This document shows positions 1-64,000 of a DNA stretch of 64,000 bases, in pieces. The notes under the pieces are model-generated. The model was not told the origin of the DNA. It did no database searches and was given only the letters and a program-made list of their open reading frames with translations. The stretch spans positions 62,001-126,000 of the forward strand of contig JACRBT010000004.1 in the NCBI GenBank assembly GCA_016234445.1. Direction: 5' to 3'. The position numbers and the translations under genes are program-made. The stretch is from Chloroflexota bacterium (GTDB taxonomy: Bacteria > Chloroflexota > Dehalococcoidia > Tepidiformales > Tepidiformaceae). Positions within the stretch are counted from its first letter, which is position 1. The number at the start of each line of letters is the position of its first letter.

Positions 1-115
1 CGGCGAAGGCGGCATCCAGCGGACCTTCGAGCTGCCGTTGACGGCGGAGGAGAAGGAAAAGGTCGTCGCCGCGGCGAACGCGACGAAGGACCTCGTGAAG
101 TTGATCACGGACTGA
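1..115 (+). CDS. mdh: Malate dehydrogenase, C-terminal end (partial)
   Basis: Only the last 37 codons lie in the window (reading from base 2, stop at 113-115). They read GEGGIQRTFELPLTAEEKEK followed by an Ala-rich helix ending in KDLVKLITD. This pattern, G-x-GG-I-x-R, then E-L-P-L-T-x-E-E-K, then a final helix with the spacing x-L-V-K, is the conserved C-terminus of the lactate/malate dehydrogenase family. Those enzymes interconvert malate and oxaloacetate with NAD in the TCA cycle. Catalytic and NAD-binding residues are outside the window, so malate rather than lactate specificity is inferred from the GGI-x-R-x-x-E-L-P-L ending, which is typical of the bacterial MDH branch. Confidence 0.72.
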   Translation, partial: GEGGIQRTFELPLTAEEKEKVVAAANATKDLVKLITD

Positions 116-160
116 GCGAGGAAGCGGGGGCGGCCGTGCGTGAGGGCGTATACTTCGCCC

Positions 161-413
161 ATGCGGCCCGCTCCCGTCCTTTCGACCTACCTCGACGCCG
201 CGATGCGGCAGGCGCGCTACGAGCTGATCGACGGAAACTCGACCGTGTACGCCGAGATTCCCGGGCCTCCATGGCGTGTACGCCACCAGCCGGACTGTGG
301 AGGATGCACGCGAAGAGCTGCGCTCGGTGCTCGAAGAGTGGGTGCTCCTCGGACTCACGCTGCGGCACGCGCCTCTCAGTCGCGACCCGAAGCCCCGCGG
401 CGTCCCTCGCTAG
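161..413 (+). pseudogene. HicB-like antitoxin, frameshifted
   Basis: The first frame (from ATG 161; an in-frame ATG also lies at 140) encodes residues like the HicB N-terminal fold, ending YELIDGNSTVYAEIPG. The expected continuation, HGVYATSRTVEDAREELRSV and then LEEWVLLGL, lies in the +1-shifted frame from about 270 to the TAG at 411-413. Together they give the HicB pattern 'x-I-P-G-x-x-G-V-x-x-x-x-x-T-x-E-E-A-x-x-x-L'. A single extra base in the run at about 260-269 explains the break. No HicA toxin is adjacent. A TATACT -10 box (149-154) sits 6 nt before ATG 161. The 3' end overlaps the end of the convergent toxin gene by 4 bases. It is either a decayed orphan HicB or a sequencing error in a short C/G run. 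Confidence 0.6.
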
Positions 414-691
414 CGATCCAGTGAGCGCGCCCCGTGTACGACGCCCAGCACGCTCACTTCCTCTTCCCCGGCGAAGTAAATGATGCGGTAGGCGCCCTCG
501 ATCAGTTCCCGAACCTCGACCGAGTCGTACTCCGGCACACTGCGCCCGGACCTGGGGAACTGCTCCAACTGGTCAACCCGGCGCATGATCGCCTCGAATA
601 CGCGAGCGCCGAACACCGGAGAGTCACTGGCGATGTAGTCGCGGATTGCTCGGAGGTCGGCCCGGGCGACGTCAGTCCAGACGACCTTCAC
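410..691 (-). CDS. ParE/RelE-superfamily toxin
   Basis: A 93-aa protein starting MKVVWTDVARADLRAIRDYI, followed by a long helix, a basic FPRSGRSVPEY segment, and the strands VRELIEGAYRIIYF and VSVLGVVHGARSL. This is the standard ParE/RelE fold order (alpha-hairpin, then a four-stranded sheet). The R-x-G-R and Y-R-I-I-Y elements are typical of ParE-like toxins. Its start overlaps the upstream antitoxin stop by 4 bases (ATGA), so the two are translationally coupled. ParE members poison gyrase and RelE members cleave mRNA; the sequence alone does not decide which applies here. Confidence 0.85.
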   Translation of the reverse strand: MKVVWTDVARADLRAIRDYIASDSPVFGARVFEAIMRRVDQLEQFPRSGRSVPEYDSVEVRELIEGAYRIIYFAGEEEVSVLGVVHGARSLDR

Positions 692-882
692 CGTTTCAGC
701 CCGAATGACTCCCTAACAGTTGCGTGGTCCACCACGCGACCCGCCGCCACGTCCTGAAGCCCGCGTTCCACCGCTTCACGGACGTAGATCGCGTACATCA
801 GATCCTCCCAGCTGGCATCGTCGCTCAGCTGGTCGATGAGGCGGTGCGCTTCATCCTTGATAGAGGCGGCTGAGGTTCCCAT
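688..882 (-). CDS. Antitoxin of the ParE-type pair
   Basis: Start taken at the internal ATG at 882, giving 64 aa. The longer frame to 912 adds ten poorly conserved residues. The protein is a helical chain with the motif IKDEAHRLIDQLSDDASWED, then LMYAIYVREAVERGLQDVAAGRV and VRESFGL. This pattern (E-A-x-x-L-I-x-x-L-x-x-D-x-S-W-E-D-L-M-Y-x-I-Y-V-R) recurs in small proteins encoded upstream of ParE/RelE toxins. It should neutralise the toxin through its C-terminal half and repress the operon. The order is antitoxin first, with a 4-base overlap to the toxin. Confidence 0.8.
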   Translation of the reverse strand: MGTSAASIKDEAHRLIDQLSDDASWEDLMYAIYVREAVERGLQDVAAGRVVDHATVRESFGLKR

Positions 883-948
883 GTGCGACTCTCCTGCGCG
901 GTTACGTTGCATCGTACCGCATGGCGGTCAGCCAATGGGCTAACGCCC

Positions 949-2322
949 TTACAGTTCCGCCCGCAAATCCCTCGCCGCCTGGCGGACGCGGTTGGGCGCG
1001 GTGCCGCCGGGGAGGTCGCGGGCGGCGAGGGCCGAGTCGACGTCGAGCGAAAGGATGTCGGCTTCGAAGAGCGGGCTGGCCTGGCGGTAGACGTCGAGCG
1101 GGAGTTCGTGGAGCTCGCACCGCCGGGCTTCACATTCGCGGACGAGTGACCCGACGATCCCGTGGGCCTCGCGGAAGGGCATGCCCTTCTTCACCAGGTA
1201 GTCGGCGACGTCGGTGGCGAGGGAGAAGCCGGCGCTGGCGGCCGCGCGCATCGCGGGGAGATTGAAGCCGAGGGCGGGCATCATCGCGGCGAAGATCTCC
1301 AGCGTGGGCAGGAGGGCGCCGGCGGCGTTGAGGACGGCGGTCTTGTCTTCCTGGAGGTCGCGGTTGTAGGCGAGGGGCAGGCCCTTCTGCATGACGAGCG
1401 CGTTCACCAGTTCGCCAATCGCCCGCCCGGTTCGGCCCCGCGCGAGTTCGGCCACGTCGGCGTTCTTCTTCTGCGGCATCATGCTGGAGCCAGTGGCGAA
1501 ACCGTCGGGAAGGCGGACGAAGCCGAATTCCGCGCTCGCCCAGAGGACCACTTCCTCGGCGAGCCGCGAGAGGTGGACCTGGGCGATCGCGCAGGCGGCG
1601 GTGAATTCGACGACGAAATCGCGGTCGGCGGTGGCGTCCATGCTGTTGCGGGTGACGCCGTCGAAGCCCAGTTCGCGGGAGACCATTTCGCGGTCGAGCG
1701 GATAGGGCGAACCGGAGAGGGCCCCGGAGCCGAGCGGCATCACGTTGACCCGCTTGCGGCAGTCGCGGAAGCGGTCCCGGTCGCGGAGGAGCATCTCCCC
1801 ATAGGCGAGGAGGTGGTGGCCGAGGGTCACCGGCTGGGCGCGCTGGACGTGGGTGTAGCCGGGCATCGGGTCCGCGGCGTGGGTATCGGCCAGGTCGCAG
1901 AGGACGCTCACCAGCGCTTGGCATCCGTCGGCGGCGTCGTCGCAGAGGCGGCGGACCAGTATCCGGTTGAGGAGGGCGACCTGGTCGTTCCGCGAGCGGG
2001 CTGTGTGGAGGCGCCCGGCGGCTTCGCCGATCCGTTCCCGGAGGAGCACCTCGACATGGGTGTGGATGTCTTCGAGTTCGGGGCGCCATTCAACCCGGCC
2101 TTCGCGGAAGGCGGCGAGCACCTCCCCCAGGCCGGTGACGATGAGGGCGGCGTCTTCGGCCGGGATGATGCCTGTGGCCCCGAGCATCCGGGCGTGGGCG
2201 ACGGACCCGGCGATGTCGTCTTCATAGAGCGTACGGTCGTCGCCGGCGGTGTAGTCGCGGGTGAGGTCGGACATGCTGCCGGTGAAGCGCCCGCCCCACT
2301 GTCGCCGTTCGTTCGCGCTCAT
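949..2322 (-). CDS. argH: Argininosuccinate lyase
   Basis: 457 aa, the full family length. The fumarase/aspartase superfamily signature GSSMMPQKKN lies near residue 280. The N-terminus carries WGGRFTGSMSDLTRDYTAGD, typical of ArgH, and HTHVEVLLRERIG and HTARSRNDQVA mark the substrate-binding histidine regions (about residues 85-115). It cleaves argininosuccinate to arginine and fumarate, the last step of arginine synthesis, in the cytoplasm. Its ATG overlaps the stop of the upstream HAD gene (ATGA), so the two form one transcript. No other arg genes are in the window. Confidence 0.97.
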   Translation of the reverse strand: MSANERRQWGGRFTGSMSDLTRDYTAGDDRTLYEDDIAGSVAHARMLGATGIIPAEDAALIVTGLGEVLAAFREGRVEWRPELEDIHTHVEVLLRERIGEAAGRLHTARSRNDQVALLNRILVRRLCDDAADGCQALVSVLCDLADTHAADPMPGYTHVQRAQPVTLGHHLLAYGEMLLRDRDRFRDCRKRVNVMPLGSGALSGSPYPLDREMVSRELGFDGVTRNSMDATADRDFVVEFTAACAIAQVHLSRLAEEVVLWASAEFGFVRLPDGFATGSSMMPQKKNADVAELARGRTGRAIGELVNALVMQKGLPLAYNRDLQEDKTAVLNAAGALLPTLEIFAAMMPALGFNLPAMRAAASAGFSLATDVADYLVKKGMPFREAHGIVGSLVRECEARRCELHELPLDVYRQASPLFEADILSLDVDSALAARDLPGGTAPNRVRQAARDLRAEL

Positions 2323-3059
2323 CCCGCGGCCGCCAGGAGGGGGATGTCGAGAAGTTCGTGGAGTTCGTCGAACACGAAGTCGGGGGTCACCGATTCGGCG
2401 TCGGGGGCGGAGCGGCGCCAGGCGGCGAGCATGCCCAGTTGCTGGGCGCCGGCGACGTCTTCGGCGAGGGAGTTCCCGACCATCAGGGCCTCCTCCGGCC
2501 GCAGGTGAAGCGCCTCCAGGGCATAGCGGAAGATGACCGGGTGGGGCTTGAGGTAGCCGACTTCGACCGAGACCGCCTCAACGTCCCAGCCGATGTCGAG
2601 CCCGGCTTCGCGAAGGTCGGAGCGGAAGCGTTCGCCACCGAAGGCCCGGTTGGTGATGACGCCGAGCCGGAACCCGCGCCCGCGAAGCTTGAGGAGCGTC
2701 TCGGAGGCATCGGGGAAAGGCGCCTTGCCGCCCTCGATGCCGGAGATGTAGGTGGCTTCGAGGAGGTGGCCGGCACGTTCGCGGGTGAGGTCGAGCCCGA
2801 GTTCGGCGAGCGCGAGCATGGCGACGCTCCCGTAGTCGGGTTCGATGAGGTCGGTGGCCCGGGCTTGCCTCATGGCGGCCTCCATCGCGTCCCAGGCACG
2901 GCGGGCGACGGCATCGGGGTCGGCGTGGTGGACCCCGTATTCGCGGAGTGCCTGGGCGGCGCGCTCGGCGGCGAGGCGGCGAAATTCGGCGCCCGGGGGA
3001 GCGTTGCGGCTATCCCAGAGCGTGTCGCCGATATCGAAGAGGATCGCGCGCAGGGCCAT
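2319..3059 (-). CDS. HAD-superfamily hydrolase
   Basis: 246 aa with all four HAD motifs: DIGDTLWD (nucleophile and acid aspartates, residues 8-15), GVITNRA (motif II), the lysine of KPHPVIF (motif III) and MVGNSLAEDVAGA (motif IV). A long helical cap lies between motifs I and II, as in subclass C1 phosphatases and dehalogenases. The substrate cannot be read from the sequence; a small phosphorylated metabolite is most likely. It is translationally coupled to argH downstream, though a link to arginine synthesis is not established for such a protein. Confidence 0.9.
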   Translation of the reverse strand: MALRAILFDIGDTLWDSRNAPPGAEFRRLAAERAAQALREYGVHHADPDAVARRAWDAMEAAMRQARATDLIEPDYGSVAMLALAELGLDLTRERAGHLLEATYISGIEGGKAPFPDASETLLKLRGRGFRLGVITNRAFGGERFRSDLREAGLDIGWDVEAVSVEVGYLKPHPVIFRYALEALHLRPEEALMVGNSLAEDVAGAQQLGMLAAWRRSAPDAESVTPDFVFDELHELLDIPLLAAAG

Positions 3060-3370
3060 CTCGTCTCAGCGGGGATGAATGACCCGGGACGAGCGTGCCG
3101 GGGCCCCGACGGGATTCATGGTGGCACGGGGGCATTGTCGGGACAACACGGCGGGGCGTAAGGGGAGGGCGAGCCGACGTGACGACGGCCATCGGAGCCG
3201 TGTTGAGCCGGACCGCCGGCTACTGCGTCCACAGGGCAGATCCCCACACGATCTGGTCATAGTGTGGGTCTTCGGACAGCGGACGGCATGCGTCTCGGGG
3301 GGAACGGCGCGTCAGGCGGGGGGCTACAGCAGCAGGAGCCGGCGGCTTCCGCCCCGGATCCTGCCGGTGT
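3060..3370. other. Intergenic region with a short palindrome
   Basis: No credible gene was found on either strand. The one notable element is a perfect 12-bp palindrome, TTGTCGGGACAA, at 3135-3146. It lies about 75 bp upstream of the HAD-argH start and could be an operator for that minus-strand unit. The rest is GC-rich sequence separating the argH unit from the Rhs region. Confidence 0.35.
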
Positions 3371-3877
3371 TCAGGCGCATGCCGACCCATGACTGTACTC
3401 CTCAAACTCGGCGCTCGAAAGGTTCTTGCCCTTGACGCGAATCGACCCAACCTGGAGGGTCGCGATTCGAAGCAACTCTCGCGTCTCGTAGCGCGACCCA
3501 TCCTTTCGTTGTTTGACGACGTAAACCCGAAAAAAATTCTCGCCCCCTGGCTCTGCTCCTGGCTGTTCGACAACCCAACCCGGCGGAGGTGGTTCCCCAA
3601 CCACGAAGATCGACTCGTGGTCGACCTCCGGCGAGCTAGCGTTGACCTTCCAGATGGTCGTTTCTTTCGCTCGGTCCAGCTTCTCTACGCTCTTGGTGTG
3701 GGTGTCAGCGACACGTACCTCCACGACTGTTGTCTCGGCGGAACAAGTGATCGGATGAACCGCCACGTGTCCGTCCATCGTCAGGGAGAAGCCCATGCTC
3801 GCGGGGAAGTCATCGCATGCTACCCACCACCAGGCAGAGAGCACGATCAGAAGGCCTGCGGCTAACCGACCGGGCAC
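3371..3877 (-). CDS. Small lipoprotein downstream of Rhs tip A
   Basis: Start chosen at GTG 3877, preceded by AGGGAAG 5 nt upstream. This gives 168 aa with a hydrophobic signal LAAGLLIVLSAWWWVAC whose cysteine is a likely lipidation site (about residue 23). The longer open frame to 4036 lies inside the Rhs gene. The mature part is a soluble, mixed beta domain with no motif I recognise. It overlaps the Rhs tip by 16 bases and has lower GC than the neighbours. Position directly after a variable Rhs tip is where immunity genes sit, so immunity to that tip is a reasonable inference, but no homology supports it here. Confidence 0.6.
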   Translation of the reverse strand: MPGRLAAGLLIVLSAWWWVACDDFPASMGFSLTMDGHVAVHPITCSAETTVVEVRVADTHTKSVEKLDRAKETTIWKVNASSPEVDHESIFVVGEPPPPGWVVEQPGAEPGGENFFRVYVVKQRKDGSRYETRELLRIATLQVGSIRVKGKNLSSAEFEEYSHGSACA

Positions 3878-5496
3878 GTGTCTTCCCTCACACCGGTCCC
3901 GGGACCAATTCCGGCGTCTTTCTCGAAGGGGTTGGCGCAGGTGCCCTTGAACTCTTGAAACGCGGCATACGAACCGGCCATCGCCGATTGTCCAAGCAAC
4001 GGATTGGGCCAAGTCGCCAAGCCAAACACCGCCCATTGGTCTGCATGGTTGACTTCGTGTCGGATGGTGTCGTCGCCGAGGTCGGCCCAGCTGTATTCGT
4101 TGGTGAGGATGACATTGCCGATGGTGATAGCCCTAGAGCCGATACTGTCCAGGAAGCCCTTGAAGACTCCGAAGCAGCCAATGATTCCGTCGGCTCGAAC
4201 TTTGCAGGACCCCAGTTTGTCGAGTGGCAGGAGTCCGAGTGCGAAGGTGGTTAACGCTGCGTTGGCCGTTGCCCGTGCCATATTCCATCCCACTGACTTG
4301 ACCCAGTCGTACGTGGCCTTCCCCATCTTGGCTACTTCCCCCGCAACCCACCCAGAAGCGCCGGCAATGCCTCCGCAAATCTTCTTGAACCAGCCACAAC
4401 CGAACAGCCCCGTCGGATCACTCAGGTTTGACGGGTTGCCCGATCCGTATCCGAAAGGGTTCCCCATCCACCGCGGGGCTGCCGCCATCGGCTCGCGGCT
4501 GATGAACGTCCCCGTCTCAGGGTCCATGTAACGCGCGCGGAGGTACTGCAGCCCCGTCCCGTCCGTCTGCTGGCCGGCGAAGTCAAACTCGTTCGCAAGG
4601 CTGCCGGTCTTCGTCGGTTTGCCGTAGATGTCGTAGGTGTAGCTGTCCTGGACGGCGCCAGAGGCGTCCACGATTGCCATCGTCGAGCCCAGACCGTCCT
4701 CCAGGTAGTAGTACCAGCTCCCCGACTGCTTCTGCGCTTCGAGCCCGGCGCCGTAGAGGTACTGGTTCCCGTCGTCGAGGACCACCGGCAGCCCGGCGTT
4801 GATGTCCCAGGTGAAGGTCGTCGTGTTCCCGCCCGTCGTCCGGCTGTTGCGGAGACCGTCGCCCCGGTAGGCAAACGTCGTCGTCACCGAGTTCACCGTC
4901 GCCGAGACCATCCGGTCCTCGTAGTCCCAGGAGAAGCTGTCGCTCCCACGGGCCGTGAGGTCGCCGTTGTTGTCCCATGTGTAGCTGACGGCGCTCGCGG
5001 GGCTCGGCGGGGTCACCGTCGTCAGCCGGTCGCCGTCGTTGTAGGCGTACGTGGTCACCTGGCTGCCGGGCTTCGTCATCGAGGTCCGGTTCCCGAAGGC
5101 GTCGAAGGCGTACGTCGTCGTCGCCGGGCCGGGGTAGGTCACGCTCGTCAGCCGGTAGAGGTCGTCGTAGGCGTAGGTGTGCGTCCCCGCCTGGTCGACC
5201 CGCTGCGTCCGGTTCCCGACTGCATCCAGCGTGTAACTCACGCTCGCTATCGTAGTCCCTCCGCCCTTGACGTGGCTGATCCCGGTCAGTCGATTCGCAG
5301 TGTCATATGTGTAACTGCTGACGATGTCCGTGCCGCTGGGCAGGGTCTTCGAGGTCAGGCGGTTGGCGTCGTCGTAGCCGTAGCTGATGGCGTTGCCGTC
5401 CCCGCCCGCATCGGTCTTGCCCCTTGGGTTCGCGAAGGCGTTGCAGGCCAGTTCGTCGCCGCCAACACTGCACCGGTGACGACCCTCAGTCGTTGG
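3862..5496 (-). pseudogene. Orphan Rhs fragment A with HEVNH tip (5'-truncated)
   Basis: The open frame runs from a stop at 5497-5499 and lacks any secretion or N-terminal Rhs shell sequence. A GTG at 5241 is the best internal start. About six YD/Rhs repeats (e.g. YTYDTANRLTG, YAYDDLYRLTSVTYP) lead to the Rhs-associated core, YLRARYMDPETGTFISREP, then NPFGYGSGNPSNLSDPTG. After that the tip is unique: a hydrophobic stretch, then DDTIRHEVNHADQWAVFG. HEVNH fits a zincin HExxH site and the context resembles metallopeptidase-like Rhs tips. Complete Rhs proteins exceed 1000 residues, so this is a displaced 3' cassette rather than a full toxin gene. Confidence 0.78.
4533..5340 (-). repeat. Rhs core direct repeat, copy A
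   Basis: This stretch is nearly identical, by eye, to 6413-7219 at a constant offset of about 1880 bases. It encodes the YD repeats and the conserved Rhs core. Similarity stops sharply at both ends: the tips diverge at the 4533 side, and copy A alone continues beyond 5340 with another YD repeat. It gives homologous recombination a substrate for exchanging or deleting tips. Confidence 0.9.
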
Positions 5497-5830
5497 TTAT
5501 CGCGCTCTCGCTCACCCTCCCATCGGGTCCAAAGCGCAACACCAACCACGTGCTATCCACGCAAGCGTTGTCGGGGCCAATGTAGTAGGCGCTGTCCCAC
5601 GATTGAAAGGATTTTTGTGCTGTGGCGCCCAAGATCGAGTTCAATTGATCTCTGTCCAACCCGGTCAGTCGTCCCTCCTTCACCATCTCTGGCGCGTCTC
5701 GAAGCCTTGCGTCGCCAGCTCGCCCGCAGAGCCCGCCGCAGCCAGATGACCCGATGGCCGCCATGCCCAACCACATGACAGCAAGAGTCATGCTGGAGTA
5801 TATCTGCGGCATTCGTCGACGGCTCACCAA
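5486..5830 (-). CDS. Small lipoprotein downstream of Rhs tip B
   Basis: 114 aa from ATG 5830 (or 108 aa from ATG 5812). The N-terminus is basic then hydrophobic, MTLAVMWLGMAAIGSSGC, with a cysteine suited to lipidation although the lipobox is weak. The mature region contains a helix, LTGLDRDQLNSILG, then a pair of beta strands with WLVLRFGPDGRVSESA. I know no family for it. It follows Rhs cassette B exactly as the 3371-3877 lipoprotein follows cassette A, so it is a candidate immunity or accessory gene. Its 3' end overlaps the start of the cassette A open frame. Confidence 0.55.
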   Translation of the reverse strand: MVSRRRMPQIYSSMTLAVMWLGMAAIGSSGCGGLCGRAGDARLRDAPEMVKEGRLTGLDRDQLNSILGATAQKSFQSWDSAYYIGPDNACVDSTWLVLRFGPDGRVSESAITND

Positions 5831-5951
5831 GACCCACCGCCACTTTGCGCAGGCAATATTTTTTCCTCTCCTGGGTATATCGGCGCGCTGGCAGGATCGA
5901 TGCTTAGGTCGCCCGCAGAGATCGCGTCCAGGCAGCTTCGTATGGACTTGG

Positions 5952-7219
5952 TCATGCCATACTCACCAAGCGACCACTTACGCTTCCGATTTCTCGCCCT
6001 TTTCGATTGTTCCAGAGGTCTTTACGTTGTTCCTGACGGTGACCTGAAAGGTCGAAGCGTTCGTGCAAGTTCGTCAACGTCTCGGCCGAACCTGCTCCTA
6101 TGTCGATGGTGAGGCAAGCGGACCACAGGCAGTGACGAAACGCGTCTGAAGTGTCGGTCTCGGGTCCAAACAGCGATGTCGTGATCCTGGCCGCGAATAG
6201 CGCCAGTCCTGCCGCCGCCGCGCATCGCGACCACCACCATGGCCGGACCGAGCACCAGTCCGCTTCCGGACCGCTCCACGGGGCCAGCCCAGAGGGATCG
6301 CGGAGTGAAGACGGGCGGTCGCTGCCGTAGGTGTACGGGGCCGTCCCGGTTCCACCCTTGTCCTCCAGGAGGTCCCGGCTCAGGAATGTGCCTGTTTCGG
6401 TGTCGTAATACCTCGCCCGGAGGTACTGGAGGCCGGTCGGGTCCGTCTGCTGGCCGGCGAAGTCAAACTCGTTCGCGAGGCTGCCGGTCTTCGTGGGTTT
6501 GCCGTAGATGTCGTAGGTGTAGCTGTCCTGGACCGCCCCACTGGCGTCCACGATCGCCATCGTCGAGCCGAGCCCGTCCTCAAGGTAGTAGTACCAGCTC
6601 CCCGACTGCTTCTGCGCTTCGAGGCCTGCTCCGTAGAGGTACTGGTTCCCGTCGTCGAGGACCACAGGCAGCCCGGCGTTGACGTCCCAGGTGAAGGTGG
6701 TCGTGTTCCCGCCCGTCGTCCGGCTGTTGCGAAGACCGTCGCCCCGGTAGGCAAACGTCGTCGTCACCGAGTTCACCGTCGCCGAGGCCATCCGGCCCTC
6801 GTAGTCCCAGGAGACGCTGTCGCTGCCCCGGGCCGCCAGGTCGCCGTTGTTGTCCCACGTAAGCTCACGGAGGGCGCCGGGCTCGGCGGGGTCACCGTCG
6901 TCAGCCGGTCGTCGTCGTTGTAGGCGTAGGTCGTCACCTGGCTGCCGGGCTTCGTCATCGAGGTCTGGTTGCCGAAGGCGTCGAAGGCGTAGGTCGTCGT
7001 CGCGGGACCGGGGTAGGTCACGGAGGTCAGCCGGTAGAGGTCGTCGTAGGCGTAGGTGTGCGTCCCCGCCTGGTCGACCCGCTGCGTCCGGTTCCCGACG
7101 GCGTCCAGCGTGTAGCTCACGCTCGCTATCGTAGTCCCTCCGCCCTTGAGGTGGCTGATCCCCGTCAGTCGATTCGCGGTGTCATATGTGTAACTGCTGA
7201 CGATGTCCGTGCCGCTGGG
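5952..7219 (-). pseudogene. Orphan Rhs fragment B with DAFRH tip (truncated and frameshifted)
   Basis: The upper part (7219 down to about 6860) reads as YD repeats, e.g. SSYTYDTANRLTG and TYAFDAFGNQTSMTKPG. One base is missing relative to copy A near 6858-6875, after which the frame must shift to continue as 5952-6791. The core ends in YLRARYYDTETGTFLSRD. The tip contains DTSDAFRHCLWSA, then NLHERFDLSG and DLWNNRKGREIG. That spaced D-A-F-R-H, H-E and N-N-x-x-G-R-x-I-G pattern resembles the DUF6973-type domain often found at Rhs tips. The 5' end stops dead about 35 bp before the glgP start. It cannot make an intact protein as read. Confidence 0.75.
6413..7219 (-). repeat. Rhs core direct repeat, copy B
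   Basis: Second copy of the repeat at 4533-5340. It is one base shorter because of the deletion near 6858-6875 that breaks the reading frame. Similarity ends at 7219, where sequence leading into the glycogen operon begins. Confidence 0.9.
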
Positions 7220-7253
7220 TCCGCGCGGGAGGCTAGCGGAGAGCCGCGCTACC

Positions 7254-9815
7254 ATGGCAGACATGGCACTGCGCGCGACCCGGACCGTGACCATCGAACC
7301 TCGCCTCCCGGGCGCGCTGGAGCCGTTGCGGGCGATCGCGCACAACCTCTGGTGGACGTGGAACGGCGATGCGGCGGCGCTGTTCGAGCGCATGTCGACG
7401 GCGCGATGGGAAGCCTGCGGCCACAACCCGGTGCGGCTCCTGCAACTCACGCCGCCGGCGGAACTGGACGAACTGGCGGCCAACCCCGGCTTCCTCGCCC
7501 ACCTGGAACACGTGCGGGAGACGTTCGCGGCGTACATGGCCCGGCCCCGGCGCGGCCCCTTCGGGGAAGAGAGCAGCGCCGACGTCATCGCCTACTTCTC
7601 GCTCGAATTCGCCCTGACAGAGAGCCTGCCGATGTACTCGGGGGGCCTTGGCGTGCTGGCCGGCGACCACCTGAAGTCAGCCAGCGACCTCTGCCTCCCG
7701 CTGGTGGGGGTGGGCCTGCTTTACAACGAAGGGTACTTCCAGCAGGTGCTGGGGCCCGACGGCTGGCAACGCGAGGAATACCACCCCGTGGACCTGGCCA
7801 TGCAGCCGATGGAGCTGGTCCTTGGGGAAGGCGGGGGACCGCTGGCCGTGCGGGTGCCGATCGAGGACCGCCACGTGACCGTCCACGCCTGGCGGGTGCA
7901 AGTGGGGCAGGTGCCGCTCTACCTGCTCGACACAAACACGCCGGAGAACTCCGAAGGCGACCGGGCGATCACCTCGCGGCTCTACGGCGGCGACCTCGAG
8001 ATGCGGCTCCAGCAGGAGATGGTGCTCGGCGTCGGCGGGGTGCGCGTGCTCCGGGCGCTGGGGTTGCGGCCGGCGGTGTGCCACATGAACGAAGGGCACT
8101 CGGCGCTGCTGGGCGTCGAACGGATCCGGGTGCTGATGGACGAAGCGGGGGTGAGCTTCGACGAGGCAGCCCTGCCCGTCACTGCGGCGACAGTGTTCAC
8201 GACGCACACGCCCGTGGCGGCGGGGATCGACCTCTTCCCGTCGGACCTTGTGCACCGCCACGCCAGCCACTTCCACGAAAGCCTGCACATGGACACGGAC
8301 CAGTTCCTGGGGCTGGGCCGGGCGAACCAGGGCGACGGCCACGAGCCGTTTTCGATGGCGCTCCTCGGCCTGCGGCTGAGCGGGTTCCGGAACGGCGTTT
8401 CGCAGATGAACGGGCGGGTGGCCCGGGATCTGTGGTCCTCCGCCTGGCCGGAGTTGCCGCCGGAGGAAGTGCCGATCGCGGCGGTCACCAACGGCGTCCA
8501 CCTCCCGACCTGGGTTGCACCGCAGATTGCGGAGCTTTTCGACCGGTTCGTCGGGCCAGGCTGGCGCGAGGACCCGGTCGGAGCGGACTGGGGGCGGATG
8601 GCAGAAGTGCCGGCCAGCGAGCTCTGGGACACGCACGAACGCCAGCGCGAGCGGCTGGTGTCGATGGCGCGGGCGGCCAGCCGGGAGTCCGCGGCGGCGC
8701 GAGGGGTACTCGCCACGGACACGACGCTCGGGCAGGCGCTGGACCCGCATGTGCTGACGATCGGGTTCGCGCGGCGGTTCGCGGGCTACAAGCGCGCCAG
8801 CCTGATCATGCGCGACCCGGCACGGCTGGACCGCATCCTCAACCACGGGGAACGCCCGATGCAGCTGGTCTTCGCGGGGAAGGCCCACCCGCGAGACGAG
8901 CCGGGAAAGATGCTCATCCGCGAGGTCATGGAGTTCAGCCGGAGGCCCGAGTTTCGCGACCGAATCGTCGTCCTCGAAGGCTACGACCTGGCGATGGCGC
9001 GTTCGCTCGTGCAGGGGAGCGACGTCTGGCTGAACACGCCCCTGCGGCCGCTTGAGGCGAGCGGGACGAGCGGGATGAAGGCGACCGCGAACGGCGCCCT
9101 CCACATGAGCGTGATGGACGGCTGGTGGTGGGAGGCCTACCGGCCGGGCCTCGGCTGGGCGATCGGCGCGAACCGCCCCGGCGACGACCCCGACGTGCAG
9201 GACGCGTTTGACGCTGACTCGCTCTATGACCTGCTTGAGAACGAGGTTGGCCCGCTGTTTTACCAGCGCGACGCCGACGGCCTGCCCCAGGGGTGGATCG
9301 CGCGGATGAAGGCGTCGGTGGCCGCGTTCGCCCCGCAATTCAACACGAACCGGATGGTTGGCGACTACAACCGCATGGCCTACGCGCCCGCAGCCGAGAG
9401 CTGGCGCAGGCTGACCAGCGACCAGCTGGCGCCCGCGCGCACCCTCGCGGCCTGGACGGCACGGGTGAAGGCAGCCTGGCCGCGGGTGCGGGTGGTCCGG
9501 GCGGAAGGCGACGACGGCCGGAAGCTGGAGGTTGGCGCCGCAGTTGAGGTCACGGCGGACGTGGAGCTGGACGGGCTCGAACCCGGCGACCTCCGGATCG
9601 ACGTCGTCTACGGCGAGGCCGGGGTCGACGGGACGCTGCACCCTACCGGCGAACGGCGGTTGCAGTTCGTCAGCCGCGGCGGCGCGACGGTGGCCACCTA
9701 TGGCGGGAGCTTCGAACCCAACACGGCCGGCAGGGTCGGCTGGGCGATCCGGGTGATGCCGGGCCACGCAGATCTTCACAACCCCTTCGCCACGGGCCTT
9801 GTACGCTGGTCGTAA
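7254..9815 (+). CDS. glgP: Alpha-glucan phosphorylase
   Basis: ATG 7254 gives 853 aa; ATG 7263 is also possible, and the open frame back to 7203 enters Rhs sequence. The N-terminal PGALEPLRAIAHNLWWTWN segment is the DUF3417 domain of the short bacterial/archaeal phosphorylase branch. YFSLEFALTESLPMYSGGLG and VCHMNEGHSA follow, with FARRFAGYKRA around residue 505. The pyridoxal-phosphate lysine lies in EASGTSGMKATANG near residue 605, followed by DGWWWEA. It releases glucose-1-phosphate from alpha-1,4-glucan. It heads an operon with two GH57 enzymes and glycogen synthase. Confidence 0.95.
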   Translation: MADMALRATRTVTIEPRLPGALEPLRAIAHNLWWTWNGDAAALFERMSTARWEACGHNPVRLLQLTPPAELDELAANPGFLAHLEHVRETFAAYMARPRRGPFGEESSADVIAYFSLEFALTESLPMYSGGLGVLAGDHLKSASDLCLPLVGVGLLYNEGYFQQVLGPDGWQREEYHPVDLAMQPMELVLGEGGGPLAVRVPIEDRHVTVHAWRVQVGQVPLYLLDTNTPENSEGDRAITSRLYGGDLEMRLQQEMVLGVGGVRVLRALGLRPAVCHMNEGHSALLGVERIRVLMDEAGVSFDEAALPVTAATVFTTHTPVAAGIDLFPSDLVHRHASHFHESLHMDTDQFLGLGRANQGDGHEPFSMALLGLRLSGFRNGVSQMNGRVARDLWSSAWPELPPEEVPIAAVTNGVHLPTWVAPQIAELFDRFVGPGWREDPVGADWGRMAEVPASELWDTHERQRERLVSMARAASRESAAARGVLATDTTLGQALDPHVLTIGFARRFAGYKRASLIMRDPARLDRILNHGERPMQLVFAGKAHPRDEPGKMLIREVMEFSRRPEFRDRIVVLEGYDLAMARSLVQGSDVWLNTPLRPLEASGTSGMKATANGALHMSVMDGWWWEAYRPGLGWAIGANRPGDDPDVQDAFDADSLYDLLENEVGPLFYQRDADGLPQGWIARMKASVAAFAPQFNTNRMVGDYNRMAYAPAAESWRRLTSDQLAPARTLAAWTARVKAAWPRVRVVRAEGDDGRKLEVGAAVEVTADVELDGLEPGDLRIDVVYGEAGVDGTLHPTGERRLQFVSRGGATVATYGGSFEPNTAGRVGWAIRVMPGHADLHNPFATGLVRWS

Positions 9816-9825
9816 GGAGACACGC

Positions 9826-11442
9826 ATGACGGCTGGCAGCATGACTTTCGTCCTCCACACGCACCTGCCCTATTGCCGGGAGTCGGGGCGGTGGCCGCAC
9901 GGCGAGGAGTGGTTCCACGAGGCGATGCTCGAGTGCTATCTGCCGCTGATCCGCGCCTTCCGGCGTCTGGCCCGGGAGATCGACGGCTCGCTGGGGGTGA
10001 CCATCAACATCACGCCCATCCTTGCCGAGCAGATGGCCGACCCGCTCATGGGCGAGCGCTTCCGCGCCTACCTCGACGACCGCATCGAACGCGCCCGCGA
10101 CGACGTGGCGCGGATGGAGGCGAAGGGCCCGCTCCTCCGCCAGACGGCGGCCTTCCACCTCGCCCGCTACGAGGCGATCCGGGGCTTCTACACGGAGGAG
10201 ATCAAGGCGGACCCGCTGAAGGCGCTTCGCATCCTCGAGACGAGCGGGCACATCGAGGTCGCGACTTCGGCGGCGACGCATGGCTACCTCCCGCTGCTGG
10301 AGAACGAGAACGCGGTCCGGTTCCAGGTGCATTCGGGCGTGCGGTCGCATGTCGCGAACTTCGGCCGGCGGCCGCGGTCCTTCTGGCTGCCGGAGTGCGC
10401 CTACCGCCCCGGACTGGAGCAGGTGCTGGCGGCGGAAGGGATCCGCGTCTTCTTCGTCGAGACTCACCTCGTCACGGGCGGCCGGGCGCGAGGGAAAGCG
10501 CTGGGCGGGATGCTCGGGCCCTACCCGGAGGCAAAGCGGCCCGTGGCCGCGCCGGTCCGGATCGAGTCGACACACGGGACAACCTTCCGGGCCTACACCG
10601 TGGGGCGCTCGCCCGTGGAAGTGATCGCCCGGAACGAACGCACGGGGAAGCAGGTCTGGTCCGCTTCGCATGGCTACCCGGGCGACCCGGCCTACCGCGA
10701 ATTCCACAAGAAGGACGGCGAGAGCGGGCTCCACTACTGGCGGGTGACGGGCTCGGAAGTGGACCTCGGCGACAAGCTGGAGTACGACCACACGGCCGCC
10801 GCCGAAGTCGCGCGGGGCCACGCGGGGCACTTCCACGAGGTGGTGCGCGGGGAACTCGACAGCTACTCGGCTGGCGCGGGCGAACCCGGGATCGTGGTCT
10901 CGGCCTACGACACGGAGCTGTTCGGGCACTGGTGGCTGGAAGGCGTGGACTGGCTGGAAGAGACGATCCGGCGGCTGGCGGCGGACCCCGACGTCCTCCT
11001 GACCTCGGCCGGGGACTACGTGTCGGCGGTACCGCCCAAGGAGACGATAGCCCTGCCCGAAGGCTCCTGGGGGAACGGCGGCGACCATCGGACGTGGCTC
11101 AACCCTGACACCGCCTGGACCTGGCCGGAAGTGCGGACACGCCAGACGCGGGCGGAGAAGCTGCTGCGCGAGGACACGCCCGCGACCCGGCAGTTGGCCC
11201 GCGAACTCCTCCTCCTCCAGTCTTCGGACTGGCAGTTCCTGATGACGACCGGGCAGGCCCACGACTACGCGGTCGAGCGGTTCCGATCGCACTGCGACCG
11301 GTTCGACGCGATAGCCGACGCGCTCGAGCGCCGTGACCCCGGGCTGGATGGCCTCGTGGCCGAACTGGAAGCGCAGGACAACCCCTTCCCGCGGATCGAC
11401 CCGACCGCCTATCTTGCGAAAGCTGGCAGCGCATCGCGATGA
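9826..11442 (+). CDS. GH57 1,4-alpha-glucan branching enzyme (TK1436-like)
   Basis: ATG 9826 follows AAGGAG at optimal spacing and gives 538 aa. GH57 hallmarks in order: FVLHTHLPYC (residues 7-16), FWLPECAYRPG (nucleophile Glu, about 190), SAYDTELFGHWWLEG (acid/base Asp, about 360), and the helical C-terminal domain with LLLLQSSDWQFLMTTGQA typical of the branching-enzyme (DUF1957) subgroup. It would create alpha-1,6 branches in glycogen in the cytoplasm. It begins 10 bases after glgP and its end overlaps the next gene by 4 bases. Substrate assignment rests on the subgroup motifs. Confidence 0.9.
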   Translation: MTAGSMTFVLHTHLPYCRESGRWPHGEEWFHEAMLECYLPLIRAFRRLAREIDGSLGVTINITPILAEQMADPLMGERFRAYLDDRIERARDDVARMEAKGPLLRQTAAFHLARYEAIRGFYTEEIKADPLKALRILETSGHIEVATSAATHGYLPLLENENAVRFQVHSGVRSHVANFGRRPRSFWLPECAYRPGLEQVLAAEGIRVFFVETHLVTGGRARGKALGGMLGPYPEAKRPVAAPVRIESTHGTTFRAYTVGRSPVEVIARNERTGKQVWSASHGYPGDPAYREFHKKDGESGLHYWRVTGSEVDLGDKLEYDHTAAAEVARGHAGHFHEVVRGELDSYSAGAGEPGIVVSAYDTELFGHWWLEGVDWLEETIRRLAADPDVLLTSAGDYVSAVPPKETIALPEGSWGNGGDHRTWLNPDTAWTWPEVRTRQTRAEKLLREDTPATRQLARELLLLQSSDWQFLMTTGQAHDYAVERFRSHCDRFDAIADALERRDPGLDGLVAELEAQDNPFPRIDPTAYLAKAGSASR

Positions 11443-12683
11443 CCGCCTGGGCCCAACTCCTCCATTTCTATCAGCCGCCGACGCAGACCCACGAGATCCT
11501 GCGAAAGGCCACGGAGGAGTCGTACCGGCCGGTGATTGGGGTCCTCCGGGAACACCCCGAAGCGAAGATCGCGGTGAACATGAACGCCGTGCTTACCGAA
11601 ATGCTGGCCGACCACGGGCTTGGCGACGTCGTGACGGGGCTGCGTGAGCTGGCGGAGCGCGGGCAGGTCGAGTTCGTCGGGAGCGGTCGCTACCACCCCA
11701 TCCTGCCGCTGGTCCCAGAACCAGAGCGGCGGCGGGCGATCGCCGAGAACGCGCAGGTGAACGCGCGGCTGTTCGGGCCGGCCTACCGGCCACGGGGATT
11801 CTTCCCGCCGGAGATGTGCTACAGCCCCGAGATCCTGCCGTCGATCGCCGGGCTCGGCCACGAGTGGTTGATGATCAGCGGGGTGGCGTGCACGGCGGAA
11901 TGGCCCACGAACGTCGTCCACCGCGTCCCGCTCGACGGCCAGGCGATGCCGGTGCTGTTCCGGGACGACTCGCGGAGCAACCGGATCTCGTTCCGGGAGA
12001 CGAACCCCCACGCCTTCATCGACGACCTCGCCCGCGTGGGCGCTGGGGAAGAGGCCTACGTGGTGACGGCGATGGACGCCGAGACCTATGGGCACCACGT
12101 GAAGGGCTGGGAGCGGGAATTCCTGGCGGCGACGTACGAGGGCCTGAAGCACCAGCGGGGGCGCCACGAACGGCACACCACCCGTGTCCACATGGTCCAG
12201 CCGAGCGAAATCGTGAAGCTGTTCCCCGCGGGCGAAGTGATCGAGCCGTACCCGTCGTCCTGGAGCACGACCCGCGACGACGTCGCTGCGCACAACCCCT
12301 ACCCGCTCTGGCGCGCGCCCGGAAACCGGCTCCACGACCTCCAGTGGGAATACGTGGGCCACTGTGAGGAACTGCTGGCGGTGGCGGGCCGCTACGCCGA
12401 GTCAGACGAGGCGAGGAAGTTCGCGACGATGGCCGGAGACCGGTTCCAGCCGGCGCTGCACAGCTGCCAGTTCTGGTGGGCCAGCGCCCGGCCGATGTGG
12501 GACGTCACGATGGTCCACCGCGGCCTCCTGATCCTGAGCGAGGTGGCGCTGTACGCGAGCCGGGCTATCCGCCTGGGGTCCGCTTCGGGACGGGTCAAGA
12601 AGGAAGCGCTCTGGCGGCTGGCCGCGGCGAACGAGGCGCGGCGGGAGATCGAGGCGCTCCTGTTCCTGGACGGCACCCCGTGA
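11439..12683 (+). CDS. GH57 family glycoside hydrolase/glucanotransferase
   Basis: 414 aa. Begins MTAWAQLLHFYQPPTQTHEI, with the GH57 first motif (HFYQPP), then VNMNAVLTEML, GFFPPEMCYSPEI (nucleophile Glu) and AMDAETYGHHVKGWE (acid/base Asp). The order and spacing fit GH57 amylase or 4-alpha-glucanotransferase relatives. It is shorter than the branching enzyme and has a different C-terminal helical part. Its ATG overlaps the upstream stop and its stop overlaps the glgA GTG, so it is translated as part of the glycogen operon. The exact reaction (debranching, amylase or glucan transfer) is not readable. Confidence 0.85.
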   Translation: MTAWAQLLHFYQPPTQTHEILRKATEESYRPVIGVLREHPEAKIAVNMNAVLTEMLADHGLGDVVTGLRELAERGQVEFVGSGRYHPILPLVPEPERRRAIAENAQVNARLFGPAYRPRGFFPPEMCYSPEILPSIAGLGHEWLMISGVACTAEWPTNVVHRVPLDGQAMPVLFRDDSRSNRISFRETNPHAFIDDLARVGAGEEAYVVTAMDAETYGHHVKGWEREFLAATYEGLKHQRGRHERHTTRVHMVQPSEIVKLFPAGEVIEPYPSSWSTTRDDVAAHNPYPLWRAPGNRLHDLQWEYVGHCEELLAVAGRYAESDEARKFATMAGDRFQPALHSCQFWWASARPMWDVTMVHRGLLILSEVALYASRAIRLGSASGRVKKEALWRLAAANEARREIEALLFLDGTP

Positions 12684-14059
12684 AAATCCTCTACGCGGCG
12701 GCCGAAGTGGACCCGCTGGCCAAGGTCGGAGGGCTGGCCGACGTGGCCTCGGCCCTGCCCGCGCGGCTCCTGGAGATGGGGCACGACGTCCGCGTGGTCA
12801 TGCCCTGCCACGCCACCGCCATGGAGGCCTTCGAAGCTGCAACCGCCCGGAGACGGTTGACGGTGCCGTTCCTCGGGGAGGACCTCGTCGTGGAGGTTGC
12901 GACGGTCTCGGGCGAAGGCGGGGTCCCGGTTGACCTGGTCCGCGACGGGCGGTACTTCGGGGCCGGCGAGGTCTACGGCGAACCCGACGACCTGCTCCGC
13001 TACCAGTTCTTCTGCCGGGCGGTGGTGCAGATGCTGGCGGAGGGGCCGTGGACGCCCGACATCCTCCACCTGAACGACTGGCACACGGCGCCGCTGGCCT
13101 TCGCCCTGCGGGGACTTGCCTGGGGCCAGCCACGCCTCCGGGGCATCGCCTCGGTGTTCACGATCCACAACCTGCGCTACCGCGGCCCCGACGACTTCAA
13201 CGACTACCTCTGCCAGGCGATCTACTACGCCGACCGGATCACGACGGTGAGCCCGACCTATGCACAGGAAGTGCTGACTCGCGACTTCGGCGAGGGCCTC
13301 GACGGGCTCCTGCGCCTGCGTGCGGGGGCACTCAGCGGGATCATCAACGGGCTGAACTTCGATGTGTACAACCCGCGGACCGACCCGAACATCACCCGGA
13401 CCTTCGACCTTTCGTCGCTGGAGAGCCGCCCGGCCAACACCGCCGCGCTACGCACCGAGTTGGGGCTCGACGCGGTGGCCGGGCCGCTGGCGGCGATAGT
13501 CGCCCGGCTGACGGAGCAGAAGGGCGTGGACCTGGTCATCCAGGCGCTGCCGGAGATGCTGGCGACGGGCGCGCAGCTTGTCGTGCTGGGGCACGGGGAC
13601 GAGGCGCTGGAGTCGGACCTGAACGCGCTGTCGGCCGCCCACCCGGGCACGGTCGTCGCCGTGCAGCGATTCGACGAAGGGCTGGCGCGAAGGATCTACG
13701 CCGGCGCGGACATGCTCCTGATGCCGTCGCGGTACGAACCCTGCGGGCTGGGGCAGCTGATCGCGATGCGCTACGGCTGCATCCCCGTCGGCCGGAAGAC
13801 CGGCGGCCTGGCCGACACCATCCTCGACCCGGACGAGCATGGGGAGCACGCAACCGGGTTCCTCTTCGACGAGTTCAGCAGCTTCGCCTTTGCGGGCGCG
13901 TTCGAGCGGGCGGTCCGGGCGTTCCGCAACCCGGCAGCCTGGACGCACCTCCAGGAAGAGGCGATGAGCCGCGACCACTCCTGGCGCGCTTCGGCGACGC
14001 GATATGTCGAGGTCTACACGGCAGCGCTGCACGCGCGCGGGATCATCCCGCTCGAATAG
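12680..14059 (+). CDS. glgA: Glycogen synthase (GT5)
   Basis: The GTG start overlaps the previous stop (GTGA) and gives 459 aa. KILYAAAEVDPLAKVGGLAD is the ADP-glucose-binding KxGGL signature of GT5. Next come HLNDWHTAPLAF, FTIHNLRYRG, a second Rossmann domain with IVARLTEQKGVDLVIQA, and the GT-B C-terminal SRYEPCGLGQLIAMRYGCIP, whose glutamate is catalytic, then RKTGGLADTI. It extends alpha-1,4-glucan from ADP- or UDP-glucose. It is last in the four-gene operon, which thus contains elongation, branching and phosphorolysis. No glgC is in the window. Confidence 0.96.
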   Translation: MKILYAAAEVDPLAKVGGLADVASALPARLLEMGHDVRVVMPCHATAMEAFEAATARRRLTVPFLGEDLVVEVATVSGEGGVPVDLVRDGRYFGAGEVYGEPDDLLRYQFFCRAVVQMLAEGPWTPDILHLNDWHTAPLAFALRGLAWGQPRLRGIASVFTIHNLRYRGPDDFNDYLCQAIYYADRITTVSPTYAQEVLTRDFGEGLDGLLRLRAGALSGIINGLNFDVYNPRTDPNITRTFDLSSLESRPANTAALRTELGLDAVAGPLAAIVARLTEQKGVDLVIQALPEMLATGAQLVVLGHGDEALESDLNALSAAHPGTVVAVQRFDEGLARRIYAGADMLLMPSRYEPCGLGQLIAMRYGCIPVGRKTGGLADTILDPDEHGEHATGFLFDEFSSFAFAGAFERAVRAFRNPAAWTHLQEEAMSRDHSWRASATRYVEVYTAALHARGIIPLE

Positions 14060-14097
14060 CCCTTCCCTTTCTGGCCGCGCGTCCCTACTGTGGGGGC

Positions 14098-14664
14098 ATG
14101 GTCCACATCACCCGCGTCTACACCCGCACCGGCGACGACGGCACGACCGCGCTCGGCGGCGGCCAACGGGTGGCCAAGGACAGCCTCCGGATAGACGCGT
14201 ACGGGACCGTTGACGAGCTCAACAGCGTGATCGGCGTGGCCGTGGCGATGGGGCTCCACGAGTCGATGCGGCCGGCGTTCTTCGTCATCCAGCAGGTGCT
14301 GTTCAACCTGGGGTCGGACCTCTGCATCCTCGAAGAGGATAAGAAAAAGTGGGCCGTGCCGGGGATTGAGCCGCGCCATGTGACCCAGCTCGAGGAGTGG
14401 ATCGACGGCTGGAACGACGACCTCGAACCGCTGAAGAGCTTCATCCTCCCAGGGGGCGACCCGGCCGCGGCCCAGCTCCACGTCGCCCGGACGGTATGCC
14501 GCCGGGCTGAGCGGCTCACGCTCACGCTTTCGCGAGAAGAGATGGTGGGGGAGCAGGTCATCCCCTACCTGAACCGCCTGAGCGACCTCCTCTTCGTGGC
14601 CGCGCGGTACCAGGCGAAGCTGAGCGGCGCCGGGGACATCCTCTGGGACAGCCGCGGCTACTGA
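14098..14664 (+). CDS. Cob(I)alamin adenosyltransferase, PduO type
   Basis: 188 aa. Starts MVHITRVYTRTGDDGTTALG, the ATP-binding T-R-x-G-D-x-G-x-T loop of PduO enzymes. Helix-bundle motifs follow: RIDAYGTVDELNS (Asp-Glu pair), FILPGGDPAAAQLHVARTVC and RRAERL, then YLNRLSDLLFVAAR. It transfers the 5'-deoxyadenosyl group of ATP to cob(I)alamin, making coenzyme B12, e.g. for methylmalonyl-CoA mutase. A TACTGT -10-like hexamer ends 6 bases before the ATG and no ribosome-binding site is seen, so the mRNA is probably leaderless. Confidence 0.95.
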   Translation: MVHITRVYTRTGDDGTTALGGGQRVAKDSLRIDAYGTVDELNSVIGVAVAMGLHESMRPAFFVIQQVLFNLGSDLCILEEDKKKWAVPGIEPRHVTQLEEWIDGWNDDLEPLKSFILPGGDPAAAQLHVARTVCRRAERLTLTLSREEMVGEQVIPYLNRLSDLLFVAARYQAKLSGAGDILWDSRGY

Positions 14665-14675
14665 GTCAGGGCCGG

Positions 14676-14729
14676 TTGACAGCGCCACCTCCGCCAGTGC
14701 ATGATTTGCCCGATTTGGGAGATTTGCAC
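14676..14729 (+). promoter_or_regulatory. Promoter and triple 9-bp direct repeat operator of the BldC-like gene
   Basis: A consensus TTGACA (14676-14681) is followed after 18 bases by CATGAT (14700-14705). Starting at 14703 there are three head-to-tail 9-bp repeats: GATTTGCCC, GATTTGGGA and GATTTGCAC (14703, 14712, 14721), ending one base before the start codon at 14731. BldC of Streptomyces binds DNA as head-to-tail oligomers on direct repeats, so this is a natural autoregulatory site. Confidence 0.6.
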
Positions 14730-14730
14730 G

Positions 14731-15366
14731 ATGTCGTCTGAACTACCCGCGAAAGAACACTGGCTGACCCTGGGGGCGGCTTCCCAGTTGCTGGGCGTAA
14801 GCGAATCAACGGTCCGGCGCTGGGCCGACGCGGGCGACGTGCGCTCGTACAAGACCCCGGGGGGCCACCGCCGGGTTTCGGAAGACGACCTGCGGCACAT
14901 CGCCTCCGGCGCCCCGGCGGCAGCCTCGCGGGACACCGATCACATCAGCGACATCGCCCTCGCGCGCGTCAAACGGAGGATGACGCGGGGCCGCCAGACG
15001 CATTCGATGCCCGTGTTCGAGACGTTCGACCCCGAGGCGCGCGACCGGTTGCGGCTGATGGGCCGCCAGCTGGTGGACCTCTTCGCCCGCTACATCGCCT
15101 CGGATTCGAAGAAGGAACGGTTCACGGAGGACGCCCGCACCATCGGCCGGGAGTACGGGCGGACACTCGTCGCCACCGGGGTGGGGCTGACCGTCGCGGT
15201 GGCGACGTTCAACAGCCTGCGCCGGTCGCTGGAGGAGACGGCCTCGCAGATCGCGAGCGAAGCTGGCCTGCCGACCGAGGACGCCGTCGAGGCGATCGAG
15301 AACATCCTCGCGCTGGCGGACGTCGTCCTGGAGGGCATGGCCGAGGTGTACGAAGCCGGGCTGTAG
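14731..15366 (+). CDS. BldC/MerR-like DNA-binding regulator with C-terminal helical domain
   Basis: ATG 14731 follows GGGAG and gives 211 aa; an ATG at 14701 lies within the operator. The N-terminal 60 residues, WLTLGAASQLLGVSESTVRR followed by WADAGDVRSYKTPGGHRRVS, form the single winged helix-turn-helix of BldC and excisionase-like MerR relatives. A basic linker leads to an all-helical domain (about 95-210), RDRLRLMGRQLVDLFARYIA and then FNSLRRSLEETASQI, reminiscent of the RsbRD/globin-like sensor N-domain of stress regulators. Streptomyces BldC is only about 68 aa, so the extra domain probably senses a signal or multimerises. Its target is likely itself plus unknown genes. Confidence 0.8.
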   Translation: MSSELPAKEHWLTLGAASQLLGVSESTVRRWADAGDVRSYKTPGGHRRVSEDDLRHIASGAPAAASRDTDHISDIALARVKRRMTRGRQTHSMPVFETFDPEARDRLRLMGRQLVDLFARYIASDSKKERFTEDARTIGREYGRTLVATGVGLTVAVATFNSLRRSLEETASQIASEAGLPTEDAVEAIENILALADVVLEGMAEVYEAGL

Positions 15367-15373
15367 TCCCTCA

Positions 15374-15413
15374 CTACCTCCCCTCGCCCCCTTTCGGGGG
15401 CGAGGGGAGGTAG
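15374..15413. terminator. Bidirectional hairpin, 18-bp perfect stem
   Basis: Bases 15374-15391 pair perfectly with 15396-15413 around a TTTC loop. It begins 8 bases after the BldC-like stop and lies between convergent genes. There is no T-run on either side. Its flanks (TCCCTCA just upstream) recall the dispersed CCCTCACC hairpin elements at 21322, 29337, 30397 and 43896. Confidence 0.75.
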
Positions 15414-15462
15414 CGCGGAGACTGTGGGGCCTTCCGGCGCCGATGGAAGTCGCGAAGTCTTG

Positions 15463-16548
15463 CTAGCGGGCGGGATCCATCAGGCCCTCGAAGCCGTAGC
15501 GGTTGTGGGGGCCCATCAGGATGATCTCGTAGATGCCGATGCCTTCGCGGTTGCCAGCTTTCACGAGGGAGACGGTCTGGACGTGGAGGTTCTCCATCGG
15601 CTTCTCTTTCGCGAGGTCGTACTGGACGCCGTCGACTTCGTTCGGGCCGACCCACATGCCGTGGCCCCACTTTGGGTCGCCATAGCCGAGGCCCTTCATG
15701 AGGAAGTGGTAGAGCGGCTGGACCGTGATCTCCATGGGTTCGCCGGCGGCCGGCGCGAGCGTTATCTTCCCGCGCTTCAGCCAGCGGGTGCCGGGTTCGA
15801 AGACGAGGTCGTGGTCGACCTCGACCTGCGTTTCCACCGCGTCCGGGTAGAGCGAGAGGATGGAGCCGGCCTGGTGCCAGCGGGAGCCGTCGGAGAGCTC
15901 GGAGACGGTGAAGAGGGTGCAGCGGTCCTCGAAGTTCAGGGGCGCCCAGTTCCAGAAGAACTGTGGAGCTTCGGAAGGTGGGCGGCCGCCCGCGGGTTCG
16001 CCGACGCGGCGGACGCCCCAGGAGTGGTCGCGGCTGCCCCACCAGGTGCCCGTGGAGATGTCGAATTCGCGGCCGTCGACGCTGATCTTCCCCGTCCAGG
16101 AGCCGTGCTGGGTCATCCGGGTGTAGTCCATCATCGTGACGTTGCCGCTGCGGCGGAAGAAGTGGGGCTCCTCCGAGGGGACCGAACGAGCCTCGAAGAC
16201 GATGTCGGCCGTGATGCCGTAGGCGTTGGGTTCGACCACGATGCGGACGCGGCGAAGGGGAACCTGGACCTCGACGCGGATGGGGCCGACGCGGGTGTCC
16301 ATGCGGTCGGGGCCGAGCGCACGCGAACCGCGGACGACGTACTGGCGGCCGTCGAGGACGACGTCGAACGCCGCGTCCATCACCCCGCGATTGGGATAGA
16401 GGCCCATGGCCAGGGCGAAGTAGACCCCGCCATCTCGCCGGTAGCCGTTGTAGAAATAGCGGTCGTAGAAGTTGCGGTCGCTGGTGAAGACGGTGTCGAA
16501 GGTGTAGGGGGTCTGGTGGATGAGGTATTCGTCGGCAGGTGTGAGCAT
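15463..16548 (-). CDS. CrtC/AttH lipocalin-like protein
   Basis: Start set at ATG 16548, 7 bases after a TAGTAT -10 box; the frame is open to 16584. The protein has 361 aa, almost entirely predicted beta strand with many Trp, Tyr and charged residues, e.g. DRYFYNGYRRDGGVYFALAM, DISTGTWWGSRDHSWGVR and FFWNWAPLNF. The paired W-G-x-R-D-H-S-W-G-V-R segment is characteristic of two-domain lipocalin-like proteins related to hydroxyneurosporene hydratase (CrtC) and AttH. No signal peptide. Possible roles are binding or hydrating a lipid or terpenoid. Neighbouring genes give no pathway. Confidence 0.7.
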   Translation of the reverse strand: MLTPADEYLIHQTPYTFDTVFTSDRNFYDRYFYNGYRRDGGVYFALAMGLYPNRGVMDAAFDVVLDGRQYVVRGSRALGPDRMDTRVGPIRVEVQVPLRRVRIVVEPNAYGITADIVFEARSVPSEEPHFFRRSGNVTMMDYTRMTQHGSWTGKISVDGREFDISTGTWWGSRDHSWGVRRVGEPAGGRPPSEAPQFFWNWAPLNFEDRCTLFTVSELSDGSRWHQAGSILSLYPDAVETQVEVDHDLVFEPGTRWLKRGKITLAPAAGEPMEITVQPLYHFLMKGLGYGDPKWGHGMWVGPNEVDGVQYDLAKEKPMENLHVQTVSLVKAGNREGIGIYEIILMGPHNRYGFEGLMDPAR

Positions 16549-16589
16549 GGGGCGAATACTACCCCCGCCGGGCCAACGTTTCACCCGTG

Positions 16590-17915
16590 CTAACCATTCT
16601 TGAGCAGATCGAGGATGACCGCGTAGGCGAGGTCGCCGACAAGGTCGAGTTCGGAGGCGGACATGTCGGAAGCAACGTCGAGGGGCGAGTGGATGGTGCC
16701 GAAGTCGCCGGAGGAGAAGTAGACGACGGGGACGCCTGCGCTGGTGAAGCTCTGGTGGTCGCTGCCGGTGTTCGCGGGCAGGCTTGAAGCGCGAGCAGAG
16801 ATGCCGGCCTGCTCCGCGATGCGAAGGGCCCGTGCCTTCATCTCGTTCGTGCCGATGACCTCGACTTCCTTCCCGATCCCGGTCACGTCGAGGTTGACCA
16901 TGTAGGCGGGAAGCGCCTTCTCCGCGGTCAGGCGGTCGGCGAACGCTTTGCTCCCGAAGAGCCCGGATTCCTCGGCCCCGAAGGTGACGAAGCAGAGTCC
17001 GGCGTCGAGGCCGTCGGCGGCGAAGGCGCGCGCGAGCTCGATGACGTTGGCCGAACCGCTGGCGTTGTCGTTGGCCCCGGGAGCGTCGGGCACGGTGTCG
17101 TGGTGGCCGCCAACGACGACCTCACAGGTCTTCGTCCCCGGGGCGCGGGCGATGACGTTGACGGACTCGCTGCGGTCCCGCGGCTGCGCCTCGATGGAAA
17201 TAGCCTTGCCCGACGTGGCGGCTGCTCGCAGGGCAGCGCCGGCTTCCTGCGGGACAGCGACGACGACCTCCGCGACGTCCTTGCCGAGGTTTCCGCTGAA
17301 CGACCCGGCCTGGTTGTTGACGATGATGAGGCCGAGTGCCCCGGCGGCGGTGACGTTGTCGTACTTCTCGCTGAAACGGAGGGTTCCGCGGTCGGCGATG
17401 GCGATCTTGCCGGCGAGGGAGCGGCCGGCGATGCCGGATGCATCGGCCAGGCCGACGTAGACGCCGGGCGCGGACACAGTCCCGGAACCGCTTCCGGCGA
17501 GCGTCATCGCCTCGAGCGACGTGCCGCCGGCGACCTGGACCGTCGCCGGCGTGAAGCGATCACCCTCGAAGGTGAACTGCATGACTTCCACCTCGTAGCC
17601 GCTCGAACGGAACTGGCCGGAGATGTAGGCCACGGCGGCATCTTCGCCCCGGGTACCGGAAACACGGGGGCCGATGGTGCTGGAGAGGGCGACGACATGG
17701 GCGAGGGCGCGCTGGCCGTCGTGTTCGGCGGGGCCTGTCGCCACCTGGGGTGTGGGCGCCCCGGGCGTCGCTGCGGTCGCCGGCGTGGCGGTGGTCGCGG
17801 CGGCAGTGCGGGCGTCGCTGGCCGAGACGGTGGGATCGCTGGCGCCACCCGCACTGCCGCCGCAAGACGCGAACAGAACGGCGACGGCGAGGAGCAGCGG
17901 GAAAGCGGGCTTCAT
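16590..17915 (-). CDS. M28-family metallopeptidase lipoprotein with PA domain
   Basis: 441 aa. The signal FPLLLAVAVLFASCGG carries a lipobox cysteine at about residue 18, followed by a Thr/Ala/Pro linker. Residues 130-250 match a PA (protease-associated) insert, GVYVGLADASGIAGRSLAGK, then IIVNNQAG. The M28 zinc site follows: GGHHDTVPDAPGANDNASGS (His and Asp), FGAEESGLFGSKAF (general-base Glu and ligand Glu), VNLDVTG and GSDHQSF (final His). It is an outward-facing aminopeptidase or carboxypeptidase anchored by lipid, probably for nutrient peptides. Confidence 0.92.
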   Translation of the reverse strand: MKPAFPLLLAVAVLFASCGGSAGGASDPTVSASDARTAAATTATPATAATPGAPTPQVATGPAEHDGQRALAHVVALSSTIGPRVSGTRGEDAAVAYISGQFRSSGYEVEVMQFTFEGDRFTPATVQVAGGTSLEAMTLAGSGSGTVSAPGVYVGLADASGIAGRSLAGKIAIADRGTLRFSEKYDNVTAAGALGLIIVNNQAGSFSGNLGKDVAEVVVAVPQEAGAALRAAATSGKAISIEAQPRDRSESVNVIARAPGTKTCEVVVGGHHDTVPDAPGANDNASGSANVIELARAFAADGLDAGLCFVTFGAEESGLFGSKAFADRLTAEKALPAYMVNLDVTGIGKEVEVIGTNEMKARALRIAEQAGISARASSLPANTGSDHQSFTSAGVPVVYFSSGDFGTIHSPLDVASDMSASELDLVGDLAYAVILDLLKNG

Positions 17916-17959
17916 GGCGCCGACCGTAGACCGCGGGCCGTAAAGAGGGTGAAAACGGG

Positions 17960-18370
17960 TCAGCGCCGGAACCGCTTCTTCAGGCGATCGAAGGCGCTTT
18001 CGCTGGCGGGCGCGTATTCGATGTAGCGGTCGCGCCAGAACACGCCCTTCGGCTGGGGCTTCGCGGATGGAGCCCGGAAGAACGACGAGACGAACGCCCC
18101 AAGGAAGACGACGACCCCGGCGAACGAGAGCCAGATCGCCGGCGACCAGAAGCTGGCGGCGACGAGCCCCAAGAGCATAATGCCGGCCCCGGCGAAGAGA
18201 AGCCCGGCCGGGGAGAGGTGGATGGACGGCAGCGTGAGGGCCAACCGCGGGCGGCGCTTGCGCCGGGAGGCGAGGGAAATCGGGGCGCGGCCATCCTGTT
18301 TCGCGGGCGGCGCGTCCCCGTCCAGCTTGGCGAGGATCTCTTCGATCTCACGTTCCACGCGGTCGGCCAT
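17960..18370 (-). CDS. Small membrane protein of unknown function
   Basis: 136 aa. A charged N-terminal half (EREIEEILAKLDG, then RRKRRPRL) precedes two hydrophobic segments, AGLLFAGAGIMLLGLVAASF and IWLSFAGVVVFLGAFVSSFF (about residues 53-97). A basic tail ends FDRLKKRFRR. I recognise no family. The two-helix hairpin with cytoplasmic termini suggests an inner-membrane accessory protein. It is divergent from the zinc-ribbon gene at 18518, and the ATG lacks a ribosome-binding site. Confidence 0.7.
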   Translation of the reverse strand: MADRVEREIEEILAKLDGDAPPAKQDGRAPISLASRRKRRPRLALTLPSIHLSPAGLLFAGAGIMLLGLVAASFWSPAIWLSFAGVVVFLGAFVSSFFRAPSAKPQPKGVFWRDRYIEYAPASESAFDRLKKRFRR

Positions 18371-18517
18371 GGTTCCACGTTAGACCAATCTGCAGGGATC
18401 GTCGATGGGCCTTCGTTACCGGGCGTTTCCAGCGTCAGTGGCAGGGGGCACGGCTCCCGCCGAACGCGATTCACCGCTACGATGGCGGCACGACATCACC
18501 GCGGAGACTGCCCGGAC

Positions 18518-19162
18518 ATGAGCACCGCCATCGAGTTCACCGGCAACTACGAAGACCTCTCGACTGCGATGGGGTTCCAATTCAAGTTCAACTGCGAACG
18601 GTGCAGCAACGGCTCCATGAGCAGCTACCAGCAGAACAAGCTCGGCGTCGCCGGCGGCCTCCTCCGCGGGGCCTCGAACTTCCTCGGCGGGGCCCTCAGC
18701 CGCGGCGCCGACTCGGCCTACGAGGTCCAGCAGGCGGTGGGCGGGAAGGCCCACGACGCCGCCCTCCGCAAGGCCGTCGAGGAGATCAAGCCGCTCTTCA
18801 AGCAGTGCCGCAACTGCGGCAACTGGCTCTGCGAGCAGGTCTGCTGGAACCGGTCCGCGAACATGTGCAAGGCGTGCGCGCCGGTGGCGGAAGAGGTCGA
18901 AACCCGCGTCCGGGCCCAGTTCGTCGAAACGCAGGTGAACAACGACCAGTTCCTCGAGGAGAACATCCGGATGAGCGAGAAGGGCAAGGAGGTCGCCCGG
19001 AACTGCGAGTCCTGCGGCGCCGAGACGATGGGGAAGAAGTTCTGCCCCGGGTGCGGCAAGCCAACGGCTGTCGCGGCGGCGGCGTTCTGTGGCCAGTGCG
19101 GGGCGAAGTCGGCCCCGGGGGCGAAGTTCTGCGGCGAATGCGGAGCCCCGCTGGCAGGCTGA
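18518..19162 (+). CDS. Zinc-ribbon protein
   Basis: 214 aa. The N-terminus has a C-x2-C pair, FNCERCSNGS, followed by a Gly/Ala-rich segment, LLRGASNFLGGALSRGADSA. In the middle comes a ribbon-like CRNCGNWLCEQVCW with a later CKAC. The C-terminus carries two classic double zinc ribbons, CESCGAETMGKKFCPGCGKP and FCGQCGAKSAPGAKFCGECG. All cysteine pairs are intact. Such proteins are cytoplasmic scaffolds or nucleic-acid or protein binders, but the role is unknown. A TACGAT -10-like box lies about 35 bases upstream. Confidence 0.75.
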   Translation: MSTAIEFTGNYEDLSTAMGFQFKFNCERCSNGSMSSYQQNKLGVAGGLLRGASNFLGGALSRGADSAYEVQQAVGGKAHDAALRKAVEEIKPLFKQCRNCGNWLCEQVCWNRSANMCKACAPVAEEVETRVRAQFVETQVNNDQFLEENIRMSEKGKEVARNCESCGAETMGKKFCPGCGKPTAVAAAAFCGQCGAKSAPGAKFCGECGAPLAG

Positions 19163-19255
19163 TCTCCGGTGCCAGGCTGACGGTCCCGGCCCGGGCGTGG
19201 AGTCTCCGGGGAGCTTCCCGTAGGATGCAGCAACCGCCCCCGAAGGATTGTGACG

Positions 19256-20020
19256 ATGGACCAGGACAGGCTCTTTGACCTCACCGGGAAGGTGGCCCTC
19301 GTGACCGGCGGGAGCCGGGGCCTCGGCCGGGAGATGGTGCTCGCCTTCGCCCGCGCAGGGGCCGACGTCGTCATCGCCAGCCGGAAGCTGGATTCGTGCG
19401 AAGAACTGGCGGACGAAGTGCGCCGCGAGACCGGCCGGAAAGCGCTGGCCGTCTCCTGCCACGTCGGCGACTGGGGACAGGTGGAACAGCTTGCAGAGGC
19501 GGCCTACGCCCACTTCGGCCACGTCGACGTGCTCGTGAACAACGCCGGGATGTCGCCCATCTATGACCGGGTGGTGGACGTCACCGAGGCGCTCTACGAC
19601 AAGGTGCTCGACGTGAACATGAAGGGGGCCTTCCGGCTGACATCGGTCGTCGGCACGCGGATGGCGGATGGCGCCGGCGGGTCGATCATCATGGTTTCCA
19701 GCACCGCGTCCGAGCGTCCGAAGGCCAACATCATCCCCTACGCCGCGGCCAAGGCCGGCCTGAACGCGATGACCATCGGGTTCGCCGACGCGTTCGCTCC
19801 GAAGGTGCGGGTAAACTGCATCATCCCGGGACCGTTCCTGACGGACATCTCGAAGGCGTGGGACATAGAGGCGTTCAACGAACGCGCCCGGACGACGATC
19901 CCGCTGCACCGCGGCGGGCGGCCGGACGAGATCGTCGGGGCGGCGTTGTATTTCGCCTCCGAGGCATCGAGCTACACCACCGGCGCGCTCCTGACCGTGG
20001 CCGGCGGGAGCGGGATCTAG
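19256..20020 (+). CDS. SDR-family oxidoreductase
   Basis: ATG 19256 with GAAGGA upstream, 254 aa; GTG 19250 is the alternative. Classical SDR features: the coenzyme site TGGSRGLGREM (T-G-x3-G-x-G), NNAGMS, catalytic Ser in MVSSTAS, and Y-x3-K in YAAAKAG. An Arg in VIASRK after beta-2 suggests NADP use. It could act as a 3-oxoacyl reductase or a beta-hydroxyacyl-CoA dehydrogenase. It is followed by an acyl-CoA dehydrogenase in the same direction, which favours a role in acyl-CoA metabolism. Confidence 0.9.
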   Translation: MDQDRLFDLTGKVALVTGGSRGLGREMVLAFARAGADVVIASRKLDSCEELADEVRRETGRKALAVSCHVGDWGQVEQLAEAAYAHFGHVDVLVNNAGMSPIYDRVVDVTEALYDKVLDVNMKGAFRLTSVVGTRMADGAGGSIIMVSSTASERPKANIIPYAAAKAGLNAMTIGFADAFAPKVRVNCIIPGPFLTDISKAWDIEAFNERARTTIPLHRGGRPDEIVGAALYFASEASSYTTGALLTVAGGSGI

Positions 20021-20083
20021 CCAACAGCGCACCACCTCGCGGGCGGGCACGGCCCTTCGCGACCAGAGAAAGGACGAACACCA

Positions 20084-21313
20084 ATGGCAGTCGATTTCGA
20101 AGTCCCGGCAGAGGCGAAGGAAGTGCGCGAACGCGTGCGGAAGTTCGTCCAGGAGCACTGCGTGCCGGCGGAGGAAGAGCTCCTGCACCGGCCCTACAAG
20201 GACGTCCTCGGCGACCTCCGGGCAAAGGCCCGCGCGCAGGGGCTCTGGTGCCCGTTCATCCCGAAGGAGTACGGCGGGATGGGGCTTGGGCCACTGGCGA
20301 ACGCGCTGGTCCAGATGGAACTCGGCGAAAGCCACCTGGGCGCGCTCGCGCTCAACACCCAGGGGCCGGACGACGCGACGATGCTGACGCTCCTCATCCA
20401 CGGCACGCCGTTCCAGAAGGAGAAGTACCTCAAGCCGCTCCTCAACGGGGACAAGCGCATCTGCTATTCGATGACGGAGAAGGCCGCCGGCGCCGACGCC
20501 ACCGGCATGCAGACGCGCGCGGTCCGCGACGGCGACAACTGGGTCATCAATGGCGAGAAGTGGTTCAGCAGCGCGGCGAGTGTGGCCGACATCGCTGTCG
20601 TCATGGCGAAGACCGACCCCGAGGCGCCGCGCCACAAGCAGTTCAGCACGTTCATCGTGGAGCTCCCGAACCCGGGCTACCAGATCCAGCGCGACATCAA
20701 GACCATGGCGGTGGAAGGCGCGCTCAGCCACGTCCTCGGCGGCGGGCACTCGGAGGTCCTCATCCAGGACCTGGTCGTCCCCAACGAGAACCTGCTCGGC
20801 GGGCAGGGCGAGGGCTTCAACATGGGCCAGCACCGGCTCGCCTACGGGCGCCTTCGCCACGGCATGCACAACGTCGCGATGGCACAGCGGGCGCTCGACA
20901 TGGCGGCCAAGCACGTCATCGGGCGGTCGACGTTCGGGCAGCCGCTCGCGAACCGCCAGGGCGTCCAGTGGATGCTGGCGGACTGCGCGAGCGAGCTCTA
21001 CATGGCGCGGTTGATGCTCCTCCACATCGCCTACAAGGCGGAGAAGGGGATGGACCTGCGGCAGGAGAACTCGATCGCGAAGGTGTTCCTGGCGCACATG
21101 GTCCACAAGGTGGTGGACACGTCGCTCCAGCTCCACGGGGCGCTCGGGTACAGCCAGGACACGCCGCTCGCCCGCTGGTACACGCAGATCCGCTCGCAGC
21201 GGCTCGTGGACGGGCCAGACGAGGTGCACCGCTGGACGGTTGGCCGCAACGTGATCAAGGCCTACCAGCAGTTCGGGACAACGGCATCTGCCTGCGGTGG
21301 GGACCTGGTCTAA
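20084..21313 (+). CDS. Acyl-CoA dehydrogenase
   Basis: 409 aa with AAAGGA upstream. Three-domain ACAD layout: helical N-domain; the FAD/substrate-binding beta domain with CYSMTEKAAGADATGMQTRA (the family's Y-x-x-T-E-x-x-A/G-S/A-D) and VINGEKWFSSAA; and the C-terminal helical domain RSTFGQPLANRQGVQWMLAD, ending LHGALGYSQDTPLARWYTQI, then RLVDGPDEVHR. The usual catalytic Glu position (as in medium-chain enzymes) is not obvious; DGPDEVHR is present as in many acyl-CoA dehydrogenase-like proteins. It uses FAD to form the 2,3-enoyl-CoA. Probably co-transcribed with the SDR. Confidence 0.93.
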   Translation: MAVDFEVPAEAKEVRERVRKFVQEHCVPAEEELLHRPYKDVLGDLRAKARAQGLWCPFIPKEYGGMGLGPLANALVQMELGESHLGALALNTQGPDDATMLTLLIHGTPFQKEKYLKPLLNGDKRICYSMTEKAAGADATGMQTRAVRDGDNWVINGEKWFSSAASVADIAVVMAKTDPEAPRHKQFSTFIVELPNPGYQIQRDIKTMAVEGALSHVLGGGHSEVLIQDLVVPNENLLGGQGEGFNMGQHRLAYGRLRHGMHNVAMAQRALDMAAKHVIGRSTFGQPLANRQGVQWMLADCASELYMARLMLLHIAYKAEKGMDLRQENSIAKVFLAHMVHKVVDTSLQLHGALGYSQDTPLARWYTQIRSQRLVDGPDEVHRWTVGRNVIKAYQQFGTTASACGGDLV

Positions 21314-21321
21314 CCGCGGGA

Positions 21322-21369
21322 CCCTCACCCCCCGGCCCCCTGCTCCCACTTCGTGGGCGAGGGGGAGCG
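21322..21369 (+). repeat. CCCTCACC-type dispersed hairpin element
   Basis: Begins CCCTCACCCCCCGGCCCCCT and folds as CCCCCT...CCCAC TTC GTGGG...GAGGGGG. It lies 9 bases after the acyl-CoA dehydrogenase stop. It is one of four near-identical copies in the window and the only one with CCCACTTCGTGGG; the compensating change keeps the stem paired. Confidence 0.8.
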
Positions 21370-21496
21370 CGCGCCAGGCCTGTCGGGACTCACCGGCCAG
21401 CACCCCTCGCCACGTGGTGGCGGCTCTGGTTCCGTGTTTGTGCCGCGCCCGGGGGCCGCGTAGCCTTGGCTCATCTTTCCAGGTGAGGGCTCAAGC

Positions 21497-21892
21497 ATGT
21501 TCAAGGGCGTGGACCATGTGGTTATCGCGGTGAAGGATCTCGACGCCGCCGTTGGGCGGTACGAAACCATCTACGGGACGGCCGCGAGCGAGCGGAATGA
21601 GGTGCCCGCCGCGGGCATGAAGATGGCCTTCTTCCGCTTCGGCGACTCCTACATCGAGCTCGTGTCGAACCTCGGCGACCAGGGACCCATCGCCAAGCGG
21701 TTGGCCGACCTGGGCGAAGGCGTCCACCTCGTAGCGATGAAGGTGGACGACCTCGACAAGACCCTCGCCGAGCTTCGCGACAAGGGCATCCGGCTGGTGG
21801 GCGACCCCGGCCCCGGAAACCCCGTCAAGGGGCAGGTGTTCATCCACCCGTCGGTGACCGGCGGGGTCCTGACGCAGCTCGTCCAGCGGTAG
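21497..21892 (+). CDS. VOC-family protein, methylmalonyl-CoA epimerase-like
   Basis: 131 aa. Two beta-alpha-beta-beta-beta units: FKGVDHVVIAVKDLDAAVGR to YIELVSNLGDQGPIAKRLAD, and GEGVHLVAMKVDDLDKTLAE to HPSVTGGVLTQLVQ. The metal ligands expected of the epimerase are present (His of DHVV, Glu of YIEL, His of GVHLVA), as is the C-terminal HPx3-GGVL. It would racemise methylmalonyl-CoA, in keeping with the B12 adenosyltransferase at 14098. Other VOC functions such as glyoxalase are possible. GGTGAGG precedes the ATG. Confidence 0.8.
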   Translation: MFKGVDHVVIAVKDLDAAVGRYETIYGTAASERNEVPAAGMKMAFFRFGDSYIELVSNLGDQGPIAKRLADLGEGVHLVAMKVDDLDKTLAELRDKGIRLVGDPGPGNPVKGQVFIHPSVTGGVLTQLVQR

Positions 21893-21928
21893 CAGGGCCG
21901 GCCCCGGAGCGAGTATGTTGGCCTGACG

Positions 21929-23242
21929 ATGTACCGGGCCGCAGCCGCATTGCTGGCTTTCGCCGCCGTGCTCTTCGCCTCCACGGGATGTTCGAACGAC
22001 GCGCCGGATGGGGCTGTCCACGTCGTGACGGCGGACGGCGAGATCAACCCGGTGATGGAGCGATTCCTTGACCGCGCCATCGGGCGGGCCGAGGACAACG
22101 GCGCGCTCCTCGTCGTCATCGAGCTGGACACGCCCGGCGGGCTGAGCTCGTCCATGCGCGAAATCGTCCAGCGGATGGAGCGCAGCACCGTGCCGATCGC
22201 GGTCTACGTCTACCCCGCCGGCGGGCGGGCGGCGAGCGCGGGGACGTTCATCACGATGGCGGGCAACATCGCGGCGATGGCGCCGAACACGTCGATTGGC
22301 GCTGCGGCGGCCATCAACAGCGACGGCAGCGACATCGGTGGGACGCTCGGCAAGAAGGTGGAGAACGACTCCGTCGCCTTCATTCGCGGGATCGCCGAGC
22401 TCCGCGGCCGGAACGCGGACTGGGCCGAGCAGGCCGTGCGGGAAGCCGTGGCCGTGGACCAGTCGAAGGCAGTGGAGCTGGGAGTGGTGGACTTCGTCGC
22501 GAATGACCTCGCAGACCTGCTGAAGAAGTCGGACGGGCGGACGCTCGAACTGCGGCCGGGGACGAGCGTCACGCTTTCGGGCCTGTCCGAGGCGGGCCGC
22601 GTGAACACGAAGATGACGGCCTGGGAGCACTTCGTCGGGTTCTTCGCCGACCCGACCGTGGCCTCGCTCTTGATCTCCCTCGGCTTCATGGCGCTCCTCA
22701 TCGAGCTGTGGAACCCCGGGCTCATCGTGCCCGGGACGGCGGGGGTGATAGCGATCACACTCGGGTTCCTGGGGTTCGACGTCTTGCCGGTAGACACGGC
22801 GGGACTCGTCCTCATCCTCCTGGGGCTGGCGATGATCGCCATGGAACTGTTCGTGCCGGGCGGGATCCTCGGGGCCAGTGGCACCGTCGCCCTCATCCTC
22901 GGGGCCGTCATCGCCTTCCGCGACACCCCCTCCGACCTTCGCCCGCCGGAGTGGTTGCTCGCCGTGATCGCGGTCGTCATGCTCGGGGGCTTCGGGACGA
23001 TGACGTTCGCGGTGGCGCGGCTGCGAGGGCCGGGCTACCTGACGGGGCCGGCCGCGCTGGTGGGCCAGATCGCCGTGGCCGGGGTTGAGATGGCACCCAC
23101 CGGCTGGGTGCAGGTGAACGGCGAACGCTGGCAAGCCCGGCTCGAAGGCGACGCCACAGCGGCCGCTGGGGCCAGCCTTCGTGTCACCCGGACGGACGGT
23201 CAGCAGCTCTGGGTGAGGGCCGAAGGGGATGAGGGGCACTGA
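21929..23242 (+). CDS. NfeD-family membrane serine protease
   Basis: 437 aa. The N-terminal signal has a possible lipid Cys, LLAFAAVLFASTGC. A ClpP-like protease domain follows with ELDTPGGLSSSMREIVQRM, YVYPAGGRAASAGTFITMAG (nucleophile Ser) and MAPNTSIGAAAAI, then VREAVAVDQSKAVELGVVD (the catalytic Lys of this family). Four or five transmembrane helices occupy about 235-355, and the C-terminus (365-437) is an OB-fold NfeD domain with GQIAVAGVEMAPTGWVQVNG. Such proteases clip stomatin-like partners, but no stomatin gene is adjacent. TATGTT ends 9 bases before the ATG. Confidence 0.93.
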   Translation: MYRAAAALLAFAAVLFASTGCSNDAPDGAVHVVTADGEINPVMERFLDRAIGRAEDNGALLVVIELDTPGGLSSSMREIVQRMERSTVPIAVYVYPAGGRAASAGTFITMAGNIAAMAPNTSIGAAAAINSDGSDIGGTLGKKVENDSVAFIRGIAELRGRNADWAEQAVREAVAVDQSKAVELGVVDFVANDLADLLKKSDGRTLELRPGTSVTLSGLSEAGRVNTKMTAWEHFVGFFADPTVASLLISLGFMALLIELWNPGLIVPGTAGVIAITLGFLGFDVLPVDTAGLVLILLGLAMIAMELFVPGGILGASGTVALILGAVIAFRDTPSDLRPPEWLLAVIAVVMLGGFGTMTFAVARLRGPGYLTGPAALVGQIAVAGVEMAPTGWVQVNGERWQARLEGDATAAAGASLRVTRTDGQQLWVRAEGDEGH

Positions 23243-23283
23243 GGCGAGTCCGGCGGCCACAGCGGGTTCGTCGCCGGGGGATG

Positions 23284-23388
23284 TATGCTGGAGGGAGCCT
23301 GCCTCTGCATACGCTCCTCCCGATGTAGACACAGGGCAGTCGGTCCCGGGAGGGCGTCCCCGGCCGTTTGCCGGGTTGCAGCAGGAGA
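23284..23388 (+). promoter_or_regulatory. Promoter and structured leader of the RRM gene
   Basis: A TATGCT -10 box (23284-23289) predicts a start near 23296 and a leader of about 100 bases. Within it, bases 23359-23364 (CCCGGC) pair with 23370-23375 (GCCGGG) just upstream of the ribosome-binding AGGAGA (23383-23388). Long structured leaders are common on cold-induced RNA-binding protein genes, so folding may control translation here. Confidence 0.4.
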
Positions 23389-23394
23389 CAGATC

Positions 23395-23691
23395 TTGGCA
23401 AGCAAGCTTTACGTTGGCGGTCTTTCGTACGACACGACGGATGACACACTCAGGGCGCTCTTCGAGACGATCGGCGTTGTAGAATCGGCTGCGGTGGCGA
23501 AGGATCGCGACTCCGGCCGGGCGCGGGGCTTCGGCTTCGTGGAAATGGCGACCGGCGCCGAGGCGAGCAAGGCGATCAGCGACCTGAACGGCAAGGAGCT
23601 CGATGGGCGGACGATCACCGTCGACAAGGCGAACCCACCGCAGCAACGGGGTGGCGGGAGCTATGGCGGGCGCCGGGACAGCCGCCGCTAG
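23395..23691 (+). CDS. RRM-domain RNA-binding protein
   Basis: TTG 23395, 6 bases after AGGAGA, gives 98 aa; no ATG fits. RNP-2 is KLYVGGL (residues 4-10) and RNP-1 is RGFGFVEM (about 42-49), with the full beta-alpha-beta-beta-alpha-beta RRM between residues 4 and 80. The short tail, PPQQRGGGSYGGRRDSRR, is Gly/Arg rich, as in cyanobacterial and Chloroflexi Rbp proteins. These bind single-stranded RNA and are typically induced by cold. Confidence 0.93.
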   Translation: MASKLYVGGLSYDTTDDTLRALFETIGVVESAAVAKDRDSGRARGFGFVEMATGAEASKAISDLNGKELDGRTITVDKANPPQQRGGGSYGGRRDSRR

Positions 23692-23742
23692 GCGCGCGAA
23701 CGTGGCCCCACTTCGACAACGCGGGCGGGAGCGAGCGCTGTG

Positions 23743-24465
23743 ATGCGGCTCGCGTCCTTCCCGTTCCGGCCCATCTCCTGGCTCTGGCGGCGCTTCGGCC
23801 GTAGCCCCGAGAAGGAAGCTTCGGCGTCGTCGTGGCCGCGATGGCGGGCGGTGCGATGGCTCCGCGCGGCGCTGATCCGGGGGGTTGGGGTACCGATCTT
23901 GCGGGTGCTCTACCACGTCGAGGTCCGGGGCAGGGAGCACTTCCGGGAGGTGACCGGCCCCTGCCTGGTGGTCAGCAACCACAACATGCACCTCGACTGG
24001 GCGATGCTGCTTTCGGCGATGCCGGGGCGATTCCGGCGGCGGGTGATGGTGGGCGCGGCGTCGCGGGACATCTACGGCAACCGGGTGCGCGGGTTCGGCG
24101 CCAGCCTCGTGGGGAACGCGTTCCCGCTGGCGAAAGAGGGAAGCGGCATCCGCGAAAGCCTGGAGTTCGTCACGGCAATGCTGGCCGAGGGCTGGAACGT
24201 GATGATCTACCCCGAAGGCAAGCTCACGACGGGCGGGGAGATGCAGCCCTTCCTCCCCGGGATCGGCTGGTTGGCGGTCCGGGCGGGCGTCGAGATCCTG
24301 CCGATGCGCGTGGACTTGCTCCGCCCAGGCTTTCGGGACGGGCGCTGGATCCCGTTCCCGCGGGGGCGCGTGAGGGTCCATGTCGGCGCGCCGGTGAGGG
24401 TGGAACGCGGCACGAGCTACGCGGAGGTGGCGGCGGCGATGGAGCGGGCGGTGCGCGAGGCCTGA
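23743..24465 (+). CDS. 1-acyl-glycerol-3-phosphate acyltransferase-like (PlsC family)
   Basis: 240 aa from ATG 23743 (GTG 23740 adds one residue). Acyltransferase block I is SNHNMHLDWAML (His and Asp of the NHx4D type, about residues 86-96). Block III is MIYPEGKLTTGGEMQPFLPG, and block IV is a hydrophobic ILPMRV segment. A hydrophobic amphipathic region, LRAALIRGVGVPILRVLYHV, precedes block I and likely docks it to the inner membrane. It would acylate lysophosphatidate or a related lyso-lipid. Confidence 0.87.
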   Translation: MRLASFPFRPISWLWRRFGRSPEKEASASSWPRWRAVRWLRAALIRGVGVPILRVLYHVEVRGREHFREVTGPCLVVSNHNMHLDWAMLLSAMPGRFRRRVMVGAASRDIYGNRVRGFGASLVGNAFPLAKEGSGIRESLEFVTAMLAEGWNVMIYPEGKLTTGGEMQPFLPGIGWLAVRAGVEILPMRVDLLRPGFRDGRWIPFPRGRVRVHVGAPVRVERGTSYAEVAAAMERAVREA

Positions 24466-24581
24466 TCCCCGCCGAGCGGGGGCTGGAAGTTGTGATCGCA
24501 TCCGGGCGCGATCTCCGGTATTCTTCCGTGGCATGCCCCAAGGGCCCCTCGCATGGGCCGGGCGCACCAAAGGAAGGCAAC

Positions 24582-25889
24582 TTGAAGCTTCAGAACGCAG
24601 TCATCGTCGATGGCGCCCGCTCGGCATTCGGCCGCGGTGGGCGCGGCAAGCTCGTCGCCACCCGGCTGGACGAAGCCGGCGCAACCGTCCTCAGGGCGCT
24701 GCTGGACCGCAACCCGAAGGTCACAGACGACATGATCGAGGACATCGGCCTCGGCAACGTCGCCGGCGCCGCCGAACTGGCGGGCATCGGCGCCGACACC
24801 GTGGCGCGGCTTGCCGGTCTCCCCGCGGAGATCTCGGCGTTCGACACGAACCGCCAGTGCGGCTCGTCCATGGAAACACTGCACCGCGTCGCCCAGTCGA
24901 TCATGGTGGGCGCGACCGAATGCGGCGTCGCGATCGGCATCGAGCGCATGGGCCGCCAGCTCGGCGGCGGCGGTGGCGCCCGGGAAACGAACCGGATCAC
25001 GGAGTTCAACAAGCGCCGCCTGGAGCAGAACGCCGTCCAGCGCAACATGGCGAAGAACCACTTCCAGGACTTCAGCGTGGCCTTCCAAGACGAGATACTG
25101 GACTACTCGCCCGTGCTTTCGATGACCCAGACGGCCCAGAACGTGGCCGAAGTCTACGGCCTCAGCCGTGAAGAGCTCGACCAGTTCGCGGTCGAAAGCC
25201 ACCGCAAGGCCGTGGCCGCCTACGAGCGCGGCATCTACAAGGACGAGATCATCCCCCTGGAAGTGGAAGAGCCCGTCTTTGACGACCAGGGCAACTGGGT
25301 GGCCGACAGCCGCGGCAAGACCATCGTCTTCGACCGTGACGAGTGCATTCGCCCCGGGACCAACATCGAGTCGCTGGGTGCGCTTGCCCCGGTGAAGGGC
25401 ATTGTCAGCCCGATGGGCCAGGAGCTGCGGATCACCGCCGGCAACTCGTGCCCGACGAACGACGGGATCACAGCCGCGATCATCATGAGCGAGGCCCGGG
25501 CGCTTGAACTCGGGCTCCAGCCGCTGGCCCGGATCATCGGGTTCGGCGTTTCCGGTGTGAAGCCCCAGGTGATGGGTCTCGGCCCGGTGCCTTCGACGAA
25601 GAAGGCGCTGCGCCACGCCGGGATCACGGCTGACCAGATCGACCGGGTCGAGTTCAACGAGGCCTTCGCGGCACAGGTCATCCCGACCTGCCGGGAGCTG
25701 GGCATCTCGATGGAGAAGGTGAACGTGAACGGCGGCTCGATCGCCATCGGCCACCCGCTCGGCGCCACCGGCACCCGCCTGGTGCTCACAGTCGCCCACG
25801 AGCTTCGCCGGAGCGGCGGGCGCTACGGCCTCGCCACCCAGTGCATCGGCGCTGGGATGGGCATCAGCACCATCATCGAAGCCCTTTAG
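24582..25889 (+). CDS. Thiolase (acetyl-CoA acyltransferase)
   Basis: TTG 24582, 4 bases after AGGAAGG, gives 435 aa; a GTG about 50 bases upstream is the alternative. Nucleophile Cys in TNRQCGSSMET (about residue 90), then NVNGGSIAIGHPLGATGTRL (active-site His), and the second Cys in QCIGAGMG. EFNEAFAAQVI supplies the thiolase N-E-A-F motif. An insertion region around 125-160 with RRLEQNAVQRNMAKNHF is longer than in short degradative thiolases, as in FadI/FadA2-type enzymes. It cleaves 3-ketoacyl-CoA or condenses acyl-CoAs. A strong terminator follows. Confidence 0.93.
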   Translation: MKLQNAVIVDGARSAFGRGGRGKLVATRLDEAGATVLRALLDRNPKVTDDMIEDIGLGNVAGAAELAGIGADTVARLAGLPAEISAFDTNRQCGSSMETLHRVAQSIMVGATECGVAIGIERMGRQLGGGGGARETNRITEFNKRRLEQNAVQRNMAKNHFQDFSVAFQDEILDYSPVLSMTQTAQNVAEVYGLSREELDQFAVESHRKAVAAYERGIYKDEIIPLEVEEPVFDDQGNWVADSRGKTIVFDRDECIRPGTNIESLGALAPVKGIVSPMGQELRITAGNSCPTNDGITAAIIMSEARALELGLQPLARIIGFGVSGVKPQVMGLGPVPSTKKALRHAGITADQIDRVEFNEAFAAQVIPTCRELGISMEKVNVNGGSIAIGHPLGATGTRLVLTVAHELRRSGGRYGLATQCIGAGMGISTIIEAL

Positions 25890-25910
25890 CCAGCCCCTCG
25901 GGGAACGTTC

Positions 25911-25942
25911 GAAGGAGGGGGCTCAGATGAGCCCCCTCCTTC
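25911..25942. terminator. Intrinsic terminator after thiolase
   Basis: A perfect 14-bp stem (25911-25924 with 25929-25942) around the loop AGAT, 22 bases after the thiolase stop. The stem is G+C rich with a TTC-TGTGTG tail rather than a full T-run, so it may act in either direction. Confidence 0.85.
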
Positions 25943-26002
25943 TGTGTGCCGCGCGGGGGGAGGTTCTGGCCAAAAGGCCCTCCAGCCTGAGCCGAAGGGC
26001 CC

Positions 26003-26030
26003 TTCGACGGCCGGGCCGGCGGAGTATGCT
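26003..26030 (+). promoter_or_regulatory. Promoter for the candidate ncRNA
   Basis: A TATGCT -10 box (26025-26030) lies 16 bases after TTCGAC (26003-26008). The expected transcription start, 6-8 bases after the -10, falls on G26037, the first base of the outer stem of the structured RNA. Confidence 0.45.
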
Positions 26031-26036
26031 GGTCTT

Positions 26037-26130
26037 GCAGGGGGCGAAACGTCACCACCTTAGTGGTGAGCGCGCCGCCGGTCGGGAGACCGTCCCACGG
26101 CACCATAGGCCTTCGGCCTTGGCCCCCTGC
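26037..26130 (+). ncRNA. Candidate structured RNA, closed three-hairpin fold
   Basis: Bases 26037-26045 (GCAGGGGGC) pair perfectly with 26122-26130. Inside are three hairpins: 26052-26058 with 26063-26069 (7 bp, loop CTTA); 26079-26083 with 26088-26092 (5 bp, GGGA tetraloop), extended below by GCCG/CGGC; and 26107-26111 with 26115-26119 (5 bp). It lies between convergent genes and has no ORF. It is cloverleaf-like but has no T-loop or anticodon arm and so is not a tRNA. It also lacks the conserved segments of SRP RNA, RNase P RNA and tmRNA. I do not recognise the family. Confidence 0.45.
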
Positions 26131-26169
26131 CTCCCCCTTTCCCCATCGACGACACCGGCACGCCGCCGG

Positions 26170-27099
26170 CTACATGCTGCGGAGGAGGCGGATGCGGTCC
26201 TCGATCGGCGGGTGGGTGCTGAAGAGGTTGTTGAGGAAGCTGGAGTGGTCCTTGAGCGGGTTTGAGATGTAGAGGTGTGCGGTGGCCTTGTTCGCCGCCT
26301 CGAGGGGTTCGGTGTCGGCTGAGATCTTCTCGAGGGCGCGTGCCAGGGCCTCCGGGTTCCGGCAGAGGAGCGCGCCGCTGGCGTCGGCGAGGTATTCCCG
26401 GCGGCGGCTGACGGCGAAGCGGATGGTCTGGGCGATGATGGGTGCAAGGATGGCCCCGAGAATCGCGAGCGCCAGGACGATGAGCGCCGCCGCGCCGCCT
26501 CCCTTGTCCTTGCTCCCTCGCCGGCTGCCCGCGCCCCAGAACGTGAATCGCAGGGCAAGGTCGGAGATGAGCGCGATCACGCCCACGAGGACCGTCACCA
26601 GCGTCATCACGCGGATGTCGTAGTTGCCGACGTGGGAAAGCTCGTGGGCGATGACGCCTTCGAGTTCGGCCGGCTCGAGCTTGTCGAGCAGGCCCCGGGT
26701 GACGACAACGTGCGAGTGCTTGGGGTCGCGGCCGGTGGCGAAGGCATTGGGCGCGGAGTCCTCAAGCACCCACGTCTTCGGCATCGGCAGGCCGGCGCCG
26801 ATACAGAGGTTCTCGGTCCGGCGGACGAACTCCCACTCCTCTTCCTTCGTCACTTCGTGGGCGCCGGAGATGGAGAGGACCACCGCCGTGGATGCGAAGT
26901 AGCTCGCCAGCGCATAGAGGATCAGGGCGATGCCGACGAACGAGAGCACCCCGGGAAGCTGGCTGGAGGGCACGCCCCAGGCAAAGAGGAACGCGGAGAC
27001 CAGCCCCCCTCCGAGGATGACGAAGAGCGACATGAGGAGCCATGTCTCGCGCTTGTTCGCGCCGATGCGGTCGTAGACGAGGACGCGACCAGTGTCCAC
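26170..27099 (-). CDS. htpX: M48 metalloprotease HtpX-like
   Basis: GTG 27099 directly follows the lemA stop; 309 aa. Two N-terminal membrane helices (about 20-65) and two more after the catalytic site. The zinc motif is VIAHELSHVGNYD (HExxH, about residue 155) and a later third-ligand region, SRRREYLADASGA, supplies the Glu of the E-x-x-A-D type. NAFATGRDPKHSHVVVTRGL is conserved in HtpX. It degrades misfolded inner-membrane proteins with its active site in the cytoplasm. Pairing with lemA is a widespread arrangement. Confidence 0.94.
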   Translation of the reverse strand: MDTGRVLVYDRIGANKRETWLLMSLFVILGGGLVSAFLFAWGVPSSQLPGVLSFVGIALILYALASYFASTAVVLSISGAHEVTKEEEWEFVRRTENLCIGAGLPMPKTWVLEDSAPNAFATGRDPKHSHVVVTRGLLDKLEPAELEGVIAHELSHVGNYDIRVMTLVTVLVGVIALISDLALRFTFWGAGSRRGSKDKGGGAAALIVLALAILGAILAPIIAQTIRFAVSRRREYLADASGALLCRNPEALARALEKISADTEPLEAANKATAHLYISNPLKDHSSFLNNLFSTHPPIEDRIRLLRSM

Positions 27100-27708
27100 C
27101 TAGTTCGCCGCGAAGCTGACCTTGACGTCCTCGCGCGCCCCAGCCTCCGCTTCGTAGAACTCGGCGGGCTGGAAGTTGAACATGCCGGCGAAAATCATGT
27201 TCGGGAAGATGGCGATCTTTTCGTTGTAGTCGCCGACGTTCGTGTTATAGAACTGCCGGGCATAGGCGATCTTGTCTTCGGTGTCGGTCAGTTCGCGCTG
27301 AAGCTCGAGGAAGTTCTGGTTGGCCTTGAGGTCCGGGTAGGCCTCGGCGACGGCGAAGAGCGAGCGAAGGGCGCCGGTCAGGACGTTGTCGGCCTGGGCC
27401 GCTTCGGCCGCGTGCCCACCCTGGCGGGCGGTGTCGAGCTGGGCGCGGGCGCGCGTGACGTTTTCGAGCACGTCTTTCTCGTGGGCGGCATAGCCCTTCA
27501 CCGTCTCGACGAGGTTCGGGATGAGACTGGAACGGCGCTTCAGCTGGACGTCGATGCCGGCCCAGGCTTCCTTGACGCGGATGCGCCCGCGGACCATGCC
27601 GTTGTAGATGCTCCAGATGAAGAGGACGAGGATGAGCAGGATGACGGCGACAACGATGACGGTAATCAAGACGGCCACGAGCATGCTCCTGCGCGGATTC
27701 GCAGCCAT
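27100..27708 (-). CDS. lemA: LemA family membrane protein
   Basis: 202 aa. One N-terminal transmembrane helix (about 8-35, LVAVLITVIVVAVILLILVL) then a long helical bundle with the LemA consensus: YNGMVRGRIRVKEAWAGIDV, LKRRSSLIPNLVETVKGYA, then LKANQNFLELQRELTDTEDK and ARQFYNTNVGDYNEKIAIFP. Function is poorly known; it usually travels with htpX or TPM-domain genes. The stop codon touches the htpX GTG, so both are translated from one mRNA. Confidence 0.95.
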   Translation of the reverse strand: MAANPRRSMLVAVLITVIVVAVILLILVLFIWSIYNGMVRGRIRVKEAWAGIDVQLKRRSSLIPNLVETVKGYAAHEKDVLENVTRARAQLDTARQGGHAAEAAQADNVLTGALRSLFAVAEAYPDLKANQNFLELQRELTDTEDKIAYARQFYNTNVGDYNEKIAIFPNMIFAGMFNFQPAEFYEAEAGAREDVKVSFAAN

Positions 27709-27747
27709 GCTACCACACCCGGGAGCGGGCTCCCGGTAAGGAGGGGG

Positions 27748-28527
27748 TCAGACGGCGACCGGGCGGACGGAAACGTCGGCGGCGACCACGGATTCGAGCC
27801 GCCCGCCGGGGAGGGTGACGACGAGCGCGCCATCGGGGGCGATGGCCGAGGCGACAGCTTCGTAGGGCTCGCCGCCGGTGGGGTGGACGACCACGGGCTT
27901 GCCGATGACCAGGCTGAGGGCGCGGTAGGCGGCCGTTACCGTCTTGGGCGGGGCAGCAAGCCAGGTTTCGAGTTCGCGGCAGACGCGGGCGAGGAGCGCT
28001 TCGCGGTCGACGTCGCGGCCCAGTTCGTTGCGGAGGCTGGTGGCGACGTCCGCGAGGCCGGGGAGCGTCGAGGGGTCGGAGTTGACGTTGATGCCGATGC
28101 CGGGGAAGGCGATCGGGCCCTCGGGCGCGAGTTCGGCGTCGATGAGCATGCCCGAGAGCTTGCGGCGGCCGACCCAGATGTCGTTGGGCCACTTGATCAG
28201 GGCGTCGGCGCCTTCTTCGCGGCAGGCGTTGGCGACGGCAAGGGGGACGATGAGAGGGAGCCTGCGGTGGACGTCGACCGGCAGGCGGAGGACGAGCGTG
28301 AAGTAGAGGTTGCCGCCTGCCGGGCTCTGGAAGCTCCGCCCGCGGCGGCCGCGGCCAGCGGTCTGCTCCTCCGCGAGGACGAGGGTGCCGTGGGGCTCGC
28401 CGGCGGTGGCAAGTTCGCGGGCGACGTCCATCGTGCTGACGACCACCCGCCGGTAGACGAGGTTCCCGCCGATGACGGCGCCGGGGGCCAGGGCCGATTC
28501 GAAGCTGGCGACGGAAAAACGGTCCAC
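27748..28527 (-). CDS. birA: Biotin--[acetyl-CoA-carboxylase] ligase
   Basis: 259 aa. Biotinyl-AMP loop GRGRRGRSFQSP (residues 58-69), ALIKWPNDIW with the catalytic lysine, RKLSGMLID and FPGIGINVN, then a small C-terminal beta domain. There is no N-terminal winged helix, so it is a monofunctional ligase and not a repressor. It adenylates biotin and attaches it to the carrier lysine of carboxylases. A terminator and a 19-codon leader ORF lie immediately upstream on the same strand, suggesting attenuation of this gene. Confidence 0.95.
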   Translation of the reverse strand: MDRFSVASFESALAPGAVIGGNLVYRRVVVSTMDVARELATAGEPHGTLVLAEEQTAGRGRRGRSFQSPAGGNLYFTLVLRLPVDVHRRLPLIVPLAVANACREEGADALIKWPNDIWVGRRKLSGMLIDAELAPEGPIAFPGIGINVNSDPSTLPGLADVATSLRNELGRDVDREALLARVCRELETWLAAPPKTVTAAYRALSLVIGKPVVVHPTGGEPYEAVASAIAPDGALVVTLPGGRLESVVAADVSVRPVAV

Positions 28528-28576
28528 GATCTCAGGCTACATCACCGTCGAGATCTGGGGATTCGAGGCAAAAAGA

Positions 28577-28604
28577 GAGGCCCGGCGGTCGATTGCCGGG
28601 CCTC
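28577..28604 (-). terminator. Terminator/attenuator upstream of birA
   Basis: Minus-strand stem of 10 bp, GAGGCCCGGC (28604-28595) with GCCGGGCCTC (28586-28577), 8-base loop, followed on the minus strand by TCTTTTTG. It is a textbook intrinsic terminator placed about 50 bases before the birA start and about 50 bases after the stop of the small ORF. Confidence 0.8.
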
Positions 28605-28650
28605 GTGTTCGTAGCCAGGGCCTAACCCTGGAGTCGGGGTCACCTCAACG

Positions 28651-28710
28651 CTAGGAAGAGGTCACCTCCAGCGCCAGAGTCAGGCCGTAACTACGACTGT
28701 GATAGTCCAT
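28651..28710 (-). CDS. 19-residue leader peptide upstream of birA
   Basis: The ORF encodes MDYHSRSYGLTLALEVTSS and a TAG stop. Its ribosome-binding site is exceptional: AAGGAGGTGAT complements the 16S 3' end over 11 bases, 4 bases before the ATG. TTGACG and GTACCT (17-base spacer) upstream form a plausible promoter. After the stop comes a second hairpin (28615-28620 with 28626-28631) and then the terminator at 28577-28604. Two GAGGTGACC repeats flank the stop codon. A leader-peptide attenuator of birA is the simplest reading; a free-standing micro-protein is the alternative. No codon run points to a particular amino acid. Confidence 0.55.
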   Translation of the reverse strand: MDYHSRSYGLTLALEVTSS

Positions 28711-28882
28711 GCGCATCACCTCCTTCCTTGGCGCGGAAGGTACCGCACGGGGGGATCGGCCGTCAAGAAGATGTACTGGCCTTTACGTGCGCGCCTTCGC
28801 CGCCGCGGCCAACGCGAATTGCCCGCGCGGGCCGCGGCGGTATCATCAGGAGCCGGGTCCCCAGAGCGAAACGGCGGGACGC

Positions 28883-29335
28883 GTGACGGAGATTGTGTTG
28901 ACGGAAGCAGGCAAGGGACACCCGCCGGGGCTGGTTATCATCGCCGAGCGCGACCTGGAGTACCGGGTGGAACGGGCACGGCTGACCTACCAGCCGAGCA
29001 TGAGCCCGCCCTTGCCCACGGCCCGGCCGTTCGTCATCGGGAAGGCCGAGATGGAGCCGCTCCTGGACCAGGTGCTGGGGCTGAACCACGTCGTGCAGGG
29101 GCACTACACGGCCGGGACCATCTCGGTGCTGCACAAGCACGACTGCGACCAGGTGCTGGTGATCACGCGCGGCGAAGGCGAGATCCGGGCGCGTGGTGAG
29201 ACCTTCACACTCACGCCGGGGATGGTGGTCTGGATCCCGAAGGGCGAGCCGCACGTCCACGCGGCATCGCACGGCTCCGACTTCGAGTTCGTCTACTTCA
29301 CGGCGTCAGGGCACTCATCGGACCCGGTGGACTGA
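28883..29335 (+). CDS. Cupin-domain protein
   Basis: GTG 28883 gives 150 aa, the same length as its paralogue at 41567. An N-terminal extension (PPLPTARPFVIGKAEMEPLL) precedes a single cupin barrel: GTISVLHKHDCDQVLVITRG supplies the H-x-H and later Gln/Glu positions of cupin motif 1, and TPGMVVWIPKGEPHVHAASH is motif 2. It ends in SGHSSDPVD. Metal binding is likely; a catalytic role is unknown. TATCAT upstream may be the -10. A dispersed hairpin element follows directly. Confidence 0.8.
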   Translation: MTEIVLTEAGKGHPPGLVIIAERDLEYRVERARLTYQPSMSPPLPTARPFVIGKAEMEPLLDQVLGLNHVVQGHYTAGTISVLHKHDCDQVLVITRGEGEIRARGETFTLTPGMVVWIPKGEPHVHAASHGSDFEFVYFTASGHSSDPVD

Positions 29336-29336
29336 C

Positions 29337-29382
29337 CCCTCACCCCCCGGCCCCCTGCTCCCGCTTCGCGGGCGAGGGGGAG
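29337..29382 (+). repeat. CCCTCACC-type dispersed hairpin element
   Basis: Copy with CCCGC TTC GCGGG as the central hairpin and CCCCCT/GAGGGGG as the outer arm. It begins one base after the cupin stop and lies between that gene and the convergent SGNH hydrolase. Confidence 0.85.
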
Positions 29383-29426
29383 ATGACCTGCGGTGCAGGC
29401 ACGTCCAGCGGCAAGTTCGGGGTTGG

Positions 29427-30122
29427 CTAGTTTCGCCCGGGTTCGGCGCCTTTGAAGAGCTGGGCCACCTGGTCCAGTTCTTCCTCTGCCGGAGGTGGTG
29501 GCGGCCCGTGACGGAGAAGGTGGTTGGCAGAGTGCGACACGAGTTCGGCCCAGGCGGCGTGGAGCTTCCCGGAGGGGTGAAGGCCGTCGGCGGCGACGAG
29601 CGAGGGGTCGGTCCCCATCGCCTCTGAACTCGGCGTGACGTTCGCGTAGTGGGGGAACTCGCGGGAGACCAGCACCCCGAATTCGATGAGGTTGAAGTCG
29701 TCGAGCGCCTCGCGGATCGCGGCCCGATCGCGGCCCTCGGCGAAGGGGGTGACGCTCCAGTCGGGGATGCTGACGACGACCACATGCCATGCGTCGCCGC
29801 CGGCGAGGGCGATGGCGCGGTCGAGGACAGCGGCGAAACTGACGGCGAATTCTCCCCGGCCCCGGCCGCGATACTGGTCGTTTACGCCAACCTGGACGGT
29901 CACGAGGTCGTAGGGACCCTCGGGCTGGCGGGCATCGACGGCGGCAAGGAGCTCGTCGGTCGTCCAGCCGGTCTGGGCGATCACCTCCGGGCCGGCAATG
30001 TCGAGGCCGCCGGCACGAAGGAGACCGGCGAGTACCTCGGGCCAGCGTTCGGACTCGGGCACGCCTTCGCCGATGGTGTAGGAGTCACCTAGGGCGAGGT
30101 AGCGAAGCGGCCGGGGCGTCAT
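29427..30122 (-). CDS. SGNH/GDSL hydrolase
   Basis: 231 aa. Block I is LALGDSYTIGEGV (nucleophile Ser, about residue 13), block III is VQVGVNDQYRG (oxyanion Asn) and block V is DGLHPSGK (Asp-His). All catalytic blocks are intact. No signal peptide, so a cytoplasmic esterase or lipase acting on an acyl ester is likely. The final 25 residues are charged and low in complexity. It is divergent from the ferredoxin gene. Confidence 0.93.
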   Translation of the reverse strand: MTPRPLRYLALGDSYTIGEGVPESERWPEVLAGLLRAGGLDIAGPEVIAQTGWTTDELLAAVDARQPEGPYDLVTVQVGVNDQYRGRGRGEFAVSFAAVLDRAIALAGGDAWHVVVVSIPDWSVTPFAEGRDRAAIREALDDFNLIEFGVLVSREFPHYANVTPSSEAMGTDPSLVAADGLHPSGKLHAAWAELVSHSANHLLRHGPPPPPAEEELDQVAQLFKGAEPGRN

Positions 30123-30150
30123 AGGGTCACCGCCTGTAGGATCGCCCGAT

Positions 30151-30396
30151 ATGTTCTACGTAATCGCTGAACCCTGCATCGACGTCAAGGACGGGGTGTG
30201 CATGGACGTCTGCCCGACGCAGTGCATCCACACCTCCGACGAGGCCCGCCAGTACTACATCGACGCCTCCGGCTGCATCGACTGCCGGGCCTGCGAACTG
30301 GTCTGCCCCGTGGGGGCGATCTTCTCCTACTACGACCTGCCCGAGAAGTGGAAGGACTACGTGAAGGTGAACGCGGACTTCTTCAAGGCGGGGTGA
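30151..30396 (+). CDS. 2[4Fe-4S]-type ferredoxin
   Basis: 81 aa. The first cluster ligands lie in CIDVKDGVCMDVCPTQCI, with the spacing of the 7Fe FdxA type, and the second in CIDCRACELVCPVGAI. YEEARQYYID-like sequence sits between (DEARQYYIDASG). The C-terminal WKDYVKVNADFFK is typical of actinobacterial and Chloroflexi FdxA proteins. It is a soluble electron carrier. TAGGAT ends 8 bases before the ATG with no ribosome-binding site, indicating a leaderless mRNA. Confidence 0.93.
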   Translation: MFYVIAEPCIDVKDGVCMDVCPTQCIHTSDEARQYYIDASGCIDCRACELVCPVGAIFSYYDLPEKWKDYVKVNADFFKAG

Positions 30397-30442
30397 CCCT
30401 CACCCCCCGGCCCCCTGCTCCCGCTTCGCGGGTGAGGGGGAG
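30397..30442 (+). repeat. CCCTCACC-type dispersed hairpin element
   Basis: Copy starting immediately after the ferredoxin TGA (30394-30396). Same sequence as the copy at 29337 except GCGGGTGAGGGGG in place of GCGGGCGAGGGGG. It sits between convergent ferredoxin and uvrC. Confidence 0.85.
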
Positions 30443-30472
30443 TCCTGCGGGAGTCAGCTTCGCTGACGCTGG

Positions 30473-32365
30473 CTAGAGCTGCTCCTTGACCTTTTCGGCC
30501 AGGGCGCGGGTGAAACCGACGGTGCTGGCGATCTCTTCGACCGGGGCTTCGCGGACGGCACGGACGCTCCCGAACTTCTTGAGCAGCGCCTTCTTCCGGC
30601 GGGGGCCGATGCCGGGGATGCTGTCGAGGGCGCTCGCGATCGCGGTCTTGGCGCGGACCTGGCGGTGGAAGGTGATGGCGAAGCGGTGGGCCTCGTCGCG
30701 GACGCGTTGGACCAGGAAGAGGGCCTCGGACCCGCGCGGCAGGATCACAGGCTCATCCTCGTCGGGGACGAAGATCTCCTCGTAGCGCTTGGCGAGCCCG
30801 ACGGTGGGGATGTCGTAGACGCCGAGCTCGCGCATGACCTGGACGGCAGCTGCCAGCTGGCCCTTGCCGCCGTCGATGATGACGAGGTCGGGAAGAGCCC
30901 AGGTGTCGGAGGACTGAGGGCCGAGGACTGAGGACTGAGGATCGGGGATCTCCTCCCTTCTCCCTCCTCCCTCCTCCCTCGCGCCAACACGCTTGAAGCG
31001 GCGGCGGAGGATCTCCTGCATCGTGGCGAAGTCGTCGGCGCCGACGACGGTCTTGACGCGGAAGCGGCGGTACTGTGCGGGCGCAGGCTGGCCGTCTTCG
31101 AAGACCACCATGCTCGAGACGGGGCTCGTCCCCTGGATGTTCGAGTTGTCGTAGCACTCGATCCGTTGCGGAACGTCGGGGAGCGAGAGCTCTTCACGCA
31201 GCTGTTCGAGCGCGGTCTCGGTCTTCGAACGGTCGGCGAGCCAGCGGACGCGCATCATCTCGAGGGCCTCGCGGGCGTTGTCGTTCGCGAGCTCGACCAG
31301 GCGGCGTTTTTCGCCACGTTCGGGCTGGCGAACCTCGACCAGCGAGCCGCGCTTTTCCGTGAGCAGCTCCTGCATCGTGTCGCGGTCGTCGGGTTCCGTG
31401 GGGACGACGACGAGCTTCGGGACGTACTGGGCGCTCTCGTAGAACTGGAGGAGGAAGTTGCAGAGCACGGCGCTGTCGGGCTCGCCGGTGACGCCTTCGA
31501 GGACGAAGTTGTCGCGGCCGATCATCTGGGTGCCGCGGACAAAGAACACCTGGACGCAGGCCTGGTCGCCGTTGCGGGCGAGGCCATAGATGTCCAGGTC
31601 CTCCTGCTTCGTCGTCGAGATCATCTGGCGCTCGACCGTGCGTTCGACCGCCCGGAGCTGGTCGCGCATCATCGCGGCGCGTTCGAACTCCATGCGCTCG
31701 GCGGCGGCCTCCATCTGCTTGCGGAGGCGGCCGAGGACGTCGTCGGACTTGCCTTCGAGGAAAAGGATGACCTGCTGGATGACCTCGTCGTACTCGTCTT
31801 TCGTGCAGAAAGCGGTGCAGGGGGCGATGCAGCGCTTGATGTAGTAGTCGAGGCAGGGGCGAGGGTCCTTGCCCGTGATCTCCTTCGTGCAGGAGCGCCA
31901 GGGGAAGAGCTTCTTCGTCAGGTCGAGGGTGTGGCGGACCGAACCGGCGCTGGCGTAGGGGCCGAAGTAGCGTGCGCCGTCCTTCTCGATTCTCCGCGTT
32001 ATGTAGACTCTCGGCCAGGGGTTCTGGATGTCGACCTTGAGGTACGGGTAACGCTTGTCGTCCTTCAGGCGGATGTTGAAGAACGGCTGGTGGCGCTTGA
32101 TCAGGGTCGCTTCGAGGATCAGCGCTTCCCCCGCGTTGCCGACGACGATGTACTCGAAGTCCTCGACCTGCTTGCGAAGGGCGAGGGTCTTGGGCTCCAT
32201 GCCGTGGGCCGAACCGAAGTAGGAGCGGACGCGATCCTTGAGGCGCGCAGCCTTGCCAACGTAGATCACCTCGCCCTTCGCGTTGCGCATGATGTAGACG
32301 CCCGGGCGCGCGGGGAGGGCGCCCAGCTGCTTGCGAAGCTTTTCGGAGATGGTGGAGGAGGCCAC
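30473..32365 (-). CDS. uvrC: Excinuclease ABC subunit C
   Basis: 630 aa from GTG 32365; TAAACT ends 6 bases upstream, so the transcript is probably leaderless. The GIY-YIG domain is RPGVYIMRNAKGEVIYVGKA (residues 20-39, 3' incision). The UVR motif lies at MEAAAERMEFERAAMMRDQL. The RNase H-like 5' nuclease carries ECYDNSNIQG and LPDLVIIDGGKGQL. Helix-hairpin-helix repeats end the protein, SIPGIGPRRKKALLKKFGSV. It cuts on both sides of DNA lesions with UvrB. Between VGARE and the IDGG motif is a low-complexity insert of about 25 residues encoded by a tandem repeat (see 30907-30980). Confidence 0.97.
   Translation of the reverse strand: MASSTISEKLRKQLGALPARPGVYIMRNAKGEVIYVGKAARLKDRVRSYFGSAHGMEPKTLALRKQVEDFEYIVVGNAGEALILEATLIKRHQPFFNIRLKDDKRYPYLKVDIQNPWPRVYITRRIEKDGARYFGPYASAGSVRHTLDLTKKLFPWRSCTKEITGKDPRPCLDYYIKRCIAPCTAFCTKDEYDEVIQQVILFLEGKSDDVLGRLRKQMEAAAERMEFERAAMMRDQLRAVERTVERQMISTTKQEDLDIYGLARNGDQACVQVFFVRGTQMIGRDNFVLEGVTGEPDSAVLCNFLLQFYESAQYVPKLVVVPTEPDDRDTMQELLTEKRGSLVEVRQPERGEKRRLVELANDNAREALEMMRVRWLADRSKTETALEQLREELSLPDVPQRIECYDNSNIQGTSPVSSMVVFEDGQPAPAQYRRFRVKTVVGADDFATMQEILRRRFKRVGAREEGGGRREEIPDPQSSVLGPQSSDTWALPDLVIIDGGKGQLAAAVQVMRELGVYDIPTVGLAKRYEEIFVPDEDEPVILPRGSEALFLVQRVRDEAHRFAITFHRQVRAKTAIASALDSIPGIGPRRKKALLKKFGSVRAVREAPVEEIASTVGFTRALAEKVKEQL
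30907..30980. repeat. Low-complexity repeat inserted in uvrC
   Basis: On the plus strand the sequence has GGACTGAGG repeated with minor changes three times, followed by a CTCCCTC/TCCTCCC tract of about 30 bases. It is in frame with uvrC, adding EEGGGRREEIPDPQSSVLGP and a few more residues at a natural surface linker. The composition is unlike the rest of uvrC. Confidence 0.75.
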
Positions 32366-32469
32366 GGATCAAGTTTAGGGCGTGGGGCGTTGAGCGCGGG
32401 GGGAACGGGCGCAGGCGCCGTGGGCGGGTGCTAGAATGGATGCGAAACGGATGCGTTTTGGAGGCGTCG

Positions 32470-32709
32470 ATGGCCACGATCACGTTGAAGAACGTCCCCG
32501 AGGAGTTGGTCCTGCGCCTGAAGAAGCAGGCTGCGGAGCATCGCCGGAGCCTGAACCAGGAGGCGATCGCTCAACTCCTGATGACCACTTCACGCGCGCG
32601 GCCGCTGACTGTGGAGGAACTGACCGCCTTCCTGGCGGAACAGGAGGAAGAAGGGATCTGGATCAACCCGGAAGATACGCGCCGGTTCATCACAGAAGGC
32701 CGGCTATGA
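32470..32709 (+). CDS. Ribbon-helix-helix antitoxin (VapB/FitA type)
   Basis: ATG 32470 gives 79 aa. The N-terminus, MATITLKNVPEELVLRLKKQ followed by AAEHRRSLNQEAIAQLL, is a ribbon-helix-helix DNA-binding domain of the FitA/Arc type. The tail, LTAFLAEQEEEGIWINPEDT and RRFI, is an acidic toxin-binding strand. Its stop overlaps the toxin ATG by ATGA. It would neutralise the PIN toxin and repress the pair. Confidence 0.88.
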   Translation: MATITLKNVPEELVLRLKKQAAEHRRSLNQEAIAQLLMTTSRARPLTVEELTAFLAEQEEEGIWINPEDTRRFITEGRL

Positions 32710-33107
32710 TCATCGCCGACACCCAGCTGGCGGTGTACGCAACCATTCGCGGCCCCAACACCGAACTCGCGAGGCGCGTGTTCGCGAAAGACCGGGACTG
32801 GTCAGCACCCGTGCTCTGGAGGAGCGAGTACCGGAACGCCTTGCTGGGGCACGTCCGCCGGCAGGACATGACGTTCCGGCGGGCCACGCTGGCGTTCTCC
32901 ACCGCCGAACGAATGTTCCTGGGGCGGGAGTACGTGGTTGAGACCCGGCGTGTCTTCGCGCTCGCCGCCGACAACAGGATCACCGCCTACGATCTCGAGT
33001 TCGTCGCCCTGGCGAGACAGCTCTCTGCCCCCCTGGTGACCTTCGACAAAGAGGTCCTCGCGGCCTTCCCGAACATCGCGATCTCGCCGGAGGCTTTCGC
33101 CGCGTAG
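32706..33107 (+). CDS. PIN-domain toxin (VapC type)
   Basis: 133 aa. PIN acidic residues: first Asp in MIIADTQLAVYA, Glu in LWRSEYRNALLG, Asp in ITAYDLEFVALARQL and a terminal LVTFDKEVLAAFP. This is the four-acid metal site of VapC ribonucleases, which cleave tRNA or rRNA. Translationally coupled to the RHH antitoxin. Confidence 0.92.
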   Translation: MIIADTQLAVYATIRGPNTELARRVFAKDRDWSAPVLWRSEYRNALLGHVRRQDMTFRRATLAFSTAERMFLGREYVVETRRVFALAADNRITAYDLEFVALARQLSAPLVTFDKEVLAAFPNIAISPEAFAA

Positions 33108-33143
33108 AATGCCGGACATCACCCGCATGGGGCCGGAGAGAAC

Positions 33144-33950
33144 ATGTCCTACGAAGCGATCCTTTACGACGTCGAGGACGGCGTCGCGACCATCACCCTG
33201 AACAAGCCCGAGCGGCTCAACGCCTTCGACAACCAGATGCTGACCGAATGGCACGACGCGATCGTCGCGGCGGACCAGGACGGCGACGTCCGGGCGATCA
33301 TCATCACCGGCGCCGGGCGCGGCTTCTGCAGCGGGATGAACGTGGCCGCCGAGGTGAGCGGTAGCGGCGTCCTCCGCACCGAAGCGACCGTGGCCACGCG
33401 GCGCCATAGCCTTCGCGACCGGGTCCATCCCATCCCGCGGGCGCTGATCCAGCTCGAAAAGCCCTACATCGCCGCGATCAACGGGGCGGCGGCGGGCGCC
33501 GGGATGGACATGGCGACGATGGCCGACATCCGCTTCGCCAGCACGACCGCGCGTATGGGCATGACCTACGTGCGCATGGGACTCTTCCCCGGCGACGGCG
33601 GGACCTACACCCTCCCGCGGATCGTCGGGACGCAGCGTGCCCTGGACATGATCTGGACGGGGAAGATGATCACCGCCCAGGAGGCGCTGGAGATCGGCTA
33701 CCTGATGGCCGTCTACGAGCCCGACGAACTCCTGCCGCGGGTGAAGGAATACGCGAAACAGATCGCCCGGGGCCCGGCAACGGCGGTCCAGCTTTCGAAG
33801 AAGATGGTCTACCGCTCGGCCAACATCTCGTTCGACGACCACCTCGACTTCGCCCAGATGGCGATGTTCGTGGCGCAGTCGACCGAGGACGCGCGCGAGG
33901 GTCCGCGGGCTTTCGTGGAGAAGCGGGAGCCGCAGTTCAAGGGCTGGTAG
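33144..33950 (+). CDS. Enoyl-CoA hydratase/isomerase family protein
   Basis: 268 aa. Crotonase fold: ITLNKPERLNAFDNQM, oxyanion-hole segment GAGRGFCSGMN, second oxyanion segment AAINGAAAGAGMDMATMADI, then the catalytic loop GLFPGDGGTYTLPRIVG and the C-terminal helix LSKKMVYRS. It hydrates or isomerises enoyl-CoA. TAGAAT upstream (33107-33112) and GGAGAG before the ATG. The 3' end overlaps the convergent nitroreductase by 14 bases. Confidence 0.93.
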   Translation: MSYEAILYDVEDGVATITLNKPERLNAFDNQMLTEWHDAIVAADQDGDVRAIIITGAGRGFCSGMNVAAEVSGSGVLRTEATVATRRHSLRDRVHPIPRALIQLEKPYIAAINGAAAGAGMDMATMADIRFASTTARMGMTYVRMGLFPGDGGTYTLPRIVGTQRALDMIWTGKMITAQEALEIGYLMAVYEPDELLPRVKEYAKQIARGPATAVQLSKKMVYRSANISFDDHLDFAQMAMFVAQSTEDAREGPRAFVEKREPQFKGW

Positions 33951-34650
33951 CGCTGCCGTTCAGCGGGGTGTCGCGGGCGACCCAGCGGTCCTGCCAGCCG
34001 TTCTCGGGTTGCTTCGCGGCGAACTCCCACGCGGCGCCAAAGCGTTCCAAGTAGACCACGTCCTTGACCGGCTTGCGGCGGACCGGGCCCTGCTTGTCGG
34101 TGGGATACCCCATGGGCAGGAGACAGTAGATCTCGTTGTTCTCGGGGATGGCGAGCATTTCGTGGAGGCGGTCGCGGCGCAGGGCCAGGTTGAAGACGGA
34201 CCCGCCGAGGCCGAGCGCGCGGGCGGCGAGCATCAGGTTCTGGACGGCGGGGAAGGTGCTGCCGCCGGGGGTCGAATGGCGCCCCTTGAGCCCGCAGACG
34301 AGGATTATCGCCGGCACTTCCGCGAGGTGGTGGGAGAGGTGTTCGACGCTACGGAGGGACAGCCGCTTCGTCCGCGGGAGGGCGTCGATGGCTGCCGGGT
34401 CGGCGGCGAACTGGGGCTGGTAGCGCTTCCAGCTTTCTTCGGCCCAGGCCTGCATCTCGCGCTTCACGGCGGGGTCGGTGATGACGACGAAGCGCCAGTC
34501 CTGGACGTTCTGGCCGGAAGGCGCCCGGATGGCGGCATCGAAGAGCTGGAAGAGCACCTCTTCAGGGATAGGGTCGGGCTTGAATCGGCGAAGTGCGCGG
34601 GTGGTGTAGATGGTCTCGAACAGGCCGGGCGTGGGGGACGTTTGTGGCAT
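33937..34650 (-). CDS. Nitroreductase family protein
   Basis: 237 aa. FMN-binding N-terminus TTRALRRFKPDPIPEEVLFQ and APSGQNVQDWRFVVI, then PAVQNLMLAARALGLGGSVF and the C-terminal LLPMGYPTDKQGPVRRKPV. These are the standard conserved stretches of the FMN nitroreductase superfamily, which uses NAD(P)H to reduce nitro groups, quinones or related electrophiles. No partner genes reveal the substrate. Confidence 0.92.
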   Translation of the reverse strand: MPQTSPTPGLFETIYTTRALRRFKPDPIPEEVLFQLFDAAIRAPSGQNVQDWRFVVITDPAVKREMQAWAEESWKRYQPQFAADPAAIDALPRTKRLSLRSVEHLSHHLAEVPAIILVCGLKGRHSTPGGSTFPAVQNLMLAARALGLGGSVFNLALRRDRLHEMLAIPENNEIYCLLPMGYPTDKQGPVRRKPVKDVVYLERFGAAWEFAAKQPENGWQDRWVARDTPLNGSATSP

Positions 34651-34760
34651 GGATGGCTCCTCCGCGGGGCATGATACGGAAGGCGCGGGGGACGGTCGCG
34701 GGGGCCGAATCGGCTTGCCCGAGGGCGGGGGCGCCCATAGGATGAGTGATGTTGCCGCGC

Positions 34761-34837
34761 GGCCCCGTGGTGTAGCGGCCTAACATGCCACCCTGTCAAG
34801 GTGGAGATCGGCGGTTCGAATCCGCTCGGGGTCGCCA
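34761..34837 (+). tRNA. tRNA-Asp (GTC)
   Basis: Acceptor GGCCCCG (34761-34767) pairs with CGGGGTC (34827-34833), followed by discriminator G and an encoded CCA (34835-34837). D-arm TGGTGTAGCGGCCTAACA, anticodon stem CCACC/GGTGG with loop CTGTCAA (anticodon GTC at 34795-34797), and T-arm GGCGGTTCGAATCCGCT. All arms are intact. A terminator follows at 34857. The 3' end is duplicated at 36110. Confidence 0.98.
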
Positions 34838-34885
34838 TAGCCCGCTACTCTACGATAACCCGCTCGATTGGAGGCGGGTTTTTCG
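34816..34885 (+). repeat. attL-like repeat: tRNA-Asp 3' end plus terminator
   Basis: From TCGAATCCGC within the T-arm through CCA, the spacer TAGCCCGCTACT and the terminator. The copy at 36110-36179 matches it perfectly over the first 34 bases and with few changes afterwards, at an offset of 1294 bases. This is what site-specific integration into a tRNA 3' end leaves. Confidence 0.8.
34857..34883 (+). terminator. Terminator of tRNA-Asp
   Basis: AACCCGC (34857-34863) pairs with GCGGGTT (34874-34880), loop of 10, then TTTC. A 7-bp stem with a T-run 20 bases after the tRNA. Confidence 0.9.
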
Positions 34886-35209
34886 TTCATCCGTGGTGGG
34901 GTCCGCGCTGGAACGCGCCGGTCGCAGGCGTCCGTCGTCCGCGCACTCTGGGGTCCGCCGGATCGGACTGTTGGAACGTCAGTCGAAACGGCCGACCGAT
35001 GTGCCCGCCCTAGGGCAGTACCCAGTGTGCCTCGATCCAGGCGGGCACGTCGGGGCCATAGGAGCATCAGTGGGGCATCCACCCAACCTAACGGGGGACC
35101 GCGTATACTTCCGGCTGATAGGACGGCTTCGTGCGGTCGGTACGGCCGCCGCGCGGGCGCGCGTGGGGCTCGGAATGACCACGCATACTGTACAAAGGGC
35201 TGACTCTGC
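34886..35209 (+). other. Left part of the tRNA-Asp island, no gene seen
   Basis: 324 bases without a credible ORF. The first part (34880-34960) resembles the sequence just after the third flank copy at 37271-37350. Near the right end, CATACT (about 35183) could be the -10 for the methylase-like gene at 35210. I see no integrase or RNA here. Confidence 0.4.
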
Positions 35210-36190
35210 GTGAACCAGTTCGCTCTTCAGGAACTGCGCCGTCTTAGGAACGAGATCGCACATGGGCGCCAGCATCCTGATGCAGAGTCCCTCAAGGGGC
35301 GCCTTCAAGGTCTGGGAGTCGCCGTGCCGCCCGGGGATCCCCAACAGGTTGTAGTCGACCTCTTCAGGAGTCTGGAGCTCGGCGGCGAGGACTCCCTCCC
35401 GCCGGCTCTCATCGATGTCGTTCGCCAGCTGCTGGAGGGCCGGTCGGCCAAGGTCGCATGTGATCCGTGGGCAGGGCTGGGAGCCCTCGCCGAGCTGGTC
35501 AAGGATGTCACCCACGCGCAACAATCCATCGCGTGTGCACAGTCGCCAACCGGCGACGCACTCGGCAGACTGCTGGCACCGGAGCTGGACTGGCGGTCCG
35601 GCGACTTTGCTGATCCGCTCTCGTTCCTCCAAAGCTTCGACGACCCAATCGACATCGTCGCGTCGGTACTGCCATACGATGTTCGTGCGCCCCAGGCTCT
35701 TGAGGTCCCGGGCGACGCCGGGTCGACGGTGCGGAGTCGAGACCTCGCGTCGATCCTTCTCGCCGCAACGTGCCAGAGGCTAGCGCCTCAGGGGATCGGG
35801 CTCTTCGTCGTTGCCCCTAGGTTCTTCTCCACGCAGTCCATCTTGAGGGATCTCCCTCGGCTGGGGGTCGGCGTTGAAGCCGCTCTGGCGCTACCCGCGG
35901 GTATCTTCGGCCCGTCTGCGCACATTTCCGCATACCTAATCGTGATACGAAAACGTGAGTCCGGCCGAATGTTCGTGGCCCAACTCTCTCAGGATCGCCA
36001 CACCAACAGTCAGATAGTCAACAACCTACGCACAGGAGATGCTCAGGGCGCCTTGGAACTCGGCCACTTGGTGGACCCTGACGACTTCCGAGAGCGGGTT
36101 GACCCGACCTCGAATCCGCTCGGGGTCGCCATAGCCCGCTACTTAACGATAACCCGCCTGAATCGAGGCGGGTTCTTCGTTGTGGGGTGA
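35210..36190 (+). CDS. Degenerate N6-methylase-like protein, truncated at the att repeat
   Basis: 326 aa from GTG 35210. After a helical N-terminus comes DSLPPALIDVVRQLLEGRSA and then DPWAGLGALAELV, matching the SAM motif region (D-P-x-x-G-x-G) of N-6 adenine methylases such as HsdM. The catalytic N-P-P-Y is replaced by ASVLPYDV. RLAPQGIGLFVVAP and ALALPAGIFGPSAHISAYLI, then VIRKR, match the later Mtase strands. From residue about 300 the frame runs through the duplicated tRNA 3' end and its terminator, so the last 25 residues are not native. Full-length relatives exceed 450 aa. It is a remnant of a restriction or defence-type gene carried on the island, probably inactive. Confidence 0.65.
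   Translation: MNQFALQELRRLRNEIAHGRQHPDAESLKGRLQGLGVAVPPGDPQQVVVDLFRSLELGGEDSLPPALIDVVRQLLEGRSAKVACDPWAGLGALAELVKDVTHAQQSIACAQSPTGDALGRLLAPELDWRSGDFADPLSFLQSFDDPIDIVASVLPYDVRAPQALEVPGDAGSTVRSRDLASILLAATCQRLAPQGIGLFVVAPRFFSTQSILRDLPRLGVGVEAALALPAGIFGPSAHISAYLIVIRKRESGRMFVAQLSQDRHTNSQIVNNLRTGDAQGALELGHLVDPDDFRERVDPTSNPLGVAIARYLTITRLNRGGFFVVG
36110..36179 (+). repeat. attR-like repeat: copy of tRNA-Asp 3' end
   Basis: Repeats 34816-34885, including CGGGGTCGCCA of the acceptor end and a terminator hairpin (AACCCGCC...GGCGGGTT). No tRNA body lies upstream, so it is an integration scar and not a gene. It marks the right border of a 1.3-kb segment. Confidence 0.8.
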
Positions 36191-36278
36191 TAGCGAAGGT
36201 GGGGAAATCGGCGTCCGCGGCCGTCCGCCGTCCGCGCGCGCTTCAAGGAGACGTGGTGGTCCGACCGCTGAGGCCGGG

Positions 36279-36809
36279 TCAGTTGCGGAAACTTATGGTG
36301 TACCTCGACGGCTGACGGTAGATTATGTCGTCATATGCGGTCTCGCCGTACCACGTGACTCCGTGTCGGTTCCGTATCAAGTCTCGGTAACCTTGATCAC
36401 CGGTGATTTCAGCCAAGAAACGCATGGCGTAACGCTGAATCTCGTCATCCTGGTGGTCCTGCAATGCCTTAAGGGGCTCAGTAACCGCGACCCCCCGGCG
36501 TCCCAACCAGCGAAGTGCGCGCAGAGCCTCCAGAACGACTTCCTTGTCATTGCTTGCGAGGTGTTCGGCAATTAGCGGCGCCGCCGTTGCGGCCCTGGCT
36601 CCAAGCAGTCCGAGCCCGTACACGGACGCCTCAACGACCTTAGGTACAGTCGATTTCGCGCCCCGGGTCAGGAGCTCATACGCTTGCTGGTCACCGCGAT
36701 GGAAGACTCTGAACGCCAACTGGTGAGCGGCAGCCTGAGCGCTAAACTGCTTTCCCCGAAAGAGTTGGGCTTCGAGTCGAGCGAGAGTCTTCGGGGCGGG
36801 CCTGGGCAC
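36279..36809 (-). CDS. HEAT-repeat-like protein
   Basis: 176 aa from GTG 36809; TAAGCT ends 6 bases upstream. The central part has two or three helical HEAT-type repeats: VVEASVYGLGLLGARAATAA, LIAEHLASNDKEVVLEALRA followed by LRWLGRRG, and LKALQDHQDDEIQRYAMRFL. These stack into a protein-binding solenoid. The C-terminal 40 residues are aromatic and not repeat-like. The region is noticeably less GC-rich than the core genome, which suggests acquisition with the tRNA island. Function unknown. Confidence 0.6.
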   Translation of the reverse strand: MPRPAPKTLARLEAQLFRGKQFSAQAAAHQLAFRVFHRGDQQAYELLTRGAKSTVPKVVEASVYGLGLLGARAATAAPLIAEHLASNDKEVVLEALRALRWLGRRGVAVTEPLKALQDHQDDEIQRYAMRFLAEITGDQGYRDLIRNRHGVTWYGETAYDDIIYRQPSRYTISFRN

Positions 36810-36879
36810 GCCGGTAGCTTACGAGACGGGCTAAGAAATGGCCACGACCGCCTTAGCGCAGCGACTTCAAGCTGGGTCG

Positions 36880-37221
36880 TCACGGACGGCTGAACACAAA
36901 CCCGGTTCGCTCGTCGAAGGCCCAGAACCGGCAGTGCCAAATCCCGTTCCCCACATAGACAAGCGACGACTTCGGCACGCAGCCGGCGTGAACGACATCA
37001 CCCCCCCGAATGCCGGCTCCACAACTGACTAAGGCACACGTGACGGTGTGGCTACTGATCGCCGCCAACACCTGCTCGGTCGAGTACCGAGGGCGGTCTG
37101 GAGTTGCCGTCGGACCTTCTGAATCAGCGCTCCTGCAGGCGCCGGTGAGGATGACCGCCGGAACGATGATGAAGACGAAGGTCATTAGCCCGAATCGTGA
37201 CTTAGGCTTGATGACACTCAC
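36880..37221 (-). CDS. Small lipoprotein
   Basis: 113 aa. Signal peptide with basic start MSVIKPKSR, hydrophobic FGLMTFVFIIVPAVILTG and lipobox LTGAC (Cys about residue 29). A short Thr/Pro linker precedes a domain of about 70 residues with conserved-looking cysteines (TCALVSCGAG, AGCVPKS, WHCRFW) that could form disulfides outside the cell. I recognise no family. Lower GC than neighbours; in the region between the tRNA island and the third flank copy. Confidence 0.65.
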   Translation of the reverse strand: MSVIKPKSRFGLMTFVFIIVPAVILTGACRSADSEGPTATPDRPRYSTEQVLAAISSHTVTCALVSCGAGIRGGDVVHAGCVPKSSLVYVGNGIWHCRFWAFDERTGFVFSRP

Positions 37222-37270
37222 CAGAAGCTCGCTCCAAGAGGGGTTAGCCCAGCCGAGCTAGTCTACACAT

Positions 37271-37350
37271 AGTGTCGGGTTTTTCCTTCATCCGTGCCGG
37301 GGACGTTGGGATCGCCGGCCGCAGGCGTCGGCCCGTCCGCGCGGACACCG
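37271..37350 (+). repeat. Third copy of the tRNA-Asp downstream flank
   Basis: GGGTTTTTCCTTCATCCGTG (about 37277-37296) and the following GC-rich stretch with CCGCAGGCGTC...GTCCGCGCGG resemble 34876-34955 after the tRNA terminator, and weakly 36170-36240. It lacks the tRNA 3' end itself. It could be the original chromosomal flank or the relic of a further insertion. Confidence 0.5.
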
Positions 37351-37408
37351 CACAGGATGTGCGATTCGGGCGGCAGATTGGTGCACATGAGCGGGGACGC
37401 GGCGGCCG

Positions 37409-39082
37409 TCACTGCAGGTATTCGGCGGCCGCAAAGCCAGGGCGGCCGTCGGGCAGGGCCACCGCGCGCCAGCCGGCCGGCGCGGCGGCAGTGCGTTCGC
37501 GGAGCAACACGCCGTCGCGAAAGCAGCCGAGCGTCGGGCTCGCGGTCGACGGTTCCTTGCGCACGTTGAGGCAGTCCCTGCCGCTCGAGACGCGCCAGAA
37601 GGTACCGAAGAGCGCGACCCGGGGCCAGGCGAAGTTGCCCGGCAGCGGCGTCACATCCCGGCGCAATTCGGCGATGGGGTGAAGCTGGCCTGTGGTCCCG
37701 TCGATCAGCACCGCTCGCACGTTCGAATCGAGCGGGGCTGACGGCTCATCCTCCTCCACGGGCACCACCGCGGTACCGAGCCAGGATGTTGCGGACAGTC
37801 GGCCGGCGAACGTCACGGCGTCGACGGCCGCACTGTAGCCGGCCACCGGGACGCCGGCCCCATCCACCTCAACGAAGAACCGGGCGGCGGCGTTCCCAAG
37901 CCCGGTGGCGAGCCAGACGCCGCTCGACGTGCCAGGGCTCGTCTCACCGTACGTGCGGCTTTGCCATTCCACGCCGGGAACAACCGCACCAAGGGCGGCG
38001 AAGGAGTCCAACCATCGCGGATCGATGGCACTGTTTCCCTGGCGCCACACAAGCGCCCCATCCGGCCCCACCATCGCGTACGGCCCGGGAGTCGCGGCCG
38101 GAACGCCGGACGGCGGGTCCAGTTTCCGGAACGATGGAAGGAGGTAGCTGTTGTACCTTGGCCCGCCCCCATCGCTAGGCGACCGGGTCGTTGCATTCAC
38201 CACGGCTTCTCCGCGGTACCAGCCCGCAAACCAGGCGTAGGTCCCGCTGAACGCGGCGCCGTCAATGGGCTGCCAGCTCATTCCGCCGTCGCGGGACTGA
38301 AGGAACTGCAGGACGCCGGCCGGGTCCGGGTCCGCCTCAGCGCCACAGTAGCTGCTGCACACGCCCGCGATCAGCAGGGAACCATCTGCGGAAATCGAAT
38401 ACAGGGGCACGTTGCCCTCGGGCTTCGTGTGGTCAGCTACGAGCCGGCCGTCGCGACCACGGTACACACGCCAGAGGTCACCAGGTGGCCAGCCGCAGGA
38501 AAAGCACCCCGAAACGGCCACGTAGAGAACCATGTCTGACGGGAACGCCACGGGCGGACCGGGCACGAGAACCTTCACCGGCTTGCCGGCCACAACGGAT
38601 GGCGCGACGACCGCGACGGTGGCCGTGGCCGCGGGGGCTGTGGCCTGGGTGACGGAAGGCTGCGGCGTCGCGCTCGTCGCTGCGACTGTCTCGGTGGCCG
38701 TGGCGACCAGCACTGTGCCGTCGTCCCGGCCGCTCAGGACGAGCATGAAAGCGAGCAGCGTTCCACCCAGGAGCAGCGCGGCGCCGGTCGCCACGGCCCT
38801 GGCCCCCCGCGGAACAAGCACCAGGACCCCGGCGCCGAACCGGGCCAGTCGGCGACGCAGGGACTGCTCCGCTTGCCACCAGGCAGCAGCTTCCTCCCGC
38901 CGATCGACGCCCAGCTTCCCGAGCACCTCGGAGACATAGCTCTTCACGCTCTCGTAGCCGATGCCAAGCGACTCTGCGATCTCGGGATTGGTCTTGCCCT
39001 GCGCGATGAGCCGAAGGACATCCCTTTGTCTCGATGTCAGCTCGACCTCGGCGTTGCGGTGGTAGCCGCGTCTCACCTGCAT
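37409..39082 (-). CDS. Membrane-tethered LuxR-type regulator with extracytoplasmic sensor and SH3b domain
   Basis: 557 aa. The N-terminal LuxR/GerE helix-turn-helix, ELTSRQRDVLRLIAQGKTNP and then EIAESLGIGYESVKSYVSEV, spans residues 14-70. One transmembrane helix at about 98-117 (AALLLGGTLLAFMLVLSG) leads to a Thr/Ala/Val linker, then a region of about 330 residues with beta-propeller-like signs (FLQSRDGGMSWQPID, WRVYRGRDGRL). The C-terminal 60 residues fit a bacterial SH3 (SH3b) domain: CLNVRKEPSTASPTLGCFRD and GWRAVALPDGRPGFAAAEYL. It looks like a one-component regulator sensing the cell surface or an external ligand while its DNA-binding head stays cytoplasmic. Confidence 0.8.
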   Translation of the reverse strand: MQVRRGYHRNAEVELTSRQRDVLRLIAQGKTNPEIAESLGIGYESVKSYVSEVLGKLGVDRREEAAAWWQAEQSLRRRLARFGAGVLVLVPRGARAVATGAALLLGGTLLAFMLVLSGRDDGTVLVATATETVAATSATPQPSVTQATAPAATATVAVVAPSVVAGKPVKVLVPGPPVAFPSDMVLYVAVSGCFSCGWPPGDLWRVYRGRDGRLVADHTKPEGNVPLYSISADGSLLIAGVCSSYCGAEADPDPAGVLQFLQSRDGGMSWQPIDGAAFSGTYAWFAGWYRGEAVVNATTRSPSDGGGPRYNSYLLPSFRKLDPPSGVPAATPGPYAMVGPDGALVWRQGNSAIDPRWLDSFAALGAVVPGVEWQSRTYGETSPGTSSGVWLATGLGNAAARFFVEVDGAGVPVAGYSAAVDAVTFAGRLSATSWLGTAVVPVEEDEPSAPLDSNVRAVLIDGTTGQLHPIAELRRDVTPLPGNFAWPRVALFGTFWRVSSGRDCLNVRKEPSTASPTLGCFRDGVLLRERTAAAPAGWRAVALPDGRPGFAAAEYLQ

Positions 39083-39214
39083 GGCATCAGGCTATTCTCC
39101 GTGAGGCGGTTGTCTACCCCCGATGGAGAACATTGCATACCGTCGAGGCGCCACCCGCCCCGGCCGGCCGAACGCGATCCAGCGGACCCAGCAGAGTAAT
39201 CTAGCGGTGACGCC

Positions 39215-39925
39215 ATGAAAGTCCTCATGATCGGCGCGAGCGACACGCTCGGCACGTACCTTCCGGACCCGTCGCAAGGGACCTTCAGCATCCTTGCGCG
39301 TGAACTGCCGCCCCTCCTCCATGACTCCGTGGAGGTCGCGCACATGCGCTTCTACTCCCACTTTCCCAAGGCCCCAGAGCACGCCGAATCCAGCGTTCGC
39401 GACCGTGCGCCGGATGTCACCATCATCGCGGCCCACTCGATGGCCTTCGCGACACCTTCGGTCGGGGCGCGACTGGTGCACATCTTCGGCTGGAAGGCCG
39501 GCCGCTGGCTCGAACGCCGCATCTGGGATGCGGACGCCAGGGCACGGAAGGGCGGCATCCTCGCGCCGCTCCGCGACCCTGCCCGGGCCGTCGCCTACCG
39601 GGTCATTGGCGTTTCCACCTTTGCCAGTGTCGAGGAGACGATCCGCCACTACGGGGAGACCATGAAGCGCCTCGCCCGCTTCGAGGACATGCAGGTGATC
39701 GTCCTCGGCACATTCCAACCCCGCCGCGACGGCGACATTGCGCCGCACGTCCAGCTCAACACCGGCCTCGCCGCTCTCGCCCGGGAGCACCGCTTGAAGT
39801 GGATTGACCGGCAGGCCATCGTCACGAGTCTTGGTGACGACGCCTTCCAACCCGGTGGGCGCTACTCGACGGCGCTCGTCCACCGCAAAGTGGCAGACGC
39901 GGTCATCGACGCCGTCAGGAGCTAG
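39215..39925 (+). CDS. SGNH-hydrolase-like protein (divergent)
   Basis: 236 aa. Begins MKVLMIGASDTLGTYLPDPS, a block I variant in which G-D-S is replaced by G-A-S-D. TIIAAHSMAF stands where block III (G-x-N-D) would be, and a C-terminal YSTALVHRKVADAVIDAV retains a His but no clear Asp. It resembles the protein at 42102 in overall layout (same first strand, a middle insert rich in Arg). Either a divergent esterase or a non-catalytic relative. TAATCT about 12 bases upstream. Confidence 0.65.
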   Translation: MKVLMIGASDTLGTYLPDPSQGTFSILARELPPLLHDSVEVAHMRFYSHFPKAPEHAESSVRDRAPDVTIIAAHSMAFATPSVGARLVHIFGWKAGRWLERRIWDADARARKGGILAPLRDPARAVAYRVIGVSTFASVEETIRHYGETMKRLARFEDMQVIVLGTFQPRRDGDIAPHVQLNTGLAALAREHRLKWIDRQAIVTSLGDDAFQPGGRYSTALVHRKVADAVIDAVRS

Positions 39926-40020
39926 CCCGGTGGTACTCATACGGGACTGTCGCGGACGGCTCTTGGATGTCCCGGACCCGGAATCCCGGGTGGTCAAGGT
40001 GGGCCCTCGCGGGAGGTGGC

Positions 40021-40374
40021 TCAGTTGTAGAGGTCCTGCCGGGCCTCGGCGATTTCCTGCTCCATGCGTTGCCGCTGCAGCATCCGCTCCTGATCCGAGA
40101 TGAGCTGGTCATCGTGCGGGTCCACCTCAGGGGCGACGCCGGCCGGGCGCTCGAGCTTGTACGCCCAAAGTTCGTTGTCGTCGACCAGGAGATGCACTGC
40201 GAACGGGTTGGCTCGCTCCACCTCATCGGTGCTCAGCCAGAAGTCGCGGCGCCAGTGCACTCCAACTTTGAAGGAGCCACCGGCCAGGTCCTTCACGGTG
40301 CCGACTTTCTTGCCATCGCGGGTGAAGACGGGGGCGCCAACGGTGGGGTCAACGTACAGGCGGGATGCTGTCAT
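40021..40374 (-). CDS. PRC-barrel-like protein
   Basis: 117 aa. Residues 8-70, VDPTVGAPVFTRDGKKVGTV then KDLAGGSFKV and DFWLSTDEV, give the PRC-barrel pattern (G-x-x-V-x-x-x-D-G-x-x-V-G-x-V-x-D). The C-terminus is a charged helix, ISDQERMLQRQRMEQEIAEA. Such proteins occur in stress or surface-associated settings. It is followed upstream, on the same strand, by a small ribbon-helix-helix-like gene. Confidence 0.75.
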   Translation of the reverse strand: MTASRLYVDPTVGAPVFTRDGKKVGTVKDLAGGSFKVGVHWRRDFWLSTDEVERANPFAVHLLVDDNELWAYKLERPAGVAPEVDPHDDQLISDQERMLQRQRMEQEIAEARQDLYN

Positions 40375-40385
40375 ATTGGTCCTCC

Positions 40386-40589
40386 TCAGGCTGCGGGCGT
40401 CGTGCTGGCGCCAGCGACGGGCACGCCAGGCGTGCCAAGAGTCTGGTCGACACAGCGCCGCAGCATTTCAACGAACGTCGTGTGATGGTGTAGGGCCGCC
40501 AGTTCAATGGCGGCGCAGACCTCGTCCGGGAGCACGATCTCGATGCGGGTGAGGCCCCGGATGGATGGGGTCGGCTCGATTCGGTGCAT
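40386..40589 (-). CDS. Small ribbon-helix-helix-like protein
   Basis: 67 aa with a strong GGAGGTGAG ribosome-binding site 4 bases upstream. The middle, TRIEIVLPDEVCAAIELAAL and HHHTTFVEMLRRCVDQTL, has the strand-helix-helix pattern of Arc/CopG DNA-binding proteins. The tail is Pro/Ala/Thr rich and probably disordered. It lies 11 bases upstream of the PRC-barrel gene and may regulate it. No toxin partner is adjacent. Confidence 0.6.
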   Translation of the reverse strand: MHRIEPTPSIRGLTRIEIVLPDEVCAAIELAALHHHTTFVEMLRRCVDQTLGTPGVPVAGASTTPAA

Positions 40590-40891
40590 TGCTCACCTCC
40601 TCTCAGGGCGCGGCCCGTGGGGCGACGGCTGCACTTCCAGCTTCCAGCGTTAGGGCCCGCGCTCCGCTCCCGCAACCCCCAATTCGCTGGATCTTGACGC
40701 TTTTGCGAGGATTTCACACCAGGGTAACGGGCCGGTTACAGCCGGCCGCCTCGTCCCGGCCGCGCGCCCTCCGGGCTGGCTCGGATCGTTCGAAGCGCAC
40801 TCGGAATGCCGGCCGGACTCAGGGGACCGGCCGGGGCTGGCATGGGCCTGCTGAAGCGCCCGGGCCGCCCGAACGGGCCAACCTGCGCTCG
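40590..40891. other. Intergenic region with hairpin
   Basis: No gene seen. It holds the ribosome-binding site and promoter of the minus-strand gene at 40589. It also contains a stem-loop at 40730-40747 (GGCCGG with CCGGCC, adjoining a GTAAC/GTTAC pair), which could terminate transcription arriving from either side or act as an operator. Confidence 0.4.
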
Positions 40892-41317
40892 CTATGCGCC
40901 GATGATCTTCGCGATCTGGCCGGCGACGCTGAGTTTCAGGCTGGAGGACTCCGCGGCCGCGATCCGCCCTTCGGCCACCGCCAGGTCGATCCGGCGGTCA
41001 CTTTCGGCTATGGCGCGGGCGGTGACCTCGACCGGATCGAAACCCTGTTCGGTGAGGATCTGACTGACGGTCTTGCCCTCGCCGAAGCCCTGCTTAAGGA
41101 CTTCGGGGCGCATCCCGGTGACGTCGAGCACCTGGTGGATGCCGACCTTCAATTCCGGCTGCAGCGATGTCCCGCCGGCTTCCTTCACCGTCGCGGCGTC
41201 TGACCCGGCCTTCGTGCCGTCCTCGGCGCTCGCCACCGAGAGGATTCCGAACGCACCAACCGCCAGGAGCAAGGCAGCGCCGAGGACCACCCCGCTACGC
41301 TTCTTCCATGTGTCCAT
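40892..41317 (-). CDS. Secreted helical protein of unknown function
   Basis: ATG 41317, after GGAGG, gives 141 aa; the much longer open frame upstream is spurious. Signal peptide MDTWKKRSGVVLGAALLLAV to SVASA (about residue 31). The mature part is a helical motif, LDVTGMRPEVLKQGFGEGKT, VSQILTEQGFDPVEVTARAI, then LAVAEGRIAAAESSSLKLSV. This 'L-G-x-x-x-x-x-L-x-x-G-x-T-x-x-x-I-x-x-x-x-G' pattern followed by a 'A-V-A-x-G-R-I' repeat is common in exported proteins of Gram-positives and Chloroflexi whose role is not known. Confidence 0.75.
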   Translation of the reverse strand: MDTWKKRSGVVLGAALLLAVGAFGILSVASAEDGTKAGSDAATVKEAGGTSLQPELKVGIHQVLDVTGMRPEVLKQGFGEGKTVSQILTEQGFDPVEVTARAIAESDRRIDLAVAEGRIAAAESSSLKLSVAGQIAKIIGA

Positions 41318-41566
41318 CGCAAACCTCCGCCAGCGCCGCGCGCGACACCGAGGCCGCGGGGAGCTTCTCCAGTCTCGGGCGAAGTGTAGCACCAGCGTCC
41401 TGCACCGCGGGGCATCTCGGTTAGACACCGAGTGGCCGGGGACGCGGAGGTCCCCATGGCGGCGCCCCGGCGGGCCGCTGCCACCACAGGGCGGTTGGGG
41501 CATAATGGCGCGGCGAGGTCGCGCTTCGGGGCGGCCGGGCAAGCGAAGGGCAGACGGAGGCTTTGG

Positions 41567-42019
41567 GTGATACACGAAGAGATCGTGGTTGGTGGGCCGA
41601 CCGAGAACGTCGTCGCGTTGGGTATTGGGGAAGCGATGCTGACCGAGCGGATCGAGCGGGCGGCCTTTTCTTACAGTTCCGCGAAGGCTCCCCCCCTCCC
41701 AAGGGCGCGGCCCTTCACAATCGGCAAGGCGACCCTGCAGCCCATCTTTGACCGCGTCCTGGGGAAGAACCACCTCTCCAAGGGGCACTACTACGCGGGC
41801 ACGGTGTCGGCCTTCCACACCCACAACTCCGACCAGTACATCATCGTCACCGCGGGCGAGGGGTCCGTGAGCACAGCCGACGAGACGCACGCGCTCCACC
41901 CGGGAATGGTGGTGTGGATCCCGCGGGGCGTCCCACACCGGCACACCGCGGCGCACGACACCGACCTGGAGTTCATCTTCATCGCCGCCAGCGGGCACAG
42001 CTCGGAGCCGGTGGACTAG
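41567..42019 (+). CDS. Cupin-domain protein (paralogue of 28883 gene)
   Basis: GTG 41567 with GGAGG 7 bases upstream, 150 aa. N-terminal PPLPRARPFTIGKATLQPIF is nearly the same as in the paralogue, followed by GTVSAFHTHNSDQYIIVTAG (cupin motif 1, H-x-H) and HPGMVVWIPRGVPHRHTAAH (motif 2), ending SGHSSEPVD. A metal-binding single-barrel cupin in the cytoplasm. An SGNH-type gene follows at 42102, and another SGNH gene neighbours the first paralogue. Confidence 0.85.
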   Translation: MIHEEIVVGGPTENVVALGIGEAMLTERIERAAFSYSSAKAPPLPRARPFTIGKATLQPIFDRVLGKNHLSKGHYYAGTVSAFHTHNSDQYIIVTAGEGSVSTADETHALHPGMVVWIPRGVPHRHTAAHDTDLEFIFIAASGHSSEPVD

Positions 42020-42101
42020 GCGCACGCGAGCGTCGCTCTCCTGGGCGGGGACGATGTGGCATACTCCGGGCACACCGGCCTCCCGGCCCGAGGACACAGC
42101 A

Positions 42102-42896
42102 GTGCGGATGCTCGTCATCGGTTCAAGCGACACCAGCGGGACGAGTCTCGCGGACCCCTCCGAGGCCTGGCCGCGGCTCGTCGGGACCGAGCTCGGGGAA
42201 GTCGTCGGCGAAACAGTCGACGTGATCAACGTGCCGGTGGTCCCGGTGGGGCCCAAGGCGGTCCCGCGAGTCGAGGACGCACTCCAGAAGCACGAGCCGG
42301 ACCTCGTGGTGTTCGCCTTCGGACCCTATCACTACATCGTCGCGACCGTGGGGCAGCGGGTACGCAGGCGCTACGGGGAGCGCGTCTACCGTGCGTTCCG
42401 GAAGATTGAGACTCGGTTCGAAGGGGCCACGGCGAAGGTGGATGGCGCCCCGGCGCGCCTGAATCACATGGGCCGGTGGCTCGCCCGGCGAATCATCGGC
42501 GCCGAACCCCTTTCCACGAAGGAAGAAGTTACGGGCATCCAGCTTGAGATCATGCGCGGCCTCGCTCGGCGCGAGGGCCTGATTGTGGTTATCCTCCATG
42601 CGCCTGATCTCGGCGAACGCATCGACCGAGAGAACAAGGGCGCGAACAAGCGCCTGCGGGAACACCGCGAGTACATGACCGGCGTTGGCCGCAGCCATCA
42701 CTTCCTCATTGCCGACTGCGTGCCGGGGTTCGAGGCAGCCAGGAACCAGGCGCCGCTCCGTCATTCCGACGGCGTTCACAAAGGGGCTGCCGGCCACCGC
42801 ATCCAGGCGGACGCGATCATGGCCGCGCTCCAGAGCCCAGCTTCGCCGCTGCGGCAGCCCGGCGCGGCGGCGCCCGGCGCCATCGTTTCCGGCTGA
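42102..42896 (+). CDS. SGNH-hydrolase-like protein
   Basis: GTG 42102 (AGGA 7 bases upstream) gives 264 aa; ATG 42108 is close behind. Block I reads LVIGSSDTSGTSLADPSEAW, with S-S-D in place of G-D-S. VVFAFGPYHYIVATVG lies where block III belongs but lacks Asn-Asp. Block V is recognisable, RHSDGVHKGAAGHRI (Asp-x-x-His). The middle 90 residues are rich in Arg and Lys. An esterase-like role is possible, but the altered block I argues for a divergent subfamily shared with the 39215 gene. CATACT near 42059 is a possible -10. Confidence 0.7.
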   Translation: MRMLVIGSSDTSGTSLADPSEAWPRLVGTELGEVVGETVDVINVPVVPVGPKAVPRVEDALQKHEPDLVVFAFGPYHYIVATVGQRVRRRYGERVYRAFRKIETRFEGATAKVDGAPARLNHMGRWLARRIIGAEPLSTKEEVTGIQLEIMRGLARREGLIVVILHAPDLGERIDRENKGANKRLREHREYMTGVGRSHHFLIADCVPGFEAARNQAPLRHSDGVHKGAAGHRIQADAIMAALQSPASPLRQPGAAAPGAIVSG

Positions 42897-43018
42897 CAGA
42901 CAGGACCGGTCGGGCCGGGGAATCAGCCCATTCGGCCGTTCGCCGTAGGAAGCGTGGGGGTACGGTGCGGGGTGGCAGCGCGTCCATGGCCCATGTCCCA
43001 GAGAAAGCGAGCGGGAAA

Positions 43019-43306
43019 ATGCTGTTCTTCACGTTCATGACGCCCAAGGCCAACTCAACGGTCGCCCAGCGGACGGCTCGCCGGATGGAGTGGATCTATC
43101 CGGAGGGCATCCACGTCCTCGGCGAGTACTGGTTGGCAAACCACGACCCGGAAGTCGTCCTGATCACGGAGACGGACGACGCGGTCACCATGATCCAGGC
43201 ACTCACCCAGTGGGAAGACCTCTTCGACGCGAAGGTCGTCCCCGCCATCACCGTGGAAGCCGGGCTCGAGAAAGCCCGGGAGATGTTCGCCGCGGCAGTT
43301 GCCTGA
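43019..43306 (+). CDS. DUF3303-like protein
   Basis: ATG 43019 gives 95 aa and fits the usual start of this family (MLFFTFMTPKANSTVAQRTA); ATG 42986 and GTG 42965 would lengthen it. A compact alpha/beta domain with a Dabb-like look: IHVLGEYWLANHDPEVVLIT, ETDDAVTMIQALTQWEDLF, then DAKVVPAITVEAGL. Members are small proteins of unknown function, perhaps ligand binding. Confidence 0.7.
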   Translation: MLFFTFMTPKANSTVAQRTARRMEWIYPEGIHVLGEYWLANHDPEVVLITETDDAVTMIQALTQWEDLFDAKVVPAITVEAGLEKAREMFAAAVA

Positions 43307-43435
43307 CGGCAACGGGGCGCGCTGCCCTGACCGGTATCGTCGAACCATAACCTCCGCCTCGGCGTGTACCAACACATGTCGTGGCGTTTAGCACCCGCGT
43401 GCGGGAAACTCACGCCAGAGCGGAGGGAGGCGAAC

Positions 43436-43894
43436 ATGGCGGAAACGGGTGGCGACGGCGGCAAGGCCGATGGTGGCGCACTGTCCCACGTGGGGTTGTT
43501 TGCGGGGCTGGAGCCGGCCGCGCTCGAAACCCTGGAGGAGTTCACCTTCCGGCGCACCTTCGCGCCGGGCGAAGTAATCGTGGAGGAAGGGCGCACCGGC
43601 AACGGCCTCTTTGTCGTCCTCGTCGGGCACGTGGAAGTGACCAAGGAGGCGCCGGGCGGCGGCCAGGAAGTCATCGCCGAGCTTGGCGCCGGCGAACCGT
43701 TCGGTGAGATGGCGCTGCTCGGCGAATGGAAGCGGAGCGCGTCGGTGCGGGCGGCGGAGGAGACGACCTGCCTCGGCATGGACCGGTGGGTGTTCCTCGC
43801 ACACCTGCGACGCGACCCTGAGCTGGCGATGCGGGTGATCCAGTTCCTCGCGCAGCGGCTGGCGCAGGCCGACCAGAAGCTGCTCCAGCGGTAG
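43436..43894 (+). CDS. Cyclic-nucleotide-binding domain protein
   Basis: ATG 43436 after GGAGGGAGG gives 152 aa. The domain runs from residue 22: VGLFAGLEPAALETLEEFTF, then the strand FAPGEVIVEEGRTGNGLFVV and the phosphate-binding cassette LGAGEPFGEMALLGEWKRSA with the Arg of the K-R-S-A segment, as in CRP. The C-terminus is one helix, with no helix-turn-helix, so this is a stand-alone sensor and not a transcription factor. The ligand may be cAMP or another nucleotide, or none. Confidence 0.9.
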   Translation: MAETGGDGGKADGGALSHVGLFAGLEPAALETLEEFTFRRTFAPGEVIVEEGRTGNGLFVVLVGHVEVTKEAPGGGQEVIAELGAGEPFGEMALLGEWKRSASVRAAEETTCLGMDRWVFLAHLRRDPELAMRVIQFLAQRLAQADQKLLQR

Positions 43895-43895
43895 T

Positions 43896-43942
43896 CCCTC
43901 ACCCCCCGGCCCCCTGCTCCCGCTTCGCGGGCGAGGGGGAGC
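43896..43942 (+). repeat. CCCTCACC-type dispersed hairpin element
   Basis: Begins one base after the stop of the cNMP-binding gene and is identical in its core to the copy at 29337. Between convergent genes. Confidence 0.85.
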
Positions 43943-43968
43943 GAGTCCGATCCCACTCCGGCGGAGGG

Positions 43969-45231
43969 CTATGAGGCGACGGCTTCTCCGTCGGCGAATC
44001 GCGCGGCGAAGCCTTCGAGGACCGAGCGGACCTGGGCCAGGACCGGCGGCGTTCCGCCCCCGGCCTGGAGGAAGCGGCAGTAAGAGGCGAGTTCGGAGAG
44101 GCGTTCGCGGAAGACCGGCCAGGCCGACGAGCGATGCGTGGGGATGGCTGCACCCCGCGAGAGCCGGAAGCTAGGCCCCGCGTTCTTGCCGGGAAGCGAC
44201 GGCCCCGCGGCGAGGAGGGTGAGGGCGTTCCCGAGCGGTTGGACCACGTCCATCATCATCCCGACCGTCATGTCGCTGAGGAGGGCGAGGTCGGCGGCTG
44301 ACTCCTCGGCATGGACGAACATGCGGGCCAGCACCTGGACCATGAGTTCATAACTGCCATCGACGAGGTTACAGAAGTCGGCGCTGAAGGGGTCGTCGAT
44401 CCGGTTCATGAGCGAGTCGAGGGCGTGGTCGGCGGGCATGACGGTGCACGGGTTGGCGACGACGGGTCGGGCGGGCTCGAATGCCGGGTCGGCGGCGAGG
44501 AGGGCATCGTATTCCCGGCGGATGGCGACGAAGCGGTTGTAGTGGGAATGCTCGGAGTCGGGGCTGGCGCCTTCGCCCTGCTCGACGATGACGTTGATCG
44601 CGGCGAGAGCGGAGGCGAGGTCGCGGACGGGGATCAGGCCCGGCATGGTGAAGTAGGGGTCAGCGGTCTGGGCTTCGGCCGGGCCAACGAAAAGGCGGTC
44701 TTCGCCGAGCTTCTGGGCGAGGTAGGAGAAGCCGTCCTGGATGCCCCGGTACAGTTCGCCGACCGTTTCGTAGTTCCGTTCACTCGAAAAGATGTCGCCA
44801 AGGCGGTCGAGCGACACGGCGCCGGCACGATAGCCGCCAGGCGCCGCGGCGAGGGCCTCGGGCCGTTCGAGCTGGATGAACTCGTCGAGGGCGGCGAGGC
44901 CGAACGGGATCAGCTGGAGGCGGAAGGCCGGCGGGTAGGCCCGGGACGAGGTCGGGAGGTTCGGGCGCCGGAGCTGAGGGGCGCCGCCAACAGCCGTCAG
45001 GAGGTTGCAGGCGGTGGCCAGGTGGATCATCTCCTGGACAGCCACGCCGTTGATCGCCCGTCGCCAGCCGCGGACCGCCTCCAGCTGGGCCTCCGTGAGC
45101 CCCTCGGCGGTGCTGTCCTTCATCGTGAAGGTGCAGAAGAGGTAGCAGCAGAGGATTTCGTGTTCGAGCTCCGCCGCCTCCGTGAGGAGATAGACGAGCT
45201 GAGCCCGGTTTTCGATGCGGACAGCGACCAT
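43969..45231 (-). CDS. Ferritin-like / VioB-type domain protein
   Basis: 420 aa. The N-terminal helices carry the ferritin-like iron ligands: LLTEAAELEHEILCCYLFCT (Glu and E-x-x-H) and INGVAVQEMIHLATACNLLT (second E-x-x-H). This pattern is the ferritin-like domain related to VioB/RebD iminophenylpyruvate dimer synthases. Further helices with DGFSYLAQKLGEDRLFVGPA and HSHYNRFVAI follow. No signal peptide. No tryptophan-dimer biosynthesis genes are nearby, so a pigment role is unsupported. It is preceded on the same strand by the MBL-fold gene. Confidence 0.8.
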   Translation of the reverse strand: MVAVRIENRAQLVYLLTEAAELEHEILCCYLFCTFTMKDSTAEGLTEAQLEAVRGWRRAINGVAVQEMIHLATACNLLTAVGGAPQLRRPNLPTSSRAYPPAFRLQLIPFGLAALDEFIQLERPEALAAAPGGYRAGAVSLDRLGDIFSSERNYETVGELYRGIQDGFSYLAQKLGEDRLFVGPAEAQTADPYFTMPGLIPVRDLASALAAINVIVEQGEGASPDSEHSHYNRFVAIRREYDALLAADPAFEPARPVVANPCTVMPADHALDSLMNRIDDPFSADFCNLVDGSYELMVQVLARMFVHAEESAADLALLSDMTVGMMMDVVQPLGNALTLLAAGPSLPGKNAGPSFRLSRGAAIPTHRSSAWPVFRERLSELASYCRFLQAGGGTPPVLAQVRSVLEGFAARFADGEAVAS

Positions 45232-45387
45232 GGTGCCTCCTTGAACGACCGCTCAGCCGCCATTGTCGGGCCTCCCGGCGGCTGGTCCAACTCGCCGGTC
45301 TCGAAGGCGCCGCGTGGCTGCGGGCCGCCGCCCATCCCCGAAGGGATTCGACGACCCGCAGCCGATGAGCCACAGCAGGCCCGCGGG

Positions 45388-46236
45388 CTAGACGCTGACG
45401 GCCGCGCGAGCGGCGTCGCCCGTGAGCTGGGCCATCATCTGTTCAAGGGCGGCCTGGTCCGGACCCATGAACGGCGTCGCGGCCGGGGCCTTGGCGAGCG
45501 TGCCAAGAAGGCGGTCCGTCATCCGGCGCGCCGGGGGAAGGTGGCTGCTCAGGATCATCTCCGGCTCCATCTTGCGGACCTGGTTCAGGCTGGCCGCGAA
45601 GGTCGCGTCGTTGACCTTGTGCAGCCAGGGGGAATCGACCGTTGCCCAGAGCAGCTGGCCAGCCTCGAGGTCGGCGGCCGAGATGTCGGCAGCAGCCTCG
45701 GCCGGGCCTGAGAGGAGGGCGCCGAAGCAGTCGGAGCTGAAGAACGTCCTGGACTTGCTGTCGTACAGGCCGGCGGTGTCGGCGGCGTCGAACGACGGGG
45801 GCTGGATGGAGGTGACTTTCCGGTCGCCGAGGTCAAGGCTCTGGCCGGGGTTGAGCAGGTACACCCGGTCCATCGGCAGCGGGCGGAAGACGCTCATCCG
45901 GCCGACGGTGAGGAAGGTCGTGACGACGCGGGCCTGGGGCGCCTCGTCGAGGATCTGGTGGACGCTGCCAACGTGGTCCATGTCGGCGTGAGTGAGCCAG
46001 ATCCACTTCAGGTCGGCAGGGTCGATGACCTTGCGGAGCGCGGTCATGAAGCTTTCGGTGGCGTCGCCGCCCTCGCCGTCGAGGGGCGCGCCGGTGTCGA
46101 TAAGCATGGGCTCGCGGGCCTTGATGACGAAGGCGTTGATCGGGAGCTGGCCGAGCCCCGGGATGGGGAAGTAGGCGGTGAGGACGTCGATGTCAGGGGT
46201 GACGCTGGACGGGGATACCATTGGATTGTTCTCCAT
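45388..46236 (-). CDS. MBL-fold metallohydrolase (H-x-D-x-D-H variant)
   Basis: 282 aa; the start may be ATG 46236 or the in-frame ATG at 46221. The metal site reads WLTHADMDHVGSVHQIL: the usual H-x-H-x-D-H has Asp in place of the second His, as in flavodiiron-type relatives (H-x-E-x-D-H). FFSSDCFGALL supplies the later Asp. LPPARRMTDRLLGTLAKAPA closes the domain. There is no flavodoxin domain. It lies upstream of the ferritin-like gene on the same strand and downstream of a TetR gene, so the three may be one regulon. Confidence 0.85.
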   Translation of the reverse strand: MENNPMVSPSSVTPDIDVLTAYFPIPGLGQLPINAFVIKAREPMLIDTGAPLDGEGGDATESFMTALRKVIDPADLKWIWLTHADMDHVGSVHQILDEAPQARVVTTFLTVGRMSVFRPLPMDRVYLLNPGQSLDLGDRKVTSIQPPSFDAADTAGLYDSKSRTFFSSDCFGALLSGPAEAAADISAADLEAGQLLWATVDSPWLHKVNDATFAASLNQVRKMEPEMILSSHLPPARRMTDRLLGTLAKAPAATPFMGPDQAALEQMMAQLTGDAARAAVSV

Positions 46237-46393
46237 TCGTGTCTGTGTGGGCCGGTGTGCGCGGGTTGCGGTTGGCGGCCCGCGGGCGGAAGCGGTGGGT
46301 CAGGTGCCGGACCTCGTGGACACAGTGATCCCTCCGGCAGGCAGCTGGGATGGTGTGGTGGGCGAATGGGTGGGTCAGGATGCGAAGCGGAGG

Positions 46394-47023
46394 CTAGTTG
46401 TGAGCAACCTCCTCCCCTGCCGGCAGGCCACCCGCTTCGAAGGCCTGGAGCAAGAATGTCGTCGTGCCGCGTGTCGCCTGCTCGGGCGAAAGCCCTCCAT
46501 GCAGACGCAACCCGCGGTAGGTAAGTGGGCTGAGCATCCCGGCAACAAGGCCTCGAAGTTCGCTCGCTTCGTCGCCGCGGTCTGGCCAGGCCTCGACCAC
46601 GCGCTCGGCCAGGGCGCCGGCGACGCTCTCGACCTGGCGCACGGTCGCGGCAAGCGCCGGCGATTCGTCTTCCAGCTTGAAGCCGGACCAGATCTGCCCG
46701 AAGAGGGCCTCGTGGAACCCGTAAGCCTCGTGGACCGCCCTGGCCAGACGCTGGCGAGGGTCGGTTATGGCGGCGAGTGCGGCGAAGTCTGGCAGGGGCA
46801 CCAGGTGGAGCCCGTAGGTGGTGCAGCCTTCGAAGAGCAGTTCGCGGTTGGGGAAATGCTTGCGGACGGTCGCGACAGAGACATCGGCTTCGCGAGCGAG
46901 GGTGTCGAGGTCGAGGACGCCCTCCCCGTGGAGCTTGAAAGCGGCGGCGAGGATCGCTTCACGGGTGCGGCGGGCGGCGTCCTGGCGGCGGGAGGAGTCG
47001 TAGTTGCGGGCCATGGAGGGCAT
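46394..47023 (-). CDS. TetR/AcrR family transcriptional regulator
   Basis: 209 aa; ATG 47023 or the ATG three codons later. HTH: RRTREAILAAAFKLHGEGVL followed by DLDTLAREADVSVATVRKHF and PNRELLFEGCTTYGLHL (residues 18-75). The C-terminal helical ligand domain is typical in length. An imperfect inverted repeat sits directly upstream (47031-47060) and is the likely autoregulatory operator. It shares its strand with the MBL-fold and ferritin-like genes downstream. Confidence 0.92.
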   Translation of the reverse strand: MPSMARNYDSSRRQDAARRTREAILAAAFKLHGEGVLDLDTLAREADVSVATVRKHFPNRELLFEGCTTYGLHLVPLPDFAALAAITDPRQRLARAVHEAYGFHEALFGQIWSGFKLEDESPALAATVRQVESVAGALAERVVEAWPDRGDEASELRGLVAGMLSPLTYRGLRLHGGLSPEQATRGTTTFLLQAFEAGGLPAGEEVAHN

Positions 47024-47030
47024 GGTGAAC

Positions 47031-47060
47031 TAATGGATAGCATCTGTCAATACCCAATAT
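47031..47060 (-). promoter_or_regulatory. Candidate TetR operator
   Basis: TAATGGATAG (47031-47040) and TACCCAATAT (47051-47060) form an imperfect inverted repeat. TTGACA occurs within it on the minus strand. It starts 7 bases upstream of the TetR start and is unusually AT-rich for this genome. Confidence 0.45.
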
Positions 47061-47110
47061 CGAAAGATGCCACCCAAATTTGGAGCGGCCCGGCTGAGCC
47101 CGCGCCCGGG

Positions 47111-48196
47111 TCAGTCCCTGACTTCGACGCCGTCGAGAATGCGGACCACCGGTTCGTCGAGCGCCGCGGTTTCGGCGCGAGGGTCGCGGCGATAGGCAAC
47201 GATGTCCGCCGGGGCGCCTTCTTCGATGCCAGGGAGGCCGAGGAAGCGGCGCGCATCCCACGAACCCGCTCCAAGCGCCTGGCCCGCGCTCAGACCGGCC
47301 TCTCGCAGGTTGGCGATTTCCGCGGCGATGAGCCCGTGGTCCACCATTCCCGCATCCGTCCCCGCCAACACCGTTACCCCTGCCTCGACGGCCAGGCGGA
47401 CGACCTCGCCCTGGCGATCGAGGATCGCTTCCCAGCGCTCGAGCTCCGATCGCGAAGCCCCATACCCGCTCAGCATCCCGAGAATCCCGTCCCCGATGAG
47501 CATTGTCGGGACCAGCGCCATTCCGCGGCGCCCCATTTCGGCGACGTGCTCGGGTCCCGCCGACGTGCCGTGTTCGATCGCGTCGAACCCGGCGTCGATC
47601 GCGATCTCAATCACTGCGGGGATGATGGCATGGATCGTGATCCGTCCACCGGCCGCGTGGACCGCCGCGGCAGCGGCTGCCAGCTGATCTCTTGTGAAGT
47701 TGGGCGTGATCCGTCCGCCCGGGCCGGGGAAGTCGCCGACGACTTTCGCCCAGTACCCGGAGGCCCGGTATTCCTCGACGGCGGCCTCGGCCAGCCTGCC
47801 AGGATCGACATCGCGGCTCAGCCCGGGTACGTAGCGGCCCGGCGGCGCGAGGAAGCGCCCGCCCCCGAAGGTGCGCGGAAGGCCGATGTGGGGACCGATC
47901 GCGTGGGAGTGATGGCTCGGCCCACCGGGTTCCCGAATCGCGAGGACACCCGCCGCCAGCTGCCGGCGGGCGCTCGCGCGGACCGCTTCCTCCAGCGACG
48001 CGCCTGCCGGCGCGGGACTCGCGAGGGCCAGGTGGGCGTGGCAGTCGACCAGTCCCGGGAGGAGATAGCCCCCATCGAAGACGGTACGCGCGCCGGGGAC
48101 GGGGTCGAACGTGATGCGCCCCTCGCGAACGAAGACGTCGCGCCTGTCACCGCCTGGAAGCACCACCCCGCGAAGATGAAGCCTTTCTTGAGCCAT
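47111..48196 (-). CDS. Amidohydrolase family protein
   Basis: ATG 48196, 5 bases after GGGGAGA, gives 361 aa. Metal-dependent amidohydrolase pattern: YLLPGLVDCHAHLALA (H-x-H), YWAKVVGDF with a candidate bridging Lys, RITIHAIIP (His), GFDAIEHGTS (His) and VLAGTDAGM (Asp). A small beta domain is formed by both termini. Best fit is the imidazolonepropionase or prolidase-like branch. It would hydrolyse cyclic amides or amino-acid derivatives in the cytoplasm. Confidence 0.92.
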   Translation of the reverse strand: MAQERLHLRGVVLPGGDRRDVFVREGRITFDPVPGARTVFDGGYLLPGLVDCHAHLALASPAPAGASLEEAVRASARRQLAAGVLAIREPGGPSHHSHAIGPHIGLPRTFGGGRFLAPPGRYVPGLSRDVDPGRLAEAAVEEYRASGYWAKVVGDFPGPGGRITPNFTRDQLAAAAAAVHAAGGRITIHAIIPAVIEIAIDAGFDAIEHGTSAGPEHVAEMGRRGMALVPTMLIGDGILGMLSGYGASRSELERWEAILDRQGEVVRLAVEAGVTVLAGTDAGMVDHGLIAAEIANLREAGLSAGQALGAGSWDARRFLGLPGIEEGAPADIVAYRRDPRAETAALDEPVVRILDGVEVRD

Positions 48197-48373
48197 CGCG
48201 TCTCCCCTGTTTCGCCGCACTGAATGAACGCCGGATGGTATCACACGGGCCCGGCGTGGCAGCCGGCGCGGGGCGTGAAGGGCGAGAAGGCACCGGAGTT
48301 GGGGCCCTTCGCCCCTTGGCGGCCAGCGGTGGCCGTGGCACGTTCGGGGCAGCTTCTCACCGGGAGGAAGGGT

Positions 48374-48817
48374 GTGTTCGATCTGAACGAGGTCCTGGTC
48401 CCGGTCGACTTCTCCGACGCTTCCCGGGCGGCGTTCGCCCGGGCCTTGACGCTGGTCGGGGGCGACGCCCCGGCGATCGTCCTCCAGCACGTGATCGACC
48501 CGTCGTTCGCGGACCTTGCGGAAGCCTACGGGCTTGGGGCGCGCGGGGAGATCCTGGTCCGGATGCGGGAGCGGGCGGCGAGCGAACTGGAGGAGATGGC
48601 GGCCTCGGCGGCGATGCCGGTCCAGGTGACGCCCGTCGTTTCCGAAGGCATCCCGTTCTACGAGATCGTGAGCCGGGCTGAGGAATTCGACGTCGACGCG
48701 GTCATCATCGGGCGTTCCGGGATGCAGAACCGGGCGGAGGCGCTCTTCTTCGGCTCAACCGCGGAACGCGTGGTGCGAGCCTGCACGCGCCCGGTGATCG
48801 TGCTGCCGCAGGGGTAG
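48374..48817 (+). CDS. Universal stress protein (UspA family)
   Basis: GTG 48374, 6 bases after GGAGG, gives 147 aa; upstream in-frame starts lack support. UspA fold: EVLVPVDFSDASRAAFARAL, then IVLQHVID, and the ATP-binding region DAVIIGRSGM followed by FFGSTAERVVRACTRPVIVL, equivalent to G-x2-G-x9-G-S. A stress-response ATP-binding protein of the cytoplasm. Confidence 0.93.
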   Translation: MFDLNEVLVPVDFSDASRAAFARALTLVGGDAPAIVLQHVIDPSFADLAEAYGLGARGEILVRMRERAASELEEMAASAAMPVQVTPVVSEGIPFYEIVSRAEEFDVDAVIIGRSGMQNRAEALFFGSTAERVVRACTRPVIVLPQG

Positions 48818-48841
48818 CGACAAGGGCGCGGGGGTCGGAGG

Positions 48842-48879
48842 GCTCTCGCGTCGAGCGACCCCGGCGGCGTCGCGAGAGC
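48842..48879. terminator. Hairpin after uspA
   Basis: GCTCTCGCG (48842-48850) pairs with CGCGAGAGC (48871-48879) across a GC-rich loop, 25 bases after the stop. No T-run; probably a terminator or mRNA-end stabiliser. Confidence 0.6.
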
Positions 48880-48972
48880 GCCCCGGGCATGCGCGAGCAC
48901 CTGTGACTTCCAGCTGGATGAACCATCGCACGTGCCGATAATCGATGTGGTGCATGAGAGCCAGGTGGCGCG

Positions 48973-50415
48973 ATGGGCGACTTCTCCGCGGTTGAACACG
49001 GAACCCGAGCCGGTGGCGGCCGCGCCTGCTTTGAGCTGACGCTCTCCGGGGCGGTCATGGAGCTCACCCTCGCGGCTGCCGAAGAAGCGGAGCTCCCCTC
49101 TGCCGCGGAGATCCTCGCGGCCCTGAACGACGGCCCGGTGGATACGATCGTCTCGGCGGCCGTTTTCACTGCGGTCCGCGAGTCGGCGACCACGCCCGTA
49201 CCCGTCGGGGCGGTGCATGTCGGGGACGGCGAAGACTGGGCGGTGAAGATCTCGCCCTCGCGGATGGCGGCCTACGCCGTAGCAGCGACCCGGGCGGACG
49301 GTGACGAATCGCCGGTGGTGAGCGAAGTCGAAGTCCGCCAGGCACTGGCGACAGCCGGAGTCACCCACGGCGTCCTGCAGGAAGCGGTGGCGGCGTTCGG
49401 AGGCGGGCGGCCGATCGCGGCGCCGGTGCTGCTGGCGCGGGGCGACGTGGCGGTCAACTGCCGCCAGGCGGAGGTTGAGTTCCTCTTCGAAACGAACCCT
49501 TCAATAGTCCCCGCCGAGCACGAAGACGGTTCGGTCGATTACCGCTCGCTTGTCGTGCAGCGGTGGGTGGAAGCCGGCACGCCGGTCGCACGCCGGTCGC
49601 CGCCGGTCGAGGGCAAGAACGGCCGGGATGTGACGGGGCGCGAGATCGTGGTCGCCCGGCTTCGCGACCACCCGCTTTCCAAGCACCAGGGGAAGGGCAC
49701 GACGGTCGAGGGGGAGACGCTTGTGGCGACGCAGGCGGGTCGACCGGTGCTCGCCGGCGAACGCGTCGAAGTGCTCCCTTTCTACGACGTGAAACGGGAC
49801 CTCGACTTCTCGGTGGGGAACATCGACTTCACGGGCGACGTCACCATCCACGGGGACGTCCACCCGGGGTTCCGGGTGCGAGCCACAGGGACTGTGACGG
49901 TCCAGGGGATCGTCGACCGCGCGACCATCATCGCGGGGGGCGACGTCCTGGCGCGGGCGATCACGGGCGACGAGCACTCCTCGATCGAAGCGGGGCACGA
50001 CGTCGTGGCACAGTACCTCCACAACGTCCGTCTCAGCGCGAAAGGCTCCGTCGAGGTGCAGCGGGAGATCCTCCACAGCCAGGTGGAGGCCGGCCGTATC
50101 GAGGTCCCGAGCGGGGGGCGGATCGTTGGGGGTCACCTGTCGGCAACGACCGAAATAACCACCGGCGTCATCGGGTCGGTGCAGGCGATACCGACCTACG
50201 TGGAGGTCGGGACCGGCGCGGGCGGGAAGCGGCCGGTGGTCCGCGCGGCGAAACGGGTCTACTTCGGCAGTGTGATCACCGTCGCCCATGGACCGTTCGC
50301 CATCGACGAAGACCTTGGAGGGTCGTCGTTCTGGGCCCACGAGGGCGAGGTGGTGCGGCTCGACCCGGCCAGCACGGGGCCAAACGCAGACCTCGGGGCG
50401 CCCCGTTCTCGGTAA
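48973..50415 (+). CDS. FapA (DUF342)-like polymer-forming protein
   Basis: 480 aa. An N-terminal alpha/beta region (1-150), then ATTAGRPV-like turns (VATQAGRPVLAGERVEVLPF) and the parallel beta-helix of DUF342: NIDFTGDVTIHGDVHPGFRV, GTVTVQGIVDRATIIAGGDV, SIEAGHDVVAQYL and GGRIVGGHLSATTEIT. Each repeat of about 18 residues forms one coil. VEGKNGRDVTGREI is conserved in the family. Members are linked to cell-shape or signalling functions, but the role is unclear. AGGTGG precedes the ATG. Confidence 0.88.
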   Translation: MGDFSAVEHGTRAGGGRACFELTLSGAVMELTLAAAEEAELPSAAEILAALNDGPVDTIVSAAVFTAVRESATTPVPVGAVHVGDGEDWAVKISPSRMAAYAVAATRADGDESPVVSEVEVRQALATAGVTHGVLQEAVAAFGGGRPIAAPVLLARGDVAVNCRQAEVEFLFETNPSIVPAEHEDGSVDYRSLVVQRWVEAGTPVARRSPPVEGKNGRDVTGREIVVARLRDHPLSKHQGKGTTVEGETLVATQAGRPVLAGERVEVLPFYDVKRDLDFSVGNIDFTGDVTIHGDVHPGFRVRATGTVTVQGIVDRATIIAGGDVLARAITGDEHSSIEAGHDVVAQYLHNVRLSAKGSVEVQREILHSQVEAGRIEVPSGGRIVGGHLSATTEITTGVIGSVQAIPTYVEVGTGAGGKRPVVRAAKRVYFGSVITVAHGPFAIDEDLGGSSFWAHEGEVVRLDPASTGPNADLGAPRSR

Positions 50416-50462
50416 TGGCTGGTGGCTGGGTCCGCCGGACAGGAGCGCGCCAGGGCGGAACG

Positions 50463-51509
50463 TCACCTGCGAACTCGCAGCCACACCACGAGCACCAGCA
50501 GGGCAACCGCCAGCAGCGCCGCCAGCACCGGCAACGTGGGGATCCACCCGTCGTCCGATGAAGCGACGCTCGGCTGGAAGCCGGCAAGGATGGTCGCTTC
50601 ACGAACTTCGCTCAGGAGCGGGACGCCCTCGTAGCGCACAGGGTGTCCGTCACTCACCTCCCAGACGGCACTGCCGGCGGCGACTCCCCGCCACCCGGCC
50701 ACGCCGAACTCGTCGCGGACGACCAGTGCGGCCACGCGGGTGCCGGTCGGCCACCATCCGCGGAGGCTGGTCATGCTCAGTTCGCAGAGATGCTGTTCGT
50801 TCGCGGAGAAGTAGTGGTCGTTGAGGGTGATTTCGCCACGGAGGTCACCCCGGAACGACTCGCCGATGCGGAGTACGGTGGCGCCATCCCGGTGGTCTAC
50901 GACCGTCGCGATGACGATCGCCTCGGCTATGCCCGCGAATATGGCCGCGTCCCGGGGCGGCACGTTCCAGGCCCAGCATGGGGTTGTCGCATCAAGCGCG
51001 GGGGCGTTCGGCGTCGCGGCGAAGTCCCTGAAGGCGGCGCGCACGTCCTGGATCTCCGGAGTTGACCGGGGAGCACCGCCCCCGTACGAGACCAGGGCGT
51101 TTCCGTCGACCCGGAAGATGTCGTAACCGGCGCGGGCGACCTTGTAGCGGGCGACGCCGAACGTGTCCGGGATGAGAAAGACGAGGACGCGGGAGCCGGC
51201 TTCGTAGTTCTGACGCCCCTCCTCCACCGTCTCGTAGCAGTCCAGGTTGGTGGCGTTGTTGATCGTCAGGCGGTCCCCGGCGGAGGCGCCCTTCAGCCCC
51301 TCGTCGACCACCAGCGTGATCACATCACCGGAAGGCGACTCCAGCGTGCCGACGGCGACAACCTCGGCACTGTCGACGTTGCGTGGCAAGTCCCGCGTAT
51401 GGAAGCGGACGATGGTGCAGGCCCGGGCAGGGGCCGCGCCGCTGGCCCAAAGCTCGGCCGCGACGAAGAGGCCGAGGGCGATGATCGCGGCGACGAGGCT
51501 GGTCCGCAT
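50463..51509 (-). CDS. Exported, C-terminally anchored OB-fold (NTR-like) protein
   Basis: 348 aa. Signal peptide SLVAAIIALGLFVAAELWAS to about residue 27, with mature start near ARACTIVRF. Two copies of a domain that resembles the netrin/TIMP-like OB fold: AEVVAVGTLESPSGDVITLV then VDEGLKGASAGDRLTI, and AEAIVIATVVDHRDGATVLR then IGESFRGDLRGEITL. A C-terminal membrane helix, PVLAALLAVALLVLVVWLRV, anchors it outward. Last of the minus-strand gene set that starts with the Fe-S protein at 58029. Function unknown. Confidence 0.65.
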   Translation of the reverse strand: MRTSLVAAIIALGLFVAAELWASGAAPARACTIVRFHTRDLPRNVDSAEVVAVGTLESPSGDVITLVVDEGLKGASAGDRLTINNATNLDCYETVEEGRQNYEAGSRVLVFLIPDTFGVARYKVARAGYDIFRVDGNALVSYGGGAPRSTPEIQDVRAAFRDFAATPNAPALDATTPCWAWNVPPRDAAIFAGIAEAIVIATVVDHRDGATVLRIGESFRGDLRGEITLNDHYFSANEQHLCELSMTSLRGWWPTGTRVAALVVRDEFGVAGWRGVAAGSAVWEVSDGHPVRYEGVPLLSEVREATILAGFQPSVASSDDGWIPTLPVLAALLAVALLVLVVWLRVRR

Positions 51510-51575
51510 ACCAGTCCTAACGCCGGCGAGGGTCCGACGGTTTCACGCGGCAAGCCAGGCAGCCAGGGGCGGCCG

Positions 51576-52124
51576 CTACCGGAAGGGGTTGCCGCCGCCG
51601 CTCGCCTCAAGCTCCTGGCACGACTTCACTCCGGCCGAGACCGGGCCGAACCGGGTCTTCAGGTCCGCCGACAAGTCGATCACCTGCCTCCACTTCCCGG
51701 TATCGGGCGTGCCTCGCAGAGCGAGAAGCTTCTGCCGGTCGCTGCGTGTGAGCGCGTCCAGTACGTCCTTCGCCTGCCGGATCGTGTCGGCGTGTCCGGC
51801 GGCGGCGTCAGCCGGCGGGGTCATCTTCTCAAGGTCGGCGATGAGCAGCGCGAACGGGTCGCGGGCGATCTTCGCGTAGGCGTCGGTGGGGTCCATCCCG
51901 CTCATTGAGGCCAGGTTTTCCTTGAAGCTCGCCTGGTACGTGGTGTACATCCTCGCCGCGGCGGTGCAAACCTCATCGACGTATCGCTCCGGCGCGGCCG
52001 GCGCCGTCGGGACCGCGGTCGAACCTGTCGGGTTGCTGTCCTCGCTGCTTCCACAGGCAACCGCGGCGATCGACGAGAGCACAGCGGCGGCAGACAGCAG
52101 TAGAAAGACGCGGGCGGTGGCCAT
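51576..52124 (-). CDS. Lipoprotein of unknown function
   Basis: ATG 52124, after GAGGAGA, gives 182 aa; the open frame to 52205 extends past the signal. Signal VFLLLSAAAVLSSIAAVACG with lipid Cys at about residue 23, a short Thr/Pro linker, then an all-helical domain, YVDEVCTAAARMYTTYQASF to IRQAKDVLDALTRSDRQKLL, containing two further cysteines (VCTAA and SCQEL) that could pair. No family recognised. It is in the set of lipoproteins downstream of the NrfD/cupredoxin genes. Confidence 0.75.
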   Translation of the reverse strand: MATARVFLLLSAAAVLSSIAAVACGSSEDSNPTGSTAVPTAPAAPERYVDEVCTAAARMYTTYQASFKENLASMSGMDPTDAYAKIARDPFALLIADLEKMTPPADAAAGHADTIRQAKDVLDALTRSDRQKLLALRGTPDTGKWRQVIDLSADLKTRFGPVSAGVKSCQELEASGGGNPFR

Positions 52125-52211
52125 GGCAGTCTCCTCTTTCACCCTTGACGATGTCGTCAGCCCGGCCTCGGAGCGGACCCGAGGCCGGGCCGGGGGCGAA
52201 TTCAACCAACC

Positions 52212-53819
52212 CTAGGGGACGATTTCAAACGCCAGCCGCATCGCGGGGAGACGGTAGCCAAGGCCAAGCCCCGGCGCGTCGTCACGGTAGGTAAGGATAG
52301 CCTGCTGGTAGCCCCATGGGGGCTCGCCATGGCCCTGGTAGATCATCGGGTAGAGGTCGATGAGGTGGATCCCCGGCTCGCCTGTCGCGATCAGGTAGAC
52401 GGTCGCGTCGCCGTTGCTGCTGAAGCCGCAGGCAAAGCCGATGTAGGCGTTGTCGTAGGTCATGGCGAAGCCGTTGTCGAGTTCGGTCCAGCCGATGCCC
52501 TTGACCCGGATCTCGATCTGGTCGCCGGCCTTCACCTTCTTCGGCGAAATGCCGTCCACGTAGAAGCTGCGTTCGACAAAGAACGGCACCTCGCCCACTA
52601 GCTCGCCACCAGCGACGGCCTGGATCACATGCCAGCCGCCGAGGTCGTCCGGGATCTGGACCTTCGCCTCGAGGCTTCCGTCCGCGCCGCTCGTTGCTTT
52701 CCCGAGCGAGACTTCGGTGAGAGCCCAGCCGCTGGGATTGACCCGGTTCCCGCGCGCGGTCACGTAGAAGAGCTCCGCTGCCGTGTTGGGCTTCAGGCCG
52801 GTCGCCTTCACGGTCACGTTCGAAAGGATCGGGCCTGACTTCGGTTCGGTGGTGAGCTTCGCCGAGCCAGCCTTGCCGCTCGAAGTCGTCCGCGGGGCCG
52901 CGGCATCGCTGATCACGGCGCGGTCGTCCGGCCAGTCGATCACCGCCGGCGGCAGCGTCTTGTCATCAGTCACCGTGAACCGGAACTGCCAGTCGGGGAT
53001 GTTCGCGGTCCCGGACTGCTGGTTGTTGAGATAGGGCACGGAGCGGGCGCCGTGCTCGACGTCGATGACGTGCTGGCCCGCCTTCCCGGCCGCCCGGATC
53101 ACCGCCGTGGCCGTGCCGCGCGTGGTGACGGCGGTGACGATTCCGGTCGGCATGTTGTCGTAGCGGATCGCGATCGTGCTGTTGAACTGCCCGTATCCAA
53201 GCCCCGTCACCTTGATCGTGATCGGCGTACCTAGCGGGCCCGATTCAGGCGTGACCGTCACCTTGCGCATCACCCGGAAGCCAGCCTTGGCCACATCCTG
53301 GCCAGCGACCGCACCGAAGATGTCGTGGACTTCGCCGTAGTCGGAGGGCGCCACCACCGGCGCCGTCACCTTGCCGTCGGCTCCGACCGTGGCCTTGCCG
53401 AGGCTGAGCCGCTTGGGGGCGAACACCTTGTTGTTGAACTGGATGTTCTCCGGCCCTGTGGTCAGCTTCCATGACCCTTCAGCCGTTGCCCAGAAGAACT
53501 CCATTTCCTTCCCGGCCGGGAGTCCTTCTCCTGTGATGGTGAAGGCGGTCCCGATGGCGCCGTTGTCCGGGGAGACTTTGAGCAGCTTGAGGTCGGCGGC
53601 CGGCGTCGCCGCAGTGGTGACGGAAGCGGCGGGACTGCCGGAGGCTGCCGTGGGGGACGTTACACCGGTGGCCGATGTCGTTGGTGTGCCTGCGCCGTCG
53701 GAGTCGCCTCCACAGGCGGAGAAGAGGGTGGCCGCCGCGGCGAGGAGGGCAGCGCCAGCCATCAAGGACCTGGGGATAGGGTGCCTGGAGAAGGGTACGG
53801 AGAACCATTCAGCGTGCAT
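52212..53819 (-). CDS. Lipoprotein with IPT/TIG-like beta-sandwich repeats
   Basis: ATG 53819, with GAAGGAG upstream, gives 535 aa. Signal SLMAGAALLAAAATLFSACG, lipid Cys at about residue 36, then a Thr/Ser/Ala linker. Four beta-sandwich repeats begin with LLKVSPDNGAIGTAFTITGE, VTVTPESGPLGTPITIKVTG, LTTEPKSGPILSNVTVKATG and FYVDGISPKKVKAGDQIEIR. The G-x-x-x-x-x-V/I-T-I-x-x-x-G-L pattern is typical of IPT/TIG immunoglobulin-like domains. A large extracellular structural protein, in the Fe-S/NrfD/cupredoxin gene set. Confidence 0.8.
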   Translation of the reverse strand: MHAEWFSVPFSRHPIPRSLMAGAALLAAAATLFSACGGDSDGAGTPTTSATGVTSPTAASGSPAASVTTAATPAADLKLLKVSPDNGAIGTAFTITGEGLPAGKEMEFFWATAEGSWKLTTGPENIQFNNKVFAPKRLSLGKATVGADGKVTAPVVAPSDYGEVHDIFGAVAGQDVAKAGFRVMRKVTVTPESGPLGTPITIKVTGLGYGQFNSTIAIRYDNMPTGIVTAVTTRGTATAVIRAAGKAGQHVIDVEHGARSVPYLNNQQSGTANIPDWQFRFTVTDDKTLPPAVIDWPDDRAVISDAAAPRTTSSGKAGSAKLTTEPKSGPILSNVTVKATGLKPNTAAELFYVTARGNRVNPSGWALTEVSLGKATSGADGSLEAKVQIPDDLGGWHVIQAVAGGELVGEVPFFVERSFYVDGISPKKVKAGDQIEIRVKGIGWTELDNGFAMTYDNAYIGFACGFSSNGDATVYLIATGEPGIHLIDLYPMIYQGHGEPPWGYQQAILTYRDDAPGLGLGYRLPAMRLAFEIVP

Positions 53820-53897
53820 GACCGGCTCCTTCGGGCCCGCGGCCATCCGCGGGCCCTGTCACGTTCGAGTTTGCTTACCGCCCGGAACCCCAGGGGG

Positions 53898-54662
53898 TTA
53901 CTGGACGACTTTGGGCTTGGTGTCGATCGTCGGAGAGACCAGGGACGGGAGCTTCCAGGTGACGGCCTTGCCATCCTTGGTGATGACGATCTTGTAGTCG
54001 ATGCCGCCCAGCGGGTAGTCGAGCGGGATGTCCCAGTTGGAGCTCCACATGAAGGGAGCACCGGGGACCGAGCCGCCGGCGCGCTGGGAGAAGCGCCCCG
54101 CCGATTCGTCGCCGTTCGGCAGGACGACCTTCACGGTGACTCCAGTGTCCTTGTCGGTGATCCGCTTGCCGGTGTTGACGTCCAGGATCTCGTAGCGCCA
54201 CACGATCCGCTGGCCGCGGGCAAAGACGCTGCTGGGCGTGCAGGCAAGTGTTGACGCGACGTTGTACTTGCTCGCTGTCGTGGTGGCGATTGTCTCCACG
54301 TAGATGAAGTAGTCGCCGGCCTTTTCGTAGTACGACGCCGGCGCGGTTTCCCGCGGGGCGGCGGTCGGGGGTGTTGATCCCGCGGGGAGCGGGGTGTTCG
54401 TTGGCCGCGGCGTCACGGAGACGGCGGCGATGAGGCCTGCCCCCCCGGCGGCCTTGGTTTCCGGCGCGGTGGTCGGCTTCGCCTGGAGCGATGCCACCTG
54501 CGTCTGAAGCTGGTTTGCCTCGGCTTCGCTGTCTTCTGCCTGCTGCTTGACCTTGTCGTAGTCGCTCTGGGAGACGCCTCCGCCCCCGCAGGCGACCGCG
54601 ATGGCCACGAGTACACCGATCAAGCCGAATGCGGCGACTCTCCCTGCTGCTTTCCTGGACAT
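53898..54662 (-). CDS. Lipoprotein with coiled coil
   Basis: ATG 54662, after AAGGAGG, gives 254 aa. Signal RVAAFGLIGVLVAIAVACGG, lipid Cys about residue 25. A coiled coil follows, SQSDYDKVKQQAEDSEAEAN and QLQTQVASLQAK, then a Pro/Thr linker and a C-terminal beta domain (about 130-254) with FARGQRIVWRYEILDVNTGK and WDIPLDYPLGGIDYKIVITK. An outer-face lipoprotein; the last part resembles the bacterial Ig/FixG-like fold. Same strand and spacing as the cupredoxin gene upstream; likely same transcript. Confidence 0.75.
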   Translation of the reverse strand: MSRKAAGRVAAFGLIGVLVAIAVACGGGGVSQSDYDKVKQQAEDSEAEANQLQTQVASLQAKPTTAPETKAAGGAGLIAAVSVTPRPTNTPLPAGSTPPTAAPRETAPASYYEKAGDYFIYVETIATTTASKYNVASTLACTPSSVFARGQRIVWRYEILDVNTGKRITDKDTGVTVKVVLPNGDESAGRFSQRAGGSVPGAPFMWSSNWDIPLDYPLGGIDYKIVITKDGKAVTWKLPSLVSPTIDTKPKVVQ

Positions 54663-54774
54663 TCCGAATCCTCCTTGGCCCTTTGAGCCATGTTTTAGAT
54701 AACTGAGACTGATGACCAGAGCCGCTTTCCCGCTCGCGCGCAGACTACTACGGCGAGTCAAGAGGCAGCTTCGG

Positions 54775-55707
54775 TTACGCCGAGGCATCACCTCCCGGAC
54801 CTCCGTCCCCAACGCGCGAGACGCGCCAGGCCTGGTAGAGGATGAAGATGAAGGCCGCCCAGATGAGGGCGATGAGCGAAATGAGGGCCGCAGGAGCCCA
54901 GTCCTTGAGTTCAACGAGCTCCTGGCTGTGGCCCGAAGCCGGCAGCACACTCTCACCGAACTCCGCCTGGAAGGCTCTGCTCGCCGGGATATCCACGGCC
55001 AGCTCCGAAGCGTCGTAGATCCCCATGCCTTCGAACTTCGCGGTGAGCTTGAGGGTGCCGGTAAGCGTGGGTTCGTAGACGAACCTGGCCTGGCCGACCG
55101 GACCAGTCCGCTCCTCGCCAATTTCAACGAGCCCGGACCGCCCTGCGAAGGACTGGTTGATGAAGAAAGTTATGTCGCCCTTCGGGATAGGCTGGTCCTT
55201 GTCGTCCAGGAGGGAGGCATTCACGGTCACCTTCCCGTCCTTAATCGAGATCGCGGCAGGCTCAATCGAGATCTTCGTCTTCGTGAGCGCCGCGCCGCCC
55301 CCGCCGGAGCCCGTCTTCACCTTCAGGACGCCATTCTGGAGAAAGTCGTGGAGATCGCACTCCAGGTCGCACTTGAACGTGAAGGTGCCGGGCTTGTTGG
55401 CAACGATCTTGATGGTCGCTTCCTTATGCTGCGCGTCGATCTTGTCAGACTCTACGTTGTAGCCCTCGAGGACCATGATGTGTTCTTCGTTTGGATAGGC
55501 CTTGTGGTCCCAGATGAACGTGATCTCGACGAGCTTGCCTTGCTCCACCTCGATCGTCTCCGGGTCGAGCCCGCTATCGGTCACCTTTACCGTGATCTTC
55601 GTTGCTTCCTGGGCCACCGCCGGGGTAGCGAGGGGGTGCACCCCGGCGATGACGGTGAAGGCCAGGAGGATGGCCAGGGAGGCGAGTGCAAGGCGACGAC
55701 TCTTCAT
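54775..55707 (-). CDS. Membrane-anchored cupredoxin with unusual copper ligands
   Basis: ATG 55707 gives 310 aa; the frame to 55734 is less likely. Signal LALASLAILLAFTVIAGVHP (to about residue 35). The cupredoxin barrel is at 38-135, with His in NEEHIMVLEGY and the loop FKCDLECDLHDFLQNG: C-x3-C-x2-H. CuA sites have C-x3-C-x3-H-x3-M; here the His is one residue nearer and Met is replaced by Leu. A second beta domain (140-250) and a C-terminal helix, AALISLIALIWAAFIFILYQ, anchor it. It is directly downstream of the NrfD gene, so it is a candidate electron acceptor or shuttle of that complex. Confidence 0.8.
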   Translation of the reverse strand: MKSRRLALASLAILLAFTVIAGVHPLATPAVAQEATKITVKVTDSGLDPETIEVEQGKLVEITFIWDHKAYPNEEHIMVLEGYNVESDKIDAQHKEATIKIVANKPGTFTFKCDLECDLHDFLQNGVLKVKTGSGGGGAALTKTKISIEPAAISIKDGKVTVNASLLDDKDQPIPKGDITFFINQSFAGRSGLVEIGEERTGPVGQARFVYEPTLTGTLKLTAKFEGMGIYDASELAVDIPASRAFQAEFGESVLPASGHSQELVELKDWAPAALISLIALIWAAFIFILYQAWRVSRVGDGGPGGDASA

Positions 55708-55717
55708 TTCTGAAACC

Positions 55718-57070
55718 TCAGCCCTGTGGGGCAAGCTGCGCTGGCGGCATCGCTGGCGGGACTTCGGCAGCCGAATGCTCTTCTTCCCATCCCTCCGTCA
55801 TTTCCCAGATGGAGATGATGGGGAAGAGCTTGGCAAAGATGGTGATGAGCAGAGCGAACCCTGCGAACGATGCGATCGTGATGAAGATTTCCGCGGCCGT
55901 CGGCGTGTAGACACCCCAGGCATACGGCATCAGCGGCAGGCTCAGCGACGGCACGACGATGACGAACCGCTTGATCCACATGCCGATGTTGGCAAGAACG
56001 GACACGGTCACCAGGAGCGGGATTGTCCTCGTCTTCGGGATCGCCGCGATGACGACGGGCAGGAGCTGCCCACCGAAGAAGCCGAACCAGACGAGTGGAG
56101 CGTAGCGGCCGAAGAACAGCTCGCCGAGAAGGAGGTCCTCTCCGCCTTCGAGCTTGTAGGTGACGGTCAGGTATTCCGCGAAGGTGAAGTAGAGATAGAT
56201 GATCCCGAAGGCGGCGAGGAGGATGGCAAGGTACTGGAAGTGCTTCTCGGTCAAGTACTCTTCCAGGTGGTAGACCCGGCGGAAGATGAACATGACCGTG
56301 ATGAGCATTGCCGTCCCCGAATAGAGCGCGCCGACGGCGAAGTAGGGGGCGAAGATCGTGCTGTTCCAGCCGGCCCGGAAGGTCAGCCCGAAGATCCAGG
56401 AGACGACCGAGTGGGTGGCGACACCGAGCGGGATGATCATGAGCATCATGATCGTGCCGCCGAGTTCGAGCCTTCGGCGCTGTTCCGGGAGGCCGCGCCA
56501 GCGCACCCCGAAGATCGAGTACAGCCGATGACGGGCGCCCGACACCCGGACGCCCGTCCGGTCACGCAGCAGGGCTGAATCGGGGATGAGGAACAGGAAG
56601 AGGTAGATGAGGCTCGCCGCCAGGTAGGTGGGGATGACGAGGATGTCCCAGAGGAGTGGCGATTCCAGGCGGCCATAGACCAGGAGGTGCCAGAGCCGGT
56701 CCGGGCGGCCCATGTCGATCGCTGGCATCAGCGCGCACATGCTCAGGGCGGCCACGGTGGTGAGTTCGGAGAATCGCGTGAGCGGGCGCCGCCATTCGGC
56801 GCCCGTCAGCCGAAGGATGGCGGAGATGAAGGTGCCGGCCATGCTCAGGCCGCTGAAGAAGACGAAGTTGGAGATGTAGACGCCCCAGATGACGTCGTCG
56901 CCCATCCCCGTGACGGCGAGACCATCACGGACCTGGTAGGCGTAGGCGATGAAGCCAAGGACGGAAAGCGCAATCAGGCAACCCGTCCAGATGAACCAGG
57001 TTTGGGAGAAGCCGGTCAGGGGGGCCAGGACCCGCTCTTCGAGTCGTTGCTGTCGCTCTGAGGCATTCAT
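55718..57070 (-). CDS. NrfD/PsrC-family quinone-interacting membrane subunit
   Basis: ATG 57070 overlaps the TGA of the Fe-S gene (TGATG); 450 aa. About ten hydrophobic helices. Conserved NrfD features include NFVFFSGLSMAGTFISAILR (helix 2), ALMPAIDMGRPDRLWHLL, with the Asp-x-Gly-Arg-Pro motif, and YRRDL-like GRLESPLLWDILVI. The C-terminal cytoplasmic tail is acidic and Pro/Ala rich. NrfD/ActC proteins oxidise or reduce quinol in the membrane and exchange electrons with a Fe-S protein on the outer face. No heme ligands are apparent. Confidence 0.93.
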   Translation of the reverse strand: MNASERQQRLEERVLAPLTGFSQTWFIWTGCLIALSVLGFIAYAYQVRDGLAVTGMGDDVIWGVYISNFVFFSGLSMAGTFISAILRLTGAEWRRPLTRFSELTTVAALSMCALMPAIDMGRPDRLWHLLVYGRLESPLLWDILVIPTYLAASLIYLFLFLIPDSALLRDRTGVRVSGARHRLYSIFGVRWRGLPEQRRRLELGGTIMMLMIIPLGVATHSVVSWIFGLTFRAGWNSTIFAPYFAVGALYSGTAMLITVMFIFRRVYHLEEYLTEKHFQYLAILLAAFGIIYLYFTFAEYLTVTYKLEGGEDLLLGELFFGRYAPLVWFGFFGGQLLPVVIAAIPKTRTIPLLVTVSVLANIGMWIKRFVIVVPSLSLPLMPYAWGVYTPTAAEIFITIASFAGFALLITIFAKLFPIISIWEMTEGWEEEHSAAEVPPAMPPAQLAPQG

Positions 57071-58029
57071 CACTTGGCCCCTTCCGTCTGCGGGTGCTCT
57101 TCTGCCTTGTGCTTCTCTTCGAGCTTGTCGAGCGTCATGCCCTGCTCCTGCCATGAGCGCGGCTCCTTGGGGATCAGGTTGTCGTCGACGTGGTGGCCGT
57201 ACTCCTGTCCATGCCCGGGGATGTACCAGACGCGGGGCTTCGTCCCCAGGTCCTCCTTGAGGCGGTAGGCGGAGTTGTCGGCGAGGAACCGCGAGAACTT
57301 GAAGACGTCTTTGCCGTTGGTCGCGACGTCTTCGGTCATGTCGGCGAGGGAGATCGCGAACATCGGGCACCCGGACGCGCAGGCCGGGATCTTGCCGTCC
57401 TTGGCGCGGTGAGCGCAGAGCATGCACTTTTCGACGGTGCCCTTGCGGTGGGGCAAGGGGTATTCGGGGCTGTAGTTCGCGAGCGCCGCCCCGGGCGGGT
57501 TCTCAGGTTCGCCCCAGTTGAAGCGGCGGACGCCATAGGGGCAGGCTGCCATGCACATCCGGCAGCCAATGCAGCGGTCGTGGTTGATGAGGACGATGCC
57601 CTCTTCGTTGTGGTACGTGGCCCCGACGGGACAGACCTTGGTGCAGGGTGCGTTTTCGCACTGCATACAGAGCCGGGGGAGGAAATGCGGGTGCCCGCCG
57701 GGGCCTTCGACTTCGAAGACCTGCAGCCATTCCTGGCCCGGGGGAACAAAGTGCTCGGCGTTGCAGGCCTCAACGCACTGGGGGGCCTTGTCGATGGTGG
57801 TGCAGCCTTCGCACTTCCGCAGGTCGATGACCATGGCCCACTGGCGCTTCGGGCCGGTGGACGCGGAGGCCTTCACCTCGGGTTCAGCGGAGACGTGGTT
57901 GGCGAGGGGGATGACGCCCGTGGCGCCCAGGGCGGCAGCGGCCCCGATGCCGCCCAGCAACCGGCGCCGCGAGAGCGGCTGTCGTGGGGACTTGCCGGCG
58001 GGCTGGGGTGAGGTTCGTTCTGTTTCCAA
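57070..58029 (-). CDS. Tat-exported four-cluster Fe-S protein (NrfC/DmsB/ActB-like)
   Basis: TTG 58029, with GGAGGG 7 bases upstream, gives 319 aa; the open frame to 58431 runs into the divergent regulator. Tat signal SRRRLLGGIGAAAALGATGV (residues 20-39). Sixteen cysteines in four groups: CEGC...CVEAC, CMQCENAPCTKVC, CIGCRMCMAACPYG and CMLCAHR...CASGC, the pattern of the 4x[4Fe-4S] subunit of molybdoenzyme-like complexes. It should pass electrons between the NrfD subunit and a partner outside the membrane. Its stop is coupled to nrfD. No catalytic molybdopterin gene is in the window. Confidence 0.93.
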   Translation of the reverse strand: METERTSPQPAGKSPRQPLSRRRLLGGIGAAAALGATGVIPLANHVSAEPEVKASASTGPKRQWAMVIDLRKCEGCTTIDKAPQCVEACNAEHFVPPGQEWLQVFEVEGPGGHPHFLPRLCMQCENAPCTKVCPVGATYHNEEGIVLINHDRCIGCRMCMAACPYGVRRFNWGEPENPPGAALANYSPEYPLPHRKGTVEKCMLCAHRAKDGKIPACASGCPMFAISLADMTEDVATNGKDVFKFSRFLADNSAYRLKEDLGTKPRVWYIPGHGQEYGHHVDDNLIPKEPRSWQEQGMTLDKLEEKHKAEEHPQTEGAK

Positions 58030-58192
58030 GGTAGTGCCCTCCCGTGTGTAGTTTCGCGGCGGCGGGAGACCGCTACATCCGTGGACACGCGCGTTGTTCG
58101 CAGGTGAAAACACCCGGGTCCCGACAGGTATCTCTGCTCGCCTGTCCCGCGGGGGAAGGGGCGTAGAATCAGGGCAACCAGGAGGTGGTGCC

Positions 58193-58858
58193 ATGTCGTC
58201 GGCTCCCATCCGCGTACTCATCGCCGAAGACCACGCGGTGGTGAGGGAAGGGACGCGCCAGATCCTCGCGGCCGACCCTGGCATCGAGGTGGTGGGGGAA
58301 GCGGAGGACGGCCAGCAGGCACTGGAACTCGCGGGGCAGCTGAAACCGGACGTGCTGGTGCTCGACCTGCGGCTCCCCGTGGTGACAGGGATCGAGGTGG
58401 CACGAAGGATCGATTCGTACGCGCCGGACACGCGGATCCTGGTGTTGAGCGCCTACGACGACGACGACTACGTGTTCGCGGCGATGGACGCCGGGGCCGC
58501 AGGCTACCTGCTGAAAACGGCTCACGGCGAAGAGGTGGTCAGTGCCATCCATTCGATTTCGCGCGGCGAGGTGGTGCTCCAGGCCGCCGTGGCTTCGAAG
58601 TTCCTCCGCAGCCACGGGAACGCCCGTCCCGGCGCCGACTACTACGAAGAGAAGCTGACGGAGCGGGAGATGGAGATCCTGCGGCTGGCGGCGCTCGGCC
58701 TCCGGAACAAGGAGATCGCGAGCCGCCTGAACCTCAGCCAGCGGACGGTGGAGGGGCACCTGAGCCACACCTTCGCCAAGTTCAACGTGGGGTCGAGGAC
58801 GGAGGCGATCCTGCATGCAGCCGCCCGGGGTTGGCTGGTCATCCCGAACACCTCGTAA
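58193..58858 (+). CDS. NarL/LuxR-type response regulator
   Basis: ATG 58193, with AGGAGGTGG 4 bases upstream, gives 221 aa; TAGAAT (58163-58168) is the -10. Receiver domain: VLIAEDHAVVREG (acidic pair), VLVLDLRLPVVTGIE (phosphorylated Asp about residue 56) and GYLLKTA (Lys). LuxR output domain with LTEREMEILRLAALGLRNKE and IASRLNLSQRTVEGHLSHTF (about 150-205). Divergent from the Fe-S/NrfD operon and followed by its kinase. Likely activator or repressor of that operon. Confidence 0.95.
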   Translation: MSSAPIRVLIAEDHAVVREGTRQILAADPGIEVVGEAEDGQQALELAGQLKPDVLVLDLRLPVVTGIEVARRIDSYAPDTRILVLSAYDDDDYVFAAMDAGAAGYLLKTAHGEEVVSAIHSISRGEVVLQAAVASKFLRSHGNARPGADYYEEKLTEREMEILRLAALGLRNKEIASRLNLSQRTVEGHLSHTFAKFNVGSRTEAILHAAARGWLVIPNTS

Positions 58859-58900
58859 GATGCCGGGCATCCAGGCGAACTTCCCGGGGAGGGGGAAATC

Positions 58901-60370
58901 GTGAACTCTCGTTCGATCCCCGCGCTCCCGGCTCCGCCCCAGGCCGGCGGGGCGCGGCCGGCTGCCCCCCAACGGCTGCAGCTGCGGCCGCCCATCCGCC
59001 AACGGCGTTTCTGGGAGATCCAGGCGCTGATCGCGGCCGTGACGATCTTCCACGTTGCGTTCGAACACTTGAACCCGGACCTGCTCGGCCCGGCCTACTT
59101 CATCCCTGCGTCCCTCTACCTTTTCCCCGTCATCTATGCGAGCTTCTACTTCGGCTTCGCGGGAGCGTTTCCGACGGCGGTCGTCTGCGCGGCACTCGCC
59201 ACCCCAGGCCTGTTCGTGACGCATGCCGCCGGTGCGCGGGTGGGCGAAACGATCCAGATAGCGACAATCCTCCTGCTCTCGATGCTGGTGGCGGCCCGGG
59301 TCGACCGGGAAACCGTCGCGCGCCGAGCCTCCGAGCGTTCCGAGCGGGAGCGCGCCGTTTCGGAGACGAAGTACCGCGCGCTCTTCGAGAACGCGGGGGA
59401 GCCCATCCTCGTCGTGGATCAGGCCGGCACCATCCGGGAGGCAAATGCGGCAGCGGCGCGGCTTGGGATCGACCTCGACCAGAGAGGCCGCGGCATTGAC
59501 GAACAGCTGGGGCCGGGTGCGCAGGAGATCCGGAACTTCCTCGGCGGGCACATCGATGAGCCAGGAGACTTCAGCCTGCAGCGCGTCGATGGGTCGGAGA
59601 TCTGGGTGCAGCCGGTGTTCACCTCGATGCCAGACGGCGAACAGGAGGAATTGACCCAGGTGCTCCTCCGCGACGTGACCGACCGCCATGGATTCCAACA
59701 CTATGCCCAGCAGATCACGCGGGCACAGGAAGACGAGCGGAAGCGGATCGCCCAGGAACTCCACGATGTGAGCGTGCAGGCCGCCATCCTCGTCTGCAGG
59801 CGGCTCGACTCGGCGAGCGCGGCGGTCGAGAGCGAAGACCCGGCGGCGGCGATGCGTTCGATCGCGGAGGCGCGGCACACGGCCGAGACCATGGCGGACG
59901 AACTCCGCCGGTTCAGCCGCGACCTGAGGCCGCTGATCCTCGAGGACCTTGGCCTCGTGCCTGCCCTCAAGCGGCTCGTGACCGAGCTGCAGGAGCGGTC
60001 GGAGATGCAGGCGCGCTTCGAAGTCCACGGCCAGGCCCGGCGGCTCGACGCAGGGACGGAACTGGTGCTCTTCCGGATTGGACAGGAGGCGTTACGGAAC
60101 GCCGAACAACACGGTTCGCCGACCCGAGTGTCGTTGCGCCTTACCTTCGAACGCGACGCCGTCCGGCTCGGAGTCGTCGACAACGGGGCCGGTTTCGTGG
60201 TGTCGCCATCGACGGCGTTGGTCACGGGGAGCCTGGGGCTGCTGGGCATGCAAGAACGGGCGCGGCTGGTCGGCGGGCGTTGCCAGATCCGCTCGAAACC
60301 GGGCGAGGGGACGCGCGTCACCGCTGAGATTCCCATCGACCCCTCCCGGGCTGGCTCCACCGCCCCCTGA
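58901..60370 (+). CDS. Sensor histidine kinase (PAS, HisKA_3)
   Basis: GTG 58901 after GGGGAGGGGG gives 489 aa. Four or so membrane helices at about 35-140. A PAS domain at 155-260 begins FENAGEPILVVDQAGTIREA, then ends at VLLRDVTDRH. The HisKA_3 motif, EDERKRIAQELHDVSVQAAI, places the phosphorylated His at about residue 290. HATPase: NAEQHGSPTRVSLRL, VVDNGAGF and GSLGLLGMQERARLVGG. NarX/DegS-type kinase, partner of the regulator 42 bases upstream. A membrane redox or lipid signal is a reasonable guess for the input. Confidence 0.95.
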   Translation: MNSRSIPALPAPPQAGGARPAAPQRLQLRPPIRQRRFWEIQALIAAVTIFHVAFEHLNPDLLGPAYFIPASLYLFPVIYASFYFGFAGAFPTAVVCAALATPGLFVTHAAGARVGETIQIATILLLSMLVAARVDRETVARRASERSERERAVSETKYRALFENAGEPILVVDQAGTIREANAAAARLGIDLDQRGRGIDEQLGPGAQEIRNFLGGHIDEPGDFSLQRVDGSEIWVQPVFTSMPDGEQEELTQVLLRDVTDRHGFQHYAQQITRAQEDERKRIAQELHDVSVQAAILVCRRLDSASAAVESEDPAAAMRSIAEARHTAETMADELRRFSRDLRPLILEDLGLVPALKRLVTELQERSEMQARFEVHGQARRLDAGTELVLFRIGQEALRNAEQHGSPTRVSLRLTFERDAVRLGVVDNGAGFVVSPSTALVTGSLGLLGMQERARLVGGRCQIRSKPGEGTRVTAEIPIDPSRAGSTAP

Positions 60371-60481
60371 ACGCTGCACCGGGCACCGGCCGGGTTTCGA
60401 CATGGACGCCGTCCGGGCAGCTCCCCGTGTTGACACCGGGTATACGATCGAAATGGATTCGATGACATGGAGGTCAAAGTC

Positions 60482-60697
60482 ATGGCCGAGAGTGTCTACA
60501 AGATCATTGAGCTCGTCGGCACGAGCACCGAGTCGTGGGAGCGGGCGGCCGCGGCCGCCGTCGAACGCGCATCCAGCACCTTGCGGGACCTTCGTGTGGC
60601 CGAAGTCGTAGAGCTGGACATGCATGTCGAAGGTGGCAAGGTCATGCTCTACCGCGCCAGGATCAAGCTATCGTTCAAGTATGAGGAGCAGCCTTAG
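60482..60697 (+). CDS. Dodecin
   Basis: ATG 60482, after GGAGGT, gives 71 aa. VYKIIELVGTSTESWERAAA and AAVERASSTLRDLRVAEVVE are the dodecin signature, with the flavin-contacting Trp, followed by RARIKLSFKYEE. It assembles into a hollow dodecamer that stores or buffers flavins (FMN or riboflavin), or CoA in some species. Confidence 0.96.
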   Translation: MAESVYKIIELVGTSTESWERAAAAAVERASSTLRDLRVAEVVELDMHVEGGKVMLYRARIKLSFKYEEQP

Positions 60698-60720
60698 AAC
60701 TTGGCCCGTGAGGTGTGATC

Positions 60721-61143
60721 GTGGCCAACGTAAGCATTAGGACCGCGGAAGTGGCCGACCGCGAGGCAATCCAACGCGTCTGGGAAGCAGCTGGCCTCAG
60801 CCGCGCCGCTCCCGATGAGTGGGAGGCGCTCACCGCCGGGACGACGACGATGGTGCTCGTGGCTGTCGATGTGGGCGAGGTCGTGGGCGTGGCGGTCGCG
60901 TCGTTTGATGGATGGCGCGCCTACCTGTACCACGTGGCCGTCGCCGAACAGCACCGCCGGCGTGGTATTGGGCATGACCTCATGGAACGGGCGGAGCGGG
61001 ACCTGCTGAGCGCGGGCGCGCGGCACGTGTACGTGATGGTCAACCAGGAAAACACCGAAGGCCTTGCCCTGGTCGGTTCCCGGGGGTACCTCCCCGAGGA
61101 TGAGATCGTGCTGGTCAAGCGCCTCGCAACGCGCGTCGCCTAG
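60721..61143 (+). CDS. GNAT-family N-acetyltransferase
   Basis: GTG 60721, with GAGGTG 5 bases upstream, gives 140 aa. Acetyl-CoA motif A: YLYHVAVAEQHRRRGIGHDL (R-x-x-G-x-G/A, residues 60-80). Motif B: AERDLLSAGARHVYVMVNQE, then GLALVGSRGYLPEDEIVLVK. Full GNAT fold. The substrate is unknown. Confidence 0.93.
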   Translation: MANVSIRTAEVADREAIQRVWEAAGLSRAAPDEWEALTAGTTTMVLVAVDVGEVVGVAVASFDGWRAYLYHVAVAEQHRRRGIGHDLMERAERDLLSAGARHVYVMVNQENTEGLALVGSRGYLPEDEIVLVKRLATRVA

Positions 61144-61324
61144 CTCGGGGGCGCCGACCGGGCAACCGTGCGCCGAACGGCCGTTCGTTCCGGAGACCAT
61201 TGAGAGAGCGTCGGCTCTCCCGGTCTGTGCGCTGCCGTGCGCTCGCGCTGAGGGCCGGAGCGCCCCAGAATGGCGGGCCAGCGCGGCCTGCGCGGCAGGG
61301 TCGCCAGGGTGAAGGAGCCCCGCC

Positions 61325-62029
61325 ATGGAACGAATTGGACAAATCACGACGATCCACCGCTACCCGGTGAAGTCGATGGGCGGCGAACGGCTGGCGGCGG
61401 CGCCGGTCACCCTGCAGGGGGTCGCTCTCGACCGGATGTACGCTTTCGTCCAGGCGGGGTCGAAGTCGGTGTTCCCATGGCTGACGGGCCGCGAAGCCCC
61501 GGAGATGCTCTTCTACAGCGCCACCGTTATGCCCGGAAAGCCACCCGTCGTGACCGTCCGTACGCCCGCCGGCGCGGAGTTCGCGGCCGACGACCCGGCC
61601 CTGCTGGCGGAACTGGAGGCGCTGGCGAAGCGGCCGGTCCACTGCCTGCCGAACTACCGGGGCAGCTTCGACGTGGCGCCGGTGTCGGTCATCGCGAGCT
61701 CGACCGTGGAGGCGATCGCAAAGGCCAGCGGCACCGCCCCGGACCCGCTCCGCTTCCGGATGAACTTCCTCATCGACACCGGGGCAGCGCCGCCGTTCGC
61801 CGAAAACGGCTGGGTGGGACGGATCCTCCGCCTGGGGGAGACCGCGCGGATCGCGATCACGGAGCCCGACAAGCGCTGCGTGATGGTGACGCTCGCGCAC
61901 CCGGCCGGGGCCGCGTCGCCGGCCGTGCTGCGCGCGGCGGCCGAGGCGAACGGCGCCGCGGCGGGGGCCTACGCGGCCGTGCTCACGCCCGGGGAGGTCC
62001 GGGAAGGCGACGACGCCTGGCTGGAATAG
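61325..62029 (+). CDS. MOSC-domain protein
   Basis: ATG 61325, 7 bases after AAGGAG, gives 234 aa. N-terminal MOSC_N: IGQITTIHRYPVKSMGGERL with the family's R-Y-P-V-K-S-M. The MOSC barrel follows, RFRMNFLIDTGAAPPFAENG and WVGRILRLGETARIAITEPD, with the conserved Cys in KRCVMVTLAHPAG. These proteins bind molybdenum cofactor sulfide or reduce N-hydroxylated compounds. The window contains no molybdoenzyme. Upstream 180 bases without features. Confidence 0.93.
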   Translation: MERIGQITTIHRYPVKSMGGERLAAAPVTLQGVALDRMYAFVQAGSKSVFPWLTGREAPEMLFYSATVMPGKPPVVTVRTPAGAEFAADDPALLAELEALAKRPVHCLPNYRGSFDVAPVSVIASSTVEAIAKASGTAPDPLRFRMNFLIDTGAAPPFAENGWVGRILRLGETARIAITEPDKRCVMVTLAHPAGAASPAVLRAAAEANGAAAGAYAAVLTPGEVREGDDAWLE

Positions 62030-62076
62030 GCGAAACGCACGAGCCCCGGGCGAACCTGTGTGTGCGAAATTGGAGC

Positions 62077-62106
62077 TTGCGCTTCTTGTTCGAGGCTTGC
62101 TATAGT
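62077..62106 (+). promoter_or_regulatory. Promoter of the primary sigma factor gene
   Basis: TTGCGC (62077-62082) and TATAGT (62101-62106) are separated by 18 bases. The implied start near 62113 gives a 5' leader of about 63 bases, unlike the leaderless genes nearby. TATAGT matches the housekeeping -10 at five of six bases, so the gene may drive its own sigma type. Confidence 0.65.
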
Positions 62107-62175
62107 GGAAAAGGAGAAGTCTGCCCTCAACGAGACGTGGAGATTTCCCAAGCTAGTTGGAGACCGTGATCCTGC

Positions 62176-63795
62176 ATGAGTGAAGACCCCCTGACCGAGC
62201 ATTCCACCACCAGCGCCGACGAGGTCCTGGGGAGCGTGCTCAGCCGCCTGAGTGACTTTGGCGGCGACAGCGTGGCCGACGACGACGAAACCGCCACCGA
62301 TACCCTCACCGACGAAGAAGAGACCCCCGCCGACGCCGACGAAGAAGAAGACGAAGAAGAAGTCATCTCGCTGCTCACCGAGGAGACGGAGGGCATCGAC
62401 GACCCCGTCCGCATGTACCTCCGCGAAATCGGCAAGGTCTACCTGCTGACGGCGGACGACGAAAAGCACCTCGCCCGGCAGATGGAGGAGGGCAACCACC
62501 TCCGCGCCATCGAAGAGACCTACGTAGCCCACTACGGGCACCCGCCCTCGGCCGCGCGCGTGGCGGTCGAATTGCTGGACCAGTGGTCCGACCTGCTCCC
62601 CGTCTACGAAGCGGCGAAGGTCTTCCTCGACGACTACGAGCGCTACTCGACGCCCGCGGAGCCCCAGCGCGACGAGAACGGCGACATCGTCCCGCAGCGC
62701 ATCCCGAAGTGGCGCCGCGAGGGCACGCCGAAGCTCGCCGGGATGAGCTTCTCCGAGGTCATCGGCGACAGCCAGTACCGCGGCCTCGTCGATGGGGAGA
62801 TGGACCCGTACTTCAAGGCGTTCATCGCGAACACGCTCGAACGGACCGAGGAAGAAGCTCATCCGCTCATCGTCCAGCTGTCCATCGTCACCCACATCCT
62901 GACGGCGGACCTCGTGGCCCAGATGGGCGAGGAAGCCGGCACCGAGGACGACCTCGTGCCGCCCGTCGACGGGCTCGTCGAGAAGATCGCCCCGCTCGAA
63001 GACAAGCTTCGCTACCACTTCGAAACCGTGAAGCACAACGGCTTCAAGGCGGAGAAGCGTCTGACCGAAGCGAACCTCCGGCTCGTGGTCTCGGTCGCCA
63101 AGAAGTACATCGGCCGCGGGATGTCGCTCCTGGACCTGATCCAGGAAGGCAACATCGGCCTGATCCGCGCCGTCGAGAAATTCGACTACCGCAAGGGCTA
63201 TAAGTTCTCGACCTACGCCACGTGGTGGATTCGCCAGGCGATCACGCGTGCTATCGCGGACCAGGCGCGGACGATCCGCATCCCGGTCCACATGGTGGAG
63301 ACGATCAACAAGCTGGTGCGCGTCAGCCGCCGGCTGGTCCAGGAATACGGCCGGGAGCCCACGAGCGAGGAGATCGCCCGGGGGATGACCGAAAGCGGCA
63401 AGCCTGATTCGGCGGCGGCCTACACGCCGGAACGCATCCGCGAGATCCAGAAGGTTTCGCAGGAGCCGGTGTCGCTGGAAACGCCGATCGGCGAAGAAGA
63501 GGACAGCCACCTCGGGGACTTCATCGAAGACCCGAGCGCCCTCGCCCCGGCGGAGGCTGCCAGCCAGCAGCTGCTCCGGGAGCAGGTGGAGGACGTCCTC
63601 GCGAGCCTCACGAGCCGGGAACGCCGGGTCCTGCAGCTTCGGTTCGGGCTGGAAGACGGCCGCAGCCGGACGCTGGAGGAGGTCGGCCGGGAGTTCGGGG
63701 TGACCCGCGAGCGTATCCGCCAGATAGAGGCGAAGGCGCTGCGGAAGCTCCGGCACCCGTCGCGCAGCCGCAAGCTGAAGGACTACCTGGACTAG
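62176..63795 (+). CDS. rpoD: Primary RNA polymerase sigma factor (sigma-70/RpoD)
   Basis: 539 aa. Acidic N-terminus ([17 protein letters not shown]) equivalent to region 1.1, then region 1.2, [20 protein letters not shown], and a nonconserved insert of about 170 residues. Region 2: [20 protein letters not shown] to [20 protein letters not shown], followed by [13 protein letters not shown]. Region 3 around [18 protein letters not shown]. Region 4: [20 protein letters not shown] and then [20 protein letters not shown] for -35 recognition. Length and full regions mark the housekeeping sigma. Followed by a strong terminator. Confidence 0.97.
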
Positions 63796-63822
63796 CCGCC
63801 GGGACAGCAGTCGTGCCAACGG

Positions 63823-63851
63823 AAGGGGCCCCGATGACGGGGCCCTTTCTT
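63823..63851 (+). terminator. Terminator of rpoD
   Basis: AAGGGGCCCC (63823-63832) pairs with GGGGCCCTTT (63839-63848), loop GATGAC, followed by CTT. It lies 28 bases after the rpoD stop. Confidence 0.85.
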
Positions 63852-63880
63852 ATTGCCGCGGAGGCGGTATGTCTCATCGT

Positions 63881-63893
63881 TATCTTGGAGATA
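63881..63893. promoter_or_regulatory. Palindrome upstream of the final gene
   Basis: TATCTTGGAGATA is an exact 5-3-5 inverted repeat about 45 bases before the ATG at 63937. It is upstream of a TATGCT -10 box (63922-63927) and could be an operator. It is not the Bacillus-type SOS box. Confidence 0.4.
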
Positions 63894-63936
63894 GAGTAGG
63901 GACGCGTCCGCGCACCGGGTCTATGCTCGCTGGGCG

Positions 63937-64000
63937 ATGTCCACATCGACCGAACCAGGCCTGGCTTCTCTCACGGCTCGGCAGCGCGAGGTGCTCGAAC
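63937..64000 (+). CDS. Start of a probable DNA-binding regulator (partial)
   Basis: Only 21 codons are visible: MSTSTEPGLASLTARQREVL and a Glu. The L-T-x-R-Q-R-E-V-L-E string occurs both at the N-terminus of LexA repressors and in LuxR-type helix-turn-helix domains (compare LTSRQRDVL in the 37409 protein). TATGCT ends 9 bases before the ATG. A regulator is likely; which family cannot be decided from what is in the window. Confidence 0.5.
   Translation, partial: MSTSTEPGLASLTARQREVLE

Follow-up and report, generated by a model that had tools for sequence, protein, structure and literature searches.

A predicted molybdenum-free NrfD-type quinol dehydrogenase module with exchangeable copper and heme tips, typified by a Chloroflexota locus

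Where would the electrons go from an Fe-S protein and an NrfD-type membrane protein when no molybdoenzyme is encoded next to them? This question is raised by a locus in a 64,000 nt stretch of the genome of a Chloroflexota bacterium (Tepidiformaceae; GCA_016234445.1, JACRBT010000004.1, positions 62,001-126,000, forward strand), hereinafter the window. In this locus, the genes for a Tat-type four-cluster Fe-S protein, NrfD and a membrane-anchored cupredoxin are arranged head-to-tail and adjoin a divergent response regulator/histidine kinase gene pair, and no match to a molybdopterin (MopB) gene was detected anywhere in the 64 kb window. The preliminary description of the window had reported this gene run, together with the divergent pair, and the lack of a catalytic molybdoenzyme; the former is confirmed by the Pfam matches, the 16 conserved Cys of the Fe-S protein and the coordinates, and the latter is borne out as well. 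We consider it probable that the module is a Mo-free NrfD-type quinol dehydrogenase that feeds an exchangeable periplasmic one-electron carrier. The features of the locus, in window coordinates, are:

58901..60370, plus strand: sensor histidine kinase, divergent from the module (Pfam PAS, HisKA_3, HATPase_c)
58193..58858, plus strand: NarL/LuxR-type response regulator (Pfam Response_reg, 99 bits; GerE, 70.9 bits)
57070..58029, minus strand: Tat-exported four-cluster [4Fe-4S] protein, DsrO/NrfC-like, not fused to MopB
55718..57070, minus strand: NrfD, integral membrane protein, ActC-like, predicted quinol-binding subunit
54775..55707, minus strand: third subunit, with signal peptide, CuA-like cupredoxin, Ig-like domain and C-terminal TM helix
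55336..55482, minus strand: predicted copper-ligand set of the third subunit (H76, C113, C117, H120, Q124)
53898..54662, minus strand: lipo1 lipoprotein, coiled-coil stalk and beta-sandwich, with one invariant Cys (C141)
52212..53819, minus strand: TIG-domain lipoprotein (PF01833; syntenic homologues)
51576..52124, minus strand: small lipoprotein outside the conserved module
50463..51509, minus strand: exported protein with a C-terminal anchor, outside the conserved module

The NrfD and Fe-S reading frames overlap at TGATG, and the cupredoxin gene starts 10 bases past the end of the NrfD gene and is followed by three ORFs for lipoprotein-like products (53898-54662, 52212-53819 and 51576-52124). 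To delimit the module, we compared the locus with a set of 80 related loci from Chloroflexota, Bacteroidota, Acidobacteriota and archaea. The genes within 50463-52124 have no homologue in any of these loci, and we therefore take 52212-60370 as the conserved module; in 24 of the 80, response regulator/histidine kinase genes are encoded no more than 6 kb away from NrfD. The inclusion of the downstream genes, as originally suggested, thus stands for lipo1, with HMM homologues in 12 related loci, and for the TIG lipoprotein, which is kept downstream in most of the Cu-type Chloroflexota loci, but not for the last two genes. Neither of the latter has a Pfam or NCBIfam match over the cut-off, so that the "OB-like" label attached to 50463-51509 is not upheld. 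The lipobox of lipo1 (A24-C25) is invariant in the alignment, and the model of this protein is a beta-sandwich on a coiled-coil stalk, with weak fold matches to diverse proteins and no cofactor motif; a role of lipo1 as a redox protein was accordingly dropped, and nothing points to the surmised role of the lipoproteins in holding an acceptor.

The Fe-S protein (319 aa) is translated from a TTG start preceded by a GGGAGGG site, carries the N-terminal Tat motif SRRRLLGG and stands alone; each of its 16 Cys is kept in at least 74 of the 76-78 aligned homologues. NrfD is a member of the family of that name (PF03916, 104.2 bits against a Pfam gathering threshold of 25.8) and has ActC, a subunit of alternative complex III, as its closest match (phmmer, PDB ActC chains, E 9e-58 to 2e-56). 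Comparison with the 23 positions listed for quinone and proton handling in ActC (PMC8076601) reveals 18 identical residues, including 12 of the 13 N-side channel residues and 4 of the 6 on the P-side; the gate Arg (R368) is one of the channel residues kept. In the quinone site, S137 and D142 are retained, and two residues are lost (H139 replaced by D and D253 by I), which counts against a quinol dehydrogenase function.

The core of the module is widely conserved. The Fe-S and NrfD genes are adjacent in 77 of the 80 related loci, and in 67 of them a third gene after NrfD encodes the same C-terminal anchor, i.e., an Ig-like domain with a TM helix. Furthermore, all 24 matches to this Ig-anchored third gene in 400 Chloroflexota genomes adjoin NrfD, the opposite of a pattern that the preliminary description had named as fatal to its proposal, namely cupredoxin homologues that never accompany NrfD. 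The N-terminal domain carried on this anchor varies among loci and is a cupredoxin (fused in 13 of the 80), a monoheme cytochrome c (fused in 16) or absent. Among the 51 unfused loci, a separate cytochrome c is encoded within 5 kb on the same strand in 27 and a separate CuA protein in 4; separate carriers are thus found on the same strand in 31 of the 51 loci, compared to 4 on the opposite strand. In Acidobacteriota, the separate protein contains the canonical CuA motif and is encoded immediately upstream of the Fe-S gene. Two relatives, L108 and L106, are among those that lack a redox carrier, either fused or within 5 kb, an observation that counts against the reading adopted here. In the NrfD tree, the tip state changes at least eight times, and one heme-type locus (L060) is nested within the cupredoxin clade. 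The originally proposed route of quinol electrons through NrfD and the Fe-S protein to copper, bypassing any molybdoenzyme, is supported by these results, with the swapping of cupredoxin and cytochrome adding to the case.

In the mechanism that we infer, the three proteins would form a complex in which quinol would be bound by NrfD close to the outer face of the membrane, and the ActC-like proton half-channels might allow proton pumping. Electrons would pass from NrfD through the four [4Fe-4S] clusters of the Tat-exported protein and then, one at a time, to a putative copper centre in the third subunit, which, anchored by the Ig-like domain and a single TM helix, would serve as an exchangeable electron exit. 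In the relatives, this part could be played by a cytochrome c attached to that anchor or by a cytochrome or CuA protein encoded separately, and the acceptor to which the carrier would deliver electrons, whether periplasmic or extracellular, may differ among organisms. The outside acceptor that had been postulated for the window locus is suggested by the MtrAB/MtrC-type neighbours of the module in Acidobacteriota relatives, which adjoins Mtr-type conduits there, but by nothing in the organism's own genome, where no dedicated electron acceptor is found near the locus. This genome also encodes a bc complex and an aa3 oxidase, and the role of the module is therefore not obligatory; the idea that it is the sole complex III of the organism was dropped for the same reason. 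In four Cu-type MAGs, which are drafts and possibly incomplete, no cytochrome b was found.

The third subunit contains, after the signal peptide, a cupredoxin domain (PF13473, 45.8 bits), a Big_3_5-like stretch and the C-terminal helix (AF2 model, pLDDT 84.6). Its five ligand-type residues (His, Cys, Cys, His, Gln) are invariant in 13 aligned bacterial and archaeal sequences, the relatives being 22-44% identical to the window protein. One of the 13 has an extra residue between the two Cys. The domain resembles the CuA domains of COX2 and N2O reductase in its cupredoxin fold and in the succession of a His, a C-x3-C Cys pair, a second His and an axial-type residue. Its spacing, H-x36-C-x3-C-x2-H-x3-Q, is nevertheless non-canonical compared to the CuA motif H-x34-C-x3-C-x3-H-x2-M (PMC6189053): the second His is one residue nearer and an invariant Gln takes the place of Met. 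The domain also differs from those of CuA proteins in being joined to the Ig-TM anchor and in adjoining NrfD instead of an oxidase. A phmmer search of the cupredoxin against the PDB gave no match; fold searches matched CuA of N2OR and ba3 oxidase, nitrosocyanin and auracyanin, and the model aligns with 1fwx (N2OR; Z 12.0, rmsd 2.3) and 2cua (ba3; Z 11.1, rmsd 2.0), with other cupredoxins scoring similarly.

Could the site be mononuclear instead, of type 1 or red nitrosocyanin-like, with a structural second Cys? This reading, which would leave the overall mechanism unchanged, we take seriously without favouring it: apart from the divergent spacing, the VIA-align ranking puts neither the three-domain CuNIR cupredoxin (Z 13.3) nor nitrosocyanin (Z 12.4, rmsd 1.8) below the two CuA structures, whereas the invariance of both Cys down to 22% identity, from Chloroflexota through archaea, and the canonical motif in the separate Acidobacteriota protein argue against it. 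That the cupredoxin domain is a copper sensor or chaperone without a role in electron transfer seems very improbable; some copper chaperones do have a cupredoxin fold (CupA, 4f2e, is among the fold matches) and the kinase pair adjoins the module, but a domain that is exchanged for cytochrome c while its anchor stays the same fits electron transfer and not copper handling.

It is also quite unlikely that the catalyst is absent only locally, i.e., that the module anchors a molybdoenzyme to the membrane and carries its electrons, the enzyme (for example, one of the type II DMSO-reductase family) being encoded in trans or close by. Such an arrangement is compatible with the Cu-type locus L055, in which a type II DMSOR-like alpha subunit and a 445-aa Fe-S subunit are encoded directly downstream, with a NarG equivalog at L130, and with the type II alpha-gamma-beta enzyme (C20) of the organism itself, whose 15-kb stretch lacks NrfD. 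Yet MopB is found within 10 kb in just 5 of the 80 related loci (3 on the same strand), with differing families; the constant adjacency or fusion of a molybdopterin subunit, which the preliminary description had named as fatal to its proposal, is not seen. Moreover, the genome encodes three NrfD proteins, and the window NrfD stands out because the other two, away from this locus, each adjoin their own MopB. Reverse flow, in which the complex would be a quinone reductase similar to QrcABCD, appears unlikely. Here, Fe(II), a c-type cytochrome or a type II molybdoenzyme working as a dehydrogenase would donate electrons from the periplasm or from outside the cell to the copper or heme domain, and they would run on through the Fe-S protein to quinone. 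QrcCD does run from a periplasmic donor to menaquinone (PMC13059093), the Mtr/Pio-type conduits that adjoin the module in Acidobacteriota could serve oxidation or reduction, and L112 and L085 have neighbouring heme ORFs in which a Cyc2-like motif was identified by eye at the N-terminus. On the other side, all 13 Cu-type loci belong to genomes with a heme-copper oxidase, which is compatible with electrons flowing outward to an acceptor of high potential. The potential of CuA- or cytochrome-type carriers is usually well above that of menaquinone, so that reverse flow would be uphill. A tie of the copper type to the heme-copper oxidase itself is not established: a strong COX1 match is present in 13 of 13 Cu-type genomes compared to 3 of 11 heme-type genomes (Fisher p 2e-4), but with only 3 phylogenetically independent pairs.

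Beyond the quinol dehydrogenase reading, we tentatively propose, as a joint hypothesis that is possible rather than probable, that these loci represent an undescribed family of quinol:CuA/cytochrome oxidoreductases across several bacterial phyla and archaea, with an ActC-like NrfD, a free-standing Fe-S protein and an Ig-anchored exchangeable tip; that the copper-bearing tip represents a naturally occurring CuA-like site in which Gln replaces Met and the Cys-His spacing is shortened; and that extracellular electron conduits in diderms (of the Mtr type in Acidobacteriota, with EB_dh/DUF5777 proteins in Bacteroidota) have the module as their inner-membrane end. If so, a Mo-free and often heme-free exit from the quinone pool would be open to many uncultured subsurface lineages, copper and heme tips would be interchangeable on one quinol dehydrogenase, and bioinorganic study would gain a natural CuA variant with an altered loop. 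In Acidobacteriota, the module is a candidate quinone-side partner for Mtr-type conduits; a genomic survey weighed CymA, CbcL and ImcH there, and NrfD and copper are absent from its text (PMC6295460). Where genomes of this kind have genes annotated as "polysulfide reductase NrfD", these may be mistaken for sulfur metabolism.

Among the known systems, alternative complex III (ActABCDEF) shares with the module an ActC-like NrfD with most of the channel residues, an Fe-S domain and an external electron acceptor that is a cytochrome c or a copper protein; the Chloroflexus complex is given as a menaquinol:auracyanin oxidoreductase in the account of Gao 2009 in PMC3150298. The module differs from it in lacking the MopB-like half of ActB, fused there to the Fe-S domain, the pentaheme ActA and monoheme ActE (CxxCH is absent from all module proteins) and the second NrfD (ActF) next to ActC; its tip is a cupredoxin or cytochrome held by the Ig-TM anchor. 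The missing MopB fusion, hemes and ActF rule out a canonical alternative complex III. Systems of the PsrABC/TtrABC/DmsABC type encode a catalytic molybdopterin subunit with the Fe-S protein and NrfD, and this locus encodes none. The best curated NCBIfam scores are those of DsrO for the Fe-S subunit and DsrP for NrfD, but they fall under the cut-offs (180.9/200 and 123.7/350 bits, respectively; QrcD, 52/570), and no DsrMKJ or QrcAB-like partner is among the module genes, so that identity with DsrMKJOP is ruled out as well. By gene content and description, known parallels are SirCD of Shewanella, which can substitute for CymA, and CbcSTU (Cbc4) of Geobacter, i.e., Fe-S/NrfD quinol dehydrogenases without Mo that feed periplasmic carriers (PMC11434368). 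CbcS is a c-type cytochrome, and the Ig-TM anchor and the copper domain are not described in that account; we found nothing relevant on NrfD paired with a cupredoxin in the open-access literature. The combination of an Fe-S protein, NrfD and a periplasmic carrier without a molybdoenzyme is present here and across the 80 loci. The exchange of the copper domain for a cytochrome c, or its absence, in bacterial and archaeal relatives points to a respiratory module that is widespread and apparently undescribed, for which SirCD and CbcSTU are the already known Mo-free analogues.

The Fe-S protein, NrfD and cupredoxin genes lie consecutively at the positions assigned to them in the preliminary description, and the divergent kinase/regulator pair noticed there does consist of a HisKA_3 kinase and a NarL-type regulator.

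57070-58029, minus strand: Fe-S protein
55718-57070, minus strand: NrfD, overlapping the Fe-S gene at TGATG
54775-55707, minus strand: cupredoxin third gene

Downstream of the cupredoxin gene follow lipo1, a TIG-domain lipoprotein, a small lipoprotein and an anchored exported protein. The claimed absence of a molybdopterin gene agrees with the lack of any MopB match in the window (0 matches). Because the last two genes have a homologue in none of the related loci, and the OB fold suggested for the anchored exported protein found no support, the module is taken to end at 52212; the stretch originally assigned to it is retained down to this point, without these two genes. In lipo1 (53898-54662), a single Cys inside the beta-sandwich (C141) is invariant in all homologues, including the archaeal ones.

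In the third protein, a signal peptide precedes a cupredoxin domain and an Ig-like domain, and a helix forms the C-terminus. A search of GTDB genomes with a profile built from eight NrfDs yielded 80 named loci in Chloroflexota (including Dehalococcoidia), Bacteroidota, Acidobacteriota, Actinobacteriota and MAGs labelled archaeal, labels that might reflect binning errors; many relatives are draft MAGs, and 15 loci have neighbours cut off by contig ends. The Fe-S gene adjoins NrfD in 77 of the 80 loci, and 67 have an Ig-TM third gene behind NrfD, several of the remaining loci stopping at a contig edge; in four Acidobacteriota loci (L125, L126, L129, L131), NrfD itself continues into the Ig-TM part as a C-terminal fusion. 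Among 400 Chloroflexota genomes, all Ig-TM matches fetched (24/24) are located beside an NrfD gene, stand-alone cupredoxin matches are not, and a full-length copper-type third gene is a rare, scattered feature (6/400 genomes, six families). L056 (9000-21293) has two modules in tandem: behind the copper-type one comes another Fe-S/NrfD/Ig set, accompanied by a separate diheme cytochrome and an additional lipo1. In L061 (11300-12000), stop codons and inserted stretches break the cupredoxin gene, by decay or assembly error.

In the window and in 13 loci, the third gene has a cupredoxin as its N-terminal domain; in 16 loci, this domain bears CxxCH, the heme domains being called mostly from this motif (in L065, Pfam identifies a class I cytochrome c); elsewhere, the tip is absent or replaced by an extra Ig repeat. 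Within 5 kb of tip-less loci, a same-strand cytochrome c gene is present in 27 and a CuA gene in 4, i.e., carrier genes in 31/51 on the same strand versus 4/51 on the opposite strand, the control. On a quick NrfD tree with several open forks, the copper, heme and tip-less states changed at least 8 times, and the heme-type L060 falls inside the copper clade. Such alternation is to be expected of an exchangeable electron exit; a role of the cupredoxin as a sensor or chaperone is hard to reconcile with copper or heme borne by turns on the same anchor. Upstream of five heme-type or tip-less modules (L067, L070, L073, L078, L116), kinase genes encode a c-type heme motif, TCHRCH (domain order Cache-HAMP-GAF-HisKA_3 in L067); these kinases may sense redox state or a gas through heme c.

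Among 13 third-gene sequences from bacteria and archaea (22-44% identity between the window protein and its relatives), the few invariant columns include H76, C113, C117, H120 and Q124. Given that both Cys are invariant, we argue for a predicted dinuclear CuA-like site. A mononuclear site is possible, considering that the ligand spacing, H-x36-C-x3-C-x2-H-x3-Q, differs from that of canonical CuA, H-x34-C-x3-C-x3-H-x2-M (PMC6189053). The structural model (pLDDT 84.6) matches about equally well three-domain CuNIR, nitrosocyanin, the CuA domains of N2O reductase and ba3 oxidase, and auracyanin. In the four Acidobacteriota loci, a separate CuA protein with the canonical motif is encoded directly upstream of the Fe-S gene, after decaheme and large barrel genes; the barrel is MtrB/PioB by model in L125, and the model search gave no match for that of L126. 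Two archaeal MAGs have, directly upstream of the Fe-S gene, a further cupredoxin-like gene that stands alone (L109:8347-8985, L127:8552-9115). A TlpA-like thioredoxin and a CcdA-like gene behind an archaeal copper-type module (L071:18458-19726) are possibly involved in copper-site assembly.

The Fe-S protein scores best with DsrO, yet under the DsrO cut-off; its 16 Cys form four full cluster motifs kept in nearly all homologues, and 72/78 homologues have a Tat-like motif. The closest solved structure to the window NrfD is ActC of alternative complex III (ACIII). By the residue table of PMC8076601 and a HMMER alignment to R. marinus ActC, NrfD shares 12/13 N-side channel residues, 4/6 P-side channel residues, including the gate Arg395 (R368 in the window), and 2/4 quinone-site residues. 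Since the gate role of the Arg395 equivalent was not borne out in QrcD (PMC13059093), proton pumping by this NrfD is only a possibility.

The neighbours of the module differ: a DmsE/MtrA-family decaheme and MtrB/PioB porin, both scoring above their NCBIfam cut-offs and encoded immediately upstream of the CuA, Fe-S and NrfD-Ig genes in L125; OmcA/MtrC-family and DmsE-family decahemes downstream in L115; an EB_dh-domain lipoprotein, a CX4CH protein (by eye), a DUF5777 beta-barrel and cytochrome c onward on the same strand in L083 (Bacteroidota); and type II molybdoenzymes downstream in L055 and L130. The module thus seems to act on the quinone side as a general unit that serves different acceptor or donor chains. 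Near Bacteroidota-type modules, ORFs of L112 (12447-13823, 17670-19127) and L085 have N-termini that by eye resemble fused Cyc2-type cytochrome-porins; the two L112 ORFs match no family model. In the window genome, no Mtr-type, EB_dh/DUF5777 or molybdoenzyme chain of these kinds adjoins the module; the partner could be the bc complex, the aa3 oxidase or the type II alpha-gamma-beta molybdoenzyme encoded elsewhere in this genome. The latter, of the DMSO reductase family (L138, G000:C20:384000-399000), is a possible soluble partner, and NrfD is absent from its 15-kb stretch. From sequence and structural models, we infer the direction of electron flow, copper content, complex formation and acceptor.

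The module is not a canonical ACIII, given that it lacks three features tested, a MopB-fused ActB, a second NrfD (ActF) and the ActA/ActE cytochromes, and its scores are too low for assignment to the Dsr equivalogs (DsrO/DsrP). Fe-S/NrfD quinol dehydrogenases that work without molybdenum are already known, namely SirCD, which replaces CymA, and CbcSTU (PMC11434368), and Chloroflexus ACIII is cited in PMC3150298 as a menaquinol:auracyanin oxidoreductase. Searches of the open-access literature found no paper describing a cupredoxin together with NrfD. By analogy, the module, for which the evidence is sequence and prediction throughout, would work like ACIII, SirCD or CbcSTU; as far as our searches reach, what is new about it is the exchangeable copper or heme tip on an Ig-TM anchor, a CuA-like ligand set that departs from the canonical one, and how widely the module is distributed.
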